Of a stretch of 64,000 nucleotides of DNA, positions 1-64,000 are shown piece after piece. Position 1 is the stretch's first letter, and each line of letters begins with the position of its first letter. Source of the DNA: Mycobacterium sp. (GTDB taxonomy: Bacteria > Actinomycetota > Actinomycetes > Mycobacteriales > Mycobacteriaceae); assembly GCA_020438845.1 (NCBI GenBank), contig JAGQTV010000011.1, positions 82,730 to 146,729 on the forward strand, written 5' to 3'. A program made the position numbers and the translations under genes. The notes below the pieces were generated by a model, which searched no databases, had not been told where the DNA came from, and saw nothing but the letters and a program-made list of their open reading frames with translations.

Positions 1-246
1 GCCGCCCCCCTGCACCGCCTCGAGTTCTACCAGCATTGCTCCGGCTGTTCCTGACTCCGGAGTCACTGCCTGTCAAAATCAAAGTGCCATGGCCACCGCC
101 ATCGGTTTGCTGCCCGCCGTCTGTCCGCCGACTACCCGCAGTTGATGGGTAGTCCGCAGTAGTGGGCACGAAACATGGGGAACCCCAGACCTGTGGATAG
201 GGAGTGCTCGCGCATGGCGTGGCAGCAAATGAAGGAGGTCGCCCTG

Positions 247-585
247 ATGCCGGCCGCGGATCGCCGACCGTTCATCGGTGCCGGCGGTGCCCTAAGTCTG
301 GTAATCGCCTGGTTGGCGGCCGGATGCATTACCGTCGCCGCGCCCGGTACCGCTCGGGCTGATGAATGCTCGCCCGGAATGACGATGAGTCAGTACGGGG
401 ACTGCATACCGGCAGTCGACAATGAGAGCAACGTCGGCAACGATCAGCTTCCGCCCGAGTGGGTTCAGGTGTCCGGTGGCGATGCAGTCGACCCGGATTC
501 GCCGGTCTCGATCTGCCAGGACCCGCCTCCGTGCCCAGAGGGAAAGTCGGTCCTCGCGAGCGATTGCGAGTGTCCCCCGCGCTGA
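247..585 (+). CDS. small secreted cysteine-rich protein
   Basis: I do not recognise a family. The 112-residue product begins with a charged stretch, then a hydrophobic segment (about residues 13-35) ending in an Ala-rich ARA-D cleavage-like site, so it is probably exported by Sec. The mature part is short, acidic, proline-rich and has six cysteines, including a paired CECP motif at the C-terminus, suggesting disulfide bonds. I chose the ATG at 247 because a strong aaggagg ribosome site lies about 8 nt upstream. Upstream in-frame starts exist at 175 and 229 but would put charged residues before the signal peptide. It converges with the diguanylate cyclase gene. Confidence 0.72.
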   Translation: MPAADRRPFIGAGGALSLVIAWLAAGCITVAAPGTARADECSPGMTMSQYGDCIPAVDNESNVGNDQLPPEWVQVSGGDAVDPDSPVSICQDPPPCPEGKSVLASDCECPPR

Positions 586-609
586 CGGCCACACCCCATC
601 AAGGAGGCC

Positions 610-634
610 CTGACGATCGAGCACGCATCGTCAG
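610..634. terminator. possible bidirectional terminator hairpin
   Basis: A perfect 8-bp inverted repeat (ctgacgat at 610-617, atcgtcag at 627-634, 9-nt loop) sits between two convergent genes. There is no long U tract, so rho-independent function is inferred from placement only. Confidence 0.4.
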
Positions 635-650
635 TTCGTGCAGCTGCTCA

Positions 651-1508
651 TCAGCCGGAGACGACCAACTGGGCTCCGCCCATGGATTTGGCCTGGTAGA
701 GGGCGGTGTCGGCTTCGGCCATGGCCTCTTCGAACGTGCTGCCGTGATCCCAGGCGGCGACACCGATCGAAACAGACCCTGAGCAGGTGTGGCCGTTCAT
801 TGCGATCGGGCTGCGTCGGATAGCCTCGTCTACGCGCGCCATCGCCTGGTACGCGGGACCGAGTTGGACATCCTGCACGACCAAGAACTCATCTCCACCC
901 CACCGCGCGATAATGTCGCTGGACCGAAGGCAGTTCGAAATGCGTCCTGCGATTGCCTTGAGGTATTCGTCACCGGCGAGGTGCCCGAAAGTGTCGTTGA
1001 CGGACTTGAGGTCGTCGCAGTCGATGAGTGCCAGGCACCAGTGCGAGCTGGCATTCTTCTTGGCGAGCGCGGCAAGCGCACCGTGCCGGTTATACAACCC
1101 TGTGAGTTGATCGGTGTGGGCCTGATCTCGCAAGGTCTGGGTTGCCGCCGCCCCCGCCAGTGCCGCCGTGAGAGCGGCTTCCCTGCGTTCCCGCAAGACT
1201 GACGCGCCGACTGCGGCCACACCGGCCATCGCGATAATGACGAGGCGAACCCAGTGGGCGACGACGTCGCCATCCGATGCCCCGCATCCACAAGCCCAGG
1301 CGGCCAACCAGGTGATCACGGCTACCGTGCCGGTCATCGCAGGCGTGGCGAACACGGCCGCCAACATGGGGATTACCGCGAGGACACCGATATACGCGGT
1401 CTCGGGCCCCTCCAGATAGTCAGCGCCGAGAAGGATCGCGACCAATACGACGGGCACGACGAATCCCAGCAGCACGGATCTGCCAGTACTCGTCACCCCC
1501 TGCGACAT
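651..1508 (-). CDS. membrane-anchored diguanylate cyclase (GGDEF)
   Basis: Predicted to make cyclic di-GMP from two GTP at the membrane. Residues 1-105 hold about four hydrophobic segments. A short helical linker leads to a GGDEF domain at about 130-280. The active-site GGDEF is exact at 204-208, and an RSSD inhibitory I-site sits five residues before it, so both catalysis and product feedback look intact. No PAS, GAF or other cytosolic sensor is visible, so the signal is presumably sensed by the membrane part. The start is the ATG at 1508. The neighbours give no clue to its target. A decayed EAL-domain fragment lies far downstream at about 58.5 kb but is unlikely to be linked. Confidence 0.9.
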   Translation of the reverse strand: MSQGVTSTGRSVLLGFVVPVVLVAILLGADYLEGPETAYIGVLAVIPMLAAVFATPAMTGTVAVITWLAAWACGCGASDGDVVAHWVRLVIIAMAGVAAVGASVLRERREAALTAALAGAAATQTLRDQAHTDQLTGLYNRHGALAALAKKNASSHWCLALIDCDDLKSVNDTFGHLAGDEYLKAIAGRISNCLRSSDIIARWGGDEFLVVQDVQLGPAYQAMARVDEAIRRSPIAMNGHTCSGSVSIGVAAWDHGSTFEEAMAEADTALYQAKSMGGAQLVVSG

Positions 1509-1678
1509 GCTCCACCTCGACCTTCAAGCAACAATTCCCCGGTGGAGTCTACGGCGCGGGCCTTGTTAATCCGTGCTGCGACAGTCGTGGGGTGTGGAAA
1601 ATCTCAAACCCGTCCGGGTGAGCCGTCCATCACATCGACGTCGTCCGCAGTGATGGCGGGTGGGTCTGTTCTGCCGGT

Positions 1679-2749
1679 TCAGGCCGGCTGCTCGTCGAGA
1701 AACTCGTCGATCATGGCCCAGGTTGTGGCCGGTGCCGAGCGCCCGGTCAATACTCCAAGGTGTCCGCCGGGAGCGGTTTCCAGCCGGACTTCCGGTGAAT
1801 TCGGCAGCAGTTCTCCCACATGATGGGCGACCGCGACGGGCACGAGCACGTCTCTGCTGCCGGCGATATTCAAGACCGGAACACGCACATCGGCGAGGTC
1901 CACCAGTCTGTTCGGGCCCTGAACCTTGCCTGTCGCCAGTTCATTGCGCTGGACCATCCGCTGGTAGACCTGCAATGTGGCGCGTCCCGGGTAGGCGAGC
2001 ATACTGTTCATCAACCCGTCGACCGCCTCTACCTGAGCCAGGAATTCCCGGTCGTCACGGTGTTTCAGCAGGGTGATCGGCTTTTTCAGGTAGGTCGTCA
2101 GCGATGTCGCCTTGAACGCGGGCCCGACAATCTGTGCCGGCAAACCGCCGAGCACCTTCAAAAACGTCCCGAAGATTCGGCCGCCGGTGTGCTTGCCCGC
2201 GGCGCGGACCGGAGCCACCATGGGGTTCTTGCTCACGTCGAACGGGCTTGCCACCATGGCCACCGACTTGATCGGCAGATCGGGATAGGCGGCGGCGGTC
2301 AGTATGGAGATCACGCCGCCCAAACACCATCCGACCAGATGCACGGGTGCGCCGCCGGCATCCTGGGAGACCTTCTTGATGGCGTTCGGTGCAACTTCGG
2401 AGACCCAGAACTCGATCCCGAGTTCACGATCTGACAGGCGCATCTCGCCGTAGTCCACCAGGTAGGTCGGGCGACCGGCAGAAACGAAATGCTCGGCGAG
2501 GGAACATCCCCGCCGCAAGTCGAAGCATGCCGACCGGGAACCCAGGGGCGGCACGAACAAAACCGGATCGCCTTTTGCCGATCCGGTGGTGGGAACGTAG
2601 CGATGAAGCGTGGACTTGTGGCCCTCGTCGATCACCTCCGACGGTGTTCGGGTGGTGTCGGCCATGCCGCCCCGGACGACGAAGTCGTAGAGGTTGGCCA
2701 CCGCTTGACGGCGTTGCTCCAGCGTACGGTTCTTAAACGTCGCAGTCAT
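1679..2749 (-). CDS. PHA synthase-like alpha/beta hydrolase
   Basis: A 356-residue alpha/beta-hydrolase with the polyhydroxyalkanoate-synthase type lipase box: GWCLGG puts a cysteine (C142) where lipases have serine. An oxyanion-hole-like VPPLG precedes it, and Asp (GSRDVLVP) and His (GGHLG) motifs follow near the C-terminus, so the Cys-Asp-His set is complete. It is shorter than class I PhaC (about 560-600) and close in size to class III PhaC, but no phaE, phaR, phasin, phaA or phaB gene is nearby. It resembles the N-terminal half of the mycobacterial PhaC-acyl-CoA-synthetase fusion. It may therefore act on acyl-CoA or lipid rather than make storage polymer. The start at 2749 was chosen because the open frame upstream runs over the divergent TetR gene. 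Confidence 0.78.
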   Translation of the reverse strand: MTATFKNRTLEQRRQAVANLYDFVVRGGMADTTRTPSEVIDEGHKSTLHRYVPTTGSAKGDPVLFVPPLGSRSACFDLRRGCSLAEHFVSAGRPTYLVDYGEMRLSDRELGIEFWVSEVAPNAIKKVSQDAGGAPVHLVGWCLGGVISILTAAAYPDLPIKSVAMVASPFDVSKNPMVAPVRAAGKHTGGRIFGTFLKVLGGLPAQIVGPAFKATSLTTYLKKPITLLKHRDDREFLAQVEAVDGLMNSMLAYPGRATLQVYQRMVQRNELATGKVQGPNRLVDLADVRVPVLNIAGSRDVLVPVAVAHHVGELLPNSPEVRLETAPGGHLGVLTGRSAPATTWAMIDEFLDEQPA

Positions 2750-2839
2750 GTGCCGAGGATACGGGCCCGATCCAGCCCTGGTGCCACGTTTCCGGGCGTG
2801 ATCCGGCGCCCGGACGGTGAGGATGTAAGACTCGTCAAC

Positions 2840-3451
2840 ATGGGAGCAGCGTCGTACCACCATGGCAACCTGCGGCAGGCGCTGCTGGAGCAGGCAGTGG
2901 AATTGGCTCGGGTCGGCGGACCCGACGCGGTGGTTTTGCGTGACGTTCAGCGGGCGGCAGGTGTCAGCAACTCGGCGGCCTACCGGCACTACGCCGATCG
3001 TCAGGCTCTGTTGACGGCGGTTCAGATCTACGCCATGACGTTGCTGGGCGAGTCGATGGCCGAGTCGTTGGCGGCCGTTTCCAATCGTGGTCCGCGCGAC
3101 CGGCGTGCGTTGGCCCGCTTTCGGGCCACGGGTCAGGCGTACGTTGATTTCGCGATCGCTGAGCCGGGACTTTTCCGCACCGCCTTCGCGCCCGGCGGGA
3201 TCCACCACACCGATACCGCCGTGTCGCCGGAACAGCACCCGTTCATGATCCTCAGCAAGTGCATTGACGACCTCGCCGCCACCGGGGTCCTGACCCCGAG
3301 CCGGCGCGACGGGCTCGACGAGGCCGCGTGGGCGGCAGTCCACGGCCTGTCGGTGCTATTTCTCGACGGGCCGCTGGCCGCGGCGGACCCGCGACGCAGG
3401 CAGCTGATCACCGACCGCCTGCTGGACGTAATCGCGACCGGCATCCGCTAA
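2840..3451 (+). CDS. TetR-family transcriptional regulator
   Basis: A 203-residue TetR-type repressor. The N-terminal helix-turn-helix (about residues 8-55) carries the family pattern: helix 1 YHHGNLRQALLEQA, then GPDAVVLRDVQRAAGVS, then the recognition-helix NSAAYRHYADRQAL. The C-terminal ligand domain resembles the TetR_C_33 type (FRATGQAYVDFAIAEPGLFRTAF). It starts 90 bp from the divergent PhaC-like gene, so it probably controls that gene and itself. I saw no convincing palindrome in the gap. The ATG at 2840 is the first Met before the conserved helix. Confidence 0.88.
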   Translation: MGAASYHHGNLRQALLEQAVELARVGGPDAVVLRDVQRAAGVSNSAAYRHYADRQALLTAVQIYAMTLLGESMAESLAAVSNRGPRDRRALARFRATGQAYVDFAIAEPGLFRTAFAPGGIHHTDTAVSPEQHPFMILSKCIDDLAATGVLTPSRRDGLDEAAWAAVHGLSVLFLDGPLAAADPRRRQLITDRLLDVIATGIR

Positions 3452-3561
3452 GAGCGGATAGATAAGTCACAACAGAAGTACCGTTGAATCGTCGGGGGCT
3501 TGTTCGTTCGCCTGCTCCGCCGACGTCATGAGATGTAGCCGCGAGGTCTGTTGCCGACCGA

Positions 3562-4023
3562 CTACCGCGTCCCGACCAATCGGTGCCGGTCCGATAAGTG
3601 GTCGGGCTCAGGCGGGGTGACCGCCACGGCCAGGTGTTTGACAACCGCCATGACGGCGAACTGGATCAGGCCTATACCCAGAACCGGCCAGATCAATCCG
3701 GCCAGTGCGGACAATATGACGCGGTGGTCAGGGTTGGGGGCGTTGGCCGGGCGAATCCGGTCGGCCGCGACGAACACCGCCACGGCGACGGCGCCAGCGA
3801 TGACCAGATAGGCCGCAATCCCGGAAAGGTCCGCCCTGAACCCCGGGACATCGAACCCCGGGACATCGAGCGCTGGTAGTCGATGCCCGAAAACCGAGGT
3901 TGCACTGCCGAGATCCCAGGCGAGCAATCGGTGACGGAGGCCGGAGAGGGCCAGCACCACCAGCCCACCGATACCGATCACGGCGGGTACTACCTTCCAC
4001 GTCCGATAGCCCTTGTCACTCAC
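3562..4023 (-). CDS. small integral membrane protein, unknown
   Basis: A 153-residue protein, GTG start, with about three hydrophobic segments (residues 11-30, 67-88 and 104-130). A short perfect peptide repeat, DVPGF twice in tandem, lies in the loop before the second segment. No catalytic motif or recognised family. It converges with the TetR gene and is divergent from another membrane protein gene. Probably real because the hydrophobic pattern is clean and no better frame covers the span. Confidence 0.6.
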   Translation of the reverse strand: MSDKGYRTWKVVPAVIGIGGLVVLALSGLRHRLLAWDLGSATSVFGHRLPALDVPGFDVPGFRADLSGIAAYLVIAGAVAVAVFVAADRIRPANAPNPDHRVILSALAGLIWPVLGIGLIQFAVMAVVKHLAVAVTPPEPDHLSDRHRLVGTR

Positions 4024-4186
4024 ACCGTTTAGATCATCACGACGGTCTGGCGTTGCGCTGATCAGGACCTAAGAACCTGCTACGAAGTTCGTGAACGGGC
4101 GATTGAGAGCAGGGGCGGAAATGGCCGCACCCCGTCAGCGCGCGCAGGGAGCCACTGCGCTGACTTTGGCGGCTAGGTTCGAAAGA

Positions 4187-4627
4187 ATGGAATTCACAAC
4201 GTCGTTGCGAACCCGCGCGTTCGCTAGGATCCTCGGCCCGTTCCTGACTGTTGTCCCCCTGACCGCCGCGGTGCGCGTCTCTGAGATGCAGACGCTCATG
4301 TCACAGATGCAGCCGCTGCTGTCGGAATTCGAGGCGGAGCCGGTGTGGTCCTGGCTGGTGGGAGCACTGGTGCTGTTGCTTGGGCTCACGGTCGTCGGGC
4401 TGCACACCTCCTGGGCGAACCCAGCCGCTGCGATCATTTCGTTCGTGGGCTGGGCGATGGTTCTTCGAGGGGTTCTTCTGATGGCGTTCCCCGCGGCCTT
4501 CATGTCGACGGCCAACGCGGTGCTGGGTGCGGCCCCGTTGTGGCAGATCGGTTGCATCGGGATGGCATTGGTCGGTATGTACCTAGCCGTTGTCGGCTGG
4601 TGGCCCCGCGAACTGCCGGCACCGTGA
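4187..4627 (+). CDS. small integral membrane protein, unknown
   Basis: A 146-residue protein. The N-terminal 30 residues are amphipathic, then come membrane segments at about residues 17-34, 55-75, 82-105 and 118-140. The first half contains a Met/Gln-rich stretch (MQTLMSQMQ). No family recognised. The ATG at 4187 follows a weak gaaag. An in-frame start exists at 4091 but the added residues are not membrane-like. It converges with the FGE gene. Confidence 0.62.
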   Translation: MEFTTSLRTRAFARILGPFLTVVPLTAAVRVSEMQTLMSQMQPLLSEFEAEPVWSWLVGALVLLLGLTVVGLHTSWANPAAAIISFVGWAMVLRGVLLMAFPAAFMSTANAVLGAAPLWQIGCIGMALVGMYLAVVGWWPRELPAP

Positions 4628-4718
4628 GGGAGCCCTCCGGGTCTTTCGACGACCACTACTCCCCTCCTCGTCGGAGCGGGGTGCCTTGGTAGTGCAGGAA
4701 ACGCCGTTGCGAGAACCT

Positions 4719-5615
4719 CTACACGGGGGTCTGCCCGCCGCGCTTCACACAGCGAAATCCGATATGGCTCATGCCGGTATCGACCATCTGCGGCCGGCGC
4801 GCGGCGGGTCGGTAACGCAGGCAGTAGTTGTCGGCACACAGGAACGAGCCGCCCTTGATGACCTTGCGCGGAATCCGGAATTGGGGCTGTGCGGAGTCGT
4901 AGCTGCCAGCCTCGCAGCACGGATCGCCCGCGCGACTGTCCGTGTACCAGTCGCTGGTCCACTCCCAGACGTTGCCGGCCATGTCGAACAGTCCGTAGGC
5001 GTTCGGCGGGAAGCTCCCGACGGGGCTGGTGCGGCCGTAGCCGGGTTCCGGGCGCCAGGGGAATTCGCCGTGCCAGTAGTTGGCCAGCCGTTGGCCGGGC
5101 TTCTCCGGTTCGTCGCCCCAGGTGTAAATCGTGTGGTCGAGACCGCCGCGCGCGGCGGTCTCCCACTCCGCTTCGGTGGGCAGCGCCAGTCCTACCCAGG
5201 AGGCGTAGGCCTCGGCGTCCTCATAGGCGACGTGCACGACGGGATGGTGGGCCCGCTTCTCGATCGACGAGAGCGGACCGACCGGTCTTCGCCACGACGC
5301 GCCAGGCGTCCAGGTCCACCATTGGCTTAGATGTCGCAGATCCACCGGTCCACTGGTGCGGTGGAACACCATCGAGCCCGGTTGGAGATTCTCGACTGGT
5401 GCGCCGGGATAGTCATCGGGGTTCAGTGGACGCTCAGCCACGGTGAGATAGCCTGTCGAGTCGACGAATTGAGCAAAGTCGCTGTTTGTCACCGGTTGGG
5501 CCTGAATCCAGAATTCCTCGACGGCTACTCGGCGGACAGGGCCTTCCTCGGGGTAATGCCGACCGGATCCCAACGCTGCCGTCTGCGCGGGAATACGTAC
5601 CAGATCAGATGTCAC
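4719..5615 (-). CDS. formylglycine-generating enzyme (sulfatase-modifying factor)
   Basis: Predicted to oxidise the active-site Cys of type I sulfatases to C-alpha-formylglycine, using copper and oxygen. The 298-residue protein is one FGE-sulfatase domain. Family motifs include PVTNSDFAQFV, PTEAEWE, GNVWEW and the C-terminal GFRC. The two cysteines that act in bacterial FGE are present as C260 and C265 in a GGSFLCADNYC context with the expected spacing. That, and the lack of a DinB domain, separates it from EgtB. The GTG start at 5615 overlaps the HAD stop codon by 4 nt (gtga), so translation is probably coupled. It is the last gene of the sulfatase-HAD-FGE operon, and its likely substrate is the sulfatase encoded two genes upstream. 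Confidence 0.93.
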   Translation of the reverse strand: MTSDLVRIPAQTAALGSGRHYPEEGPVRRVAVEEFWIQAQPVTNSDFAQFVDSTGYLTVAERPLNPDDYPGAPVENLQPGSMVFHRTSGPVDLRHLSQWWTWTPGASWRRPVGPLSSIEKRAHHPVVHVAYEDAEAYASWVGLALPTEAEWETAARGGLDHTIYTWGDEPEKPGQRLANYWHGEFPWRPEPGYGRTSPVGSFPPNAYGLFDMAGNVWEWTSDWYTDSRAGDPCCEAGSYDSAQPQFRIPRKVIKGGSFLCADNYCLRYRPAARRPQMVDTGMSHIGFRCVKRGGQTPV

Positions 5616-6532
5616 GAGAAAATCGTGCGCCAATCGTCGCGCATGCTGGCCACCGCCCACCCCGCCTCGGCCGCGAGGTCCAGTGCTCGTTCCGCGCCTT
5701 CCGTGTAGTTGAATTCGCGTGCCTCGTCGTCGTGGCGCACCAGCATGCATAGCGAGGGACCCGGCGTTGCGTCGGCGAACTGAAGCATTTCAATGTCGCC
5801 GTTGGAATTGCCTGCGGCGAAGATGGGCCGCCGCCCCGTACGACCCCAGATTCGGACTGCCTTGACCGCGCCATCGTTGAGGAACTCGGGTCGCGACGTG
5901 GTCACGAGGTGGCCGTCGGTGAAGTCCAGTCCGACCGAACTACCGATAACCCGTTCCGGCGCAATGCCGTACATCTGAGGGGTAACCGGCCTCATGAAGT
6001 CACGGCCACCACCCGAGACGAGGTAGTTGGTGAACTGGTGTGCTTCCAGGTAGCGCAGCAACTCCACCATCGGGGTGTACCCGCACCTGGTGTAGGCGCG
6101 TTCGAGGGTGGGATGTTGGGCGTCGGCGAAGAACGCCTGCACCTGCTGCGCATGCTGCTCCACCGTCAGACCCTGGTATGCCGACAAGATTCCCCCGGCG
6201 AGTACCGCCAGTTGGGAATCGTCGCCGTTGTAGTGATCGGTCACCGCGTCGGCGAACCACGCCAGATCACCGGATGCCGCGGCGGCGTAAGGCTGTTTCC
6301 CTTTCAGCGCCGGGTCGGCGGCGGCTTGCTCAGCCAGTCGACGCACCAGGAAGTGGAGTTGAACGTAGGTGGGCTTCTCCACCCACAATGTCCCGTCGTT
6401 GTCGAAGACGGCGATCCGCTCCTCGGGCTCAACGTAATCCGCTCCCTGCGTCGACACGCGGTCGACGAAGTCGACGATTGCCGATTTCGTGGGTCCGTCT
6501 TTCCAGGACTCCAAGCCTTCCGCCAAGCTCAT
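5612..6532 (-). CDS. HAD-superfamily phosphatase
   Basis: A 306-residue haloacid-dehalogenase-fold hydrolase, probably a phosphomonoesterase. Motif I is FDNDGTLW (Asp44 nucleophile, Asp46 acid/base). A motif II-like LVSGGG appears in the middle, and motif III/IV with GNSNGDIEML follows. The large insertion after motif I (about 50-150) would form the cap. It overlaps both neighbours by 4 nt: its ATG overlaps the sulfatase stop (atga) and its stop overlaps the FGE GTG. The operon position suggests it acts on the same substrate path as the sulfatase, or on phosphate monoesters. The substrate cannot be read from the sequence. Confidence 0.85.
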   Translation of the reverse strand: MSLAEGLESWKDGPTKSAIVDFVDRVSTQGADYVEPEERIAVFDNDGTLWVEKPTYVQLHFLVRRLAEQAAADPALKGKQPYAAAASGDLAWFADAVTDHYNGDDSQLAVLAGGILSAYQGLTVEQHAQQVQAFFADAQHPTLERAYTRCGYTPMVELLRYLEAHQFTNYLVSGGGRDFMRPVTPQMYGIAPERVIGSSVGLDFTDGHLVTTSRPEFLNDGAVKAVRIWGRTGRRPIFAAGNSNGDIEMLQFADATPGPSLCMLVRHDDEAREFNYTEGAERALDLAAEAGWAVASMRDDWRTIFS

Positions 6533-8073
6533 CCGCCCATCGTCTCGGAGTGCTTCTTGAGCTTCTCCACCGCCGCGGTAATGGTGAAGGATGCCGGTTC
6601 GCTACGCGGCGGAAATTCCTTGAAGGTATCGAGAAACTCGAGCACCAGGGCGTTGCCGTAGAGGGCGATAAAAACGTTTTCCAGCACCCAGTTCCAGTAG
6701 GTGTTGGAGGTGACGTCGGCCCGTTCGAACGGGTCGGTGCGCAGATTGAAGATCTTCGGCGCCCGCAACTCGGTGAACGGTTCGAACCAGATCTGCAGGG
6801 TGCCCTGGCAGCGCTGCTCGAGGAACACGATCTTCCAGTTCTCGAACCGCAGCCCGAGCACATCGCAATCGTCGGAGAAGTAGATCATCCCCCGCCTCGG
6901 GCTCTTGTCCACCTCGCCGGTCAGGTACGGCAACAGGTCGTAGCCATCGATGTGCACGTGGTAGGTCCGGTCGCCGATCGTATGGCCCTGCTTGAGCTTG
7001 GTGACGATGTCAGGCTCCCCCGCCGCGGCCAGGAACGTGGGCAGCCAGTCGTGGTGCTGGACTATCTCGTTGGATACCACTCCAGCCGGAATTCGGCCGG
7101 GCCAGCGGATCATCTCCGGCACCCGGAAGGCGCCCTCCCAGCCGGTGTTCTTCTCACTGCGGAACGGGGTGGTCGCGCCGTCCGGCCAACTGTTCGCGTG
7201 CGGGCCGTTGTCGGTGGAGTAGATGACGATGGTGTCCTCGGCGATGCCGAGTTCGTCGACGCAGTCCAGCAGCCGGCCGACGTGATTGTCGTGATCGATC
7301 ATCGTGTCGTGGTACGGGGACTGCCAGCGGCCAGCCTGACCGAGGCTCTCCGGCTTGGTGTGGGTGCGGAAGTGCATGTGGGTGGTGTTCATCCACACGA
7401 AGAACGGCGTGTCAGCGTCGTGCTGGCGTTTGATGAAATCGATTGCTGCCGAGGTGGTCTCGTCGTCGATCGTCTCCATTCGCTTCCGGGTCAGCGGCCC
7501 GGTGTCCTCGATGCGTTGCCGGCCGACGGGCCCGTATCGCTCGTCAACCTCATCGGAGACCTCCTCGGTGGCCCAGGAGCGGATGACCCCGCGGGGCAGC
7601 ATCATGGTGCGAAGCCGCGGCGCCTCCTCCGCGGTCGGATAGTTCGGGTTCTCCGGCTCCTCCTCGGCGTTGAGGTGGTAGAGATTGCCGAAGAACTCGT
7701 CGAAGCCGTGCGCCGTGGGCAGGTGCTTGTTCAGGTCACCGAGGTGGTTCTTGCCGAACTGCCCAGTCGCGTAACCGAGTGGCTTGAGCAACTCTGCGAT
7801 AGTCGGATCCTCAGCGGACAACCCGACGTCGACGCCCGGCATCCCGACCTTGCTCAGCCCGGTGCGGTAGACGCTCTGCCCGGTAATGAAGGACGAGCGG
7901 CCGGCGGTGCAGCTCTGCTCGCCGTATGAGTCGGTGAATCGCATGCCTTCTTGGGCAATGCGGTCGATGTTGGGTGTGCGATAGCCCATCAGCCCGTCGC
8001 TGTAGCAGCTCAGGTTGGTGATGCCGATGTCATCGCCCCAGATCACCAGGATGTTCGGTTTACCTTCTGGCAT
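6529..8073 (-). CDS. type I arylsulfatase-family hydrolase
   Basis: A 514-residue sulfatase that should hydrolyse a sulfate ester. The formylglycine signature is CTAGR, with C55 as the residue to be modified. This is the C-x-A-x-R variant of the usual C-x-P-x-R. Metal ligands are visible as DD at residues 14-15 and DNGPH in the middle (STDNGPHANSW). No signal peptide is present, so it is probably cytosolic, fitting cytosolic FGE. I chose the ATG at 8073, directly before the conserved PNILVIWGDD strand. Extension to 8175 adds unrelated residues. It heads the sulfatase-HAD-FGE operon. Confidence 0.92.
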   Translation of the reverse strand: MPEGKPNILVIWGDDIGITNLSCYSDGLMGYRTPNIDRIAQEGMRFTDSYGEQSCTAGRSSFITGQSVYRTGLSKVGMPGVDVGLSAEDPTIAELLKPLGYATGQFGKNHLGDLNKHLPTAHGFDEFFGNLYHLNAEEEPENPNYPTAEEAPRLRTMMLPRGVIRSWATEEVSDEVDERYGPVGRQRIEDTGPLTRKRMETIDDETTSAAIDFIKRQHDADTPFFVWMNTTHMHFRTHTKPESLGQAGRWQSPYHDTMIDHDNHVGRLLDCVDELGIAEDTIVIYSTDNGPHANSWPDGATTPFRSEKNTGWEGAFRVPEMIRWPGRIPAGVVSNEIVQHHDWLPTFLAAAGEPDIVTKLKQGHTIGDRTYHVHIDGYDLLPYLTGEVDKSPRRGMIYFSDDCDVLGLRFENWKIVFLEQRCQGTLQIWFEPFTELRAPKIFNLRTDPFERADVTSNTYWNWVLENVFIALYGNALVLEFLDTFKEFPPRSEPASFTITAAVEKLKKHSETMGG

Positions 8074-8228
8074 TGACGTGACCTCGCTTCCGATTCTCGT
8101 TGTGCCCAACGGTGTGTTGTGGCCTGCGGAACTCACCCCCACGGTAACCGCGCTGGTGAACCTATTGTTGCGCACGTCGTCCGGGCATACGCTGACATGA
8201 GGGTCGGCGACGACATAGCGAGGGAAAC

Positions 8229-8597
8229 ATGTCCGTGATGCCTCTGCGTCGGTCAGTGGCCGGGCTTGCCGCCTGCATCGCCGTGATCACCTTCGCGCCG
8301 ACAGCGGTCGCCGATCCGATGGACCCGATTCCGGGGAACGGCTTCTTCGTCGTCGGTCCCGACATAGCGCCGGGCCTCTACCGCACGGGCGGGTCCGGGT
8401 CGGCCTGGGGGGTTTGGATAAACGATGTCCCGACAGAAGACTCGATGTGCCTGTGGTTCACCTACAGCACACCTGACGGGAACAAGGACCATGTGGTCGA
8501 GACGAACATTTCCATGGGGCCGATGTATGCCAACATCAACCCGTCCGTGCAGGCGTTCGAGTCGAGGAACTGCCAACCCTGGACACGTGTCACCTGA
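8229..8597 (+). CDS. small secreted protein, unknown
   Basis: A 122-residue protein with a signal peptide (about residues 1-28, ending AVADPM) and a compact mature domain of about 95 residues. It contains two cysteines and a FFVVGPDIAPGLYRT motif also seen in other small mycobacterial secreted proteins. The APGLYR-GWGVW pattern suggests a small beta-rich fold. A cgagggaaac ribosome-site-like stretch precedes the ATG. It is divergent from the sulfatase operon (155 bp between starts) and lies about 90 bp before a TetR gene on the same strand. Confidence 0.8.
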   Translation: MSVMPLRRSVAGLAACIAVITFAPTAVADPMDPIPGNGFFVVGPDIAPGLYRTGGSGSAWGVWINDVPTEDSMCLWFTYSTPDGNKDHVVETNISMGPMYANINPSVQAFESRNCQPWTRVT

Positions 8598-8687
8598 GGG
8601 GTGAGTGGTGGGCCGGCGGAATCGAATCGAGCCGCCAGCAGCCGCGCGGGCTTGGCTCCACGGGGCTTGCAGGGTAGGAATGCCGAC

Positions 8688-9278
8688 ATGGCCAATGACT
8701 TGCCGATCAGCGCCGGTGGCGTCCGGCGTGTGGTGACCGATGCCGCGATGGCGGTCTACGCACGCCAGGGATATGTCCGCACCACTATCCGGGGCGTGGC
8801 CGCAGCCGCGGGGGTGGCACCAGATGTGGTCCGGCGCTACTACGCAAACCGTGAGGAACTCTTCGGCGCGGTGTTGCGACTGCCGGTCGACCCGGCGACC
8901 GCCATTGCCCAACTGTTGGCCCCGGGTATCGACGGACTTGGTGAACGGCTGGTACGGGTCGCGTTCACCATGCTCGATGAACCCGAGACACGCGAACAGA
9001 TCGCCGCCATGGTCCGAGACGGGGTGAGCACCGTGAAAGCCGCTACGTTGCTGCGTGAATTCCTGGAATCGGTCATCGTCGATCGGATCGCGTCCGTGCT
9101 GGGCGTGCCTGACGCGCGGATGCGGGTCACGCTAGCGGTCTCCTACATAGCGGGGGCGGCAGGCGCGCGCTATGTCCTCCGTATGGAGCCACTCGCCTCA
9201 GCCAGCGTGGACGAGTTGGTGCGTCTGGTCGCACCGGCGGTGCAGACCGCGCTTGCGGGTGCGGGCGCTTCGGGGTGA
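8688..9278 (+). CDS. TetR-family transcriptional regulator
   Basis: A 196-residue TetR-type regulator. The HTH lies at about residues 10-60, with the conserved ARQGYVRTTIRGVAAAAGVAPDVVRRYYANREELF pattern read in parts. The C-terminal domain (DEPETREQIAAMVRDG) is of the kind common in mycobacterial TetR proteins. I chose the ATG at 8688, preceded by ggtaggaa. An upstream in-frame start at 8601 adds residues with no family similarity. Its target is unknown. The nearest candidates are itself and the secreted protein just upstream. Confidence 0.86.
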   Translation: MANDLPISAGGVRRVVTDAAMAVYARQGYVRTTIRGVAAAAGVAPDVVRRYYANREELFGAVLRLPVDPATAIAQLLAPGIDGLGERLVRVAFTMLDEPETREQIAAMVRDGVSTVKAATLLREFLESVIVDRIASVLGVPDARMRVTLAVSYIAGAAGARYVLRMEPLASASVDELVRLVAPAVQTALAGAGASG

Positions 9279-9657
9279 CGCCTGGAGCAGAGCGTGGCTC
9301 AGTAGAAGGGCGATGCGGGAAGGTAACCCGCGAACGGCAAACCGCGTACGGGTTTCTGGTCGAGGCTTTGCGCCCAGCGGTCAGAGCGAGTGTGACACAG
9401 CGTCGTTCGAGGCCTCCGGTCGAATTCTGCGCGCTGCGCGTGCAGCGACCACGACCCTGACGGACGATCAACCACATCGCGAGCCGACCGGCACCTGGGT
9501 TTCCGACTCGCTACGTCCCAAAACGTGAGCGGCTGATTCTCCCCCCCACCCTCACGGCCTGTCGCGCCCGACCCGGGGGTACCCCAGCGCGCCGAGTCCG
9601 GTTCGGCTCGGCGACCCGTTGGTAGCAGGTGCGCACAGCGGGTCGATACTGGTGCTG
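9279..9657. other. non-coding gap
   Basis: About 380 bp between the TetR gene and the metallopeptidase gene. I see no gene with family resemblance on either strand and no tRNA-like fold. A run of C residues at about 9541-9548 and a short cgtgag/ctcacg inverted repeat (9523-9558 region) are the only structure noticed. It probably holds the metallopeptidase promoter. Confidence 0.4.
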
Positions 9658-10395
9658 ATGCGCACCGGGGTCGTAGCCGAACTCGCCGCCACGGCGGTTG
9701 CGGCAGGGTGCGTTTTCGTCGCTGTCCCGATCGCCGTTGCCGCCCCGGACAAGCCGAACGACAGCACCCTCTGTTCGTTCTCCGAACTCGACACCTGTGA
9801 TCGCAGCGAGCAGATGGGTGGGTTTGCCCGGGCCGGCGAGCGGATGCTGAGCGAATACCTGACCCAGTTGGGAATCCCCCTCGAATCGTTGCCCGCCCTG
9901 ACCTTCATCCGCACAGCGGGCAACGTCGGCAGCGGGTGCGTCGATATCAACGGGGATGCCGTCCAACACGACCGGTCTTTCGACTACTGCCCGACCGACA
10001 ACACCGTCTACGTAGGTCAGAACACCCTGTGGGACTACTACCGACAGTACGGGGCCGCAGGACCGCTCTCTGGACTCGCACACGAATACGGGCACTTTCT
10101 CCAGTCGGTCAGGCAGGTTCCACAACCGAGTAGTGCGACCGACACCATCGGCAACGAAGACCAAGCCGATTGCTTTTCGGGGGCTTTCATCGGCTACCTC
10201 CACGGCCAGGGAAAAGCTCTGTACGCCAATGACCTTGACAGCATCGAGCAGTATTTGACCGCCACCGCCTCAGTTGAAGCGCCCGGCCGCGACCACGGCA
10301 CCGCCCGGGAACGCATCGAGTCATTCGAACTGGGCTACGGCGGCTCGCTGACGTCTTGTAGTCGGTTCTATCCCGCGACTCCGCTCATCAGGTAG
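9658..10395 (+). CDS. secreted neutral zinc metallopeptidase
   Basis: A 245-residue exported protein. The signal peptide (residues 1-29) is followed by a domain of the putative neutral zinc metallopeptidase family. The zinc motif HEYGH is at 142-146, and a downstream NEDQADCFSG supplies the probable third ligand and the conserved QADC. Six or more cysteines in the mature part suggest disulfides. The ATG at 9658 starts the signal peptide; an upstream start at 9619 adds non-signal residues. A second, longer relative lies at 46.4-47.9 kb. The natural substrate is unknown. Confidence 0.86.
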   Translation: MRTGVVAELAATAVAAGCVFVAVPIAVAAPDKPNDSTLCSFSELDTCDRSEQMGGFARAGERMLSEYLTQLGIPLESLPALTFIRTAGNVGSGCVDINGDAVQHDRSFDYCPTDNTVYVGQNTLWDYYRQYGAAGPLSGLAHEYGHFLQSVRQVPQPSSATDTIGNEDQADCFSGAFIGYLHGQGKALYANDLDSIEQYLTATASVEAPGRDHGTARERIESFELGYGGSLTSCSRFYPATPLIR

Positions 10396-10527
10396 CGAGG
10401 CCCGGATACCTGTAGTGTCTTATCGGAGCAGGATTCGAATTGGCCATTCCTCGCCTGCACGTATGCCACCTGAGCCGGTAGCCGTGGCGAGACGAACGGG
10501 GAGTCGATTGCGTACCAGGCCCATCGC

Positions 10528-11244
10528 GTGACCTACTGCATCGGCGTATTACTCGATGAGGGAATGATTTTCGCCTCGGACTCCCGCACGAATGCTGGCA
10601 TGGACAGCATCGCGAAGTTTTGCAAGATGACCGTCTTCGAGCGTCCCGGCAACCGAGTCATCGTGTTGCTCAGTTCGGGAAACCTGGCTGGAACCCAGGC
10701 TGTCGTCAGCATTCTGAAGCAACGTTGCGCCGACGGCGACGCTACCACCAACCTTTTCGGTGCCCGAACGATGTTCGACGTTCTGGTTCTGGTGACTGGT
10801 GCGATGCGCGAGATCGAGGAGCGCGACGCGGATCATCTGGAATCGTTCAACGCTTCGTTCATCGTCGGTGGGCAGATCTGCGGCGAACCGATGCGGCTGT
10901 TCCGCACCTACGCCGAGGGCAACTTCATCGAAGCCGGTACCGATACCCACCTGTTTCAGACGGGTGAAACCAAATACGGCAAGCCCATCCTCGACCGCGT
11001 TCTGACCCAAAGCACCCCACTCGCTGACGCCACCAAATGCGTTCTGGTGTCGTTTGATTCGACCATGCGCAGCAATCTGTCGGTAGGTATGCCAATCGAT
11101 CTGCTCTGCTACGAAAAGGACTCCCTCGAAGTGCGGTTGCGGCGGCGTTTCGATGTCGGCGACCCGTATTTCACTGCGCTCAGCCACGACTGGAGCGAAG
11201 GCACACGAGAGGTTTTCCGCGAGTTGCCCGCATTGAGTTGGTGA
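10528..11244 (+). CDS. Anbu-type proteasome homologue (Ntn-hydrolase)
   Basis: Resembles the ancestral-beta-subunit (Anbu, BPH-like) proteasome family, N-terminal-nucleophile peptidases that assemble into open rings. The GTG start is followed directly by Thr, so removal of fMet alone would expose the Thr1 nucleophile with no propeptide. Counting from Thr1, the proteasome catalytic Asp17 (FASDSRTNAG) and a Lys at 32 (AKFCK) are both in place. Length (238) matches the family. The gene is followed at 148 bp by a transglutaminase-like gene, a classic Anbu partner. The usual ATP-grasp and alpha-E partners are absent here. Having it in an actinobacterium, where the 20S PrcBA proteasome is standard, is notable. 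Confidence 0.85.
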   Translation: MTYCIGVLLDEGMIFASDSRTNAGMDSIAKFCKMTVFERPGNRVIVLLSSGNLAGTQAVVSILKQRCADGDATTNLFGARTMFDVLVLVTGAMREIEERDADHLESFNASFIVGGQICGEPMRLFRTYAEGNFIEAGTDTHLFQTGETKYGKPILDRVLTQSTPLADATKCVLVSFDSTMRSNLSVGMPIDLLCYEKDSLEVRLRRRFDVGDPYFTALSHDWSEGTREVFRELPALSW

Positions 11245-11392
11245 CGTTCTTCATGACGAAGGACACCTTCTTCATTACCTGTGAACCCGGCGGAAGCCAC
11301 GTACCCTCCTGCTTTCTACCGCCGTTCCGGCGACAAAAGGAGCTTGTGGATTCCCACCGATCGCAACCACATCTGACGGATACCGGAGAGCA

Positions 11393-12208
11393 ATGATGCG
11401 CATCAATGTCGGCTTCGAGATGATTTACGACTGCCCTCAGCCCACCCCGATGATTTTCAACCTCAACGTCCACTTCACCCGGGTGTCCGACCTCGTCGGC
11501 CGTGACGACCTGGTCTTCGATCCACCGGTACCGGTGGAGGCCTACCGCGACAGCTTCGGCAACTGGTGTACCCGTATCGTCGCGCCCAGAGGGCGCACGC
11601 GCATCACAGCGAATGCCGTTGTCAAAGATACCGGCCTCCCCGACCTCATCGTTCCGGACGCACAACAGATTCCGGTTCAGGATCTTCCTGTCGACACGCT
11701 CGTATACCTGCTCGGAAGCCGGTATTGCGAAACCGATCGACTGTCGGAGACCGCCTGGGACCTCTTCGAGCACGCGCCAACGGGATGGGGTCGGGTCCAA
11801 GCGATCTGCGACTACGTGCACAACCATGTGACATTCGGATACGAGTACGCCCGGGTGACACAGTCAGCGCTTGAAACCTTCGATAAACGGACCGGAGTCT
11901 GCCGCGACTTCAACCACCTTGCGGTTGCCTTCTGCCGCGCCATGAACATCCCGGCCCGCTACTGCACCGGCTACCTCGGCGACATCGGGATGGCACCGCC
12001 GTACGGTCCGATGGACTTTGCGGCCTGGTTCGAGGTCTTCCTCGGCGGGAATTGGTACACGTTCGACGCACGTAACAACACCCCGCGAATCGGCAGGGTC
12101 CTGATTGCACGGGGCCGTGACGCCGCCGATGTCGCACTGAGCAATGCATTCGGCAACAACACGTTGACCAGCTTCAGAGTGTGGACCGACGAAGTCCCGG
12201 CGGATTGA
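11393..12208 (+). CDS. transglutaminase-like protein of Anbu neighbourhood
   Basis: A 271-residue protein with an N-terminal beta-rich domain (about 1-125) and a transglutaminase core (about 130-230). The nucleophile Cys is clear at C170 in GVCRDFNHLA, and the acid Asp is D226 in FDARNN. The strand that normally carries the catalytic His as HAW reads AAW (A210), so the canonical triad is incomplete at this position. The conserved RIGRVLIARGRDAADV tail is typical of the Anbu-linked subfamily. The ATG at 11393 follows ccggagag. It is probably co-transcribed with the Anbu gene. It could act as a peptidase, an amidase or a non-catalytic binder. Confidence 0.84.
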   Translation: MMRINVGFEMIYDCPQPTPMIFNLNVHFTRVSDLVGRDDLVFDPPVPVEAYRDSFGNWCTRIVAPRGRTRITANAVVKDTGLPDLIVPDAQQIPVQDLPVDTLVYLLGSRYCETDRLSETAWDLFEHAPTGWGRVQAICDYVHNHVTFGYEYARVTQSALETFDKRTGVCRDFNHLAVAFCRAMNIPARYCTGYLGDIGMAPPYGPMDFAAWFEVFLGGNWYTFDARNNTPRIGRVLIARGRDAADVALSNAFGNNTLTSFRVWTDEVPAD

Positions 12209-12255
12209 GCCGGGCGGATTGAGCCGCCTTGTGCTCAAGGTCCCTGGGCGGTCCA

Positions 12256-15200
12256 TCAAGGGTTCGGGGGCGTGGGAAGTTCTGGGCAAACCGGGACATA
12301 CCCGATGTCGGCCGACACCCAGTCGTTCCACTCCTGACGGCTCATATTCTGAGTAATTTTGTCGCACAGTATCTTTGGCCACGATGCCTCTTCAGGCGCG
12401 GGCCACAGGCGGAGGGTTCCCTCGGAGTCACCCGAGATCACGCGCTGTCCGTTGGGGCTGAACCCGACGCTGGTCACGGCCCCGGAGTGGCCGCTGAACG
12501 CCGCGCCGATGGGTCGGCCCGTATCAGCAGCCCAGAGCCGAAGCGTCTTGTCGGCGCTGCCCGACACGATCCGCTGCCCTTCCGGGGAGAACGCCAGGCT
12601 GTTCACCGCGTCGGTGTGCCCGGTCATCGCCGGCCCGATGGGTTGGCCGTTGTCGGCATCCCACAAGCGCAGGGTCTGGTCCCAGCTGCCCGACACGATC
12701 CGGTGGCCGTCCGGGCTGAACGCGACACTGGACACCACGTCGGTGTGCCCGATCATCGCCGGCCCGATGGGTTGGCCGTTGTCGGCATCCCACACTCGCA
12801 CGGTTTTGTCGAAACCACCGGAGACGACGCGATGCCCGTCGGGGCTGAACGCGACAGACCACACCAGTTCGGTGTTTCCCTGCATCGGTTGGCCGATGAG
12901 TTGACCGGTGTCGGCATCCCATACCCGCAGAGCGTTGTCTGCCGCGCTCGCAGCGACGATCCGATGCCCGTCCGGGCTGAAGGCCGCCTTGATGACGATC
13001 AGGTCGGGAATGTCGGGAGGGCTGATCGGCGGCCCGATGGGCTGGCCGGTGTCGGCGTTCCACACCTGCAGCACGGCCTGCTTGTCGATGGCGAGGATCC
13101 GTTGTCCATCGGGACTGAAGGCAACCCTGGTCACTCCTGGGGTTGGCCCGGAAAGGGGGGCGCCTGCGGGCCGGCCGGTGTCAGCCTCCCATGTTCCCAC
13201 CGTGTCGCCGATCGCGGCGACCACGCGACGTCCGTCGGGGCTGAACGCCGCGCTGGAGACCGGGCCCTGACCGTTGACCAGGTCGGCGGTGTCGGAGTCC
13301 CACATTCGCACAGAATGGTCGCCGCCGCCGGAGAGGATGCGACGTCCGTCGGGGCTGAAGGCAACCGCTTGGACGTAACTCGTGTGTCCGGTGAGCGGAG
13401 CGCCGATCCGTTGGCCGGCGTCGACGTCCCAGACGATAACGGCATGGTCGGCGCTGCCCGACACCAGACGGCGGCCGTCCGGGCTGAAAGCCACTCCGTT
13501 ACCCGAACCGTTCAGGGGTTCGCCTGCAGGCTCGCGGGTCTCGGCATCCCAGAGCCGGAGCGTGTCGTTGGCGGAACTGGCGGAGGCGATCAGGTGTCCG
13601 TCGGGGCTGAACGCCACGCCGGACACCTCGTCGCGACCGTCGATCGGCGGTTCGAGCGCCTGGCCGGTCGCAGCGTCCCACAGCCGCAGCGTCCGATCCG
13701 AGCTGCCCGATACGATGCGCTGCCCGTCGGGCGAAAATGCGACGGCGTTTACCGAGTCCGTATGCCCGGTCAACGGCGGGCCGACGGGTTGCCCGGTGGA
13801 GGCGTCCCACAGCCGTAGGGTTGTGTCTGCGCTGCCCGATACGATGCGCTGCCCGTCAGGTGAAAACGCCACGCTGTGTACCGCGCCGGAGTGCCCGGTC
13901 AGCGGCTGGCCGATCTGTTGACCGGTATCGGCGTCCCACAACCGCAGCGTGTAATCCCAACTGCCTGAGACGATGCGGTGCCCATCGGGACTGAACGCCA
14001 CGCTGGTCACCACATCGGTGTGCCCGGTCATCGGAGGCCCGATGGGCTGGCCGGTGCCTGCGTTCCACCGCTGAAGCGTCTGGGCATTACCTGCCGAGAC
14101 GAGGCGCTGCCCGTCGGGGCTGAATCCGACACTGCTGACCACTGCGCCGGTGGGGATGATTTTGACCGTCTGCCGCAGGGCGGTTACGCCGGCGAACAGC
14201 GCACCGGTATCCGCCGCGGCCGGCGCGATCAAGGGTGCTGCAAGGATCTGCTGAAGCGCCCGAACATCCCCTCCGCCCTGCGTACCGGCCAGCATGGACT
14301 GTCCTTGTGACGTCAACTTCAGAGCCACCGCTTCGCGCGTCCGCGCGTCGGCCTGGCGTCGCGCGGCGGTCGCCTGAACGACACCGACAACCGCGACAAT
14401 GGCGCCGACGACCGCAACAACGGCGATCACGGCTGTCGCGGCCAGCACTCGGCGCAGGGTGCGTGAACGTTTGCGCAACACGACCGCGTGCTCCTGCGCC
14501 TGCTCCTTGGCGGCGGTTTCGGCAGCCGCGAGTTTCTCAGCGGCGTCCCGCCGGTCCTTTTCGGCTTGCAGTTCGGCTTCCCGTTGGCGCTTGTCGGCCT
14601 CCGCACGCTGATTCTCGCGCCCCTGGGAGGCGGCCAGGAAGTCACGGCAGGGTTGCAGCCGGTCCCGGAACCCCGGTTCAGCGAACAGAACCTCGGCGTC
14701 GGCCAGACGCGTGCTGTGCAGCAGCCAGGCGTCGTCGCGGTGGTTCCTCTCCCACGACAGAGCACCACGTTCCAGCAAGTCGGCATTCTTGAGAGCGTCG
14801 CGTTGCTCGGCCAACCACTGAGCCAGGTCGTCCCACTGCCGCAGCAGGCTCTCCAACGCGACCTCGACGACAACGTCACCGTCGCGGGTGTCTTTCACCA
14901 GTAATCGTTTGGCAACGAGCTTCTCGACCAGGGGACGGCTCGGCTCCGGCAGTTCGGTCCATTTGGCGACCCGTCGCATCGGCTGGTCGTTGTCGGCATT
15001 GATGGTCGCCAGCCACGGAATGAAGGCGGCACGTAACTGCCGGAGTTGGGCCTCCCGCTGCTCAGCGTCCGCGGACAAAAGGCTGTCCATCTCGGTGTGC
15101 ACGACGCTGTGGATGCCACCCATCGACAGGTACTCGGGCAGTGAGAGGGTGCCGTCACTCCCGTAATCGGCGTAAAGCCGGGCCAGTGTAAGAGCCAGCA

Positions 15201-16515
15201 GCGGCAGCGTGTCAGCGCCTTCGGTGCAGTCATCGAGCAGCCGATTGACCAAAGCGGGTTCGATCTGGATCGGTTGGCCAGCGTCGGCGGCCCGCGCGGC
15301 GGGGCCGACGATCACCTCCTTGAACTGCGTGCGCGGCATCGGCTTGAGTTCGTCGAACAACACCGTCCCGACACCGGCCAGCTGCGCAGCGGTCTGCAAC
15401 GCCTGATAGCGGTCGGTACGGATCGTGACAGCGACGATCAGACCCAACGACTCCGACTCACTGGTGCCTGCGCCGGCCAGTTCGGCGATCAGATCGAGGA
15501 ACAGTGCGGCCTCCGAACCGGCATCGGAGCCGAACAATTCCTCAGCCTGATCCAACGGCAGCACCAGGGTCGGTAACGGCATCTCGCCGGCCTCGGTCAG
15601 CAGTCGGGTGCTCGCCGCCTGTTGCACCTCCCGAAGCCACTGAGCTACTCGGGCACCCTCGCCACCCAGGCAGGCTTGTTTGATCTCGCCCAGCCCGGGT
15701 CCTGTCAACCCCATCCGAGTGCGGGTGGCGTGAATCGCACGGGCGAGACCGGTGTCCCCGGTCAGCACGTTGCGTTGCGGCCGGACGATCTGAAGCAGTA
15801 CGAACTCGCGGTCGTCACGGCGTAGCCGCGGCAACAGACCGGCTCGGAGGAATGAGGACTTACCGGTTCCCGATGGGCCCAGAACGACGAAGAGTGTCTC
15901 CAATTCGGATCTGCGCATCCCACGCAACGCATCCAATCCGCGCAGGATCTGGGCGTCGCGGCCGAAGAACACCGCAGCGTCGGCCTCTTCGAGCGGCTCC
16001 CATCCCCGATATGGCGCGCGTTCGGGGTCATTAGGTGGCGGCCACACGAATGACTCCGCGCCGATGCCTGCTCCGACTATCCCCTCCCGCAACCGGTACA
16101 GGCCCTCGGAAAGGAACGTGACTGGTGCTGCGCCGTCACCGATGTCGACTGCGGTGGTTGGGCCCGAACCGAACAGTTCGATCTGTTGCCATTCCCGGGT
16201 CGGGTCGTCCCCGGTGAGTGGGCCGATTCGGGCGGAAAAGATCTTCTTGTTCAGATACTCCGCGAACCGGTATTCGGTCTTGCACTCCGCGGATGACTCC
16301 CAGTTTGGCGACAGTAGGCAGATCACCGCCTCGCATCGCGTGCTCGCCTGCCGCAACGCGTCCTTCCACCGCACACCAGACCGAATCCCGCCATCGCGAT
16401 CCAGGTCCAGGAAGATTTCGTTGGCCAACGGCGGTTCCTGGCCGATCAGCCACTGCCGCAATGCAATCGCCTGCCGACTGTCCCGGCTGGAGTGGCTGAG
16501 AAAAATCCGCGACAT
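12256..16515 (-). CDS. TIR-STAND-WD40 signalling NTPase
   Basis: A 1419-residue multidomain protein. Residues 1-about 140 form a TIR domain. In its SPNWESSAECKTEY segment the S-x-x-C-x-x-E pattern keeps the Glu expected of NAD-cleaving TIRs. Residues about 185-560 form a STAND-type ATPase with Walker A GPSGTGKSS (212-220) and a Walker B-like LVLPLDQAEELF. A winged-helix region and a Lys/Glu-rich coiled coil (about 635-680) precede one strong membrane segment (about 690-715). Then come 14 WD40 repeats (about 790-1385), enough for two seven-blade propellers, and a short C-tail with two Cys. The layout fits a STAND sensor: WD40 binds the trigger, ATPase oligomerises, TIR acts. It lies 177 bp downstream of the RyR-TrkA-like gene on the same strand. 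Confidence 0.92.
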   Translation of the reverse strand: MSRIFLSHSSRDSRQAIALRQWLIGQEPPLANEIFLDLDRDGGIRSGVRWKDALRQASTRCEAVICLLSPNWESSAECKTEYRFAEYLNKKIFSARIGPLTGDDPTREWQQIELFGSGPTTAVDIGDGAAPVTFLSEGLYRLREGIVGAGIGAESFVWPPPNDPERAPYRGWEPLEEADAAVFFGRDAQILRGLDALRGMRRSELETLFVVLGPSGTGKSSFLRAGLLPRLRRDDREFVLLQIVRPQRNVLTGDTGLARAIHATRTRMGLTGPGLGEIKQACLGGEGARVAQWLREVQQAASTRLLTEAGEMPLPTLVLPLDQAEELFGSDAGSEAALFLDLIAELAGAGTSESESLGLIVAVTIRTDRYQALQTAAQLAGVGTVLFDELKPMPRTQFKEVIVGPAARAADAGQPIQIEPALVNRLLDDCTEGADTLPLLALTLARLYADYGSDGTLSLPEYLSMGGIHSVVHTEMDSLLSADAEQREAQLRQLRAAFIPWLATINADNDQPMRRVAKWTELPEPSRPLVEKLVAKRLLVKDTRDGDVVVEVALESLLRQWDDLAQWLAEQRDALKNADLLERGALSWERNHRDDAWLLHSTRLADAEVLFAEPGFRDRLQPCRDFLAASQGRENQRAEADKRQREAELQAEKDRRDAAEKLAAAETAAKEQAQEHAVVLRKRSRTLRRVLAATAVIAVVAVVGAIVAVVGVVQATAARRQADARTREAVALKLTSQGQSMLAGTQGGGDVRALQQILAAPLIAPAAADTGALFAGVTALRQTVKIIPTGAVVSSVGFSPDGQRLVSAGNAQTLQRWNAGTGQPIGPPMTGHTDVVTSVAFSPDGHRIVSGSWDYTLRLWDADTGQQIGQPLTGHSGAVHSVAFSPDGQRIVSGSADTTLRLWDASTGQPVGPPLTGHTDSVNAVAFSPDGQRIVSGSSDRTLRLWDAATGQALEPPIDGRDEVSGVAFSPDGHLIASASSANDTLRLWDAETREPAGEPLNGSGNGVAFSPDGRRLVSGSADHAVIVWDVDAGQRIGAPLTGHTSYVQAVAFSPDGRRILSGGGDHSVRMWDSDTADLVNGQGPVSSAAFSPDGRRVVAAIGDTVGTWEADTGRPAGAPLSGPTPGVTRVAFSPDGQRILAIDKQAVLQVWNADTGQPIGPPISPPDIPDLIVIKAAFSPDGHRIVAASAADNALRVWDADTGQLIGQPMQGNTELVWSVAFSPDGHRVVSGGFDKTVRVWDADNGQPIGPAMIGHTDVVSSVAFSPDGHRIVSGSWDQTLRLWDADNGQPIGPAMTGHTDAVNSLAFSPEGQRIVSGSADKTLRLWAADTGRPIGAAFSGHSGAVTSVGFSPNGQRVISGDSEGTLRLWPAPEEASWPKILCDKITQNMSRQEWNDWVSADIGYVPVCPELPTPPNP

Positions 16516-16692
16516 GCGATCACCGGGTCCTGGGCATTACTGACATTTGCCAGTCCGACATCTGCCACTCCGACGCGCGCAGCCGTTGACCGGCGAACCG
16601 GCCCGGGTTGTTGCCCCGTCGCACCATACCGGTAGTCGAACCGCCCTCGCGCCATCCGATACCCGGCTGAGGGCGAAACCGGAAATCCTCGT

Positions 16693-19059
16693 TCACCACG
16701 GCAGCGGCCCCTCATAACGTTTCCGGAACTGTTCACCCGGAACGGGCCACTGTTCGCCTTGCTCACCTGCCACGATCCAGTCGCCATCAGCGGCAGTCGC
16801 AGAACCCTCGAGGGTGTCGACGTTCTCCCCGGCCCGCGCGGGGCGGGCCCTGACGAAACCGGTTCGCCGCCAGCGATCCCCGCCGACATGCTGGTGGGTA
16901 GCCCGAAAGATGCCGTCGCGCACCGACCAGGTCTTCCCCGTGCCGTCGTGAATTGCCCAGTCGCCGGCGTCTCCGTGCATAACGTTCCCTGCCTCGGAAG
17001 TCCACGTCCATGCGTCGTTCTGTTGCTGAGCGACAACCGTCCCGGCCCGTCGATACCGCTGCCATACTGGCCTGGACCGGTAGCCCAGCTTCGCAAGCTC
17101 CAACAGTGTGTCGGCCAGGCTCTGCAGCGCGGTCTTCTTGAAGGACGGTGTGTGCTCGGCGGCGTCCCAGTCCAGCAGCTTGTCGTGGATCCGGCGCTCG
17201 TCGTCGCGGGTCGGCCCGTACCGCCACCCCGCTTCTCGGTAGAAGCGGCACCAGTCTTGGTGCTCGGCGCGTGCCATCGCGATCGCGGAATCGGCGTCAA
17301 AGCCGAGGAGCCTCAGCGTCTCGAGTGGCTCGGACCGTTGGTACATGTCAGATTCCGGAGGCGGCGCCGCCTGGCCGGCCGCGCTGTTCCAGCTGTGTCC
17401 GCCCATCGCCTCAACAATCCAGAGAATGTTGCGTACCTGTCGCCGGTTCGACTCGCGATGGAACTCGTCTAGTACAGCCCATGGCAGGGTTGCTGGGGTC
17501 CGGTGGCCGGTCTCGGCGGCGAACCTGTCGGCGAAGCGCTCGTGGATGAGCCTCGCTGCCCGCTCCCAGGAATCCTGCGCCATACCGGCTGGCAGATCCA
17601 TCCCGAGGCCAAAGGTGCGCAGCCGACCCACAATAGGGGCCCGGTCCTCCTGATGCCTGGCGTTGGGATCCCAGGCGTAGATCAGCATTGCGGGAAACCG
17701 TGCGGCCAGCCGTGTCCCCATCATGGTGTCGGCCGCAGCCGCGGCGCTGTCCACCAGGATCACGACCTGCGAATCGGCGTCGGCGTCCACCAAGTCCGTG
17801 AGCACCGGCACCGACGGCCGCTGCAGCACCACCGCGATGTCCGGGCGGCTTGCGCCCAGACCGAGCTGGTTCTCGTGGAACTCGTGGTCTCGCAGATACT
17901 CCTCGGCGTTGTCGTCGACGAGGGTCAGTGTTGGTAATCCGGCATCCTCGGGGTTGGCGCGGTAGGAGCGTTCCCGATGGCGTTGCGCAATGTCGGCGCA
18001 CAGCGCCAGAGTCAGCGGAGATGAGCCGCAGACCACGATCCGGGTCACCGTCGGGTCCGCGGTGACCTCCTCGAGCAATCGGCGGGCCGTGACTTCGTAC
18101 TTGCCGACCGCGTCTGCCGCCCAGCGGCTATCGGATCCACCGAATTGCCGGGCACGCCAGGCCTCGGCTTGCCAAGGGTCGTCGATCCGGACAATGAGAG
18201 GCACTCGCCGCCTTGCTGGGATGGCGCTCATACAGCGATTGATCATCTCGAGACGCGAAAGATTCGCCACCGGGTCAGGCGAGAGAAGGTACAGCCGGTC
18301 CAGCTTGCGCCAGACAGGCAACGATTCCAATGTCTCAGGCCGATCGAAATCGACAACGACGATTCGGGCACCCTGTTGGCGGGCTTCCTGGACGGCCGGG
18401 ATATCGGGGGTTTCGGTGATCACCACGAGTCGGCTTGTCGTTTCCAGAGTATTTCGGACCGCGTTGACCATCGAACGCGCGTCATCGTCAACGCCGACAA
18501 CCGCACTCACTGACTTGTCCGTATGAACCCGGATCCGATCGGCCTGCGAACGCAGCAGCGCGATCACCACGCCGCCGATGCCCACGAGGATCGCCGCGAG
18601 AGCGGATAGCCGGGCTATCTCCAGGGCGATCGGGGTGGGCGTCGGACAAGTGGTGCCGGAGATGGATTGGTCACCTGTTCCGCCTTTGAGTAGACCGATT
18701 GTCCACATCAGCGGTGTGTAGAAATACGGGTTCGCCGCCCCGTGGCAATTCCAGTACGAACTCAGCCCCAGCACGAAGTTCGCCACGGTCAGGGTCATGA
18801 CGAACCGCACTGTGGTGGTTCCGGCATGACCAGTTCGACCGCCGACCACGGCGAGTGCACCGGCCGCGACGACTATCGCCACCACAATCGTGATCGTCAG
18901 TGAGGACCCAGGCTGGCCGAACCAACGCAGGGCGGGCGGCATGCGCTCCCGCATCCCGGGGCGCAGAGCCAACGCCGCGAGGAGGAACACGACGGCCACC
19001 GCCAATGAACGCGACACCCATCGAAGAATCTCGAAGACATTGCGCTTGCTTGGCCCCAC
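16693..19059 (-). CDS. membrane TrkA_N-like/RyR/PGDYG protein
   Basis: A 788-residue protein. Four hydrophobic segments (about 17-35, 52-73, 85-103, 151-170) precede a TrkA_N-like Rossmann domain (about 183-275) whose glycine loop is replaced by VVGVDDDA. A second Rossmann-like unit starts at VTRIVVCGSS (about 338). At about 590-650 is a RyR domain (EHQDWCRFYREAGWRYGP, then RDDERRIHDKLLDWD). The C-terminus (about 680-788) holds two PGDYG-like units (GDWAIHDGTGKTWSV and GDWIVAGEQGEQWPV). RyR domains in bacteria have been proposed to sense nucleotide-derived ligands. The gene is immediately upstream of, and co-oriented with, the TIR-STAND gene. A membrane effector gated by a TIR product is the natural inference. 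No pore helix or selectivity filter is visible. Confidence 0.85.
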   Translation of the reverse strand: MGPSKRNVFEILRWVSRSLAVAVVFLLAALALRPGMRERMPPALRWFGQPGSSLTITIVVAIVVAAGALAVVGGRTGHAGTTTVRFVMTLTVANFVLGLSSYWNCHGAANPYFYTPLMWTIGLLKGGTGDQSISGTTCPTPTPIALEIARLSALAAILVGIGGVVIALLRSQADRIRVHTDKSVSAVVGVDDDARSMVNAVRNTLETTSRLVVITETPDIPAVQEARQQGARIVVVDFDRPETLESLPVWRKLDRLYLLSPDPVANLSRLEMINRCMSAIPARRRVPLIVRIDDPWQAEAWRARQFGGSDSRWAADAVGKYEVTARRLLEEVTADPTVTRIVVCGSSPLTLALCADIAQRHRERSYRANPEDAGLPTLTLVDDNAEEYLRDHEFHENQLGLGASRPDIAVVLQRPSVPVLTDLVDADADSQVVILVDSAAAAADTMMGTRLAARFPAMLIYAWDPNARHQEDRAPIVGRLRTFGLGMDLPAGMAQDSWERAARLIHERFADRFAAETGHRTPATLPWAVLDEFHRESNRRQVRNILWIVEAMGGHSWNSAAGQAAPPPESDMYQRSEPLETLRLLGFDADSAIAMARAEHQDWCRFYREAGWRYGPTRDDERRIHDKLLDWDAAEHTPSFKKTALQSLADTLLELAKLGYRSRPVWQRYRRAGTVVAQQQNDAWTWTSEAGNVMHGDAGDWAIHDGTGKTWSVRDGIFRATHQHVGGDRWRRTGFVRARPARAGENVDTLEGSATAADGDWIVAGEQGEQWPVPGEQFRKRYEGPLPW

Positions 19060-19156
19060 CGCCGAACCTCATCTCGCGTCGGCGCGCAGGATGCGGCCTC
19101 CTGCGTTGATTTCACCAGTTATCGGCGGATCGCGCCGCAGGTTCATCGGCCCGTCG

Positions 19157-21676
19157 TTATAGGCGCACGGGCATGGGATCGACGCCCCAGATGTCATTGC
19201 AGTAGTCGGCTACGGAACGGTCTGAGGAGAATTTCCCGCTGCGGGCCGTGTTGAGAACCGACATGTGCGACCACTTGTCAGAATCCCGCCAGGCCGCGCT
19301 GACCTTGGCCTGGCAGTCGATGTAGGACCGGTAGTCGGCCAGCACCAGGAACGGGTCGTGATGAATCAGATTGTCGACCAAGGGCCGTAGGACTTCGGTA
19401 TCGCCATGGGTGAATGTTCCATGCACGATCAATTCCAGCACCTCAGCGAGTTCGGGATCGCCTTCGATGCAGTCGGCCGGTCGGTAGCCCTCGGACTTCA
19501 GGCGCTCGACCTCGTCGACTGTCATGCCGAACAGGAAAAAGTTCTCGGCCCCGGCTTCCTCCCGGATCTCGACATTGGCACCGTCGAGCGTGCCGATGGT
19601 CAGCGCCCCGTTGATCATGAACTTCATGTTCCCGGTTCCGGAGGCTTCCTTGCCGGCGGTGGAGATCTGCTCAGAGAGGTTCGCCGCCGGGTAGATCAAA
19701 TGCGCGTTCTGCACATTGAAGTTGGGCAGGAACACCACTCGCATATACCGGTTGGTGTCGGGGTCGTTGTTCACGGTGGCACCGATGGCCGTGATGAGCC
19801 GGATCATGCGTTTGGCCATGAAGTAGCCCGGGGCAGCCTTGCCGCCGAAGATGAACGCACGCGGCGCGATTGCCAGGCCGGGGTTCTGCTTCAGCCTGTT
19901 GTACAACGTGATGATGTGTAGCGCGTTGAGGTGCTGACGCTTGTATTCGTGGATCCGCTTGACCTGGATGTCGAACATCCAGGTCGGGTCCAGTTCGATG
20001 CCGGTGGTGGAGTGGACATACTCGGCCAGTCGGGACTTGTTCGCACGCTTGACTTCTCGCCAGCGTTGCCGGAACGACGGGTCATCAACGTAGGCTTCCA
20101 ACCGGCGCAGCTGAGTCAGGTCGGTCAACCAGCCGTCGCCGATGGTGTCGTCGAGCAATGTGCGCAGCCCGGGGTTGGACAGCGCCACGAACCGCCTGGG
20201 CGTGACCCCGTTGGTGACATTGCCGAACCGCTCCGGCCACATCTCGTAAAAGTCGCGCAGCACACTGGCTTTGAGTAATTCGGAGTGAAGCGCCGCGACA
20301 CCGTTGATGGCGTGGCTGCCCACGGTCGCCAGGTGCGCCATCCGCACGCATTTACCGTGGTCCTCACCGATCAGTGACAATCGCGCCGCCCGTTCCTCGT
20401 CGCCCGGGAACCTCGAGCGCACCTCCTCCAGGAATCGATCGTTGATCTCGTAGATGATCTCCAGATGTCGAGGCAGGCATTCCGCGAAGATGGCCAACGG
20501 CCAGGTTTCCAGCGCCTCCGGCAGCAGCGTGTGGTTGGTGTAGCCGAACGTCGGCACGGTGAGCTGCCAGGCGGCATCCCACTCCAAGTGGTGGTCGTCG
20601 ATCAGCAGTCGCATAAGTTCGGCGACGGCGATTGATGGGTGGGTGTCGTTGAGTTGGATTGCCCATTTGCGGGGTAACTCGCTCAGCGGCAGCCTGACCC
20701 GCTCAAGGTGTATCCGCAGAATGTCCTGCAGGGAGCAGGAGACGAAGAAGTACTGCTGTTGTAGTCGCAGCCGCTTCCCCGAATCAGGCTCGTCGTTGGG
20801 ATAGAGCACCTTCGACACCTTCTCAGCGATGACCTCGTCTTCGACCGCCTTGTAGAAGTCGCCGGTGTTGAACGCCTCCAAAGCGAACGATTCGACAGGT
20901 CGGGCGCTCCACAATGTCAGGGTGTTGCAGGTGTTCACGTCATAGCCCTGAACAGGTGTGTCGTAGGACACGCCCTGAACCTGTTGGCGCGGAATCCACT
21001 GCACCCGTTGGTGCCCGGCCACATCCTGGTACGACTCGGTGTGTCCACCCCAGTTGACTATGTAATGCGCGTCCGGCTTGTCGATCTCCCACGGGTTGCC
21101 GTGCACCAGCCAGTTGTCGGTCTTCTCGACCTGCCAACCGTTCTGGATCTCCTGGTCGAAGATGCCGTACTCGTAGCGGATGCCGTAGCCGATCGAAGGA
21201 CGTTGCAGGGTGGCCAGCGAATCCAGGTAGCAGGCGGCTAGCCGGCCCAGGCCGCCATTGCCGAGGCCGGGTTCCTGTTCGCAGGCCAGGATCACATCAA
21301 GATCCTGGCCGAGGGCGGCCATCGCCTCCCGGGCCTGGGTCTCAATGCCGAGGTTCAGCAGATTGTTCCCCAACTGCGGCCCCATCAAGAACTCGGCCGA
21401 GAGATAGCACGTGACTTTGGCGGGCGAATCCAGCCAATCCTGAGTGGTCGCCATCCAGCGCTGCTGCATCCGGTCGCGCACCGCCAAGGCCAGCGCGCGG
21501 TAATAGTGATCCGGGGTCAACGTGGCTGGTGGACGCGCGATCGAATAGATCAGGTGATCGCTGACCGCCCTGCGCAGCGCATCGGCAGACAGGCCGGTGC
21601 GGCTGCGTTCCTCTCCGTCGCGGGCCCCCCCATCGCGGTTTCCCAGGTGGCCGTCGGTGCCGATGACATCGGTCAT
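19157..21676 (-). CDS. glgP: glycogen phosphorylase
   Basis: An 839-residue alpha-glucan phosphorylase that releases glucose-1-phosphate from glycogen, cytosolic, PLP-dependent. The length and sequence match the maltodextrin/glycogen phosphorylase family throughout: an N-terminal TCYLSAEFLMG block, GNGGLGRLAACY in the middle, and the PLP lysine in the EASGTGNMKFMINGALT signature near the C-terminus. I chose the ATG at 21676 because gtggaggaagca upstream is a strong ribosome site. An earlier in-frame Met at 21835 overlaps the divergent channel gene. No glg partner genes are adjacent. Confidence 0.96.
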   Translation of the reverse strand: MTDVIGTDGHLGNRDGGARDGEERSRTGLSADALRRAVSDHLIYSIARPPATLTPDHYYRALALAVRDRMQQRWMATTQDWLDSPAKVTCYLSAEFLMGPQLGNNLLNLGIETQAREAMAALGQDLDVILACEQEPGLGNGGLGRLAACYLDSLATLQRPSIGYGIRYEYGIFDQEIQNGWQVEKTDNWLVHGNPWEIDKPDAHYIVNWGGHTESYQDVAGHQRVQWIPRQQVQGVSYDTPVQGYDVNTCNTLTLWSARPVESFALEAFNTGDFYKAVEDEVIAEKVSKVLYPNDEPDSGKRLRLQQQYFFVSCSLQDILRIHLERVRLPLSELPRKWAIQLNDTHPSIAVAELMRLLIDDHHLEWDAAWQLTVPTFGYTNHTLLPEALETWPLAIFAECLPRHLEIIYEINDRFLEEVRSRFPGDEERAARLSLIGEDHGKCVRMAHLATVGSHAINGVAALHSELLKASVLRDFYEMWPERFGNVTNGVTPRRFVALSNPGLRTLLDDTIGDGWLTDLTQLRRLEAYVDDPSFRQRWREVKRANKSRLAEYVHSTTGIELDPTWMFDIQVKRIHEYKRQHLNALHIITLYNRLKQNPGLAIAPRAFIFGGKAAPGYFMAKRMIRLITAIGATVNNDPDTNRYMRVVFLPNFNVQNAHLIYPAANLSEQISTAGKEASGTGNMKFMINGALTIGTLDGANVEIREEAGAENFFLFGMTVDEVERLKSEGYRPADCIEGDPELAEVLELIVHGTFTHGDTEVLRPLVDNLIHHDPFLVLADYRSYIDCQAKVSAAWRDSDKWSHMSVLNTARSGKFSSDRSVADYCNDIWGVDPMPVRL

Positions 21677-21833
21677 TGCTTCCTCCACGCTGCAGCGGCA
21701 ATCCGTTGGCTGCGGGCCGAAGCGTGTCACCGTCATGTTTCCAACACGCAATGTCCGCGGGTCGGTTTGGTGAACACCCAGGTCAACGGGGTAAACGAGA
21801 GAAAAGTCCGGACTCCACGTAGCTTTCTGGCGC

Positions 21834-23516
21834 ATGAGCGGTCACATCATCGTCTACGGAGATGACGCACTGGCAATGCAGATCACCAATGAGTTCACCG
21901 ACGCCGGGCTGAGCGTGGTCTCCCTCCGCTCCCCCGCCGACCTACGCGGGTCCGGAGTTGTTTCCGCGACTGCCGTCGTGGCGGCGTCCGGAGACGACGC
22001 GGTGAATCTCGAGGTTGCTTTACTTGCTCGAAGAGCCAACCCATGGACCCGGGTGGTGGCGCGTATCGCCAACCCGGTGCTGAACAAGGCCATGAAGGCC
22101 GACCATGGGCCGGGAGCGGTACTCGATGTAGCCGACCTGGCCGCGCCGTCGGTAGTGGAGGCCCTGCTCGAGAGGACGGCTCACCACATCAACGTCGGCG
22201 AAGAGGACTTCGTGGTGTCCGGCGCTCCGGCACCCCGGGATGGGACGCTGCGGGAAATTTACGGGCGGCTGGCACCGGTGGCCGTCATTCGCGGCGAGGA
22301 CAACCCGAACCCAGGCGAGGTGATCGCCTGCCCGCCGTTAGATCTTCCAGTCAGGCAAGGCGATTTCACCTCGATGATCGGCCGCGCTGAAGACCTTGCA
22401 GCCCAGGGCTTTCGGGCGCCACGGGCAACCGAGACAACGGACCGAACGCGTCCGCTCCCGGGGCGGCTCGTGGACGCGGTTCGAGCGTTCAACGATGACC
22501 TCAACCCGAACTTCTTCCGTGCGCTGGCGGTGTTGGGGGTGTTGCTGGTGGGCTCGACGTTCGTGCTGCATTTCGGCTACCGCAATCCCCCCATGAGCTG
22601 GATGGATGCCATCTATTTCTCCACCGAGACCCTGGCCACCGTCGGGTTCGGCGACTTCAACTTCCTGCAGCAACCGCTGTGGCTTCGGATGTGGAGCTTG
22701 CTGATGATGCTCGGGGGTGTCGCGACCATCGCCGTCGTGGTGGCCTTTATCGCCGACGTGCTGGTGTCCCGCCGGCTCGCCCAGGCGGCCAGCCGTCAGA
22801 AGGTGCGCCACCTGAGTGGGCACTACGTCGTGGTCGGTCTCGGCTCATTCGGCATCCGGGTGGCCGGCATGCTCAAGCAGGCCGGCTGCCCCGTGGTGGT
22901 GATCGAACGCAACGAAGCCAACCGGTATCTGGCCGAAGCCGCCGCGCTGAAAATACCGGTTTTGCTCGGCGACGCGACGCTACGCAACACCCTCGACACG
23001 GCACGCGTGAAACACGCACGGGCGGTGGCGGTGCTCACCGAGGATGACATGGTCAACATCGAAACCGCGCTGGTGATGCGGGAGATGATGGGACCCGACG
23101 AGACTCCGGACGGCAGAAAGACTCCCATTGTGGTGCGGATCTATGATCGTGACCTCGGCGACGCCGTGGCTCACCGACACGACTTCAGCCACGTGCGCTC
23201 CACAGTCGATCTGGCCACCCCGTGGTTCGTCGGCGCTGCGATGGGTCTGGAGGTGCTCGGCACCTTCTCGGTCGGACAACGCTCCTTCATGGTGGGCGGA
23301 TTACGGGTTGCCCCCGGCAGCGAGCTCGACGGGATCCGAATGGGTGAGGTGTCCACCCGAACGCGGGCGATCGCGTTGACCCGGTCCGGCATGGCGATGA
23401 CGTTGCATCCGAACCGCGAAACCACATTGCAGGCCAACGACATTGCCTACCTGGTGGGGCCCTACCACGAGCTGCTGGAGGCGCTGCGTCGCGGACAACG
23501 CGGCAAGACCGGATAG
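21834..23516 (+). CDS. potassium channel with two RCK/TrkA domains
   Basis: A 560-residue two-TM potassium channel flanked by two regulator-of-conductance domains. The N-terminal RCK (about 1-130) lacks a clean GxGxxG. The pore region (about 230-310) has two membrane helices and the TVGFGD selectivity filter (about 270), a slight variant of TVGYGD. The C-terminal RCK (about 325-430, VVGLGSFGIRVA) keeps a dinucleotide loop, and an RCK_C-like segment finishes the chain. It resembles bacterial channels of the Kch/CglK style with an additional N-terminal RCK. It is divergent from glgP with 157 bp between the starts. Confidence 0.9.
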   Translation: MSGHIIVYGDDALAMQITNEFTDAGLSVVSLRSPADLRGSGVVSATAVVAASGDDAVNLEVALLARRANPWTRVVARIANPVLNKAMKADHGPGAVLDVADLAAPSVVEALLERTAHHINVGEEDFVVSGAPAPRDGTLREIYGRLAPVAVIRGEDNPNPGEVIACPPLDLPVRQGDFTSMIGRAEDLAAQGFRAPRATETTDRTRPLPGRLVDAVRAFNDDLNPNFFRALAVLGVLLVGSTFVLHFGYRNPPMSWMDAIYFSTETLATVGFGDFNFLQQPLWLRMWSLLMMLGGVATIAVVVAFIADVLVSRRLAQAASRQKVRHLSGHYVVVGLGSFGIRVAGMLKQAGCPVVVIERNEANRYLAEAAALKIPVLLGDATLRNTLDTARVKHARAVAVLTEDDMVNIETALVMREMMGPDETPDGRKTPIVVRIYDRDLGDAVAHRHDFSHVRSTVDLATPWFVGAAMGLEVLGTFSVGQRSFMVGGLRVAPGSELDGIRMGEVSTRTRAIALTRSGMAMTLHPNRETTLQANDIAYLVGPYHELLEALRRGQRGKTG

Positions 23517-23536
23517 CCTGCCGTCGCAGGGTCTGA

Positions 23537-24952
23537 TCAGTGCGCGCGAAATTGGTTCAGCGCCCGCATCTTGTTCATGACATCCAACGCCGCCACCTTG
23601 TAGGCCTCGGAGAAGGTCGGGTAGTTGAACACGGCGTCAACCAGGTACTCGACCGTTCCGCCGCAGCCCATCACGGCCTGCCCGATGTGCACCAGTTCCG
23701 TGGCATTGGTGCCGAAGATGTGAACCCCGAGTAGCCGCAGATCCTCGGTCGACACCAACAGTTTGAGCATTCCGTAGGAATCTCCGACGATCTGGCCTCG
23801 CGCGAGTTCGCGATAGCGCGACAGCCCCACCTCGTAGGGGATGGACTGCTTGGTCAACTCGACTTCGGTGGCGCCCACGTAGGAAATCTCCGGGATCGAA
23901 TAGATGCCGATCGGCTGCAGGGCTCGGATGCCGGACGTGGCTTCGTCGAATGCGTGGTAAGCAGCCAGTCGTCCCTGTTCCATCGAGGTGGCCGCCAGCG
24001 CCGGGAAGCCTATGACGTCTCCGACAGCGTAGATGTGGTCCACTTTGGTCTGAAAAGTCCTGTCGTCGACGAAGATCCGTCCTCGGCTGTCAGCCTCCAG
24101 GCCGGCATTGGCCAGGTCGAGACTAGTGGTTTGACCCTGCCGCCCGGCGGAGTACATCACCGTTTCGGCAGGAATCTTCTTGCCGCTGGCCAGGGTGGTG
24201 ACTGTTCCGGTGGAGCCGACGTCCACGGCGGTCACCTCCTCACCGAAGCGGAATGTCACCGAGAGGTCGCGCAGATGGAATCGCAGTGAATCCACGATCT
24301 CCGGATCGCAGAAATCCAGCATGGATTCGCGCTTCTCCACGACAGTGACCTTGGTGCCCAGGGCCGCGAACATCGAGGCGTATTCGATGCCGATGACACC
24401 GGCTCCGACCACCACCATCGACATCGGAATCGACTTCAGCTCCAAAATCTGGTCGGAGTCAAGCACTCGTTCGTTGTCGAACGTCACATCGTCGGGATGA
24501 GCCGGTGTGGTGCCAGTGGCGATGATGACGCTGCGGGCGTTGATTTCAACACGCTCGGCCCGGTTCGGTTCCTCCACGACGATGGTGTGTTCATCCAGGA
24601 ACCGGGCATTGCCGCTGTAGATCTCGACACCGTTGCGCATGAGCTGAGACCGCACAACCTCGACTTCTTTGCCGATCACGTGCTGGGTGCGCGCCAACAG
24701 GTCGCCCGGAGTGATCTTCTGCTTGACTCGGTAACTGGCGCCGTACATCTCCCTCTGATGCAGGCCGGTCAGGTACAGAACTGCCTCGCGAAGAGTCTTG
24801 GACGGAATGGTGCCGGTATTGACGCAGACGCCGCCGAGCATTCGGCCGCGTTCGATGACTGCCACCGACTTGCCCAGTTTCGCCGCGGCGATGGCGGCTT
24901 TCTGCCCTCCCGGACCGGACCCGATCACGACGAGGTCGTATTCCATACCCAT
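23537..24952 (-). CDS. sthA: soluble pyridine nucleotide transhydrogenase
   Basis: A 471-residue Si-specific NAD(P)+ transhydrogenase that equalises the NADPH and NAD+ pools using FAD. The FAD loop GSGPGG is near the N-terminus and the NAD(P) loop GAGVIG is at about 182. The active-site loop reads [12 protein letters not shown], so only the first Cys of the disulfide pair of lipoamide-dehydrogenase relatives is present, as in SthA. The C-terminal dimerisation domain ends [15 protein letters not shown]. Two Met codons (24952 and 24946) are equally possible. An upstream ATG at 25027 is less likely. The gene converges closely with the channel gene (20 bp). Confidence 0.96.
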
Positions 24953-25111
24953 GGGCACAGATGTACGCGGGTTTCCCGTCACGGTCGTTGCGGTGACGTC
25001 AAAACCGCGTGAACAACGTCCCGCCACAAACGAGTCAATCCCACCGCGTCTCCGGTGGTAGTTTGCGATTCCAACGGGGCGGGGCGCGCCGCCCGAGCCT
25101 TAGGGGGATTC

Positions 25112-25450
25112 ATGGATCGAGCAGCACGCGTGAGCATTGCGGCACTGGTAACCGGCTTGGGTTTGAGCGCGGCCGCCGGTGTCGCCGGCGGATTCGATCC
25201 CGGCGCTCCGACCCGGTCAGTGGTTGCGGAAGGTCATTGGGCGATGACCGGCAGCGACTCCGATCCGGACAACGAGAGCGCAGCTCCAACCGGCAGCTCG
25301 GATAGCGACGAAGAGAACAAGAAGCCCGATGGCAGTTACAGCGACGCCAAAGGGGATGACGACCTATGCACCAAAGAGCCCTGCCAGCCCGACAATGCGG
25401 ATATTGCCGGACCGGAAGACAATAGTGAGGACGATCTCAGCGGGAGATGA
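25112..25450 (+). CDS. small acidic secreted protein, unknown
   Basis: A 112-residue protein with a signal peptide (about residues 1-27). The mature part is very rich in Asp, Glu and Ser (DSDPDNES, SDEENKK) with two cysteines (CTKEPC), and looks intrinsically disordered. No family recognised. The ATG at 25112 has the ribosome site aggggga, and its start region shares the 13-mer gggggattcatgg with the PGRS gene at 28880. It converges with the PecA-like protease gene (36 bp). Confidence 0.72.
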   Translation: MDRAARVSIAALVTGLGLSAAAGVAGGFDPGAPTRSVVAEGHWAMTGSDSDPDNESAAPTGSSDSDEENKKPDGSYSDAKGDDDLCTKEPCQPDNADIAGPEDNSEDDLSGR

Positions 25451-25486
25451 TGCTTTCGCCCTGAATCAGCGGCCGGCCGGAAGTGG

Positions 25487-27184
25487 TCAAAAGTACGAGA
25501 ACACGGTGGTGCCGATGCCGTCGGATTGGCTGTAGTCGAAGTACACCGGCCCCCGTTGAAACGGCGCGTTACCCGTGTTGAAGATGTCGCTTGTGGTCAC
25601 CTCCGGGGTATTGGCCGCTGTCGTCGTGTACGAGTACAGGAGGGTGTTTCCGTCGGCGGTGTAGACGCTGATCCGCGTGCCGGTCGGCACACTCCCCGAG
25701 GTTTGGCCGGTCCCGAGAAGGGATGCGGGGAGCTCGCCGTTGACGCCCCCGGAATCGAACAGGCCCTTGGCCGGACTCTTGGGCCCGTCATTGATCTGCA
25801 CCTGGACATAGGCGGCCGGGGCGCCCGGAACCGAGCCCACCGCGGGCAACGGGTTGGGGCCGAATACCAACAGACCCCACCGCCCGAACTGGAACATCAG
25901 GACACCATCTTTGAGCTCACCGGGCAAGGTGACGTTCAGGTTCGGGCCCGAGTATGCGTTGGCGCCGATCCCGACCACACCCACGATCCCGTCCGGGAAC
26001 TGGTAGTTGTCGAAACCGGTGGCCGTCTGGGAGGTCACGATGTTGACGGTGGTCGCCCCAGTGACGATCCCCCTGCCAAAACTCACCGTTGTCGTGTACT
26101 TGTCGTATTCGTAACGCACGGCGTTGGACCCGGTGCCGTAGCTGCTTTCCCCGTGGCCGGTGGAGGGGCCGAGGTTGTTCTGCCCCACATAGGGCATCGT
26201 GATGGAGAGTCCGGACGAACCGGTGTCGAATACAACGGGGCTCCGGGGACCCTTGTTGACCGAGACATGCCCGATTTCGTTCACGAGGTTCGGGCTCGAA
26301 CTCGTCTTGCTCATCATGACGGGAACGACGGCGTAGACCTGACCGTTCTGTCTGGCCCCGGCGACCAGCTGTTCGGCCGCCGATGCGGCCTCTGGGGCGC
26401 CGAACAGGCCGACCAGCGGGATTGTCAACGCCGCACCGCCCAGCGCCAAACCTCCGGCGGTGGGAAGCAGCAAAGTGGTCAAAAGGGACAACTGGGCCAA
26501 TTGGTGTACGACCGGAACACCCGCGGTGTCGAGCACAGTCGACTTCGCATCCTCAATGGAGTCCTGCCACCTGCGCAGCGCCCAATCAGCCTGTGCCAGA
26601 AAGACTTGCGGCGCCACCGACGCCAGCCCACCGAGAATGCCACCCGAGCCCCAGGTGCCGGCCCTCAGGATATCGCTGGCCGCTGCGATCTGGCCCAGTG
26701 CAGCATGCACCGCGGCGCCGGGAACGATCGCGGCGCCGTTGAGTGAGGAGTACATCTCCCACGAAGGATCGGCACTGACCGCTGGGGCCGATGGTGGCAG
26801 CGCCGCAGCGGCGGCCGTTGGCACGCTGCCGGATGCCACTGCGCCGGGTTTGAGGTCTACCTCGGCGAGAACGCCAGTCGGTCGGTGGCTGAAAGATGAT
26901 GTCCTGTCTGATGATCCGGCAGCCGTGCGACGGGAATTACCCGTTGCTGCCGATACCCTGCCTGCCCTGATCCCCTCGGGTCTTGGGGAGTGAGCTCTGA
27001 TCGGTGAACCGGCGGGGGCCACCCGGGTCGGAGCTGCGGGATTCCCATTCCGGGCGGATTGGCCGTCGTCGGCCCAGGCGACGGCACTTCCCGTCGCCAG
27101 GGCGGCGCCGATGCCCACTGCGACAGCCCCGGCACCCAACCACGCATACGGTCTGCGGACAACGTTGGTCGGGTATCTCTTCAT
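25487..27184 (-). CDS. PecA-like secreted aspartic protease
   Basis: A 565-residue exported protein. A signal peptide (about 1-38, ending AWADD) is followed by a Pro/Ala/Ser-rich linker, a hydrophobic helical region (about 150-300), then a pepsin-like aspartic protease. The two catalytic Asp motifs are DTGSSG (about 320) and DSGG (about 476). The protease part resembles PecA, the mycobacterial aspartic protease that trims PE proteins at the cell surface, but no PE domain is present, so export is by Sec rather than ESX-5. The ATG at 27184 follows ggagaagtgcag. The PGRS gene lies 52 bp upstream on the same strand, so it is a candidate substrate. Confidence 0.86.
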   Translation of the reverse strand: MKRYPTNVVRRPYAWLGAGAVAVGIGAALATGSAVAWADDGQSARNGNPAAPTRVAPAGSPIRAHSPRPEGIRAGRVSAATGNSRRTAAGSSDRTSSFSHRPTGVLAEVDLKPGAVASGSVPTAAAAALPPSAPAVSADPSWEMYSSLNGAAIVPGAAVHAALGQIAAASDILRAGTWGSGGILGGLASVAPQVFLAQADWALRRWQDSIEDAKSTVLDTAGVPVVHQLAQLSLLTTLLLPTAGGLALGGAALTIPLVGLFGAPEAASAAEQLVAGARQNGQVYAVVPVMMSKTSSSPNLVNEIGHVSVNKGPRSPVVFDTGSSGLSITMPYVGQNNLGPSTGHGESSYGTGSNAVRYEYDKYTTTVSFGRGIVTGATTVNIVTSQTATGFDNYQFPDGIVGVVGIGANAYSGPNLNVTLPGELKDGVLMFQFGRWGLLVFGPNPLPAVGSVPGAPAAYVQVQINDGPKSPAKGLFDSGGVNGELPASLLGTGQTSGSVPTGTRISVYTADGNTLLYSYTTTAANTPEVTTSDIFNTGNAPFQRGPVYFDYSQSDGIGTTVFSYF

Positions 27185-27236
27185 CTGCACTTCTCCGTTG
27201 CCGGTCGGTTGTCGGGTCATTCCTCGCATTTGGGCC

Positions 27237-28880
27237 CTAGCCAACTGACCCCTTGGTCCCTTCGGATCCGGATTTGCCGCCGCGGCCGCCTCTGCCACCG
27301 CCTCCGCCCAGACCTGCCGTGGCTGTGCCGCCTTGCTGCGCAGAGGCATTACCGCCCTTGCCGCCATTCCCCCCGGCACCGTCCAGTTCCCCGCCGATGC
27401 CGCCGCTGCCACCACGTCCACCTGTTGCGTCTCCACCGCTCTTGGTCGACGCATCGCCACCCGCTCCGCCGACTCCCCCGGTTCCACCAATACGTCCGCC
27501 CGGACCACCGGGACCGCCGATACCGCCGGCAGCCTGTCCGCCTCCGCTGGACGTCGCAGTGCCGGCGGCGCCGCCCGCTCCGCCGGTGCCGAAAATTCGG
27601 ATGTCGCCGACGAGATTGTTGCCGCCATAGCCGCCGTTTCCACCGTGGGCGTTTCCGGTGTCGCTGCTGGCGTTACCACCGAGGCCACCGGCGCCGGCCG
27701 TCCCGACGTCGGCCCGACCACCCCGACCGCCATCTCCACCCAGGCTCTGTGCCGATACCGAAGCGTTGCCGCGGCCACCGTCGCCACCGGTACCGCCGGT
27801 ACCGAGAACGGCTGCTCCGCCCCGACCTCCGGAGCCGCCCCGAGCGGTGTGCGTGTCGCTGTTCGAGGCCGATTCGGCATTGCCTCCGTTGCCGCCCGCC
27901 CCGCCGTTTCCGATGATGGACGCGCCGCCGGAGCCACCCACGCCGCCACTGCCGTCGCCATTGGTCGACTTCCCGGTCTGGCCGTTACCCCCGGCCCCGC
28001 CATTACCGAAAGTTGCTGTTCCGCCCGGCCCGCCCGCACCACCGACGGCATCGCCGTTGACCACTTCGGCGGACCCGCCGTCGCCGCCGCGACCGCCGTC
28101 GCCGCTCAACAGACCTCCACGACCACCGGTTCCGCCAAGCGCCGCGACGGCGTCTGTGACGCCCTCGTTCTCGGTGACATTGTTGCCGCCGTTACCACCG
28201 AAGCCGCCGTTACCCAATATCGCGCCGCCGGAACCGCCGCGACCGCCGACCGTCGCCGCCGAGATCATCACCGCATCCTCGGAGTACACGGCATCCGCTC
28301 CGTTACCGCCGTTACCTCCTTGGCCCAGGAAAAGTCCACCACGGCCGCCGTTTCCGCCGGCGACAGCGGGCGAAACGAGCTGAGCCTGCTCGTTGTAGCG
28401 GGCCTGCACCCCCGCGCCACCGTCACCGCCGTTTCCGAACAGCAGACCACCATTGCCCCCGTTTCCGCCAGCGGCGCCGTTGCCGCCGTTGCCCCAGAGC
28501 AATCCACCGTTCTGACCGTTGCAGTCGCTGCCCGAGCAGTCAGCGGGCGCGTTGGCTCCATCACCGATCAGCCATCCGCCCGGGCCGATGAGCGGGCGGG
28601 CGGCAACCGCCGATGCCCTCGCACCCGCCACAGGCTTCGCCGCGGCGGTTTGCCCTGCCGGACTCCCGACCTCGCGGCCGTCGAAAAGCCAGAACGAGGT
28701 CCGTTCTGCGAACGGAGACGTGAGCGACGTCGATTCGACCGAGACCAGATGCACTGCAGCACGTGCAGACCTCGCGGGGGTTGCGGCGATCACGGATGCC
28801 GTGGCCACCGTTCCGACCTCGACGGCCGCCACGCTCGCCAGCGCCGCAAATCGCACGAACATTTCTTTGCTACGCGCCAT
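27237..28880 (-). CDS. PE-less PGRS-like glycine-rich secreted protein
   Basis: A 547-residue protein. A short N-terminal signal-like helix (about 1-40) replaces the PE domain of true PE_PGRS proteins. A linker leads to the PGRS hinge motif LIGPGGWLIGDG (about 100), then about 430 residues of glycine repeats of the GGxGGxGG type with interspersed acidic and Ser/Thr segments. A CSGSDC motif follows the hinge. The ATG at 28880 follows gggggg. The long open frames on the opposite strand of this G-rich tract are artefacts of its composition. The next gene, 52 bp downstream, is the PecA-like protease. Confidence 0.86.
   Translation of the reverse strand: MARSKEMFVRFAALASVAAVEVGTVATASVIAATPARSARAAVHLVSVESTSLTSPFAERTSFWLFDGREVGSPAGQTAAAKPVAGARASAVAARPLIGPGGWLIGDGANAPADCSGSDCNGQNGGLLWGNGGNGAAGGNGGNGGLLFGNGGDGGAGVQARYNEQAQLVSPAVAGGNGGRGGLFLGQGGNGGNGADAVYSEDAVMISAATVGGRGGSGGAILGNGGFGGNGGNNVTENEGVTDAVAALGGTGGRGGLLSGDGGRGGDGGSAEVVNGDAVGGAGGPGGTATFGNGGAGGNGQTGKSTNGDGSGGVGGSGGASIIGNGGAGGNGGNAESASNSDTHTARGGSGGRGGAAVLGTGGTGGDGGRGNASVSAQSLGGDGGRGGRADVGTAGAGGLGGNASSDTGNAHGGNGGYGGNNLVGDIRIFGTGGAGGAAGTATSSGGGQAAGGIGGPGGPGGRIGGTGGVGGAGGDASTKSGGDATGGRGGSGGIGGELDGAGGNGGKGGNASAQQGGTATAGLGGGGGRGGRGGKSGSEGTKGSVG
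27240..28520 (-). repeat. PGRS glycine-repeat tract
   Basis: Tandem imperfect repeats encoding GGNGG and GGAGG units, seen on the plus strand as runs of ccgccg and ccaccg. Such tracts are prone to length variation and assembly error, so the gene length may be unreliable. Confidence 0.8.
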
Positions 28881-28972
28881 GAATCCCCCCCAGCTTGCCG
28901 ATATCCGAGGAACAGTAGCGCTGTCTCTTCGCCAAGGTGGCTGCGGGTGACCCATTGCCGTGGGCTACTCCG

Positions 28973-30133
28973 TCAAAGATCCAGCAGCGCCGTCTCGGGT
29001 GCTTCGATGAGCTCGCGCAAATCGGTCAGAAACGCCGCCGCTTGCGCACCGTCGACGACCCGGTGGTCGAACGCCAGAGTCAATGTCATCGTCGGTCGTG
29101 CGACGATCACGCCGTCGTCCACAACTGCCCGTGGTTTCAAGGAGCCCATGCCCAGGATCGCGGCCTCCGGATGATTGATGATCGGAACCCCTTCGTCCAG
29201 ACCGAGTGCTCCGAAATTGGAGACGGTGAAGGTCGACCCGCCCAACTCAGCGGGGGCCAGTGTTCCCGCTCTTGCTCGGGCAACCAGATCCTCGACAGCC
29301 ACAGCCAATTGCCGAACAGTTTTGGTGTGCGCGTCCGCCAACACCGGGACGAGCAGCCCGCGCTCGGTGGCGACCGCCAGTCCCAGCCGCACGTCGGGAT
29401 GAACGCGGATTCGGGGTCCCGCCGCAGATTCGACCCAGCTGGCGTTCACAGTCGCATGCCGGGTCAGGACGATGACGAGCATCCGTAGCGTCAGAACCAG
29501 TGGGGTTACTCCAGCAACGTCGCTCAGACGATCCCGAAGCCGTAGCAGCGCAGAACAATCCACCACCAGGCTGGCATGCGCATCGGGAATCGCGTTGCGC
29601 GACAGAGCCATCTGAGTCGCCATTCGCGCGTGGACGCCCCGCACGACGATTTCTCCGGTTGCGAGAGCCTCAGACTTGCCCGCGGCCGCCACGACGTCAT
29701 CGCGGTTGATGACCCCGTTGGCGGCCGAGCGCGGCCGCACCGTCGTTAGGTCGACTCCCAGATCGGCGGCCAGTTTGCGGGCCTTGGGCACGGCCCGCGG
29801 CCGACGACGGCTGGCGTCCATGTCATCGTCGGCCCCGTAGCCCACCAGAACCGGTGTTCGGCCCGCCGACTGTCCGGTGTCGATCCGCACCAGCAGCGCT
29901 CCCACCGGCAGGGTCTCGCCTTCCTGCCCGCCGAGCTCGGCGATCCGGCCCGCGTGCGGACTGGGTATCTCGACCTCGGCCTTGTTGGTCTCCAGGGTGC
30001 ACAAGGTTTGGTTCAGCTCGACGATGTCCCCAACCGCCACAGCCCATTGCGTGATGGTGGCATCGAGCAAGCCCTCACCGAGATCCGGAACCAAGAAGTC
30101 CCGCATCCCCGCTGCGCTCGCATGGTCGCTCAC
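28973..30133 (-). CDS. bkdC: 2-oxoacid dehydrogenase E2 (dihydrolipoyl acyltransferase)
   Basis: A 386-residue E2 subunit of a branched-chain 2-oxoacid dehydrogenase complex. It has one lipoyl domain (about 10-85) with the lipoylated lysine K51 in the [12 protein letters not shown] turn, a peripheral-subunit-binding domain (about 120-160), and a catalytic acyltransferase domain ending in FDHRVVDG with the active His. It transfers branched acyl groups to CoA. Its ATG overlaps the E1-beta stop by 4 nt (atga), so translation is coupled. Acyl-CoA products would feed branched and odd-chain lipid synthesis. No E3 gene is in this window. Confidence 0.92.
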
Positions 30134-31218
30134 GGTTGGTGCAGTGCTTTCTCGACGCAGTCAAGCAGCCTGTCGACGCCAGGCAGCCAGAACTTCTCCA
30201 GCCGCGCAGGTGGGTATGGGGTGTCGAATCCGGTGGCACGCAGGACCGGCGACTCCAGGTCGTAGAAGAGTTCCTCTGATAGGCGTGCGGCCAGTTCCGA
30301 CCCAAACCCCAGCGTCCGGGGTCCTTCATGCAGGATGACCGCACGCCCGGTCTTGCGAACCGATGTGGCGATGGTCTCGAAATCCAGCGGGTTCAGCGAC
30401 CGTAGATCGAGAACTTCGATGCTCCAGCCTTGCTGCGCGGCAGCGGAGTTCGCTGCACTGAGAGCGGTTGCGACCAAGGCTCCGTACGTGATCACCGTGA
30501 CCTGTTCGCCGGGCCGACGGATAACCGCCTTGCCGATCGGCGGTTCAGGATGGGAGAAGTCCACAACACCGGATCCCCAGTAGCGGCGTTTCGGTTCCAG
30601 ATAGATCACCGGGTCGCGGGCCGAAATCGAATACCGCAACAGCCAGTAGGCATCCGAAGGATTCGACGGGACAACAACTTTCAAGCCTGGTGTGTGCGAC
30701 CAATAGGTTTCGGTCGACTCGGAATGGTGTTCGACGGCGCCGATGCCACCGAACGAGGGAATTCGCACTGTCACCGGCATGTCCACGTCTCCATGGGTTC
30801 GCATGCGGTACTTCGCGAGATGACTGACCATCTGGTCGAACGCCGGATAGGAAAACCCATCGAACTGAATCTCCGGCACCGGGACGAAACCGCGCAGGGC
30901 CAGCCCGACCGAAGCGCCGACAATAGCCGACTCGGCCAGGGGCATGTCGAAACATCTTTTTGCACCGAATGTTTCCAACAAGCCTTCGGTAACCCGGAAC
31001 ACTCCCCCAAGCTTCGCGACATCCTCGCCGAATACCAATACCCGATCATCGGCCAGCATCGAGTCGCGCAACGCCCGATTGATCGCCTTCGCCATGGTCA
31101 AGCTGGTTAGACCTGGAAACTCCGCCCAGAACAGGTCTTTCGAAGAGCCCCTGTCGTCCGCACCGTCATCCGGGGTGTCGTCACCGCTCATCGGTGGTCG
31201 CTCAATAATCTGTGTCAT
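30130..31218 (-). CDS. bkdB: 2-oxoacid dehydrogenase E1 beta subunit
   Basis: A 362-residue transketolase-like beta subunit that pairs with E1 alpha. Typical motifs are [17 protein letters not shown] near residue 60, [18 protein letters not shown] and [14 protein letters not shown]. The C-terminal domain carries [15 protein letters not shown]. It binds the acyl-transfer site of E2. Its ATG begins in the base after the E1-alpha stop (tag then atg), so the two are almost fused. Branched-chain specificity is inferred from resemblance to mycobacterial BkdB. Confidence 0.93.
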
Positions 31219-32283
31219 CTAGACCTCGCGGGCCAATTCGGCTAGCAGTTGCCGTCGCTGCGCCTCAAGTGCTGGGGTCGGCTCCGCGTAGACAGTGTCG
31301 AACAGTTCCGTCACATCGCGGTCCGGGCTGTCGACAACCACATCGCGGAGCTCCGTACGTAGCCGCTTCGCTCGGGCCGCGACACGATCTTCCAGTCGCT
31401 GCGTCCAGATTCCGATCCGGTCCAAATAGCGGCGATACCGGGTGATCGGGTCACGAGCCTTCCACTCGGCCAGTTCCTCGGGGGGCTGGTATCTGGTGGG
31501 ATCGTCGGAGGTGGTGTGCGGTCCCATGCGATAGGTGACGGCCTCGATCAACGTGGGGCCACATCCCGCTCGTGCCCGCTCGGCGGCGTCGGCCATCACG
31601 GCATAGCAGGCCAGTACGTCATTGCCGTCGACGACGACTCCGGGCATCCCGTAGCCGTGAGCGCGGTCGGCGATAGACGGTGCCCCTAATTGCCGCCGCA
31701 CCGGTGTGGAGATCGCCCATTGGTTGTTCTGGACGAAGAAGACGCAGGGAGCCTGTTCGACGGCGGCCAGATTCATCGCCTCGTGGGTGTCTCCTTCGCT
31801 CGTGGCGCCGTCGCCGAGGAACGCCACCGTCACCGAGTCCTCATTCAACCTCTGGGCCGCCATCGCCGCCCCCACTGCATGCAGGGCGTGGGTTGCGATT
31901 GGAATGGAGATCGGGGCGCAGCACTTATGGGTGAAATGCAATCCCCCGTGCCAGGAACCTCGCCACACGGCCGCCATCTGGGCGGGGGCAATCCCGCGCA
32001 CCAGGAATGCGCCGAGTTCGCGGTATTGCGGAAAGAGCCAGTCTGTCTTGCGCAGGCACGCGGCGGCACCGACCTGGGCGGCCTCTTGGCCGCGGCACGA
32101 GGCGTACAGAGCCAACTCGCCTTGGCGCTGCAGATTAACGAACTCAGTGTCGAGATCTCGGGTGAGCACCAGGTTCTCGTACAACCACGCCAGAGTCTCC
32201 GCCGGCACGTCATGCCGATAACGGTCCTCGGCCGTTGCCGAGCCATCCGCAGCAATGAATCGGACCGGTTCCGCGTCTCCCAT
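31219..32283 (-). CDS. bkdA: 2-oxoacid dehydrogenase E1 alpha subunit
   Basis: A 354-residue thiamine-diphosphate-dependent alpha subunit that decarboxylates branched 2-oxoacids. The TPP motif GDGATSEGD and the distal VQNNQW complete the cofactor site. RGQEAAQVGAAACL and HALHAVGAAMA are further family landmarks. The ATG at 32283 follows taggaggcgg. It is the first gene of a three-gene operon with bkdB and bkdC. Confidence 0.93.
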   Translation of the reverse strand: MGDAEPVRFIAADGSATAEDRYRHDVPAETLAWLYENLVLTRDLDTEFVNLQRQGELALYASCRGQEAAQVGAAACLRKTDWLFPQYRELGAFLVRGIAPAQMAAVWRGSWHGGLHFTHKCCAPISIPIATHALHAVGAAMAAQRLNEDSVTVAFLGDGATSEGDTHEAMNLAAVEQAPCVFFVQNNQWAISTPVRRQLGAPSIADRAHGYGMPGVVVDGNDVLACYAVMADAAERARAGCGPTLIEAVTYRMGPHTTSDDPTRYQPPEELAEWKARDPITRYRRYLDRIGIWTQRLEDRVAARAKRLRTELRDVVVDSPDRDVTELFDTVYAEPTPALEAQRRQLLAELAREV

Positions 32284-32530
32284 ACCGCCTCCTAACAGTC
32301 GCCGGCATGTTTGGCCGGCACGACCTTAGGCCTGCTCAGCGCGGAGGCGGTCAGGGCCAACCCGTTGTGACAGGCGCCAGCTAACGACCGGGGTGAGGCG
32401 TGAGCTGAGCGATTCGCTCTGCTCGCCGCAGCACTGGGGGCACCATCCATTATGCCTCCGACCATGCCTGCGAACGACTTCACCGCACCGATTGACGACA
32501 CGGTGTTCGCCGGTCGGTTCCGTGTGCCAT

Positions 32531-34120
32531 TCAGATTCTGTTGAGCGTGGCTTCCTCGAGGTCCAGCCCGTGCAACATCGACCGCAGCACCTCGTCGTCG
32601 ATGCGTCCGCTGTCCCGTTCGGCGACGAGCGCCTCACGCTCGGCCGCCAGCATCTCCAGCCGCAGGCGCCGAAACGTTGAAGTGGGGCTCTCTCCCATGT
32701 CGCTCTCCTGCCGGCCGAGCCGTTCCCAGGCAGAGTTCCGTCGTCGGTTGTTCCACGCGCGCAACACCTCTGCGGCGCGCTCGTGCGCCGCTGGCGACTC
32801 CGTGTCGGCCAACAGTTCGTCGAGGCGGACAGCGGCCGCCGCGGCCGCCCTTTCCTGCGCCGCGGCGGCCGCGATCGCATCGGTGCGCTCATCGTCGCCC
32901 TGAACGCCGAGTCGACGAATCAGCCACGGCAGGGTCAAGCCGTGCAGCAGCAGCGTTCCAATCACCACGACAAAGGTGAGAAACACGATGTGTGGACGCC
33001 CGGGAAAGGCAGCACCCGACAAGGTCGTCAACGGAACAGCGAACGCCGCAGCCAACGAGACCACGCCGCGCATGCCCGCCCAGGCTACGACGAAGACCTG
33101 CGCTGCGGTGGGCGCGGTCTCCCGTTCCCGGATACCAGCCGACAACCTCCTGGGCAGATAGGCGAACGCGTAGACCCACACGATGCGAACGCCGATAACG
33201 GTCCCCAGAACAGCCGCCGAGGAGCCGAGGATGACCGCCGCGGGGATTCCGGCAAGCTCGCCGATCACGGTCGGCAACTGGAGGCCGATGAGCAGGAACG
33301 CGAACGACTCGAATACCAGTTGAACGGCTCTCCACACAGCCGCATCCTGTAGCCGCGTCTCGTAGCCGGCGTGCACGGACCGTTGACCGAGGATAAGCGC
33401 GGCGACCACCACCGCGAGAACCCCGGATCCGTGCGCCTTTTCAGCGGCGAGGTAGATGACGAACGGTGCGACAAGCCCAACCGCGCTTTCCACCAACGGA
33501 TCGGCCAGTCGTTCCCTGACGAAGGCGATCACGACTCCGGATGCCAAGCCGATCACGATGCCGCCGCCTGCGGCCGACATGAACGTCGTCAGCCCGCCGC
33601 CCCAGCTCGCGGCGGCGCCGATCGCCGCCGCGAGCGCAACCTTGTAGGCCGTAAGCGCCGTTGCGTCATTGAGCAAGCTCTCCCCGCCCAGCAACGTCAT
33701 GATCCGGCGCGGCAACCCGAGTCGGCGCCCGATGGCGGCGGCCGACACCGCGTCCGGAGGCGCAACGATCGCGCCGAGGGTGAGACCGGCCGCGATCGTC
33801 ATCGCCGGCACCGTCTTGTAGGCGACAAAGCCCACCGCGGCCGTCGTCGCCAATGGCAGGCCGATCGCCAGCAGCCCGATCGGTCGCAGGTTCGTCCGAA
33901 GCCCTACGTAGCTGCTCTCCATACCTGCCGACCACAACAGGGGCGGCAGCAGGACGAAGAGCACGAGGTCGGGCTCGAGCTCGAAGTCCCTCAGACCGGG
34001 CAACGAACTCGCCGCCAGTCCGGCTACCACCAACGCCAACGGAGCCGAGACATCGAAATGGCGCGCCAATCCGGCTAGCAGGACCGATAGCACAACTACT
34101 GCAAGCATGGAGCCAAGCAC
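32531..34120 (-). CDS. CPA1 (NhaP-type) Na+/H+ antiporter
   Basis: A 529-residue protein with about 12 membrane segments in residues 5-400, and a Glu/Arg/Ala-rich cytosolic tail (about 405-529) that is probably coiled coil. Membrane motifs typical of NhaP include FVLLPPLLWSAG, GAIVAPPDAVSA and GGESLLNDATAL (ND pair in the transport helix). It exchanges Na+ or K+ for H+. The GTG at 34120 lies 10 nt after aggagg. Another GTG at 34129 and an ATG at 34108 are possible. It is divergent from a UBP zinc-finger gene (59 bp). Confidence 0.88.
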   Translation of the reverse strand: MLGSMLAVVVLSVLLAGLARHFDVSAPLALVVAGLAASSLPGLRDFELEPDLVLFVLLPPLLWSAGMESSYVGLRTNLRPIGLLAIGLPLATTAAVGFVAYKTVPAMTIAAGLTLGAIVAPPDAVSAAAIGRRLGLPRRIMTLLGGESLLNDATALTAYKVALAAAIGAAASWGGGLTTFMSAAGGGIVIGLASGVVIAFVRERLADPLVESAVGLVAPFVIYLAAEKAHGSGVLAVVVAALILGQRSVHAGYETRLQDAAVWRAVQLVFESFAFLLIGLQLPTVIGELAGIPAAVILGSSAAVLGTVIGVRIVWVYAFAYLPRRLSAGIRERETAPTAAQVFVVAWAGMRGVVSLAAAFAVPLTTLSGAAFPGRPHIVFLTFVVVIGTLLLHGLTLPWLIRRLGVQGDDERTDAIAAAAAQERAAAAAAVRLDELLADTESPAAHERAAEVLRAWNNRRRNSAWERLGRQESDMGESPTSTFRRLRLEMLAAEREALVAERDSGRIDDEVLRSMLHGLDLEEATLNRI

Positions 34121-34179
34121 GTTTGTCACACCTCCTCGGCCGAATCCACGATCGGCCACGCTCCCTATCCTTGGACAAC

Positions 34180-34500
34180 ATGATGAAGAGATCACGCGGA
34201 CGCGACGAAAAGGCGGACCGAAAGGCGGCGGCCGGACCAATGACGTGCCCGCATCTTGCGGCCGAAATCGCAGAGCCGCAACCTCGCACACCGGGAAGGT
34301 GCGAAGAGTGCGGTCAGCTCGGTGACGAACACTGGGGTCACCTACGGATGTGCCTCACGTGTGGTCATGTCGGTTGCTGTGATTCCAGTCCGCACCAACA
34401 CGCCACTGAGCACTTCCGCCAGACGGGTCATCCCATCATGCGATCCATCGAGCCTGGGGAAAGCTGGCGCTGGTGCTACGTCGATACTCAGATCGGCTGA
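34180..34500 (+). CDS. UBP-type zinc-finger protein
   Basis: A 106-residue protein made almost entirely of a ZnF-UBP domain (about 20-100). Zinc ligands are visible as CPHL, CEECG, CLTCGHVGCC and a histidine run with HQHATEHF and HPIM. The domain binds ubiquitin C-termini in eukaryotes. In bacteria it is often fused to, or encoded beside, CPA1 antiporters, and here it is divergent from one. ATG at 34180 or 34183. Its partner may be the antiporter tail or a small modifier such as Pup, which is inference. Confidence 0.85.
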   Translation: MMKRSRGRDEKADRKAAAGPMTCPHLAAEIAEPQPRTPGRCEECGQLGDEHWGHLRMCLTCGHVGCCDSSPHQHATEHFRQTGHPIMRSIEPGESWRWCYVDTQIG

Positions 34501-34528
34501 GGAGCAGACCGCGACTGTTCGTTCTCGG

Positions 34529-35815
34529 TCATACCCGGACAGGTGGTAGCTCCCGCCGGTCCGGCACTAACACCGTTGCGGCCAGAACAGCGAGCACGTT
34601 CAACGTCAGCAGTGCGGCCAGCGGACCGATGATGGCGGTGTTTTGCGCGTATGCGCCGAGCGCAGCTCCCACCAGCGAGGACTCGACAGCGATCAGCAAG
34701 GCGCCGAACCCGAGCAAGGCCGCACGGTGGCCCTCGTCGGCTTGCCGACTCACCCAGATCAGACCGGCGCTGAAGATCCCCTGATTCGCGACGGTGGCAA
34801 GCACGAAGACCACCGAGTACACCCAGACGTGGTCCCATTCTTGGCGCAGTTCGATGGCGACGCAGATGGCGGCAGCGCCCACACCTTGCAGGGCGCAGAG
34901 GACCAGCATCGCCCGTACCCCGTGTCGGTGACTGACCCAGCGCCACAATGCTGCTCCAACAAGCAGACCCACACTCGAGGAGATGATCAGAACCTCCAGA
35001 CACCCGACGGTGTCGGGGTGGTTGACCGACGCGTGCACACTGTAGAACGGGGTGCCGAGGCTGACCGGCACGAAGAACACCATGATCCACGCGTATCGGC
35101 GAAACCACCGTTGGGACCGGGCCGCTCGCAGTCCCTGGCGGTAGGTGTCGGCGAAGGTCACCTCCCGAGGACGGTCAGCCAAGGACACCGGGCCGATGAA
35201 TATCGCGCAGACGGCGGAGGCCGAGAGGCAGACGGCGCCCAGCCAGAGCAGGTCGACCTGGCCGGCCCGAGCCTGGGTTTGCGTCAGGTAGGGAACGAGC
35301 AACAAGGTGATCAGGACTGTGGTGACGGCGCCGAGCGCACCCTGCACGAGGACCAGATCGCGGCGGCGCCTTTCGGTGAGTTTGGCCGAGATCGATTCGG
35401 AGAAGGCGACTTTGGATAGACCTGATACCAGGCCGGCGGCCAGCGAAGCGCTCAAAAAGCCAGCAGCCACAAAGAGACCGCTCCACGCCGATAGCGCGCT
35501 GAGCGCCACGGCGGCGGCCATGGCGCCAGTTGACCAGGCGATCACGGCGTGCACATTGGAACGACTGCGCGCCAGCACGAATGGGGACAGTGCGTTGCCC
35601 AGGGCGACGCCCACAGCGGAGGCCGCATAGACCAAACCCGCTACCCACAACAGGTTGTATTCGGCCGCGATAAACGGCAGCACCACGGTGACGTTGGCTA
35701 ACTGCATGCCGGTGAGATAGAGCGTGCCCTGAGCGAGGAACACCCGATAAGGACCGCGCTCGTCGGCTGCTCCGTCGGCCACCATCAGGATGCTATCGAG
35801 GTCCTCGTGGAACAC
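34529..35815 (-). CDS. MFS transporter
   Basis: A 428-residue major facilitator with 12 hydrophobic segments. The N-terminal half has GALGAVTTVLITLLLVPY, the central loop is charged (LADRPREVTFADTYRQGL), and the C-terminal half ends in the basic PDRRELPPVRV. Shape and central loop resemble EntS/macrolide-efflux-type MFS proteins. Substrate unknown. GTG start at 35815 with aaggtagg 5 nt upstream; the ATG at 35785 is an alternative. A 10-bp palindrome abuts the start. Confidence 0.82.
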   Translation of the reverse strand: MFHEDLDSILMVADGAADERGPYRVFLAQGTLYLTGMQLANVTVVLPFIAAEYNLLWVAGLVYAASAVGVALGNALSPFVLARSRSNVHAVIAWSTGAMAAAVALSALSAWSGLFVAAGFLSASLAAGLVSGLSKVAFSESISAKLTERRRRDLVLVQGALGAVTTVLITLLLVPYLTQTQARAGQVDLLWLGAVCLSASAVCAIFIGPVSLADRPREVTFADTYRQGLRAARSQRWFRRYAWIMVFFVPVSLGTPFYSVHASVNHPDTVGCLEVLIISSSVGLLVGAALWRWVSHRHGVRAMLVLCALQGVGAAAICVAIELRQEWDHVWVYSVVFVLATVANQGIFSAGLIWVSRQADEGHRAALLGFGALLIAVESSLVGAALGAYAQNTAIIGPLAALLTLNVLAVLAATVLVPDRRELPPVRV

Positions 35816-35825
35816 GTAGGCCTAC
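35816..35825. promoter_or_regulatory. palindrome at MFS start
   Basis: Perfect 10-bp palindrome gtaggcctac directly before the MFS GTG. It overlaps the ribosome site and loosely recalls half of a DtxR/IdeR-type iron box. It may be an operator, or chance. Confidence 0.25.
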
Positions 35826-35904
35826 CTTGGTATCACCCGCGAACCCCCTGTCAATGTCCACAGCAACCTTCCCTGCCGCCACCGCTCGGAGGAGGGTCGA
35901 AATC

Positions 35905-36606
35905 ATGACCGCTTCGTTCGCGACCCGTACGCCGACCCGTCAGGAAGCCCAGGAACTGCTCGGCCTGCTGGCCCAGACACGAACCCAGCTCGCCAAGGAC
36001 GTGGCGGCGGCCAAGCGGGAAGTGCGCCGGCTGACCAGCGAATTGGATCGGTTGAACCGGCAACTGTGCGATGTCGAGATCAGCGAAGAATGGCTGACTT
36101 CGGTGGCTCACCATCCGGCGACCCGCAACCGGCCGATACGGTCTTTCACAGGGCAGAGCCCCTGGCACCCGTCCCTGCTGGACGACTTCACCGACATAGA
36201 GCCCGATGTCGCCTACGAGATCGCCGACAACATCGAGCACGGCCGCTGCCCGCGGTGCACGCGTCCACTTCCGGAACCACCGGAATGTCCGGTGGGGTCA
36301 CGCTTCACCGACTGTCGATCGATTCCGATCTGCGCCCCGTGCGGCCAGGACGAGGCGTTCGAGTTCATGCAGAAGGGATGGGTCTCAGGAGCGTGGGACT
36401 GGCCGCTGGACACCACCGAAATAGACCAAAGGCGGCGGAACTTCCTCGATGGACGGACGATTGCGGACGTCTTGGACCGGGCGAGCGGCGATGCACTCAT
36501 CGATGAGAGCGTCAGGGGGTTCGTGAACGCGCGCAGGGCGGTCGGCTGGGCACAGCACGCGACGATGCCAACGCGGATGCAGCGAGAGGAGGCCGAGACG
36601 CAATGA
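35905..36606 (+). CDS. coiled-coil and four-Cys protein, unknown
   Basis: A 233-residue protein. Residues 15-60 form a charged coiled coil (LAKDVAAAKREVRRLTSEL). Further on two Cys pairs, CPRC and CAPCG, flank a loop and could bind one zinc. The tail is basic and helical. No family recognised. The ATG at 35905 follows ggagggtc. The start lies 89 bp from the divergent MFS gene start. The gene ends at a strong terminator-like hairpin. Confidence 0.68.
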   Translation: MTASFATRTPTRQEAQELLGLLAQTRTQLAKDVAAAKREVRRLTSELDRLNRQLCDVEISEEWLTSVAHHPATRNRPIRSFTGQSPWHPSLLDDFTDIEPDVAYEIADNIEHGRCPRCTRPLPEPPECPVGSRFTDCRSIPICAPCGQDEAFEFMQKGWVSGAWDWPLDTTEIDQRRRNFLDGRTIADVLDRASGDALIDESVRGFVNARRAVGWAQHATMPTRMQREEAETQ

Positions 36607-36651
36607 GCTTGGAGGCGCGTCATTTCCCCTGAGCGCGCCTGACATGAAATG

Positions 36652-36686
36652 GCAACCCCGGCATCGTGAAAAGGTGCCGGGGTTGC
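36652..36686. terminator. bidirectional terminator hairpin
   Basis: Perfect 12-bp stem (gcaaccccggca at 36652-36663, tgccggggttgc at 36675-36686, 11-nt loop) between convergent genes. GC-rich stem without a long U run on either side. Confidence 0.72.
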
Positions 36687-36720
36687 TGACATCAGACCGG
36701 CGCTTTGCGGGCATCGCCGT

Positions 36721-38229
36721 TCAGTTCACGCAGGGAATTCCGCCGCTGGCGACCGGCCCGCCGGCATCCGGGGCCGGAAGCGCCGGGGAGTCCGGCGGGG
36801 TGTCCGGCGGGGAGTCCGGCGGGGTGTCCTCGACCGCGGGGGAGGCCGACGGTGAAGCTGACGAATCATCTGCAGCGTCAGGGATTTGGTATTCCGGCCC
36901 GAGTATCACCCGGATTTGTCCCGCTGCCACGGTGGGGTCGGGCCGGGGCTCGGCGTCGATTCCGAGCACAGCGGCCAGCAACTCGGCGTCGGCGGCAGCC
37001 CCAACTCCGTATCCGATACTGGTGTCGGGAGACTCGCCGTCGTTGCGGTCGCGGATCTCCTCCACTGTGTAGCCCCGGCGGGTCAGGAGGTCGGCGGTAC
37101 GGCTGGCTAACCCATAGATGTCGCTTGCGTTTACCACCACGATCGCAGACTGTGGTTGCGTGGCGGCAGGCGCGTCCGCGGGCGAGGTGGCGTCCGTTCC
37201 CGCTATGTCCGCGGCGATCTCGGCCCGGATCGCGGCAGGATCGACGATATTGACGTCCTGTCCGTCGACCGTCGCGTAGCGCACCACCGGCAGGGTCCGG
37301 AACTCGACGTCGCCACCGGCCAGCGCGGCGATCCGACGAAACTGGGGCTCACCCCAGCCTTCGGACAACACGACGTCTTTGCGAGCCACCGCCACCAGGT
37401 CACGAAACTCGTCGAGGTTGCCGAAAACCCCGGCCTGCTGCAACTTATGTGCGATCGCCAAAAGGAAAGCCTGTTGGCGATGGGTGCGGTCGAGGTCGCC
37501 GTTTTCCAGGCCGTGCCGTTGACGCACGAAAGCCAAGGCCTGGGCGGCGTTGAGGGTCTGCCGGCCGGCGGGGAAATCCGCTCCCGAATACTCGTCGTAG
37601 ACGGGGTGGTTGAGGCACACCTCGACCCCGCCAAGGCTTTGGGCCAAGTCGTAGAAACCGGCCAGATTCACCTCGGCGAAGTAGTCGATGGGCTGACCGG
37701 TGAGTGCTCGAACCGCGCGCAGCGTTGCTGCTCGCCCGGCTTCCCGGCCCCGTCTTTCGAGTTCAGTCGGATCGGTGATGCCTTCGTCCAGCAACTCCTG
37801 CTCGGTCTGCGCCTTGGTGAGCCCGTAGGCCTCCTTGATTTTGATGTGGTCGTATCCCTTGATGTCGCTGACTGCGACGTAGTCATCGCGAGGGATGGAA
37901 AAGGCAACCACCCGATCGTCGGCACCGATGTGCACCAGGATCAACGTGTTGGTGTTGTAACCGCCGGAACTGGAGTCTCCGGCGTGCAGCTTGTCCAGGA
38001 TTTTTTCCGGCAGATCGTTGCCGTCCTGGTCTTTGCGGGAATCCAGCCCGATCAACAGGATGTTCATGCTCCCGCCACTGGAGCGTGGCGTGTCCAGACC
38101 GAGCGCACGCGAGACAGTGATTCCGCTGAGCAGGCCGTGGGCATGCCAGTAGGCGATTCCGGTACCAGTCAGCGCGAACGCCGCCAACAGGGCGGCCAAT
38201 GTTCGCCCAAGAACCCGGACCACTCGCAT
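36721..38229 (-). CDS. LCP (LytR-CpsA-Psr) family cell-wall ligase
   Basis: A 502-residue membrane-anchored protein of the LCP family, which attaches polymers (in mycobacteria, arabinogalactan) to peptidoglycan. A basic start and one membrane anchor (about 9-28) precede the LCP domain (about 55-270, with NILLIGLDSRKD, SIPRDDYV and ALAFVRQRHG). A LytR_C domain (about 360-450) follows. The C-tail is Pro/Asp/Ser-rich with repeated DTPPDSP units and ends with a lone Cys. The conserved Arg and Asp residues of the pyrophosphate site appear intact. ATG start at 38229. Confidence 0.9.
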   Translation of the reverse strand: MRVVRVLGRTLAALLAAFALTGTGIAYWHAHGLLSGITVSRALGLDTPRSSGGSMNILLIGLDSRKDQDGNDLPEKILDKLHAGDSSSGGYNTNTLILVHIGADDRVVAFSIPRDDYVAVSDIKGYDHIKIKEAYGLTKAQTEQELLDEGITDPTELERRGREAGRAATLRAVRALTGQPIDYFAEVNLAGFYDLAQSLGGVEVCLNHPVYDEYSGADFPAGRQTLNAAQALAFVRQRHGLENGDLDRTHRQQAFLLAIAHKLQQAGVFGNLDEFRDLVAVARKDVVLSEGWGEPQFRRIAALAGGDVEFRTLPVVRYATVDGQDVNIVDPAAIRAEIAADIAGTDATSPADAPAATQPQSAIVVVNASDIYGLASRTADLLTRRGYTVEEIRDRNDGESPDTSIGYGVGAAADAELLAAVLGIDAEPRPDPTVAAGQIRVILGPEYQIPDAADDSSASPSASPAVEDTPPDSPPDTPPDSPALPAPDAGGPVASGGIPCVN

Positions 38230-38293
38230 GTCGGCCAGTATCGCCTGTCTGTCGTGGCGAGATGGCTGTTGTCTCCGAACGGGATGCAGGCAG

Positions 38294-38335
38294 TGGCGTC
38301 TACGGAATGGCGTCTACGGAATGGCGTCTATTGGA
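38294..38335. repeat. 14-bp tandem repeat
   Basis: tggcgtctacggaa occurs at 38294-38307 and again at 38308-38321. A third, degenerate copy (tggcgtctattgga) occupies 38322-38335. It lies between the LCP and ligase genes, so it may be in the LCP promoter region. Confidence 0.7.
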
Positions 38336-38343
38336 CGACGAGT

Positions 38344-39723
38344 TCAAGCGCGCAGGACCTGGCGGAGCTTGCCGCTGCGTGGCTCCTGCCGGGGCGCCTC
38401 GGAGGTGCACGTGATCGTCACGTCGGTAACGCCCTGGCTCCCCAGAAACTCGCGGACCCGTCGTTCGACTTCGCGTTCCACCTCGCTCCTGGTCGCCCCC
38501 TTGTCCACATCGAGTCGGACGGTGAGGCCGCGCGATCCCGTTCCGATCGCTTGGAAGCGATGGACACCCGGGGTTTCCTCGATCACCGACCCGAGGGCCA
38601 ACGGCAGGATCGGCACTGACTGGTGGTCGGCGTCTTCGAAGCTCAGCACGTCATTGGTGCGACCCTCGACCGCCACCACCGGGAACGGGCTCCCGCAGGT
38701 ACACGAATGCGGTTGTAGCGTCACCCGATCGCCGAGGTCGTATCGGATGATCGGCTGGATGCGGTTGGAGAGGTTCGTTACGAGCACGCTGTCCGACTGC
38801 ACGCCGGGCGGCACGGGCCGGCGGTCGGAGTCCACCGGTTCGAGGATGTACCAGTCCGAATTGACGTGCAGGAATCCATGTATGCATTCGATGGCGAGGC
38901 CTGGCACCTCAGTTGCGGCATAGCCCTCCGTCACCGGACACCCGAAGGTGCTTGTGACGGCCTCCCGCATGGCGGGAGTGAACAACTCACCGGCACAAAG
39001 GATGTGCACCGGCTCTATACGAAGCCGCCCGGCGCGCTGCTCAGCTGCCAGCAGCACGAAGACGCTGGGATAGCCGCTGAGCAGAGTCGGTTGGAACTCG
39101 TTCAATTCCGCGACCAGCTCACCGACTGGGCGAAGAACCGAGAGCACACGTGTGCGATCAGCGAGCAAGGGGCTGAGCCGCCGGGCGCGCTCTGCCAATG
39201 TGACCGCCCCGAAGTGGCCCCCGGTCGCAAACAGGGCGGCCGTCCTCATACCCCGTCGGGCGAGTGCGGCCAGGTCGATTCGGCGCACAACGGGCTGCGG
39301 CCGGGTGCGTCCCACGATGTTGTACACCCGCCATGACAGCCGGTCCTGCAACAGGACTGCCGGCTCCCCGGTGGTTCCGGAGGTCGTCATGACCAGATAG
39401 CGCCCCAGATACAGCTGACCGACGCACTCGCCCCGGGAAAGGAAGTTGTTCCGGAGATCTTCGAGGGTGACGTCCGGATCGGTGACCCAGTCATCGAAGC
39501 GGGACATGAGGGTCGGCTTGTCAAGGACCGGCAGATCGCCGATCTCCCCCACCCGGGGTGGCAGCTGGCGATAGTGATGTCGATAGAACGGCGACGCGAT
39601 CCGTGCATGGCGCACCAAGTTGTGCAGACGCCGCCGCTGAACGCGTGCCAACCGTTCCGGATCGGAATGGGCTGAGCGGATGGCATCGAGCAGCAGGTAG
39701 GGCACCGACTCAGAGATGCTCAT
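38344..39723 (-). CDS. PaaK-like AMP-forming CoA ligase
   Basis: A 459-residue adenylate-forming enzyme of the phenylacetate-CoA ligase group. The ATP loop TTSGTTGEPAV is at about residue 113, an SGYPSV strand and CAGELFTP lie further on, and EGYAATEVPG is the adenine-binding block. A CTCG pair sits near residue 345 before the C-terminal domain. It should activate an aryl or acyl acid with ATP, but no paa pathway genes are nearby, so the substrate is open. ATG at 39723. The stop is 115 bp from the LCP start, same strand. Confidence 0.85.
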   Translation of the reverse strand: MSISESVPYLLLDAIRSAHSDPERLARVQRRRLHNLVRHARIASPFYRHHYRQLPPRVGEIGDLPVLDKPTLMSRFDDWVTDPDVTLEDLRNNFLSRGECVGQLYLGRYLVMTTSGTTGEPAVLLQDRLSWRVYNIVGRTRPQPVVRRIDLAALARRGMRTAALFATGGHFGAVTLAERARRLSPLLADRTRVLSVLRPVGELVAELNEFQPTLLSGYPSVFVLLAAEQRAGRLRIEPVHILCAGELFTPAMREAVTSTFGCPVTEGYAATEVPGLAIECIHGFLHVNSDWYILEPVDSDRRPVPPGVQSDSVLVTNLSNRIQPIIRYDLGDRVTLQPHSCTCGSPFPVVAVEGRTNDVLSFEDADHQSVPILPLALGSVIEETPGVHRFQAIGTGSRGLTVRLDVDKGATRSEVEREVERRVREFLGSQGVTDVTITCTSEAPRQEPRSGKLRQVLRA

Positions 39724-39810
39724 GGAACCACTCCATCACACATCACGGTTTGCCTCAGCGATCAGCGGCACTCGTCGATGCCCTAGACCGTCGGCCCGGG
39801 GCCCTCGGTG

Positions 39811-40152
39811 TCATTCCCCTGTGCCGGTATTTGTTCCGTCGTCGACGGGCGGCACCGGAATCCGGCGGAGGTACTCCAAAAACACATCCACGGCAGCAGC
39901 CGCCATGGCGCCCATCGCGGGGTCGATGTTCGTTCCCCGTGGGACGCTCGCTCCGAGGTGGCTGAAGAACTGAGCCGTTATCGCTTCGCGGACTTCCCAG
40001 GCGAGTTCGGCCACTTCAGTGGCATCTCGAAGCACATGTTCCGCCGTCATGCGGCGTGCCGCCTCATCGACAACAGGTTTGAGGGCTTCTATTGCGCGGC
40101 GTTTGATTTCCTCGAGCAGGGGCCGCGAACTATCGGGCCAGGTTCCAGCCAT
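39811..40152 (-). CDS. small helical protein, unknown
   Basis: A 113-residue acidic-basic helical protein, soluble, no signal peptide and no Cys. Residues 12-75 look like a long helix pair (LLEEIKRRAIEALKPVVDEAARR). No family recognised. The start lies 94 bp from the divergent SDR gene start. An open frame on the opposite strand overlaps it completely and lacks any protein-like pattern. Confidence 0.58.
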   Translation of the reverse strand: MAGTWPDSSRPLLEEIKRRAIEALKPVVDEAARRMTAEHVLRDATEVAELAWEVREAITAQFFSHLGASVPRGTNIDPAMGAMAAAAVDVFLEYLRRIPVPPVDDGTNTGTGE

Positions 40153-40246
40153 GTCGGATCACGTTACGCCTTAGCGCTGGCAAGCACCTGGCTGGATGAC
40201 GAAGTGATCTCCGCGCTGCCGATCACCGGGCCGTAAGCTCAGCGAC

Positions 40247-41023
40247 GTGGAACTCAATGGAGCTAGTGCAATCGTCACTGGTGGGGCATCGGGCATCGGT
40301 GCCGCCACCGCGCGTCAGTTGGCCGATCTCGGCGCCCAGGTCGTCATCGCCGACATGCAAGTCGAACGCGGCCAACAACTCGCGAGTGAGATCGGCGGCG
40401 TGTTCGTCCAGGTCGACGTCACCAACACCGAGCAGATCATCGATGCGGTCAACACCGCGATGGATCTCGGTCCGCTTCGCGCGCTGGTCAACTCCGCCGG
40501 CGTGGGATGGGCCCAGCGCACCATCGGCAAGGACGGGGAATTCGCCTCCGCCCACGACCTTGACCTGTACAAGAAGGTCATCACGATCAACCTGGTGGGC
40601 ACATTCGACTGCATCCGCATTGCGGCCACCGCGATGAGCCGGCTGGAGCCGACCGCCACCGGTGAGCGCGGGGCGATCGTGAACATGACCAGTGTGGCGG
40701 CGTTCGACGGGCAGATCGGCCAGGCAGCGTACTCGTCGTCCAAGGGCGGAGTCGTCGGGCTGACCCTCCCGGTGGCCCGTGATCTGGCCGCCGTCGGGAT
40801 TCGGGTCAACACCGTCGCGCCCGGCCTGATCGACACCCCCATCTATGGCGAGGGCGAGCACGCCGAAGCCTTCAAGGCCAAACTCGGCCAGTCGGTGCTC
40901 TTCCCGCACCGCCTCGGCAAACCCGAGGAGCTGGCCTCGATGGTCATCGAACTGATCACCAACTCGTACATGAACGCCGAGGTGGTCCGCGTCGACGGCG
41001 GCATCCGGATGCCCCCCAAGTAG
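40247..41023 (+). CDS. SDR oxidoreductase (HSD10-like)
   Basis: A 258-residue short-chain dehydrogenase resembling 3-hydroxyacyl-CoA dehydrogenase type 2 proteins. The NAD loop TGGASGIGAAT is at 12-22, NSAGVG marks the core, and the catalytic Ser-Tyr-Lys is present (TSVAA then YSSSK). The C-terminus has the typical RVDGGIRMPPK. Asp36 after the second strand (IADMQ) suggests NAD+ rather than NADP+. The GTG at 40247 precedes the first strand. It probably works in beta-oxidation or sterol/steroid metabolism. Confidence 0.9.
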   Translation: MELNGASAIVTGGASGIGAATARQLADLGAQVVIADMQVERGQQLASEIGGVFVQVDVTNTEQIIDAVNTAMDLGPLRALVNSAGVGWAQRTIGKDGEFASAHDLDLYKKVITINLVGTFDCIRIAATAMSRLEPTATGERGAIVNMTSVAAFDGQIGQAAYSSSKGGVVGLTLPVARDLAAVGIRVNTVAPGLIDTPIYGEGEHAEAFKAKLGQSVLFPHRLGKPEELASMVIELITNSYMNAEVVRVDGGIRMPPK

Positions 41024-41051
41024 CGGTCGGCTCAGTCAGGGTCTGGCCCTA

Positions 41052-42674
41052 TCAGCTGCCGGTGGGCCCTTCGCCGGCCGGCCGCGCCCTGAACTCCTTC
41101 GGTGGCCCATCGCTGGCCACTTGATCGGCCAACTCCAACCCCGCGCCGGCATACACGTTGAAGGCGATGCCCACGCCGTGGTCCTTTGCCCACTGCACCT
41201 CATCGTCGTATCGGGCGACGGCGGCGACCTTGCCACTGAACCCCGACTCGCGCAGACATTCCAGCGCTGTGACATTGGCGCCATGACGCGGCATGGCCAG
41301 GATGGCAATGCGCACCGAGTCGGAGCGTTCAAGTTGGTTCCAGAAGTACAGATCCGTGGCGTCCCCTTCGATCACTCGCAGGCCGTTCTCCGCCAGTCGC
41401 TCGATTCGGGGCCCGTCATAGTCGACACCCACGACCCGCAGTCCATAGTGATCAGTCAGTCGTTGGTAGGCGGCAAACCCGACTCGGCCCATCCCGATCA
41501 CCACGACCTCGGCGTCGCCGGCGTCGCCGTGACGTTCTTCGGGGTTCAATTCGCTTTCGTCCTGGGCGGGAAGCCGCGCCGCGATCTTCTCCACCATCAG
41601 ATGCCCGCGTCCGTTGACCATTGCCGACACCACGAAGCTCAGTGCCACGGCGATCGACATCTCGACCAGCCAGGCCTTGCCCAGCAAACCGGCGGAGACA
41701 CCGACCGACACGACGATCAGGCCGAATTCGGAGTAGTTCATCAAACTCAGCCCCGACAGCAACGCCGTGCGGTATCGCAGCTTCAAGCGCGACAGCAGCA
41801 CCACGTACCAGGCTGCCTTGAAAGGCAGCAGCAGCAACATCAGCAGCGCGACGCCGACGGTGGGCAGGTCCGGTAGACCAGTCAGCCCGATCGATACGAA
41901 GAACCCAACGAGCAGCAACTCCTTGATATGAAACAGCGACCGCGCGAGCTCGGACGAAGCCGGGTGCGATGCCAGGAGTACCCCCATGATCAGGGCGCCT
42001 AGGTCACCCTTGAGTCCGAGGGCGGAGAACAACGCGTACCCAGGCACCAATGCCATCACGATGCCAAAAAGTGACTGCATCTCTCCGTGGCCCAGCCGGG
42101 TCCAGATCTTGCGCAGGACCCGCGTCAGCGGCCACAGACCCACCAGTGCCAGCGCCCACGGGCTGGGTAGGTGACCGCTGGTGGCCGTCAGGAAAATCAC
42201 GGCGACAATGTCCTGCATCACCAGGATGCCGATGGCGACACGGCCGTAGAGTGCGTGCGATTCGCCGCGCTCCTCGAGGACTTTGACCACAAAAACCGTG
42301 CTGGAGAACGACAGCGCGAAGGCGAGCAGGGCGATCGTCTGCAGGCTCTGCCCCGCCAGCATGGCCACTCCGGCCACCGAGGCCAGCCACATGACGACGC
42401 TTCCGAGAACAACGCTGACCACCATGTGCGCGGACGTGGTCAACCACACCTCGCGACGCAGCAGTATGCGAATGTCCAACTTGAGGCCAATCGCGAAGAG
42501 CAACAATGTGACGCCCAGATCCGCCATCGTTTCCAGCTGGGGCATCTCCCCCACATCGAGAGCGTTGATGACGAATCCCGCCGCCAGAAACCCGACCAAT
42601 GGGGGTAGCCGCACAGCCATCGCAAGGCCGCCGAGACCGAAGGTGATGACGAGATAGATGGCGACGACTGTCAT
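41052..42674 (-). CDS. KefB/CPA2-type cation:proton antiporter
   Basis: A 540-residue CPA2-family exchanger. About 12 membrane segments (residues 3-380) include the Glu/Gly-rich GVTLLLFAIGLKLD and the FALSFSSTVFVVK transport helix. A cytosolic TrkA_N domain (about 410-515, VVVIGMGRVGFAAYQRL) follows and probably binds NAD(H). It likely exports K+ or Na+ for H+. The ATG at 42674 starts the first membrane segment; the open frame extends to 42797 but those residues are soluble and unlikely. Confidence 0.88.
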   Translation of the reverse strand: MTVVAIYLVITFGLGGLAMAVRLPPLVGFLAAGFVINALDVGEMPQLETMADLGVTLLLFAIGLKLDIRILLRREVWLTTSAHMVVSVVLGSVVMWLASVAGVAMLAGQSLQTIALLAFALSFSSTVFVVKVLEERGESHALYGRVAIGILVMQDIVAVIFLTATSGHLPSPWALALVGLWPLTRVLRKIWTRLGHGEMQSLFGIVMALVPGYALFSALGLKGDLGALIMGVLLASHPASSELARSLFHIKELLLVGFFVSIGLTGLPDLPTVGVALLMLLLLPFKAAWYVVLLSRLKLRYRTALLSGLSLMNYSEFGLIVVSVGVSAGLLGKAWLVEMSIAVALSFVVSAMVNGRGHLMVEKIAARLPAQDESELNPEERHGDAGDAEVVVIGMGRVGFAAYQRLTDHYGLRVVGVDYDGPRIERLAENGLRVIEGDATDLYFWNQLERSDSVRIAILAMPRHGANVTALECLRESGFSGKVAAVARYDDEVQWAKDHGVGIAFNVYAGAGLELADQVASDGPPKEFRARPAGEGPTGS

Positions 42675-42838
42675 CGGCGGTCCCCTCGGTCCAAGGCGTG
42701 GGTGGTCGCAGATGTGGCCGACGACCCGGTTCACTGCTTGAGCCGTAAAAGTATCCCGGAAAACACCGGATTGCCCTGCCGACGCCAAATCAATCAAGCC
42801 CGGTCACGTGCAGGAGAGGGCCGGACCGCCTACCTGGG

Positions 42839-42895
42839 GCGCCCTGTCTTCGGCTTGGGCCCAAAGTTCCGAAGGCTGCCCGGGTGGCAGGGCGC
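42839..42895 (-). terminator. compound terminator hairpin
   Basis: Outer 8-bp stem (gcgccctg at 42839-42846, cagggcgc at 42888-42895) encloses an inner 6-bp stem (cttcgg/ccgaag at 42848-42853 and 42869-42874). It lies directly after the stop of the 42901-44976 gene. No U tract. Confidence 0.5.
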
Positions 42896-42900
42896 GAAGA

Positions 42901-44976
42901 CTACGTCGCTGACATTTCCGCACGTTTGGCCAGCGCCAACTCCCGGATCTTGGCGAGATCGGAGTCGGTATAGACCCCGTTGACACCGGAGATCGCGGCG
43001 AGTTTCATGCCATGCTTCAGCCCGAGCCGATAGATCTCCTTGACCTTCTCCCATTCGATATTGCGTCCGACGGTGAATGTCTCGTAGCGACCCTCGAGCG
43101 CCAGAACGATGGTCTCGGCCAGGCAGGCGTAGGCAACACCCTTCGGCAGGCCGATTCCCTTCATCCGCGGGTCACCGGGCAGTTCGATCTCCCCGGACTC
43201 GATGACCAACACATCGGGTCGCTTGGCAACATCGGATGCCGAGAGGTCCAACGGCCGCGCGACATCGGTGATGACCGCACCCGGCTTCACCTTCATGATG
43301 TCGAGCACCTTCTTGCCGGCCCCCGAGGTTGCCGTGACAATGACATCCATGTCGGCGATGTGCTCGTCGGCATCGGCACCCACGTGGATCGTCGCACGCG
43401 GGTTCTCCCGTTCGATGTCAGCCTTCAGCGCCAACAACTTGGCCGGTTCGATCGAGACCAGCCACAGTTCGTCGGCGGCCATCGCCAACAGGCGCGCACA
43501 TACCGAGCCGATGGCGCCGGTCGCGCCGACCACCATCGCCTTGCCCTTGATATGCCCCTTTTCGTCCACTTCAGCGATGCCGAGTCGGCGGACCGCGTCA
43601 TGGGCGGCCCACAGCGCACCCGATGCGCTATAGGAGTTGCCGGTGGTGATGGGGAGCGGTGCGCGCTTGGCCACCGTGACACCGGCGTCGCCGACGACCT
43701 TCGTGAACGCGCCGAGGCCCATGATCTGGGCGCCCATCTTCTGCGCCATGTCGGCCGCCTCGAGGAGCCGCGAGTAGGTGAACTCCGGATCGTGCGCCAT
43801 GAGTTCCTTGGGCGTGCCGCCGACGGTGATGAGCCAGCCCTCGACCTCGGCGCCGGTCGGGGACTTGATACCGGTGACATGGCTGTAGACGAACGGTGGC
43901 GCGTGTGCCATCAGCTTCTCGACGCCATCCATGAACATCCCCGGCGCCACGTCGGCGACGGCATCGAGCGCTTTTACGTTGCGGAAGTACTCCTGGGACA
44001 GCGGGTGAATCACGAAAGCGAACCGGGACCTCCGCTTGAAGCCGCTCGGGTAGAGGATCCGTGGCTGTAGCTGCGCCGACTGGATCATGTCGAGCAGGTC
44101 GTCATCGGACAGGCGTGACTCCTCGGCTTGGCCCGCCACCAGCATCAGGGCCTCAAGCGTCGCCTCATTGACCACCACTCCTTCGAACGGCTGCGGCACA
44201 TCGTCGAGGATCAGGTCTACTCCACGCTCCCGCAGGCTGTTCAGCCGCTCCTCGCCGATCGACGTCGAGATGAGGGTCTTGCCCTTCAGGTCGTTCAACT
44301 CGAACTGCGCGAGTTCCCGGAAGGTGGCCACCACGACGTCGCAGTCCTGCAGGGCCTTGCGAACCCTCGACTCGATGATCTTTCGGCCCGGGGCGGTGGT
44401 CGCCGACACCACCGCGGAGGGGATTTTTCCAAGAAGCCAGCCCGAGGCGGACATCAAGCGCTCGAACACCTCGAACGGAGTGTGAATGTCGGCGAGGCCG
44501 TACTCGACCGCCGGGTCGGCGAAGCGGAAATTCTGTGTGCTCTCCGAGAGCACTCGAGTGGTGCGGTAGTGGTTTCGCCCGCCGAGCACAACCACTCGCG
44601 CATTGGCGAAGTAGCCGGGCATCTCGCCGGACAGGTGCCGAATGGTCCACTCCTGCAACACGTTGCGCAACCGGTGGCCATCGGTGACAACCACCCCGGT
44701 GGACGCGTCGGTATCCGCACCGAGGGCCTTCCGAAGACTGTCAGGATTGCCCTTCAGGGTTCCGGCCACCTGGGCGTCGTGGACTCCGCTGACCCCGATG
44801 GCCGCGGCCCGGCCAGACCACTTACGCAGTTCTTCGACAGCCCGCTTGATGCTGCCGCCGGTACCCACCCGGACGATTCGGAAGTCCCCTCCCAGAAACT
44901 CCACGGACTCGTCGTAGTCCCGCCCGGGGCCGCTCAGGCTGATATTGACGACCAGCGATTGCCTGTGTTCAGTCAT
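42901..44976 (-). CDS. large reductase with AAR-like C-terminal domain
   Basis: A 691-residue protein. The C-terminal half (about 345-690) resembles cyanobacterial long-chain acyl-ACP reductase, which makes fatty aldehydes. The shared pattern runs from AHAPPFVYSHVTG through MGLGAF and TTGNSYSA to the NADPH loop VVGATGAIGS (about 481-490), then CLAETIVLALEGRYETF. The N-terminal half (about 1-330) contains a Rossmann-like RVVVLGG and CDVVVATF segments but no family I recognise. ATG at 44976 follows gaagagag. It sits 25 bp after an SDR of the fatty-acyl reductase type, so both probably process one lipid. Fused forms this long are not standard AAR. Confidence 0.78.
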   Translation of the reverse strand: MTEHRQSLVVNISLSGPGRDYDESVEFLGGDFRIVRVGTGGSIKRAVEELRKWSGRAAAIGVSGVHDAQVAGTLKGNPDSLRKALGADTDASTGVVVTDGHRLRNVLQEWTIRHLSGEMPGYFANARVVVLGGRNHYRTTRVLSESTQNFRFADPAVEYGLADIHTPFEVFERLMSASGWLLGKIPSAVVSATTAPGRKIIESRVRKALQDCDVVVATFRELAQFELNDLKGKTLISTSIGEERLNSLRERGVDLILDDVPQPFEGVVVNEATLEALMLVAGQAEESRLSDDDLLDMIQSAQLQPRILYPSGFKRRSRFAFVIHPLSQEYFRNVKALDAVADVAPGMFMDGVEKLMAHAPPFVYSHVTGIKSPTGAEVEGWLITVGGTPKELMAHDPEFTYSRLLEAADMAQKMGAQIMGLGAFTKVVGDAGVTVAKRAPLPITTGNSYSASGALWAAHDAVRRLGIAEVDEKGHIKGKAMVVGATGAIGSVCARLLAMAADELWLVSIEPAKLLALKADIERENPRATIHVGADADEHIADMDVIVTATSGAGKKVLDIMKVKPGAVITDVARPLDLSASDVAKRPDVLVIESGEIELPGDPRMKGIGLPKGVAYACLAETIVLALEGRYETFTVGRNIEWEKVKEIYRLGLKHGMKLAAISGVNGVYTDSDLAKIRELALAKRAEMSAT

Positions 44977-45001
44977 GGGATCTCTCTTCAAGCCATTGCT
45001 G

Positions 45002-46081
45002 TTAGATCATTGCCTGGGAGTCGAACTCCGGGTGGGCCGCCATGAAGTCGAGCAGCTTTCCGGCGTAATCGCGAAAATGGGGACATCGGACCCCGGTGCC
45101 TTCGAGGTCGGCCACGGCTTGCGCCGTGCCGTAAGTGGTGGGGAACGCAAAATAGTCCAGGGTCTCCGCAGGGAGACCGGTGAGCAGTTCCATCCCGGGG
45201 ACCGTGTCGAGCAGTCCGCGAACGACCGATACCGGGATGGGCAGCCAGACCAGCTTCCTACCGAGGTGCTTGCCGAAAGTCTCGGCCACCTCGCGAGCCG
45301 ACGGTGGATCGGGGTCGGTCAACTGGTACGTCTTGCCCTCGGAACGATCAAGGACGCTCAGAGCGTCCATCGCTGCAATGACGTAGTCCCGCGGAACCAG
45401 CGATGCCATGACGGTCTTGTCGACGCTAGGCAGGAACGTCACGCCGGGCAGTCGCTTCATATAGGTGGCAACAAAGTAGGGCCCGTCATACTTCTGGGTC
45501 TCACCCGTGCGCGAGTCCCCCACTACGATTCCAGGGCGGTAGATGGTCGCCGGCAGCCCCTCGGCGATCGCCGCGCGCACCAGTCGTTCGGCCTCGTATT
45601 TCGTTGACTCATAATGATTTTGAAACTTCTGACCCTCCTCAAGCATCTGCTCGGTGAATTCGCCGTCGTAGGCGCCGGAGACGTAGCAGGTGCTCACGTG
45701 CTGCAGTCGACGGAAGTTCGACCGCTCCCGGCAGAACTGCAGGACGTTGTCGGTACCGACGATGTTGACCAGCTTCGCGATGTCCTCAGGTACCGAAAGG
45801 TCGTATACGGCCGCGAGGTGCCAGACCTCGTTGACGTCATCGACCGGGACGGAATCGGAAAGCCCCAGGCCTCGCGCCGTGATGTCGCCCTCGACGAGTT
45901 GGACCCGGTCGGCGGTGTGGGGATGGGCTGCCTGAATTTCAGCCAGCTTGGCCTTCGCGGTATCCATGTGCCTCGCCTGCACGATGCAGATGGCCGTGGC
46001 TCCCTCCCGCTTTTCGAGGATGCACGGGAGTAGGGCCGACCCGAGGAAACCCGGGAACCCGGTCATCAACACTGCACTCAT
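45002..46081 (-). CDS. SDR reductase, NAD_binding_4/thioester-reductase type
   Basis: A 359-residue extended SDR similar to the reductase domain of fatty acyl-CoA reductases and carboxylic acid reductases. The NADP loop TGFPGFLGSAL starts at residue 7, a VEGDIT strand follows, and the catalytic Tyr-Lys is YESTKYEAE (about 157-161). It should reduce an acyl thioester or an aldehyde. It is the first gene of a two-gene operon with the AAR-like protein. ATG at 46081. Confidence 0.84.
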   Translation of the reverse strand: MSAVLMTGFPGFLGSALLPCILEKREGATAICIVQARHMDTAKAKLAEIQAAHPHTADRVQLVEGDITARGLGLSDSVPVDDVNEVWHLAAVYDLSVPEDIAKLVNIVGTDNVLQFCRERSNFRRLQHVSTCYVSGAYDGEFTEQMLEEGQKFQNHYESTKYEAERLVRAAIAEGLPATIYRPGIVVGDSRTGETQKYDGPYFVATYMKRLPGVTFLPSVDKTVMASLVPRDYVIAAMDALSVLDRSEGKTYQLTDPDPPSAREVAETFGKHLGRKLVWLPIPVSVVRGLLDTVPGMELLTGLPAETLDYFAFPTTYGTAQAVADLEGTGVRCPHFRDYAGKLLDFMAAHPEFDSQAMI

Positions 46082-46446
46082 TTCTTCCTCGCATTCAGCT
46101 GCCGAAGATCAATGGGCGCTGCGCGCCTGACGCAGGTGTGCGCCCCTTAGCGGCCATGCTTCCAGAACCAGCATGGTCGCCGACTGCATAACTGAGAAAT
46201 CTACTGGACCACCAGCCCAGGTCCGATGGTCATGCAGCAGTACTGGCAGGAGGGTGAGCTCACTACCGCCGCTGGTCGGTGGCTGGTTGCGGACCGGTGC
46301 ACTCCGATCCGGTTGATCAATGGGTTATGAGCGTCGCGCGGCCCGCGTCAGGGGCGGGAAGGTTTGTCTCGGTTGCGGCCGTCCCAGGGTGTCGTCGCAG
46401 TGTTTTACGCTTCGGTCATGCGGGCAACGCCTGAGGTAGCGGTACG
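46082..46446. other. intergenic region with inverted repeat
   Basis: About 365 bp between divergent genes, so it should hold both promoters. A perfect 7-bp inverted repeat (ccatgct at 46154-46160, agcatgg at 46170-46176, 9-nt spacer) is an operator candidate for the reductase operon. A 34-codon open frame at 46226-46330 (plus) has no supporting feature. Confidence 0.45.
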
Positions 46447-47889
46447 GTGAGTCAGCCGGTGTGGCTCCGCCCGACCGCGATGTTGTGCGGTGCGGTTGCC
46501 CTGATCTCCAGCTGTGCCAGTGAGCCCCCACCGGTTCTGGTGGAGGGTCGCGCGGTATCGATGCGTTATGACCCCAACCGGGTCGCGGGGCTACCGGTCA
46601 GCGACGGCCCGAGCGGGCCGCGAGCGGCGCCGCCCTCCGCGGCCGGGCGGGTCCGCAACACCGACGACGGCAGCGTCGACCGGCTGGCGCTGCTCGCCGT
46701 GGACGACATCGAGGATTACTGGCGACAGCACTATAGGGAGCAGCTGCCCGGGTCTTTTTCCCCTGTGTCAGGCCTGGTCTCGGTGGACCCGGAAGAATCC
46801 CACCCGAAAGTCTGCGGCAATGACCCCGAGGAGTTCTCCTTCAACGCCGCCTACTGTCTGCGCTCCGATGTGATCGCCTGGGACCGGGTCGGGCTGCTGC
46901 CGGTGGCTGAGAAGTTCTTCGGTGAGGTGGCGGTCAATGGGCTGCTGGCCCACGAGTACGGCCATGAGCTGCAACACAAAGCCGGGTTGGTCGACGACGC
47001 GACCCCGCTGCTGGTGTCCGAGCAGCAAGCCGACTGTTTCGCCGGGGTATACCTGCGCTGGGTTGCTGAAGGCGAATCCCCCCGCTTCGCACTGAACACC
47101 ACCGACGGCCTAGACAAGGTCCTGGCCGGGGCAATCGCGATTCGTGACCGGCCACCGGATTTCAATCCACTCGGGGTCCTACCAGTGGAGGCGTCCCACG
47201 GCACCGCGCTGGATCGGGTGTCGGCCGTCCAGCAGGGCTTCGACCTCGGCGCAGGCAGTTGCGCGCGGATCACAATGGCCGACATCACCGCACGCCGTGG
47301 CGACATTCCCGCCGCGCTCTTCGATCCGGCCGGCACCCAGAGTGATATGCCGATCACCGAGCAGGCGCTGTCGTCGTTGGTGGCTGAACTGAACACCGTC
47401 TTCTCCCCTACACGGCCGCCGTCGTTGCGGCTGGGCGTGTCCTGCGCCGCGGGACCAGTTGCCTACTGTCGCGACAGCAACACCGTGGAAGTCGATCTCG
47501 GTGCGCTGCAGCAGATCGGCACCCCGGCCAGTGAAAGCCAGCGAGTCCTTCTGCAAGGGGACAATTCGGCGATTTCGGTGGTGACGTCGCGCTACATGCT
47601 GGCCCTGCAGAATGAACGGGGAGTCGACGTCGATGGCCAGGGTGCCGCGATGCGCACAGCGTGTCTGACCGGAGTGGCGCAAAACAAGATGGCCGACCCC
47701 GCAACCGCGACGGGCGACCTGGTGCTGGGTACGGGAGACCTCGACGAGGCGGTATCGGGCCTGCTGACCAACGGAATCGCCGCCAGTGACGCAGCCGGGA
47801 CCAGTGTGCCCTCCGGGTTCACCCGTATCCTCGCGTTCCGTTCGGGTTTGACGGGCGATCCCGAACGCTGCTACCGGTTGTTCGGGTGA
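46447..47889 (+). CDS. lipoprotein zinc metallopeptidase
   Basis: A 480-residue exported lipoprotein. A signal peptide ends in the lipobox LISSC, with C23 to be acylated. The metallopeptidase core has HEYGH at 169-173 and SEQQADCFAG as the third-ligand region, the same family as the 9.7-kb gene but twice the length. The C-terminal half (about 270-480) has conserved Cys residues and no recognised family. GTG start at 46447. Its stop overlaps the next gene's GTG by 4 nt, so the two are coupled. Confidence 0.86.
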   Translation: MSQPVWLRPTAMLCGAVALISSCASEPPPVLVEGRAVSMRYDPNRVAGLPVSDGPSGPRAAPPSAAGRVRNTDDGSVDRLALLAVDDIEDYWRQHYREQLPGSFSPVSGLVSVDPEESHPKVCGNDPEEFSFNAAYCLRSDVIAWDRVGLLPVAEKFFGEVAVNGLLAHEYGHELQHKAGLVDDATPLLVSEQQADCFAGVYLRWVAEGESPRFALNTTDGLDKVLAGAIAIRDRPPDFNPLGVLPVEASHGTALDRVSAVQQGFDLGAGSCARITMADITARRGDIPAALFDPAGTQSDMPITEQALSSLVAELNTVFSPTRPPSLRLGVSCAAGPVAYCRDSNTVEVDLGALQQIGTPASESQRVLLQGDNSAISVVTSRYMLALQNERGVDVDGQGAAMRTACLTGVAQNKMADPATATGDLVLGTGDLDEAVSGLLTNGIAASDAAGTSVPSGFTRILAFRSGLTGDPERCYRLFG

Positions 47890-48647
47890 ACGCGATGGAC
47901 GACGCGGCGGATCCTGAAAAGACCCGGGAGATTCGGAAGATGAGGACTCCCCCGCCCGCCGCTCCGACACGTCACATCCCGACCTCACCCCCCGACGGCC
48001 CCACGAAGTTCATCCCGGTCTCGCCCCCGCCGCACCGGCACATCTCACCACCGCCACCGCGATACCGGCCGCCCGTCGGACCGCCGCCGCCCCGGCCTGC
48101 ACCACCGACCGCTGCCCCGACTCCGCCGAGAAGGGCTGACCGACACCCTGAGCCGGCGACGGAGCTTCCGTGGTGGCAGACCATCAACCGGGACCGGCCC
48201 CAACCGTCGCCAGCACAGCCCGCACCGCCACCCCCACCGCCGGCGAGTCGTACCCCCGGCCCGACTGCACCACCCCCGGCCCCGCGACCCCGCACCCCGC
48301 CCGAATCCGGCCGCTCGACGTCCTTATGGTGGCTCACCGCCGCGGCCGGCTTGGTCGTCGTGATCGCCAGCGTGGCGCTGACCCTCTCACTGATCGGCAC
48401 CCGTTCGGCCTCAAGGGTTCTCGACATCACATCGGCCCAAAGGCAAGTCGAACGAATCCTGCGCGATCCGATTGATGGGTACGGGGCAGCCGAAGTGAGC
48501 GGGGTGGTGTGCAATGGCGGCGTCAACCCGACCATCCGCAAAGACACCGGATTCGCTTGCGATGCCGTCGTCGACGGGGTGCCGCGGAAAGCTGCCGTGG
48601 TCTTCCAGGACGACGACGGTACGTACGCCGTCGATCGGCCGCGCTGA
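47886..48647 (+). CDS. proline-rich membrane protein with DUF4333
   Basis: A 253-residue protein. A cytosolic Pro-rich half (about 18-145, runs of PPPP) precedes one membrane helix (about 149-172) and a C-terminal extracytoplasmic DUF4333 domain (about 178-253), with two Cys (VVCNGG and FACDAVV) that could form a disulfide. The layout is common in mycobacterial cell-envelope proteins. GTG start overlapping the metallopeptidase stop (gtga). Confidence 0.8.
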   Translation: MNAMDDAADPEKTREIRKMRTPPPAAPTRHIPTSPPDGPTKFIPVSPPPHRHISPPPPRYRPPVGPPPPRPAPPTAAPTPPRRADRHPEPATELPWWQTINRDRPQPSPAQPAPPPPPPASRTPGPTAPPPAPRPRTPPESGRSTSLWWLTAAAGLVVVIASVALTLSLIGTRSASRVLDITSAQRQVERILRDPIDGYGAAEVSGVVCNGGVNPTIRKDTGFACDAVVDGVPRKAAVVFQDDDGTYAVDRPR

Positions 48648-48843
48648 CCGCCGAAGCCGAGGTTTACCGGACGGTTCATTGTCGGCGGTGTAGTCGGGGT
48701 CCGACCGCCTTCAGTGCAAAACTACAGGGGAAGATCCGTCTAACTCGCCGCGTGGTCTGAGGTCTGGCGGCCGGGCACAACGACATCCGGGCGACATCCA
48801 GGCGGATTCAAGGCTGCCGATCTTGGGTACTGGAGGGGTGGGA

Positions 48844-50130
48844 ATGGGCGAGGCTAATCTCAGCCGCTACGCATTGATCGAGGAGATCGGCCAAGGCGGC
48901 ATGGGCACCGTGTATCGCGCAACAGACACCAAATTGCTGCGTGAAGTCGCGATCAAGGTCCTCCGGCCTGAACTGGTATCGATGCCCGGCTACGTTGAGC
49001 GCTTCCGTCGTGAGGCTTATGCGGCCGCGCGACTGAGCGAACCCCACATCGTCCCCGTCTATGAGGCCGATGACACTGATGGACAGCTGTTCATCGTCAT
49101 GCCATTGATCGATGGCGTCGACCTGAACGTCGTTCTCGCCCGTGACGGGGCTATGACTCCAGAACGGGCAATACATGTCGTGGACCAGGTTGGGGCTGCT
49201 TTGGACGCAGCGCACAGTTCCGGATTGGTGCACCGGGATGTCAAGCCCCCCAACATCCTCGTCACGGCGCGGGATTTCGCCTACTTGATTGATTTCGGCA
49301 TCGCCAATGCCGACTACGACACAAAACTCACTGCCACCGGAACCACTGTGGGCACTTGGGGATACATGGCCCCGGAGCGGTTCACCACCGGTGTCGCCGA
49401 CGAACGCGGCGACACCTATGCCCTGGCATGTGTCCTCTACCAGTGCCTCACCGGTATCCAGCCATTCGCCGGTAATGGCATGCCGCAGCAGGTGCACGGG
49501 CACTGCTATTTGGCCCCTCCGCGCCCGACATCGATGGTTCCAACGCTGCCGTCAGCCTTCGATGAGGTGGTGACGCGCGGCATGGCAAAGGATCCCGACC
49601 AGAGATACCAGACGTGCCATGAACTCGTCGAAGCGGCGCGGCACGCCCTGACCGCGCCCGAACCCGCTGCCGACGTGCACGGCGCGCGTCGGCCACCCGC
49701 GTTGCCCCTCACCATGCCCGCGGCCCTCTACAACGAACAGTTGCATCAAGCCCAGACCAAGTCGGCTTCGCCACAAGGGCCGCCACCGGGCCGGCCCTCG
49801 GAGCTGATTACTCCACCCCATCACCGCTCACGTGGTTCCAAGATCGGACTGCTCGCCGGCGCAGCCGCGGTCGTTGCCGGGATGATCGGCGCGACGTTTG
49901 CTTTGAACGCCCGCGACCACACCACTGGGACCGCTGCTCCTGGGCCAAAGCGGGCACCCGCTTCATGCCACATCGTGGCAGATCCGATGGCAGACATTGC
50001 CGTTAGGACCGATCAAGAGCCCAGGTTGCGCATCCCCGTGCCGCCTGGATGGCACCGCAGCACCAGGCAAGACGGCCAGACGGTCGTACTTCATCGCCTC
50101 GCTCACTGTGCAGGCGGCCAACGGCGATGA
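48844..50130 (+). CDS. Ser/Thr protein kinase, ectodomain apparently frameshifted
   Basis: A receptor-like PknB-type kinase of 428 residues. The kinase domain (about 8-270) is intact: glycine loop GQGGMG, Lys38, HRDVKPPN (Asp132), and DFG with Asp150. One membrane helix lies at about 341-361. The ectodomain is only about 65 residues in this frame and ends in a basic, unrelated-looking tail (VVLHRLAHCAGGQRR). A shifted frame continues to 50194 with a protein-like C-terminus, so an indel near 50085-50100 is likely. The ATG at 48844 follows ggagg by 7 nt. Confidence 0.85.
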   Translation: MGEANLSRYALIEEIGQGGMGTVYRATDTKLLREVAIKVLRPELVSMPGYVERFRREAYAAARLSEPHIVPVYEADDTDGQLFIVMPLIDGVDLNVVLARDGAMTPERAIHVVDQVGAALDAAHSSGLVHRDVKPPNILVTARDFAYLIDFGIANADYDTKLTATGTTVGTWGYMAPERFTTGVADERGDTYALACVLYQCLTGIQPFAGNGMPQQVHGHCYLAPPRPTSMVPTLPSAFDEVVTRGMAKDPDQRYQTCHELVEAARHALTAPEPAADVHGARRPPALPLTMPAALYNEQLHQAQTKSASPQGPPPGRPSELITPPHHRSRGSKIGLLAGAAAVVAGMIGATFALNARDHTTGTAAPGPKRAPASCHIVADPMADIAVRTDQEPRLRIPVPPGWHRSTRQDGQTVVLHRLAHCAGGQRR

Positions 50131-50194
50131 CCAGACTTACCTCAAAGATGCCGACACCATCGTCAAGGGTTTTCAGGTGCTCCCGCCGCGGTAA
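50087..50194 (+). pseudogene. displaced C-terminus of the kinase ectodomain
   Basis: The frame of 49997 carries FIASLTVQAANGDDQT and then a helical end (YLKDADTIVKGFQVLPPR), which looks like a proper ectodomain end. It is out of frame with the kinase by one base. A single indel would join them. Confidence 0.5.
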
Positions 50195-50244
50195 TTACTT
50201 CGATTCCCGACCGGCGATGATGCCGCCTTAGACTCCTGGGCTTT

Positions 50245-50370
50245 CTAGTTGTCGCGCTTCGCGATCATCAGCCAACCGAGCACTGTTGCCAGCGCAGTAG
50301 CCGCGTCGTCCGCGGCCGGCTGAACCCAGGCATTCCACGCCAACTCCGGCACCACCGCGTCTGTGAGAGA
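50245..50370 (-). pseudogene. possible gene remnant
   Basis: An open minus-strand stretch of about 42 codons reads VVPELAWNAWVQPAADD then ATALATVLGWLMIAKRDN and stops at 50245. An in-frame stop lies just upstream. It looks like the C-terminus of a lost gene. No family recognised. Confidence 0.3.
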
Positions 50371-50511
50371 GCCGCGAGATCATCGGCTCAGCTGCGTGAA
50401 TCAACTAATCGCACAGATGAGACACGCATATCGCACAAATGCGGTTAGCTGCCGCATTCGGGAACTGCTGGCAGTCCTTCGACGTTAAGTCGTCGCGGCC
50501 CCAGGAGAGGA

Positions 50512-50625
50512 TTGACATTGCCATTGAGCGAAACCCACAGGGCCTTGCTGGAGCGAATCGGCGCCAGGAGTGCGCGTATCGCGGTGCTCAGCGGGGCGGG
50601 GATTTCCGCCGAGAGTGGCACATGG
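50512..50625 (+). pseudogene. 5' remnant of a Sir2-type NAD-dependent deacetylase
   Basis: A TTG start follows aggagagg. The frame reads LERIGARSARIAVLSGAGIS then AESG, the exact start of the sirtuin NAD-binding loop (GAGISAESG). After about 36 codons the family resemblance stops (TWWKEAGRRRH) where IPTFRD would be expected. The rest of the gene is missing, and the 3' end of the MFS gene on the other strand follows. Likely a deletion or inversion scar. Confidence 0.72.
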
Positions 50626-50680
50626 TGGAAAGAAGCCGGCCGCCGGCGACACGCTTTGCCCTGCAGTCCGGGGACCGGGG

Positions 50681-51934
50681 TCAGCCGCGCCCACACTCCG
50701 CAAGGACCGATTCGTCTGCCCGCTCAGCTGTCCCCGTCGCATCGGGCACCGACTCAGCCAGAATGTGCAGATCCGGTGTAGGCAGCAGCATTCCGAGGAT
50801 CAATACGCTGATCGGAATGAAGCACAGAACAGTCAGAACCGCTTGCGGCCCATGATGATCCGCGATCATGCCTAGGATCGGGACAAACAAACCTCCGGCG
50901 CTGACTCCAAGTCCGAGTGTCACGCCTGAGGCCGTTCCGGGCCTTGTCGGTAGGTAGTCCTGGCCCAGCTTCACCAGAACCGCGAAGGGAAGGTTCACCG
51001 CAACCCCGGCGACCGCCGCCAGTGCCAGCGCGGCAGTCGGATTCGGGCACATGCGCAACGCAAGCAGCGCGGGCACGGCGACGATCCCGCCAACCTGGAT
51101 GGTACGTACCATCCCCAAGCGATCGGCGATGCGGCCACCGGTCACTGTGCCCAAGACCCCTCCACCGAGGAACATTGTCAGCGCCAGTCCGCCCAGGCCC
51201 GGCGATGCATGCAGGTTCCTGATCCAGTAGAGCGCGATGAAGGTGTTCATCCCGAAGTAGATGACTGAACGCACCACCTCCACGGCGGTCAGAACGAGGA
51301 ACGGTATCCACCGATCGCGGCCGTCGGAGTGCCTGTGGGTGACGTGTGCCGCTTCTCGACGCTGCTGGTACCGCCACAGGACGTAGCCCATCAGGACCGC
51401 CGGCGGGATGAACGCCGCTGTAGCACCGATCCCCATCGCCACGAAGGCGGGAGTGGCGAGTGCGGGAGCCAGGAAGAATCCAACGCTACCTCCGGCGGCA
51501 AAGAAACTCATCGCGGTGGCGCTGCGCCCTGCGTCCCGGCGAGCATCACGTCCTGCCCCCGGATGAAACAACGACACCCCAATCCCCGAGAGCAGCAACA
51601 ACAGCCACACCATTGGGTAACTCGGAGCCAGGCCGGTCAGTCCTGCGCTGATACCCGCGATGACGATGCCCGCCGGCGCGTGCCACAGGAGCTTGCGGCG
51701 GTCTACGAGCAAGCCGAAAAGCGGCTGCGGGATCGAGCTGCCGAGGGTGGCGGCCAAGGCCAGTCCGGCAGCTCCGGTGTAGCTATAGCCGCGCTCGAGG
51801 ACAAAGAAGGGGATCACGGCGGGCACGAGTCCCTGATAAAAGTCGTCGACGGCATGCGCGGCCACCCAATACTTCATGCCGACCAACGCGGCCTTGGGAC
51901 CCGTTGCCGGCGTCAGAGTTGCATGCGCGTTCAT
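50681..51934 (-). CDS. MFS transporter (fosmidomycin-resistance type)
   Basis: A 417-residue major facilitator with 12 hydrophobic segments. N-terminal VDDFYQGLVPAVIPFFV and LSGIGVSLFHPGAG are typical of the Fsr (fosmidomycin resistance) group of drug exporters. ATG at 51934, 73 bp from the divergent AraC gene, which probably controls it. The C-tail runs past a Sir2 remnant on the opposite strand, so the last residues may be newly acquired. Confidence 0.86.
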   Translation of the reverse strand: MNAHATLTPATGPKAALVGMKYWVAAHAVDDFYQGLVPAVIPFFVLERGYSYTGAAGLALAATLGSSIPQPLFGLLVDRRKLLWHAPAGIVIAGISAGLTGLAPSYPMVWLLLLLSGIGVSLFHPGAGRDARRDAGRSATAMSFFAAGGSVGFFLAPALATPAFVAMGIGATAAFIPPAVLMGYVLWRYQQRREAAHVTHRHSDGRDRWIPFLVLTAVEVVRSVIYFGMNTFIALYWIRNLHASPGLGGLALTMFLGGGVLGTVTGGRIADRLGMVRTIQVGGIVAVPALLALRMCPNPTAALALAAVAGVAVNLPFAVLVKLGQDYLPTRPGTASGVTLGLGVSAGGLFVPILGMIADHHGPQAVLTVLCFIPISVLILGMLLPTPDLHILAESVPDATGTAERADESVLAECGRG

Positions 51935-51988
51935 CCTCTACCCTTCCGTGTTTGGCACTACGTTAGGTAGCCAGCCCCCGCGCACGCT

Positions 51989-52015
51989 TCCGATAAAATG
52001 CCAATTTATGTCGGA
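51989..52015. promoter_or_regulatory. imperfect inverted repeat in MFS/AraC gap
   Basis: tccgataaa (51989-51997) and tttatgtcgga (52005-52015) form an imperfect inverted repeat with a two-base insertion. It lies on the AraC start codon, so it could be an autoregulatory operator. Confidence 0.35.
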
Positions 52016-52772
52016 AAACAGCCACGCTGGCAATCATTCGACGTTGTCCAAGGCACAGTCGGGTGGTTCGCGAATTGCCCGGCATCGTCACGACGAGCAT
52101 CAGATCGTTTACCCCAGCTCCGGTGTCGTTGCGGTTCACACCGATTCAGGTACCTGGGTAGCCCCCGCGGATCGGGCGATCTGGATACCGGCGGGCGAGT
52201 GGCATGAGCACCGGTTCTTCGGTCCTACTCGGTTTCACTGCGTGGTCTTCAATCCCGCCGAATACGAACACGGACCCCGGTCGCCGGGCGTGGTCGTCGT
52301 AGCCCCGCTGCTGCGGGAACTCATCGTCGCGTGCTCGGCACCCGATGACCACACGGCCGACGAACTGGGACGCCTTCGCGCGGTGCTTCTGGATCAGCTG
52401 CGGCATAGTCCCGAACAGGAGTTGAAGCTTCCGGCACCGGTCGACGCCCGACTGCGCGCGGCGTGCGCCATAGTAGGCGACGACCTCACCAAATCCTGGG
52501 CGCTGGGCGACCTCGGGCGTCAGAGCGGCGCCAGCGCGCGGACACTCTCCCGGCTCTACCGGGAGGAAATGGGAATGACCTATCCGCAGTGGCGAACTCA
52601 GATCCGCTTGTACCGGGCATTGCAGTTGCTCGCCAAGGGCCATCCGGTCACCGATGTCGCTTGCCGATGTGGATGGTCATCGCCGAGCGCCTTCATCGAG
52701 GCGTTCCGTCGAACTCTCGGTTACACACCGGGACAGGCGGTGCGGAGTGAAAACTCAGAATTCCCCCAATGA
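52008..52772 (+). CDS. AraC-family transcriptional regulator
   Basis: A 254-residue regulator. An N-terminal cupin-like sensor domain (about 20-105: RHRHDEHQIVYPSSGVV, WIPAGEWHEH) precedes a C-terminal AraC HTH pair (about 155-245) ending in the family signature YRALQLLAKGHPVTDVA, then WSSPSAFIEAFRRTLGYTPG. The cupin histidines are intact. ATG at 52008, 73 bp from the divergent Fsr-type MFS gene. It probably activates or represses that exporter in response to a small ligand. Confidence 0.9.
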   Translation: MSENSHAGNHSTLSKAQSGGSRIARHRHDEHQIVYPSSGVVAVHTDSGTWVAPADRAIWIPAGEWHEHRFFGPTRFHCVVFNPAEYEHGPRSPGVVVVAPLLRELIVACSAPDDHTADELGRLRAVLLDQLRHSPEQELKLPAPVDARLRAACAIVGDDLTKSWALGDLGRQSGASARTLSRLYREEMGMTYPQWRTQIRLYRALQLLAKGHPVTDVACRCGWSSPSAFIEAFRRTLGYTPGQAVRSENSEFPQ

Positions 52773-52981
52773 TGAGCGGCCGCTTGACTGTCTACCTCTG
52801 AGCCAACGCCGTTCGTTACGCAGGGGAACGGTCATAGCGCGCCAATTGAGGCGGTGAAGCCACGGATATGTCCCCCGACAATTCCTCACCGGCAGCGATT
52901 GGCTTTCGGCTAAGGACTTCAGCCCCTACCCCGTGCGCGCGGTGCCGTGGTTTCATCGAGAAACGGTGTCGGCCGAGTGGA

Positions 52982-53938
52982 ATGCCTGCCGTGGCGAAGC
53001 TCAGTTGGCCGGCCACCGCCGTGGACAGCGAGCTGTTGCGCAGCACGGTGACATTGTTCTCAGCAGAGGTGCGGGGTCGGATTACGTTGGAGAGCTTCGA
53101 CTTTCGAGGATTATCGATAGCCTATGAGCACACCGGTCAGGGTGAGCCGGTGGTCATGCTTCATAACGGTGGCTCGTCGCATGCCATCTGGGCGGACGTC
53201 GCGACCAGACTGGCTGGGAAGTACGAGATCTTCGCACTTGACCTGCTGGGGTTCGGCAACTCGGCTAAGCCGGGAGCGGGCTACACCTTGGACAACTACG
53301 TCGCGATGCTGGAGGAGTTCGTCAACTCACGGGGACTGGAGAAAGTCGCGCTGGTGGGCAACTGCATGGGCTGCGCCATCTCCCTTGCGTTCACCGACCG
53401 CCATCCGGACAAGGTGACGGCCCTGGTGCTCTGCAACCCGCTCACCGAGTCGACCTTCCTGGGTGGCTGGTTGGGACCGTTGCTCTGGTTGCGGGAGCGG
53501 ATGCCAGCAGTCAATCGGCAGGTGTATCGGGCCCTCGGGCACCTAAAGCTCACCAATGGAATCGGCTCGGTCGCCACCGCGTTCCAGTTGGGGCCGCGGG
53601 GTCGGGCCCTCAAGGTCTATCGCAGCCCCCAAATCTTCGGCCCCTATGCGGCCACCGGCCAGTTGGAGTCTCTGCTCGGGGTGCTCGACGACCTGGAGAA
53701 TTACGCGGTCATCGACAAGCTTGCGCCGCAGCCGGGGTTCCCGCCCATCTGCACCATCTGGGGCCTGAAGAACAAGATCGTCTCGCCGAAGGCGGGACGT
53801 CGGCTGAACTCGACCCTGCACCCCGCTCGCCAGGAATGGCTTCCTGAAAGCGGCCACCTGCTGATGCTGGAGCAGCCCGATGAGGTCGCCGCGATCATCG
53901 ATGAGTTCCTGCAGGCTGCCGCGACGATGCCGGCCTGA
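52982..53938 (+). CDS. alpha/beta hydrolase with Cys nucleophile
   Basis: A 318-residue alpha/beta hydrolase. The nucleophile elbow reads GNCMGC, so Cys replaces Ser. The His is ESGHLL near the C-terminus. The canonical acid position reads WGLKNKIV, with Asn in place of Asp. An HNGG oxyanion motif precedes the fold core. It is unlike OleB, whose nucleophile is Asp, although the next gene is OleC-like and starts 1 nt after this stop. The start is uncertain: ATG at 52982, or a later start, or an upstream ATG at 52868. The tight spacing implies joint action with the ligase on an acyl substrate. Confidence 0.76.
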   Translation: MPAVAKLSWPATAVDSELLRSTVTLFSAEVRGRITLESFDFRGLSIAYEHTGQGEPVVMLHNGGSSHAIWADVATRLAGKYEIFALDLLGFGNSAKPGAGYTLDNYVAMLEEFVNSRGLEKVALVGNCMGCAISLAFTDRHPDKVTALVLCNPLTESTFLGGWLGPLLWLRERMPAVNRQVYRALGHLKLTNGIGSVATAFQLGPRGRALKVYRSPQIFGPYAATGQLESLLGVLDDLENYAVIDKLAPQPGFPPICTIWGLKNKIVSPKAGRRLNSTLHPARQEWLPESGHLLMLEQPDEVAAIIDEFLQAAATMPA

Positions 53939-53939
53939 G

Positions 53940-55685
53940 ATGGACCCGTTCCCCGACGATGTCTTCAACCTCGCCGACATCGTGTTGCGGGTCGCACGTG
54001 AGCACCCTGCGCGCATCGCAGTCATCGACCTGGACGGTTGGGAGGGCTACGGCAGGCGCCGCTACAAACGTCATACCTACGCCGAGCTGTCGTCCGACGT
54101 CGAATCGGTCGCCGTGGGCCTGCGCGAGATGGGCATTGCCGAGCTGACCCGCATCGTCTGCATGTCGCCTCCCAGTTACGAGACGTGCGTCATGGGCGTA
54201 GCCCTCACGCGGGTGGGTGCGTTCTCTATCTGGATCGACCCCTCGGTCGGCTATCGCAACGTTGCCGAGCGGCTCAGCCGGGTGCAACCGGAGGCGTTCC
54301 TGGGCAACGCGCTTGCTCATCTTGGGCGGATCACCTTCGGGTGGGGTCCTCGCGACCTCCGCAAGCTTGTTCTTACGGAAAGCCCACTATTGCCGGGCGG
54401 CCGGATTATCACCGGGTTTCCGCCCTTCCCAGGCGCGCACTCGATCAGGTCACTGCGGAAACACGAACCCGCCGAGCCGAAGCCGCCGAAAGTCGGGCCC
54501 AACGATCCCTGCGCGGTTCTCTACACCACCGGCAGCACTGGGCCGGCAAAACCCTCGCTGTACTTGCATCGCAACTTCTGTCAACTGTTCCGCAACGCAC
54601 AACACAGCTGGGGCTGGGATAAGAGCAACGAGGTCCCGGTCGATATGGCCGTCTTCCCTGCTTTCCTGTTCATCCCTATCAGTGCCGGCGGCACAATGGT
54701 GGTGCCGCCCATCGACTTTGCCCGGCAGGGCCCGGCCCAGGTTGACTCCGCCGCCCTAATCCAGGTCATCAACGATTGCAAGGTCGGATCGTTTTTCGCC
54801 GCGCCCATCCTGATCGAGAACCTGGCCCGGGAAGCGTTGGCGCGCAACCTGACGATGCCTTCGTTGAAACGAGTGATCGGGGCGGGGGCCCCGATCACCG
54901 GCCCAGTCCAGAAAATGATGACCGCGATGATGGCGCAGGACGGAGAGGTGGCCGCGAATTACGGTGCCACAGAGGCTATGCCATCAACCGAGTTGGTAAG
55001 TCGCGAGCACCTTGACGGCTTGTGGGACTTGACCGAGCAGGGTGCCGGCGTCTGTGTAGGGTACGCCCTGCCGGGCGTCGAGTTGAAGATCATTGACATC
55101 GTCGACGGTGCGATCAATTCCATCGAGAACACCTCGACGCTGGCGACGGGGCAGGTCGGCGAAATCCTAGTACGGGGCAAGCACGTAAGCCCCGAGTACT
55201 ACCTCGACCCCGAGAGCACGCGCAAGAACAAAGTGCCCGACCCTCAGGGGGACTGGCACCGCTTCGGGGATGTCGGCTACCTCGATGCGCACGGCAGGCT
55301 CTGGGTCTGCGGCCGGGTATCGCAGCGGGTGCAGGCAGAGAGCGGGAACGTGTTCCCCCTCCAGGTCGAGCCACTGTTCGACGCTCACCCCAAGGTGAGG
55401 CGAAGTGGACTGGTCGGGGTGCCCGGGCCAGCCGGCGAGCTGCCCGTCCTGTGTGTCGAGGTCCAACCCGCCGTTGGCAAGGACGAGCTCAACGACCTGC
55501 ACCAGGCATTGCTCGCGCGGGCTGCAGATTCCGGCCTGGCAAACACGATCCACGCCATCCTCTTCAAAGACGCGCTGCCGGTGGATCCGCGGCACAACTC
55601 GAAGATCGAGCGGGGGCGCCTTGCCAAGTGGGCAGCCCGGCAATTGTCGGGACCGCGCTTCCACAGGCCTCCGGCGGGGAGCTAG
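53940..55685 (+). CDS. OleC-like AMP-dependent ligase (beta-lactone synthetase family)
   Basis: A 581-residue adenylate-forming enzyme that resembles OleC, the beta-lactone synthetase of long-chain olefin synthesis. Shared landmarks are FNLADIVLRVAREHP near the start, IDPSVGYRNVAERL, the ATP loop LYTTGSTGPAKPS (about 196), YGATEAMPS, GVCVGYALPGVELKIIDI and the end motif VDPRHNSKIERGRLAKWA with the Lys. The ATP loop ends PAKPS instead of the usual PPKG. It begins 1 nt after the hydrolase stop, so they form an operon. No OleA thiolase or OleD reductase gene is nearby. The desaturase gene follows 674 bp downstream. Confidence 0.86.
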   Translation: MDPFPDDVFNLADIVLRVAREHPARIAVIDLDGWEGYGRRRYKRHTYAELSSDVESVAVGLREMGIAELTRIVCMSPPSYETCVMGVALTRVGAFSIWIDPSVGYRNVAERLSRVQPEAFLGNALAHLGRITFGWGPRDLRKLVLTESPLLPGGRIITGFPPFPGAHSIRSLRKHEPAEPKPPKVGPNDPCAVLYTTGSTGPAKPSLYLHRNFCQLFRNAQHSWGWDKSNEVPVDMAVFPAFLFIPISAGGTMVVPPIDFARQGPAQVDSAALIQVINDCKVGSFFAAPILIENLAREALARNLTMPSLKRVIGAGAPITGPVQKMMTAMMAQDGEVAANYGATEAMPSTELVSREHLDGLWDLTEQGAGVCVGYALPGVELKIIDIVDGAINSIENTSTLATGQVGEILVRGKHVSPEYYLDPESTRKNKVPDPQGDWHRFGDVGYLDAHGRLWVCGRVSQRVQAESGNVFPLQVEPLFDAHPKVRRSGLVGVPGPAGELPVLCVEVQPAVGKDELNDLHQALLARAADSGLANTIHAILFKDALPVDPRHNSKIERGRLAKWAARQLSGPRFHRPPAGS

Positions 55686-56359
55686 CGATCGAGGGTGAAT
55701 GTGCCGTAACGCATTAGCCGCCCCGGGCCGCGGCCCGGGGATTCCAGACCAGGGTTCGACCAGCAGCCGATCGAGATACCCACCATCACCGACGTCTGTG
55801 CTCGCGCTTCCGGCATCGAAGCCAGCGCTATCTGGATGGACACTTCGGCGGCCTCGAACGCACCTTGAGCGATCACGTCCCAGGGGCCGACGCCTGGGTG
55901 GTGCAGGATTCCAAACGCGCCCCGGTGATGGCCGGCGGGGCCGTGATCGACGAACTGGCGTAACAGTTCGGCGACTGCCGCGTGGCGCGAGTGGCCTGGA
56001 ACCGTTTCGGATGGTCGCACCCACTCGGTTCGCGGGTCCGGGCTCTGGCCGGGCCGGGCCGGGCGCACAGCTGATCGCCGACCATGTCTTCAACCATCTC
56101 TCCGATACGCAGCAGGAACGACAATCAGTGTCATTGCGGTACCTTCGGAGCGAGCGGATCGTGCCGGCTGCACACGAAAATCGTCTTCTCGCGAAATCTT
56201 CCGAAAAGGGCCTTGTCGAACGCTGTGCGGCGTAGGCCGATTCAACTGGCGGGACTTCACCAGGTACCCTCGGATGTAGATGCCGTCGGACCCCCATCCA
56301 CGCGACTCGACAAACAGCAAGGGCGATTTGCCCCTGCTCCCAACGCTGGACGAGGTTTT
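55686..56359. other. non-coding or decayed gap
   Basis: About 670 bp between the ligase and desaturase genes. A minus-strand stretch (55682-56068) ends in GAFEAAEVSIQIALASMP and could be a remnant, and a neighbouring frame has MSFLLRIGEMVEDMVG. Neither is convincing and they are in different frames. The desaturase promoter should lie near the right end. Confidence 0.4.
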
Positions 56360-57331
56360 ATGGCGCGAATACTCTCAGATCAGGCATTGCTCAACGAGCT
56401 TGAGCCGGCGGCTGAGGCGAACCTCAACCGGCACTTGGCCATGAGCGTGGAGTGGCATCCGCATGATTACGTCCCATGGGATCAGGGCCGGAACTTTGCT
56501 GCCATGGGCGGCCACGATTGGACACCCGAGCAGTCACAGCTCAGCGAGGTCGCCAAGGCGGCGATGATCACCAATCTTCTAACCGAGGACAACCTTCCCT
56601 CATATCACCACCAGGCCGCGGAGTACTTCTCCCTGGACAACGCGTGGGGAAACTGGGTCGGGCGGTGGACGGCCGAAGAAGCCCGCCACAGCATCGTGAT
56701 CCGTGATTACCTCGTCGTCACGCGGGGCGTGGACCCGGTAGCCCTGGAGCAGGCCCGCATGGTTCATATGACGAACGGTTTCCGGGCTACACCCGAGGAA
56801 CAGGCGCGGCACAAGACCGACTTCCTGTTCTCGATCGCTTACGTCTCATTTCAAGAACTCGCCACCCGAGTCAGCCACCGAAACACCGGCAAGGTCTGCG
56901 GCGATCCCATCGCCGACCGGATGCTCGCCCGAGTCGCCGCGGACGAAAACCTACACATGATCTTCTACCGCGACATGTGCGGCGCTGCCCTCGACATTGC
57001 TCCGGATCAAGCGCTGGAAGCCATTGCCTCGGTGGTCGAGAATTTCCGCATGCCCGGTCAAGGTATGCCCAATTTCCGCCGGAACGGCATGATCATGGCC
57101 AAGCACGGGATTTACGATCTGCGCCAGCATCTCGAAGAAGTCGTGATGCCCGTCATACGCAAGTGGCAGCTCTTCGAACGCGCCGACTTCACCGCCGTGG
57201 GCGAGAAGCGCCGAGAGGATCTTGCGGCCTACCTGACGGATCTGCAACGACAGGTAGCCAAATTCGAAGAGCAACGGGACCGACTACTCGCGCGAGAGGT
57301 CCAGCGGCAGAACCAGGCAGTCATGTCCTAA
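56360..57331 (+). CDS. acyl-ACP desaturase (DesA type)
   Basis: A 323-residue soluble di-iron desaturase of the stearoyl-ACP type. It introduces a double bond into acyl-ACP using O2 and ferredoxin. The iron-ligand motifs are visible: WTAEEARHS (E and H) and ADENLHM (E and H), with LTEDNLPSYH and ELATRVSHRNTG as family landmarks. It resembles mycobacterial DesA1 but is a paralogue, with a different N-terminus and no LHKTAGK-like tail. ATG at 56360 follows gagg. It probably supplies an unsaturated chain for the upstream OleC-like pair. Confidence 0.92.
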   Translation: MARILSDQALLNELEPAAEANLNRHLAMSVEWHPHDYVPWDQGRNFAAMGGHDWTPEQSQLSEVAKAAMITNLLTEDNLPSYHHQAAEYFSLDNAWGNWVGRWTAEEARHSIVIRDYLVVTRGVDPVALEQARMVHMTNGFRATPEEQARHKTDFLFSIAYVSFQELATRVSHRNTGKVCGDPIADRMLARVAADENLHMIFYRDMCGAALDIAPDQALEAIASVVENFRMPGQGMPNFRRNGMIMAKHGIYDLRQHLEEVVMPVIRKWQLFERADFTAVGEKRREDLAAYLTDLQRQVAKFEEQRDRLLAREVQRQNQAVMS

Positions 57332-57724
57332 GCGGCGCGATACCCGACTTGCTGACGTAACGAATACTTGCGCTCTGAATCGATCTCAGCCGATCGGCAT
57401 ATGCTTATCGACGAAACGCGAAGCGACAGAATCAATTTGGTGCAAGCTGTCGAAGCAAAGCGGAATTCCGGTGCTCAACACCGATGTGGTCGGCCGGTTC
57501 CGACCGTAGCCACCCCCAGGGCATACCTCAAGTGCCTCCGGCAGTTAGATCCGAGCGTTCCTGCCCAGCAGCTCGTTTCGTGCGGGATCGCCCAGGATGG
57601 TGGGAGGTTCTTATCGGGTTCCGTAGAAGCGAAAAACCATCAGCAGAGTGATTCGATCTTGATTGCAAGCATTGACTTACCGCAACCAAACGCTGATCCG
57701 AGACTTGCGGGAAGGCAAGCGAGG
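57332..57724. other. non-coding gap
   Basis: About 390 bp with lower GC than its surroundings. I see no gene with family resemblance on either strand. Its right end holds the U tract of the cspA terminator. Confidence 0.45.
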
Positions 57725-57766
57725 GCAAAAATTAGTGGGTCGGCAGTTTTATCCTGCCGACCCACT
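57725..57766 (-). terminator. intrinsic terminator of cspA
   Basis: A perfect 13-bp stem (57734-57746 pairs with 57754-57766) with a 7-nt loop. Read on the minus strand, the stem is followed by aatttttg, a classic U tract. It lies 21 nt past the cspA stop. This is the best intrinsic terminator in the window. Confidence 0.9.
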
Positions 57767-57787
57767 CGGTCCGTATCGAAGCGCCCG

Positions 57788-57991
57788 CTATTCCGGTCGC
57801 ACACCGATCGCCTGAGGCCCCTTGGCTCCCTGGCCGACCTCGAAAACGACCCGCTGATTCTCTTCCAGCGAACGATAGCCGCTTCCGCTGATCTCGGAAA
57901 AGTGGACGAAGACGTCCTCTGAACCTCCATCGGGAGATATAAAGCCGAAGCCCTTATCGCTGCTGAACCACTTCACAGTTCCCTGTGCCAT
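57788..57991 (-). CDS. cspA: cold-shock protein
   Basis: A 67-residue single CSD-fold RNA/DNA-binding protein. RNP1 KGFGFI and RNP2 VFVHF are exact, with the mycobacterial [13 protein letters not shown] and [11 protein letters not shown] end. It acts as an RNA chaperone. The gene is monocistronic: a leader hairpin lies upstream and an intrinsic terminator downstream. ATG at 57991. Confidence 0.97.
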
Positions 57992-58489
57992 TCGATCAAT
58001 CTCATTTCTTCAAACGGACTTCCGAAAATTGAAGTCCCACGAGAAGTCTACGTTGAATCGCGCCCTCTGGCTATTCCGAATGAAATTCACTGTGGCCCAT
58101 TGAATTATTGGCATCACCCTGCCAACTTCTCATGGATCTTCCTGACCCCAACGCGCACTCACCGTCAGCACCCAACCTGGCAGGCGCCCTGTTCGAGCCA
58201 GAGAATGACCTGGGAATTCTCCCGAGGTCGCCCCGGGCTGAAACCGCCGGCCAACTATTGTGAGCCTTGGGCTTGGCCCCTCCTGGCGGACACTGGGTCA
58301 GGCGACTTGTGCCGTTCGAGTGATCCGGTTTTCGGACTCCACCGGTGGGGTCACACCGACGGCTGAGTGGCTCCAATTGGTCGTGACTCAAGGTGCGCCT
58401 ACCCGTCCACCACGGTGGCGGTCCGTCCACGCTCGGCGTGTCCGGCGGCCAGCGCGTCTGCGGCTCGCGGCGTCGAGATCGCCGAACAT
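57992..58489. other. non-coding region upstream of the EAL remnant
   Basis: About 500 bp holding the cspA promoter and leader on the minus strand. An unsupported 43-codon open frame at 58132-58263 (plus) has no family resemblance. The rest may be further decay of the EAL gene. Confidence 0.35.
58016..58037 (-). promoter_or_regulatory. hairpin in cspA leader
   Basis: Perfect 7-bp inverted repeat (ggacttc at 58016-58022, gaagtcc at 58031-58037, 8-nt AT-rich loop) 25-46 nt upstream of the cspA start codon. Cold-shock leaders often use such structures for temperature control. It may also be a DNA operator. Confidence 0.45.
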
Positions 58490-58653
58490 CCGCCCCGCGA
58501 CGACATCGAGAACACGCGGACGGCCGCGACGGTCGTTCAGCTGTGCTGGAATTCGCCTATAACCTGGGTATGGTCGTTACCACGGAGGGCGTCGAGAGCG
58601 CCGAGACCGACGTTTCGGGCGAAAACCGTTGCGATCCGGCCCAGCGCTATTAG
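58490..58653 (+). pseudogene. remnant of an EAL-domain phosphodiesterase
   Basis: One frame (about 58543-58653) reads LEFAYNLGMVVTTEGVESAE then ETDVSGENRCDPAQRY, matching the C-terminal EAL block where LAHxLGxxVVAEGVET and GCDxAQGY are conserved. The preceding block (DDIENTRTAATVVQL, about 58499-58543) is in another frame, so at least one frameshift has occurred. Upstream EAL motifs are gone. Confidence 0.66.
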
Positions 58654-58722
58654 TACAGCGAACCCGTCCCCTCGGAAACTTTATCCGGCGCGTTGACGGT
58701 TACCAGCCTCCGTGGATAAGAG

Positions 58723-60051
58723 GTGGTGTTGACACGATCCGACAGTCGGGTCTCTCTGCCCGCCGACGGGTCCCGGATGATGCCTGCCGATGCGTGGTAT
58801 CTGTTCGCCGAGGACCTTCGCACCGACCAGTTCCTGGTGTACGGGTTCGCCGGATGCCCGGTCTCGGTCGAACGCGCAGTCGGGGAAGCCGCCGAACGTG
58901 CCCGGGCGTGTTGCGACTTGCGACTGAAGGTCGACAACCCACGATCGGGCCTCGGATTTCCCCGGTGGGTCCTCGGGGACGTTGAGCCCGGGCAGATCAT
59001 CGTCCACAATTCCGACCAACTCGACTGGCCGGGTTTCCTCCAGGCCACCAGCCGGCTGATCGAGCAGCACCGACTCGACACCGCGCAGGCGATGTGGCGG
59101 CTCCACGTTTTCGTCGGGGTGCACGGCGTCCCCGCCAGCCCGGGGCTACCGTCGACCGTGGCCGTCGTGCAGATGAGCCACGCGCTCGCAGACGGAGTGA
59201 GATCGTCCGCCCTGGCCGGTGTTCTGTTCGGGCGCAGCGAGAACCCACCGGAGGTAGCGCCCCTGCCGTTCCATTTTCCCTTTGCCCGCAGTTTCGAGGC
59301 TTTGCGGGCGCGCCGTGAACTGGCCCGGGACACTGCGGCCGGGAGGGTTGCCGAGCCGGCCGGTCCGGTGCCGGCGCTCAGCACCAATAACACCCCGAAC
59401 GATCCACCCATCCTGCGGACCTTCGTCCGGCATCGGACGCAGCTGCCGGGCAAATCGGCCACCATCGGGGCGCTCATCGCGATATCCGAGGCGCTGTCCG
59501 GCTATCTGCTTGAGCGCGGCGAGGACCCGTCGAGTCTTACCGCGCTGGTGCCGATGGCCAATGCAGGTCTCGCCCATGCCCACAACCACTCCGGCCCCGA
59601 ATTCATCAGGCTGTTTCCTGATGTCACTGACAGGGCCGAGCGGGCGCGCCTGCTGGCGGCCGAGTTCGCCGACCGCAAGAACCGGCGCCAACACGCAGCA
59701 CTGGCCACCAACGCCCTGGCCCTTGCGAACCTGCCCGGGCCGCTGCTGCGCTGGATTCAGTCGCGTGCTCTGCCCCAGTCCGTGATGGGCAATGCGGTGG
59801 TGTCCAGCGTCAATCGCGGCCCAGCCGATCTGACTTTCGGCGGCTGCCCTGTCGTCATGAGCGCCGGGTATCCGTTCCTGACGCCCGAGATCGGTCTGAC
59901 GCATGGGATCCACGGCATCGGCGAGATGGTCAGTATCAGTGTGAACACCACGGCGTCCAACATCTCAGACATAAACACCACGGCGTCCAACATCTCAGAC
60001 ATAGAGGAATACCTTGACCGGCTCAACTTCGGCCTGCGCCCTCAACTCTGA
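58723..60051 (+). CDS. WS/DGAT-like acyltransferase
   Basis: A 442-residue protein resembling wax ester synthase/diacylglycerol acyltransferases. The HHxxxDG motif is degenerate: MSHALADG keeps only the second His (H153) and Asp157, and the first His is Ser. The C-terminal DUF1298-like half has NRGPADLTFGGCPV and a GLTHGIHGIGE segment. Activity may be lost or altered. Near the C-terminus, residues NTTASNISDI are duplicated exactly in tandem. GTG at 58723 (or 58726, TTG 58729); a Met at 58777 is possible. Confidence 0.78.
   Translation: MVLTRSDSRVSLPADGSRMMPADAWYLFAEDLRTDQFLVYGFAGCPVSVERAVGEAAERARACCDLRLKVDNPRSGLGFPRWVLGDVEPGQIIVHNSDQLDWPGFLQATSRLIEQHRLDTAQAMWRLHVFVGVHGVPASPGLPSTVAVVQMSHALADGVRSSALAGVLFGRSENPPEVAPLPFHFPFARSFEALRARRELARDTAAGRVAEPAGPVPALSTNNTPNDPPILRTFVRHRTQLPGKSATIGALIAISEALSGYLLERGEDPSSLTALVPMANAGLAHAHNHSGPEFIRLFPDVTDRAERARLLAAEFADRKNRRQHAALATNALALANLPGPLLRWIQSRALPQSVMGNAVVSSVNRGPADLTFGGCPVVMSAGYPFLTPEIGLTHGIHGIGEMVSISVNTTASNISDINTTASNISDIEEYLDRLNFGLRPQL
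59944..60003 (+). repeat. perfect 30-bp in-frame tandem duplication
   Basis: Copies at 59944-59973 and 59974-60003 are identical and each encodes NTTASNISDI. Identity implies a recent event. Confidence 0.95.
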
Positions 60052-60531
60052 TCGACGAGCGGACCCCGGCGAACGTCGGCGCCGGGCGCAGGGCCACCGC
60101 CAGCCGCACAGTGCACTCCTCATGGCCACAGCCATGCCCGGGCAGCAGCCGGGAATGATCATCCAGTGGCTTGCGGGGGCGCAACGAAGAAGACGCGGCA
60201 CGAGGATTAGAACCGGTCCGGCCTCGCTGGCCTGACGGCCCAGGTGGCGGGTCTGCGGCGCTAGACCGAGCAGCAGTATGCAGGAAACCGCCCGCCGCAG
60301 AACCCACTTCAGGCTTGAGATGAACCGGAGACGGGACGCCTCAGTATCGATCAAGTAGCAGATATGACCACGAACCCAAGTCATGGTTCGATGCGCCCGC
60401 AGCCGCGGGCCGTGTTGGCGCTCATCCTTCGAAGCCGCCCGACTCGGCCATGTCCGCTTCTTGGCGTTCTGGAAGACCTGCACCCTGCGCAAGCGGGACT
60501 CCATAGCCCGCCGGGTCGTTAGGATCCGACT
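60052..60531. other. non-coding gap
   Basis: About 480 bp between the WS/DGAT-like and glutaminase genes. Open frames here lack protein-like pattern or family resemblance. I see no hairpin terminator with a U tract and no RNA gene. It should contain the glsA promoter. Confidence 0.4.
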
Positions 60532-61839
60532 GTGTCGAAACGATTGGTTCAGCGTTACCTCGACCAGCTGGTGGCCGAGTACGCCGGGGTCGACGACGGC
60601 GCCCTCGCCGACTACATACCCGAGCTCGCTTGTGTCGACCCTGCCGGCTTCGGTCTGACGTTGTCTTCCTCGGACGGCTTCCTCTACGAATCCGGCGACG
60701 CACGAACCGAATTCACAATCCAGTCGATTTCCAAGCCGTTCACTTACGCACTAGCACTCGAACTGGCGGGGCAGGATGCGGTGGACGCCAAGATCGGCGT
60801 CGAGCCCTCCGGTGACGCCTTCAACGAAATCAGCGTCGACGAGCACACCAAGATCCCGAAGAACGCGATGATCAATGCCGGAGCGATCGCGGCGGTTTCG
60901 ATGATTCCCGGCGCCGGCCCCGACGAGCGTTTCGCCAAAATTCGGGACTTCTACTCGGCGTGCGCCGGGCGGCCCCTGGAACTCGACGAGCACGTCTACA
61001 ACTCGGAGAAAGCCACTGGAAACCGCAACAGGGCGATCGCCTACATGCTGACCAGTTTCGGTGTTCTCGACGACCCCGACGATGTCCTCGACGTGTACTT
61101 CCGCCAGTGCTCGCTGAAGGTGACCAGCGTGGACCTGGCCAGGATGGCGGCCACCCTGGCCCGCGCGGGCATCAATCCGCAGACCGGACGGCGAGTCACC
61201 AACGCGAAGGTGGTGCAGCGCACCCTGAGTGTGATGGTCACCTGCGGCATGTACAACGGGGCCGGTGACTGGGTGAGCGCCGTCGGCATGCCCGCGAAGA
61301 GCGGGGTTGGCGGCGGGATCGTCGCAGTGCTACCTGGGCAACTCGGCATCGGCGTTTATTCACCGCTGGTTGATCCACGGGGTAATAGCGTCCGGGGAAT
61401 GCTGCTCTGCCGCGCGCTGTCGCAGCGGCTGGGGTTGCACTTCCTCACCGTCACCCGGGAGTCGCGGGCCACCATCCGTGCCACCTATGAGCCATGTGAC
61501 GGGGTGCGGGTATACGAAATGCACGGCGACCTGATGTTCGCCGGCGTGGAACGGGTGCTGCGCATCGTCGATCAAGACGGCGATGACTTCTCAGTGGTCA
61601 TCCTCGACGTCACCCGGGCCGACACCATCAACGATCCGGCCCGTGCGATGTTGGCCGGGATGAGCGAGATGCTCAGCGCCGCAGGCAAGAAAGGCCTTCT
61701 CGTCGATCCGGACGCCGCCGTCATCCGGCCGGGCCACGGCTTCGACGACGCCGTGTTCAGCACCCTCGATGAAGCAGTGGTCGCTGCGCAGGAGTGGTTG
61801 GACGCCGACCCCGGTGTCTTAAACCGCGGCCCCCTGTAG
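60532..61839 (+). CDS. glsA: glutaminase A with C-terminal STAS-like domain
   Basis: A 435-residue glutaminase that deaminates Gln to Glu. The serine-dependent catalytic motif is S65-I-S-K68, with the conserved YNSEKATG (Asn/Glu binding) and SGVGGG blocks. Residues about 320-435 form a STAS-like domain (GVRVYEMHGDLMFAGVERVLRIV), as in actinobacterial GlsA forms with regulatory domains. GTG at 60532. Confidence 0.93.
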   Translation: MSKRLVQRYLDQLVAEYAGVDDGALADYIPELACVDPAGFGLTLSSSDGFLYESGDARTEFTIQSISKPFTYALALELAGQDAVDAKIGVEPSGDAFNEISVDEHTKIPKNAMINAGAIAAVSMIPGAGPDERFAKIRDFYSACAGRPLELDEHVYNSEKATGNRNRAIAYMLTSFGVLDDPDDVLDVYFRQCSLKVTSVDLARMAATLARAGINPQTGRRVTNAKVVQRTLSVMVTCGMYNGAGDWVSAVGMPAKSGVGGGIVAVLPGQLGIGVYSPLVDPRGNSVRGMLLCRALSQRLGLHFLTVTRESRATIRATYEPCDGVRVYEMHGDLMFAGVERVLRIVDQDGDDFSVVILDVTRADTINDPARAMLAGMSEMLSAAGKKGLLVDPDAAVIRPGHGFDDAVFSTLDEAVVAAQEWLDADPGVLNRGPL

Positions 61840-62233
61840 GGCTGCACTGACCCGCAGTGAGCCTCGTTGGCTGGCGCGGCGACGCTGAACTGTGCCCGCG
61901 ACCCGGCAACCGGATGCACGCCCTCTTGCAGCCGCGCAACGCGCCCCGCAACCGCGCATTGGCCGAGTCCGAGCAGCGACATACACCGTGCGACAACACC
62001 GGGATCGGGTCAGCCAGGGCATGTACGGCGTCGTCGAGTGCCGCTGGCTCAACCCCGGCGCCCCGTCTTCGCTTTCTCGTATCGACACCGTAAGACGTGA
62101 TCCAAACAGTTGGTACGGACGTACCAATTACTCCCTGGGCCGCGTTGGGTCGCAACATCTACCGCCATTGACCTGCTGCCGACTGTCGGCAGACGCCCCA
62201 CCCGCCCGGGAGCCGAGTCCTACCATTTGGCAG
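61840..62233. other. non-coding gap with operator
   Basis: About 394 bp between glsA and a small secreted protein gene. Open frames here are not protein-like. It contains a strong palindrome at 62110-62127. Confidence 0.4.
62110..62127. promoter_or_regulatory. operator-like palindrome
   Basis: Perfect 7-bp inverted repeat ttggtac/gtaccaa with a 4-nt spacer (ggac), the usual shape of a TetR-type operator. It lies about 107 nt upstream of the 62234 gene. No regulator gene is adjacent. Confidence 0.5.
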
Positions 62234-62500
62234 ATGAACGCCATCCGCTTGCGACACGTCATCGCCGTCGCCAGTGTCCTCTTGGCGTTGGCGATCCTCG
62301 GCGCTCCAACCGCCGTTGCTAAGCCCGTCGACTGCGTGACTGATCCTGCGAACGCAGCGTGCCCCAACACGCCTGGCGTCACGCCCACTAGCCCGAATGT
62401 TCCGCTGTCTCCGTACGATCCCGAATGCATCGCCGAGGCGTACAACCTGACGCCGGGCGACGTGCTGTGCGCCTTCGGCCCATGGTGGGGCGGCGGATGA
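62234..62500 (+). CDS. small secreted protein, unknown
   Basis: An 88-residue protein. Signal peptide (about 1-29, ending AVAKPVD) then a short mature part with four cysteines (CVTD, CPNT, CIAE, CAFG) and a Pro-rich middle (TPGVTPTSPNVPLSP). It ends FGPWWGGG. No family recognised. ATG at 62234. A divergent-size relative with a similar CGYWPDP ending is encoded at 62722-63066. Confidence 0.72.
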   Translation: MNAIRLRHVIAVASVLLALAILGAPTAVAKPVDCVTDPANAACPNTPGVTPTSPNVPLSPYDPECIAEAYNLTPGDVLCAFGPWWGGG

Positions 62501-62539
62501 TCCCAAGAGACTGCTGACTGCAGCCCGCCCCACCTCCGC

Positions 62540-62573
62540 AGCGGGGGACAGACACGGGGTGACCCGTCCCGCT
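62540..62573 (+). terminator. possible terminator hairpin
   Basis: Outer agcggg/cccgct (62540-62545, 62568-62573) and inner acggg/cccgt (62554-62558, 62563-62567) stems with a left-side bulge, 40 nt after the stop. No U tract. Confidence 0.38.
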
Positions 62574-62721
62574 GAGTCCGGAGGCTGCACCTTTTGATTC
62601 ACCCCCGAACTGACCTTCCAGATCATCACTGAACGCGAAGAACGCGCCTGGGTCCCCATCGCCATCAAACTGTGCTTCAGCGGATGGGGCACCGTCGTCC
62701 TCGACCAGGGGATATGGGCGG

Positions 62722-63066
62722 TCACCAGTGGGGGTCCCGCGGATCGGGCCAGTAGCCGCACGGGTAGCCGCTGTCGGGGCCGAAGCCGCACGGCACCGCG
62801 GTGTTCCCACCCGCGCCCGGAGTTGAGCTCTTCGCCAGTGAGCCCAGGCAGTTACCCAGCCGGCCCGGGAGGCACGGCGCTCCTCCGGGTCCCCCACGGG
62901 TGTCCCCCGGGCCAGCCTGTGACCAGCACATCCTGGTCACCGTGTCCTCCAGTTGCCCTGGCGGACACGCCTGGGCAAACGGCGCGGCCAGCAGTTCAAC
63001 CGCCATCACCAGTCCACCGACACAGACGGCAACCAGTACTCGGTTACCCGCGAAGCTCGTTGCCAT
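62722..63066 (-). CDS. small secreted protein, unknown
   Basis: A 114-residue protein. Signal peptide (about 1-34, ending AQACPPG) then a Gly/Pro/Cys-rich mature part (CPPGQ, MCWSQ, PCLPG, NCLGS, PCGFG, PCGYW: about eight Cys). No family recognised. The ATG at 63066 follows aggagaacac. It overlaps by 23 nt the 3' end of the nuclease/helicase remnant upstream, so it may have been placed there by the same rearrangement. Confidence 0.7.
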   Translation of the reverse strand: MATSFAGNRVLVAVCVGGLVMAVELLAAPFAQACPPGQLEDTVTRMCWSQAGPGDTRGGPGGAPCLPGRLGNCLGSLAKSSTPGAGGNTAVPCGFGPDSGYPCGYWPDPRDPHW

Positions 63067-63470
63067 GTGTTCTCCTGGCCGGTTTGCAACTCGAAGAGCG
63101 CGCTGGGAGCACCTTCGGATCGGGAAGCGCCGGCCCATCCACCGCGGCGGCTCGGAGTTTGTTGAGCCGGAAAAGGCTGCCACGCTTCTCCCGCTGCTGG
63201 ATGGCGCGGTCGATCAGACCCGTGGTGGCGATCAGCATCCGGTGGGTGAACACCTTGCGGCCCGACCCCGACAGAAACTTGTCCACGTCCTTCTTCCTGA
63301 CCCGGTACTTCGGGTCATACTCCCTGGCCTGCAGCGCCCACAGGTCACCATTGCGGTTCTCAGCCACTAGGTCGGTGGCGGCATCCCCAACCCACCGGCC
63401 CGGCCAGTCATTCCACGGCCACAGGGCAGGTAGCGGGTGGCACTCACGGCCAAATGGTAGTACCGGCCCG
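63044..63470 (-). pseudogene. N-terminal remnant of an Mrr-type nuclease/helicase
   Basis: An open minus-strand frame reads LPALWPWNDWPGRWVGDAA, TDLVAENRNGDLWALQAREY, RKKDVDKFLSGS and FTHRMLIATTG. This matches the restriction-endonuclease-like (Mrr_cat_2 type) N-terminus of long DEAD/DEAH helicases, with the Asp (GDAATDLV) and Q-x-K-like (LQAREY) region. The usual Lys of QAK is Arg. After about 110 codons the frame loses resemblance and runs into the small secreted gene. The helicase body is absent. Confidence 0.62.
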
Positions 63471-63673
63471 TCCTATGTGCGTCAGTTCGCAGCTTGGTTC
63501 CCCGGAATCAGAGAACCGCCCCGGCGCAGCGGGGGCGCGCGGCACGGGGCGGTTCAGAGTGAAGACGTTACGGCAACCGCGGCGTTGACGACCGTGGTTG
63601 GGCCCGCGGCCCATGGCAGAGCGGTCCCGTCCGGTGGAGGTCAGCCGGGACGGTAACGGGGGAACTGTAGAAG

Positions 63674-64000
63674 TTACCGCCTCCGCTTGGCCTTGATCAG
63701 CGCGAGCCGCTCGTGGAGCAGTTCTTCAAGCTCTTCTATGGAGCGACGCTCCAGCAGCATGTCCCAATGAGTGCGCGGGACCTTGCCTTTCTTTTTGGGT
63801 TCAACCAGTTCACCGCCATCGATGAGGCTGCCCTTCAAGCCGTTGCGACACTCCCAGGTTTCGGGGATCTCGGCGTCGTCGGCCAGGGGTATGTCGAATT
63901 CTTCGCCGTTGGAGGTGCGGTATCGCGCAATTTGGCGCGCCGCAAGATTGTGGTTGCGGTCGGTTTCGTAGCTCACGGATCCGAGCCGACTACCCCTTAG
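63674..64000 (-). CDS. rbpA: RNA polymerase-binding protein RbpA (5' end beyond window)
   Basis: A transcription factor that binds RNA polymerase and the housekeeping sigma factor, stabilises the open complex and modulates rifampicin tolerance. The visible 108 codons read LRGSRLG, SYETDRNHNLA, ARYRTSNGEEF, THWDMLLERRSIEELEELL and a basic KAKRRR end. The N-terminal tail is incomplete because the gene runs off the right edge; the GTG at 63976 is an internal codon, not the start. The match to mycobacterial RbpA is strong along the whole length. Confidence 0.93.
   Translation of the reverse strand, partial: LRGSRLGSVSYETDRNHNLAARQIARYRTSNGEEFDIPLADDAEIPETWECRNGLKGSLIDGGELVEPKKKGKVPRTHWDMLLERRSIEELEELLHERLALIKAKRRR

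Follow-up and report, generated by a model that had tools for sequence, protein, structure and literature searches.

The window, a 64,000-nt stretch of a Mycobacterium sp. contig, contains two large genes, P0001 (1419 aa) and P0002 (788 aa), both of which are minus-strand open reading frames separated by an intergenic gap of 177 bp. Two co-oriented genes with this spacing had been described in a first-pass annotation of the sequence, and the reading frames were found where it had placed them. The features of both genes are listed in Table 1. The host genome (4.53 Mb, 118 contigs) contains a single TIR_2 match and a single RyR match, and these are P0001 and P0002. A scan for promoters and terminators at the locus gave no signal above that of shuffled sequences. 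No empty site could be defined, the flanking transglutaminase and glycogen phosphorylase genes not being adjacent in the relatives examined; among 41 genomes, the two flank genes were present in 3 and 14, respectively. Both the window (10528-12208) and L098:10509-12803, a locus without a TIR gene, have proteasome-like and transglutaminase genes next to the RyR locus, as judged from a comparison of sequence starts by eye. A K+ channel gene at 21834-23516 of the window, divergent and 2.8 kb upstream of the RyR gene, encodes an ordinary TrkA/Ion_trans_2 protein. It was considered as a third member of the system and rejected, a second channel-like gene being found beside the RyR gene in only three other loci of the set compared, two of them as fragments.

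Table 1. Coordinates of the two genes and their domains in the window
Feature	Coordinates	Strand	Basis
P0001, TIR-nSTAND1-TM-WD40, 1419 aa, proposed sensor and signal maker	12256..16515	-	Pfam, hydropathy, motifs
TIR domain of P0001, aa 1-150, with catalytic-type Glu81	16066..16515	-	TIR_2, E 1.9e-10
nSTAND1 ATPase, aa 168-595, Walker A at aa 213	14731..16014	-	Pfam, motif
Single membrane helix, aa 695-713, between STAND and WD40 parts	14377..14433	-	Hydropathy
WD40 repeats, 14 motifs, proposed sensor	12403..14154	-	Pfam, motif count
P0002, 4TM-RCK-RCK-RyR-PGDYG, 788 aa, proposed receptor and effector	16693..19059	-	Pfam, AlphaFold, Foldseek
Membrane part of P0002, aa 5-180, four helices; short helix aa 114-124 and loop before the last helix	18520..19047	-	AlphaFold
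First RCK-like Rossmann domain, aa 183-335	18055..18513	-	AlphaFold, structure matches
Second RCK-like Rossmann domain, aa 339-495	17575..18045	-	AlphaFold, structure matches
Repeat12-like tandem RyR module, aa 497-659; second half is Pfam RyR, with H600, W603 and H625	17083..17571	-	Pfam, alignment, structure matches
Two PGDYG-like beta units, aa 661-787	16699..17079	-	Pfam, AlphaFold

In P0001, TIR_2 (PF13676) matched aa 4-115 with 41.7 bits against a cut-off of 28, and nSTAND1 matched with 224 bits (E 5.4e-66) against a cut-off of 27.1. The WD40 match has an E-value of 1.2e-125, the repeats carry FSP(D/E/N)G motifs, and the Walker A sequence is GPSGTGKS. The catalytic-type glutamate is present in 96 of 97 aligned TIR domains. 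All parts of the protein that the first-pass annotation had listed, namely a TIR domain with the NADase-type Glu, a Walker A ATPase, a membrane helix and 14 WD40 repeats, were therefore recovered. Although a TIR domain is present, no ThsB model of PADLOC matched P0001 or P0003 at the cut-off used.

For P0002, PADLOC had no match or model, and Pfam gave only RyR, PGDYG and TrkA_N. The RyR match (PF02026, aa 594-661) scored 35.6 bits against a cut-off of 27.4 and the PGDYG match (aa 755-783) 27.4 bits against a cut-off of 27, while TrkA_N, at 14.7 bits, fell under its cut-off of 23.8. The AlphaFold model (pLDDT 86.6) has four long N-terminal helices, a short helix at aa 114-124, two Rossmann-type domains and two C-terminal beta units. 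Hydropathy detected three of the four long helices in P0002 and four in most of the relatives checked. These results agree with the four membrane segments, the RyR domain and the two PGDYG-like units reported previously for this protein. The TrkA_N-like domain of the same annotation needs to be reworded: the region is of the Rossmann type, but two RCK-type domains in tandem are the better description. At five other loci (L088, L091, L093, L094 and L100) the PGDYG part is encoded by a separate gene that lies past the TIR gene, a hint that its role is separable.

The model of P0002 resembles an RCK-gated channel, with structure matches to the gating rings of GsuK, TrkA and CASTOR and to the Repeat12 module of ryanodine receptors; among the matches of the RCK part are complexes of TrkA with ATP-gamma-S and of KTN with NAD+. 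Foldseek TM-scores were low (0.21/0.38 for GsuK, rmsd 16 Å), and long-range alignments to GsuK and MthK had an rmsd of 10-16 Å. From the predicted structure, the part of P0002 upstream of the RyR module looks like a tandem RCK fold, resembling that of an RCK-type channel. An order of helix, pore helix and helix before the RCK domains is present in the full model, with the same rmsd range in long-range alignments, and the pore part folds poorly alone (pLDDT 67, pTM 0.38). The short helix and the loop that follows may form a putative pore. The K+ selectivity signature is of the GYG type, and it is absent from the loop of P0002 (KGGTGD), where G126 is the sole invariant residue in 44 aligned rows. 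The membrane part and the two RCK domains are kept across the 44 aligned homologues.

A function for the RyR module is suggested by work on phage proteins. According to a 2026 preprint, phage RyR domains bind or cleave 2'/3'cADPR; some phage RyR homologues act as sponges, six of the eight tested having bound the signals, and RyDEP, a mycobacteriophage RyR-domain enzyme, destroys cADPR signals and has the ligand-contact residues H75, W78 and H100 and the catalytic acid Asp117 (PMC13232231). The assays of RyDEP described in that preprint were against Bacillus Thoeris only, its authors noting that there are no tools for easy characterisation of Thoeris in mycobacteria (PMC13232231). The preprint also notes that cADPR has long been proposed to affect animal ryanodine receptors (PMC13232231). 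In P0002 the equivalents of H75, W78 and H100 are H600, W603 and H625; the first is kept in 41 of 44 rows and the other two in all 44. The equivalent of Asp117 varies with the alignment: it is A644 when anchored on the helix end, K642 when aligned ungapped and K641 in a third alignment. No Asp or Glu is present in aa 636-649 of P0002, so the catalytic acid is not matched under any of the three alignments, which fits ligand binding without cleavage. Across the family, Asp is found at position 644 in 0 of 44 rows and at 642 in 11 of 44, and Asp or Glu within 640-646 in 16 of 44. A RyDEP-like glycosidase was thus rejected for the window protein, whereas the answer for the family depends on the alignment. 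Because of the biochemistry of RyDEP, as given in the preprint (PMC13232231), and of the kept ligand residues, it is plausible that a nucleotide made by the TIR protein has its receptor in the RyR module.

The closest solved relative of the mycobacteriophage Aegeus protein gp81 is PDB 35tm_A (259.8 bits). The title of the entry says only that it is a RyR-domain protein; it is very probably RyDEP, since it is closest to gp81, the gene context of gp81 fits and so does the residue numbering. In Aegeus, a phage of Mycobacterium chelonae, the gene (L186:1285-1695) lies in an NAD-synthesis-like operon between phosphoribosyl pyrophosphate transferase and nicotinate ribosyltransferase genes.

In order to follow the linkage of the two genes, 84,980 species genomes were scanned for relatives of the RyR gene, 105 were found and the best 80 were examined. 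TIR genes were detected with a profile built from nine TIR partners at RyR loci, some of the training genomes being of the same species as scanned ones; Pfam confirmed TIR_2 in representative partners picked in this way. Among these best 80 of 105, a TIR gene lies within 5 kb of the RyR gene at 70 loci and within 1.5 kb at 67. The recurrent pairing across genomes on which the first-pass annotation had staked its proposal is therefore observed, and its alternative, no conserved pairing, fails. Among the 10 of the best 80 loci that have no TIR gene, five (L046, L074, L090, L106 and L115) are truncated by contig ends; the incomplete neighbour at L074 is similar to the STAND part of P0001, and at L090 a patatin gene is present. 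The other five (L054, L059, L098, L104 and L118) have no TIR gene despite at least 7 kb on both sides; the genome that carries L098 has a further copy of the RyR gene, L062, and there a TIR gene is present. As a control, the profile was applied to 23 loci of another RCK-RyR family, which has two membrane helices (2TM), and only 5 of them had a TIR gene.

A density comparison was made within the genus of the window. Its 14 RyR-carrying genomes contain between 1 and 6 TIR_2 matches each, 27 in total, and all 14 have one within 7 kb of the RyR match, against about 0.5% of genomes expected by arithmetic. Five genomes of other genera were left out of this set: G001 has two RyR loci, one with and one without a TIR gene, G257 a TIR-LRR partner, G220 a PGDYG-only match with an adjacent TIR gene, and G243 and G274 partial matches and no TIR gene. 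A passive neighbourhood that arose by chance and carries no joint function would draw on the fact that the loci are related by descent, so that the counts are not independent. We consider it very improbable in view of the observed 14 of 14 at about two TIR genes per genome, and of the different TIR types and orientations involved. P0001 and P0002 very probably work together.

The RyR protein was found in 16 of 301 genomes of the family, some with partial matches only, and in 8 of 396 of the phylum, two of them weak; PF02026 itself occurs in 37 of 298 genomes of the order. Its distribution is patchy and mainly mycobacterial.

The TIR partner is exchangeable. At the 70 TIR-bearing loci among the best 80 of 105, the nearest partner is TIR-PknH_C or the TIR-middle part at 51, TIR-STAND-WD40 at 13, TIR-WD40 at 2 and another or an unassigned type at 4; on inspection these last were two TIR-WD40 proteins, one TIR-DeoRC and one assigned by hand with PknH. 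Pfam domains of the partners include PknH_C, nSTAND1-WD40, WD40, NACHT/NPHP3, LRR and DeoRC. On a quick tree of 94 RyR proteins (91 different) with long branches and five partner labels set by hand, at least 11 changes of partner type are needed once rows without TIR are omitted, the minimum for seven labels being six. The WD40 part, which the first-pass annotation had taken as the sensor, is therefore present but is only one of several exchangeable sensor parts. At L023, L024, L029, L030 and most of L041-L111, the gene beside the RyR gene encodes TIR-TM-PknH_C, a membrane TIR protein that has as its sensor the PknH-like domain known from mycobacterial kinases.

The layout of the partners was compared by hydropathy. 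A single hydrophobic helix between TIR and sensor was found in 53 of 54 TIR-PknH_C proteins (the remaining one has two), in 16 of 17 TIR-STAND-WD40 proteins (the other open reading frame is cut), in 4 of 4 TIR-WD40 proteins and in 5 of 13 other TIR proteins. If the TIR domains are inside, the sensors would be predicted outside the membrane, and the charge bias fits this for the STAND-WD40 partners only: K/R counts are 4.3 before and 2.0 after the helix in these, and 2.5 and 2.3 in TIR-PknH_C.

The reverse order of events was weighed against these data. RCK domains bind nucleotides and ions, the structure matches include the nucleotide complexes of TrkA and KTN, and both proteins are predicted to be membrane-anchored; P0002 could thus sense an ion or nucleotide disturbance and activate the TIR NADase by contact, the output being NAD+ depletion. 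This order is unlikely to be the right one, for the TIR partners already come with a variety of sensor domains, and it is the RyR protein that stays the same from locus to locus, a better fit to a shared receiver than to a shared sensor.

The linkage is not symmetrical. Of 301 family genomes, 14 have TIR-STAND matches, at 17 places in all (in G267 the TIR part is missing from the match); the RyR channel gene is near at 6 places, in 5 genomes, and absent at 11. An obligatory two-way pair of TIR and RyR was rejected on this count. Nine TIR-PknH_C places include the TIR part, six at the RyR locus and three elsewhere; G239 and G297 each have an extra TIR-TM-PknH_C copy without a RyR gene. Since TIR-STAND and TIR-PknH_C also occur away from RyR genes, the RyR protein looks like a dependent receiver. 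The 2TM RCK-RyR family (L158-L180, from related actinobacteria) consists of proteins of about 600 aa with two N-terminal hydrophobic helices and RyR-like repeats, and two members checked in Pfam have TrkA_N and RyR each above cut-off. It has no nearby TIR gene at 18 of its 23 loci; elsewhere its neighbours are of the types TIR-WD40, TIR, TIR-CD225 and TIR-Septum_form. At L175 it is paired with a TIR-STAND-WD40 protein 58.9% identical to P0001. At L185:8426-10952, the gene for a RyR protein of 100 aa overlaps that for a TIR protein of 748 aa, which PNP_UDP matches weakly.

A RyR domain that binds need not be a switch, because related phage proteins bind as sponges. P0002 might then be a brake, its RyR module soaking up the TIR product so that a leaky TIR does no harm, with the TIR protein alone as the toxin through NAD+ loss. 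The sponge activity reported for most of the phage homologues tested (PMC13232231) is in keeping with this, as are the 11 places without a RyR gene, where the TIR protein may act alone. Yet a sponge needs neither a membrane part nor two RCK domains, both of which are kept across the homologues, and in the P0002 family a RyR gene without a nearby TIR gene is the rarer case, as expected for a receiver. We regard the brake as improbable and keep to a receiver.

Ten of the best 80 of 105 loci have a full-length gene for a patatin phospholipase next to the pair (Pfam E 2.6e-30; PADLOC CBASS-type effector E 8.2e-42), and L051 has a fragment of one, mostly where the partner is TIR-STAND-WD40; none is found at this place in the window. 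At L088:9950-11101 and nine further loci it sits between the TIR-STAND-WD40 and RyR genes, like CBASS effectors. One contig, G124:C110 (L200), carries a RyR gene together with a patatin gene, a fragment from the 2TM family and at least four TIR_2 matches, possibly as an island.

These observations bear on the purpose of the pair. The TIR-PknH_C pair of slow-growing mycobacteria has for the most part been passed on as a single block (one clade, 50 rows), and PknH_C is a sensor domain of mycobacterial kinases. Both points would suit a non-immune pathway of envelope or ion homeostasis, in which an extracytoplasmic sensor (PknH_C, WD40), a TIR messenger and a channel act in turn. It is unlikely given the patchy spread in the family, the exchange of partners, the phospholipase effector in some loci and the mycobacteriophage enzyme that, in the preprint, destroys the presumed signal (PMC13232231). 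Among the possible purposes phage defence ranks first, going by other TIR systems and by the existence of a mycobacteriophage RyR enzyme that destroys cADPR signals.

We therefore favour, with a little more confidence than an even chance would warrant, a signal-and-receiver system in which a TIR-made cADPR-type signal gates a RyR/RCK channel. The computed support for it is the gene anatomy, the recurrent linkage, the RCK-like fold and a RyR module with three kept ligand residues. Weighing against it are the five loci with ample flanks and no TIR gene, the small share of 2TM-family loci with one, the TIR-STAND places that have no RyR gene near, the missing K+ filter signature, the low structural scores, the poor fold of the pore part alone, the lack of a PADLOC model for P0002 and the sponge action of the phage relatives. 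A trigger would be sensed by the C-terminal part of the membrane-anchored TIR protein, which in the window is the WD40 repeats, and the STAND ATPase would cluster the TIR domains, which would then convert NAD+ to a cADPR-type nucleotide. This nucleotide would bind the RyR module of P0002 and, via the two RCK domains, open or deform the four-helix membrane part; ions would pass and cell growth would stop, most likely blocking the phage. From the features above we infer the catalysis, the identity of the ligand, the opening of the channel, the direction of gating and the role in defence. An action of the TIR product on the RyR module is probable; that this action gates ion flow through the membrane part is slightly favoured.

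The pair most resembles Thoeris (ThsB TIR and ThsA) in that a TIR enzyme lies next to a dedicated putative nucleotide receiver and parts are exchangeable. Thoeris effector types extend beyond SIR2-SLOG and macro. Its receivers are SIR2-SLOG, macro-TM or caspase-like, whereas P0002 is an RCK/RyR membrane protein, and the TIR of the window is fused to STAND-TM-WD40. Filing the pair as Thoeris was rejected, P0002 matching no PADLOC effector model. P0002 has the PF02026 fold and the ligand-contact residues of RyDEP; however, RyDEP, as the preprint presents it, is a soluble phage anti-defence enzyme or sponge of about 137 aa (PMC13232231), while P0002 is a bacterial membrane protein beside a TIR gene, non-acidic at the Asp117 equivalent in each alignment. 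As in the RCK-gated channels GsuK, MthK, Slo1/Slo2 and CASTOR/DMI1, a membrane helix runs straight into tandem RCK domains, but P0002 lacks the K+ filter signature and has two extra N-terminal helices and the RyR and PGDYG modules. With animal ryanodine receptors it has in common a Repeat12 (RyR) module on a membrane protein and that alone; the pore and body were unrelated in the searches made. P0001 resembles Toll-like receptors in having a sensor, a single membrane helix (by hydropathy) and a TIR domain in one chain. The likeness is one of layout only, as the TIR is N-terminal, so that the order is reversed, and of the enzyme type, and the sensor domains are different. A literature search, in which preprints were mostly outside coverage, returned no description of a TIR-RyR channel pair and nothing for RyR domain with TrkA and bacteria. 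Within that literature, TIR nucleotide signalling is known and the kind of receiver appears to be new.

If the signal-and-receiver reading is true, TIR nucleotide signalling gains a new type of receiver, a channel of the RCK type that carries a ryanodine-receptor module. The much-debated connection of cADPR with RyR proteins would become tractable in a bacterial system, and the mycobacteriophage RyDEP would have a natural host target. A more specific reading is possible and we put it forward tentatively: a membrane-spanning TIR receptor of Toll-like layout would make cyclic ADP-ribose, which would open a channel via the RyR Repeat12 module; the receiver would be constant and the TIR receptors swapped, and mycobacteriophage RyR enzymes and sponges would counter this very signal. 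Were this so, one gene pair would hold a complete bacterial counterpart of two animal pathways.
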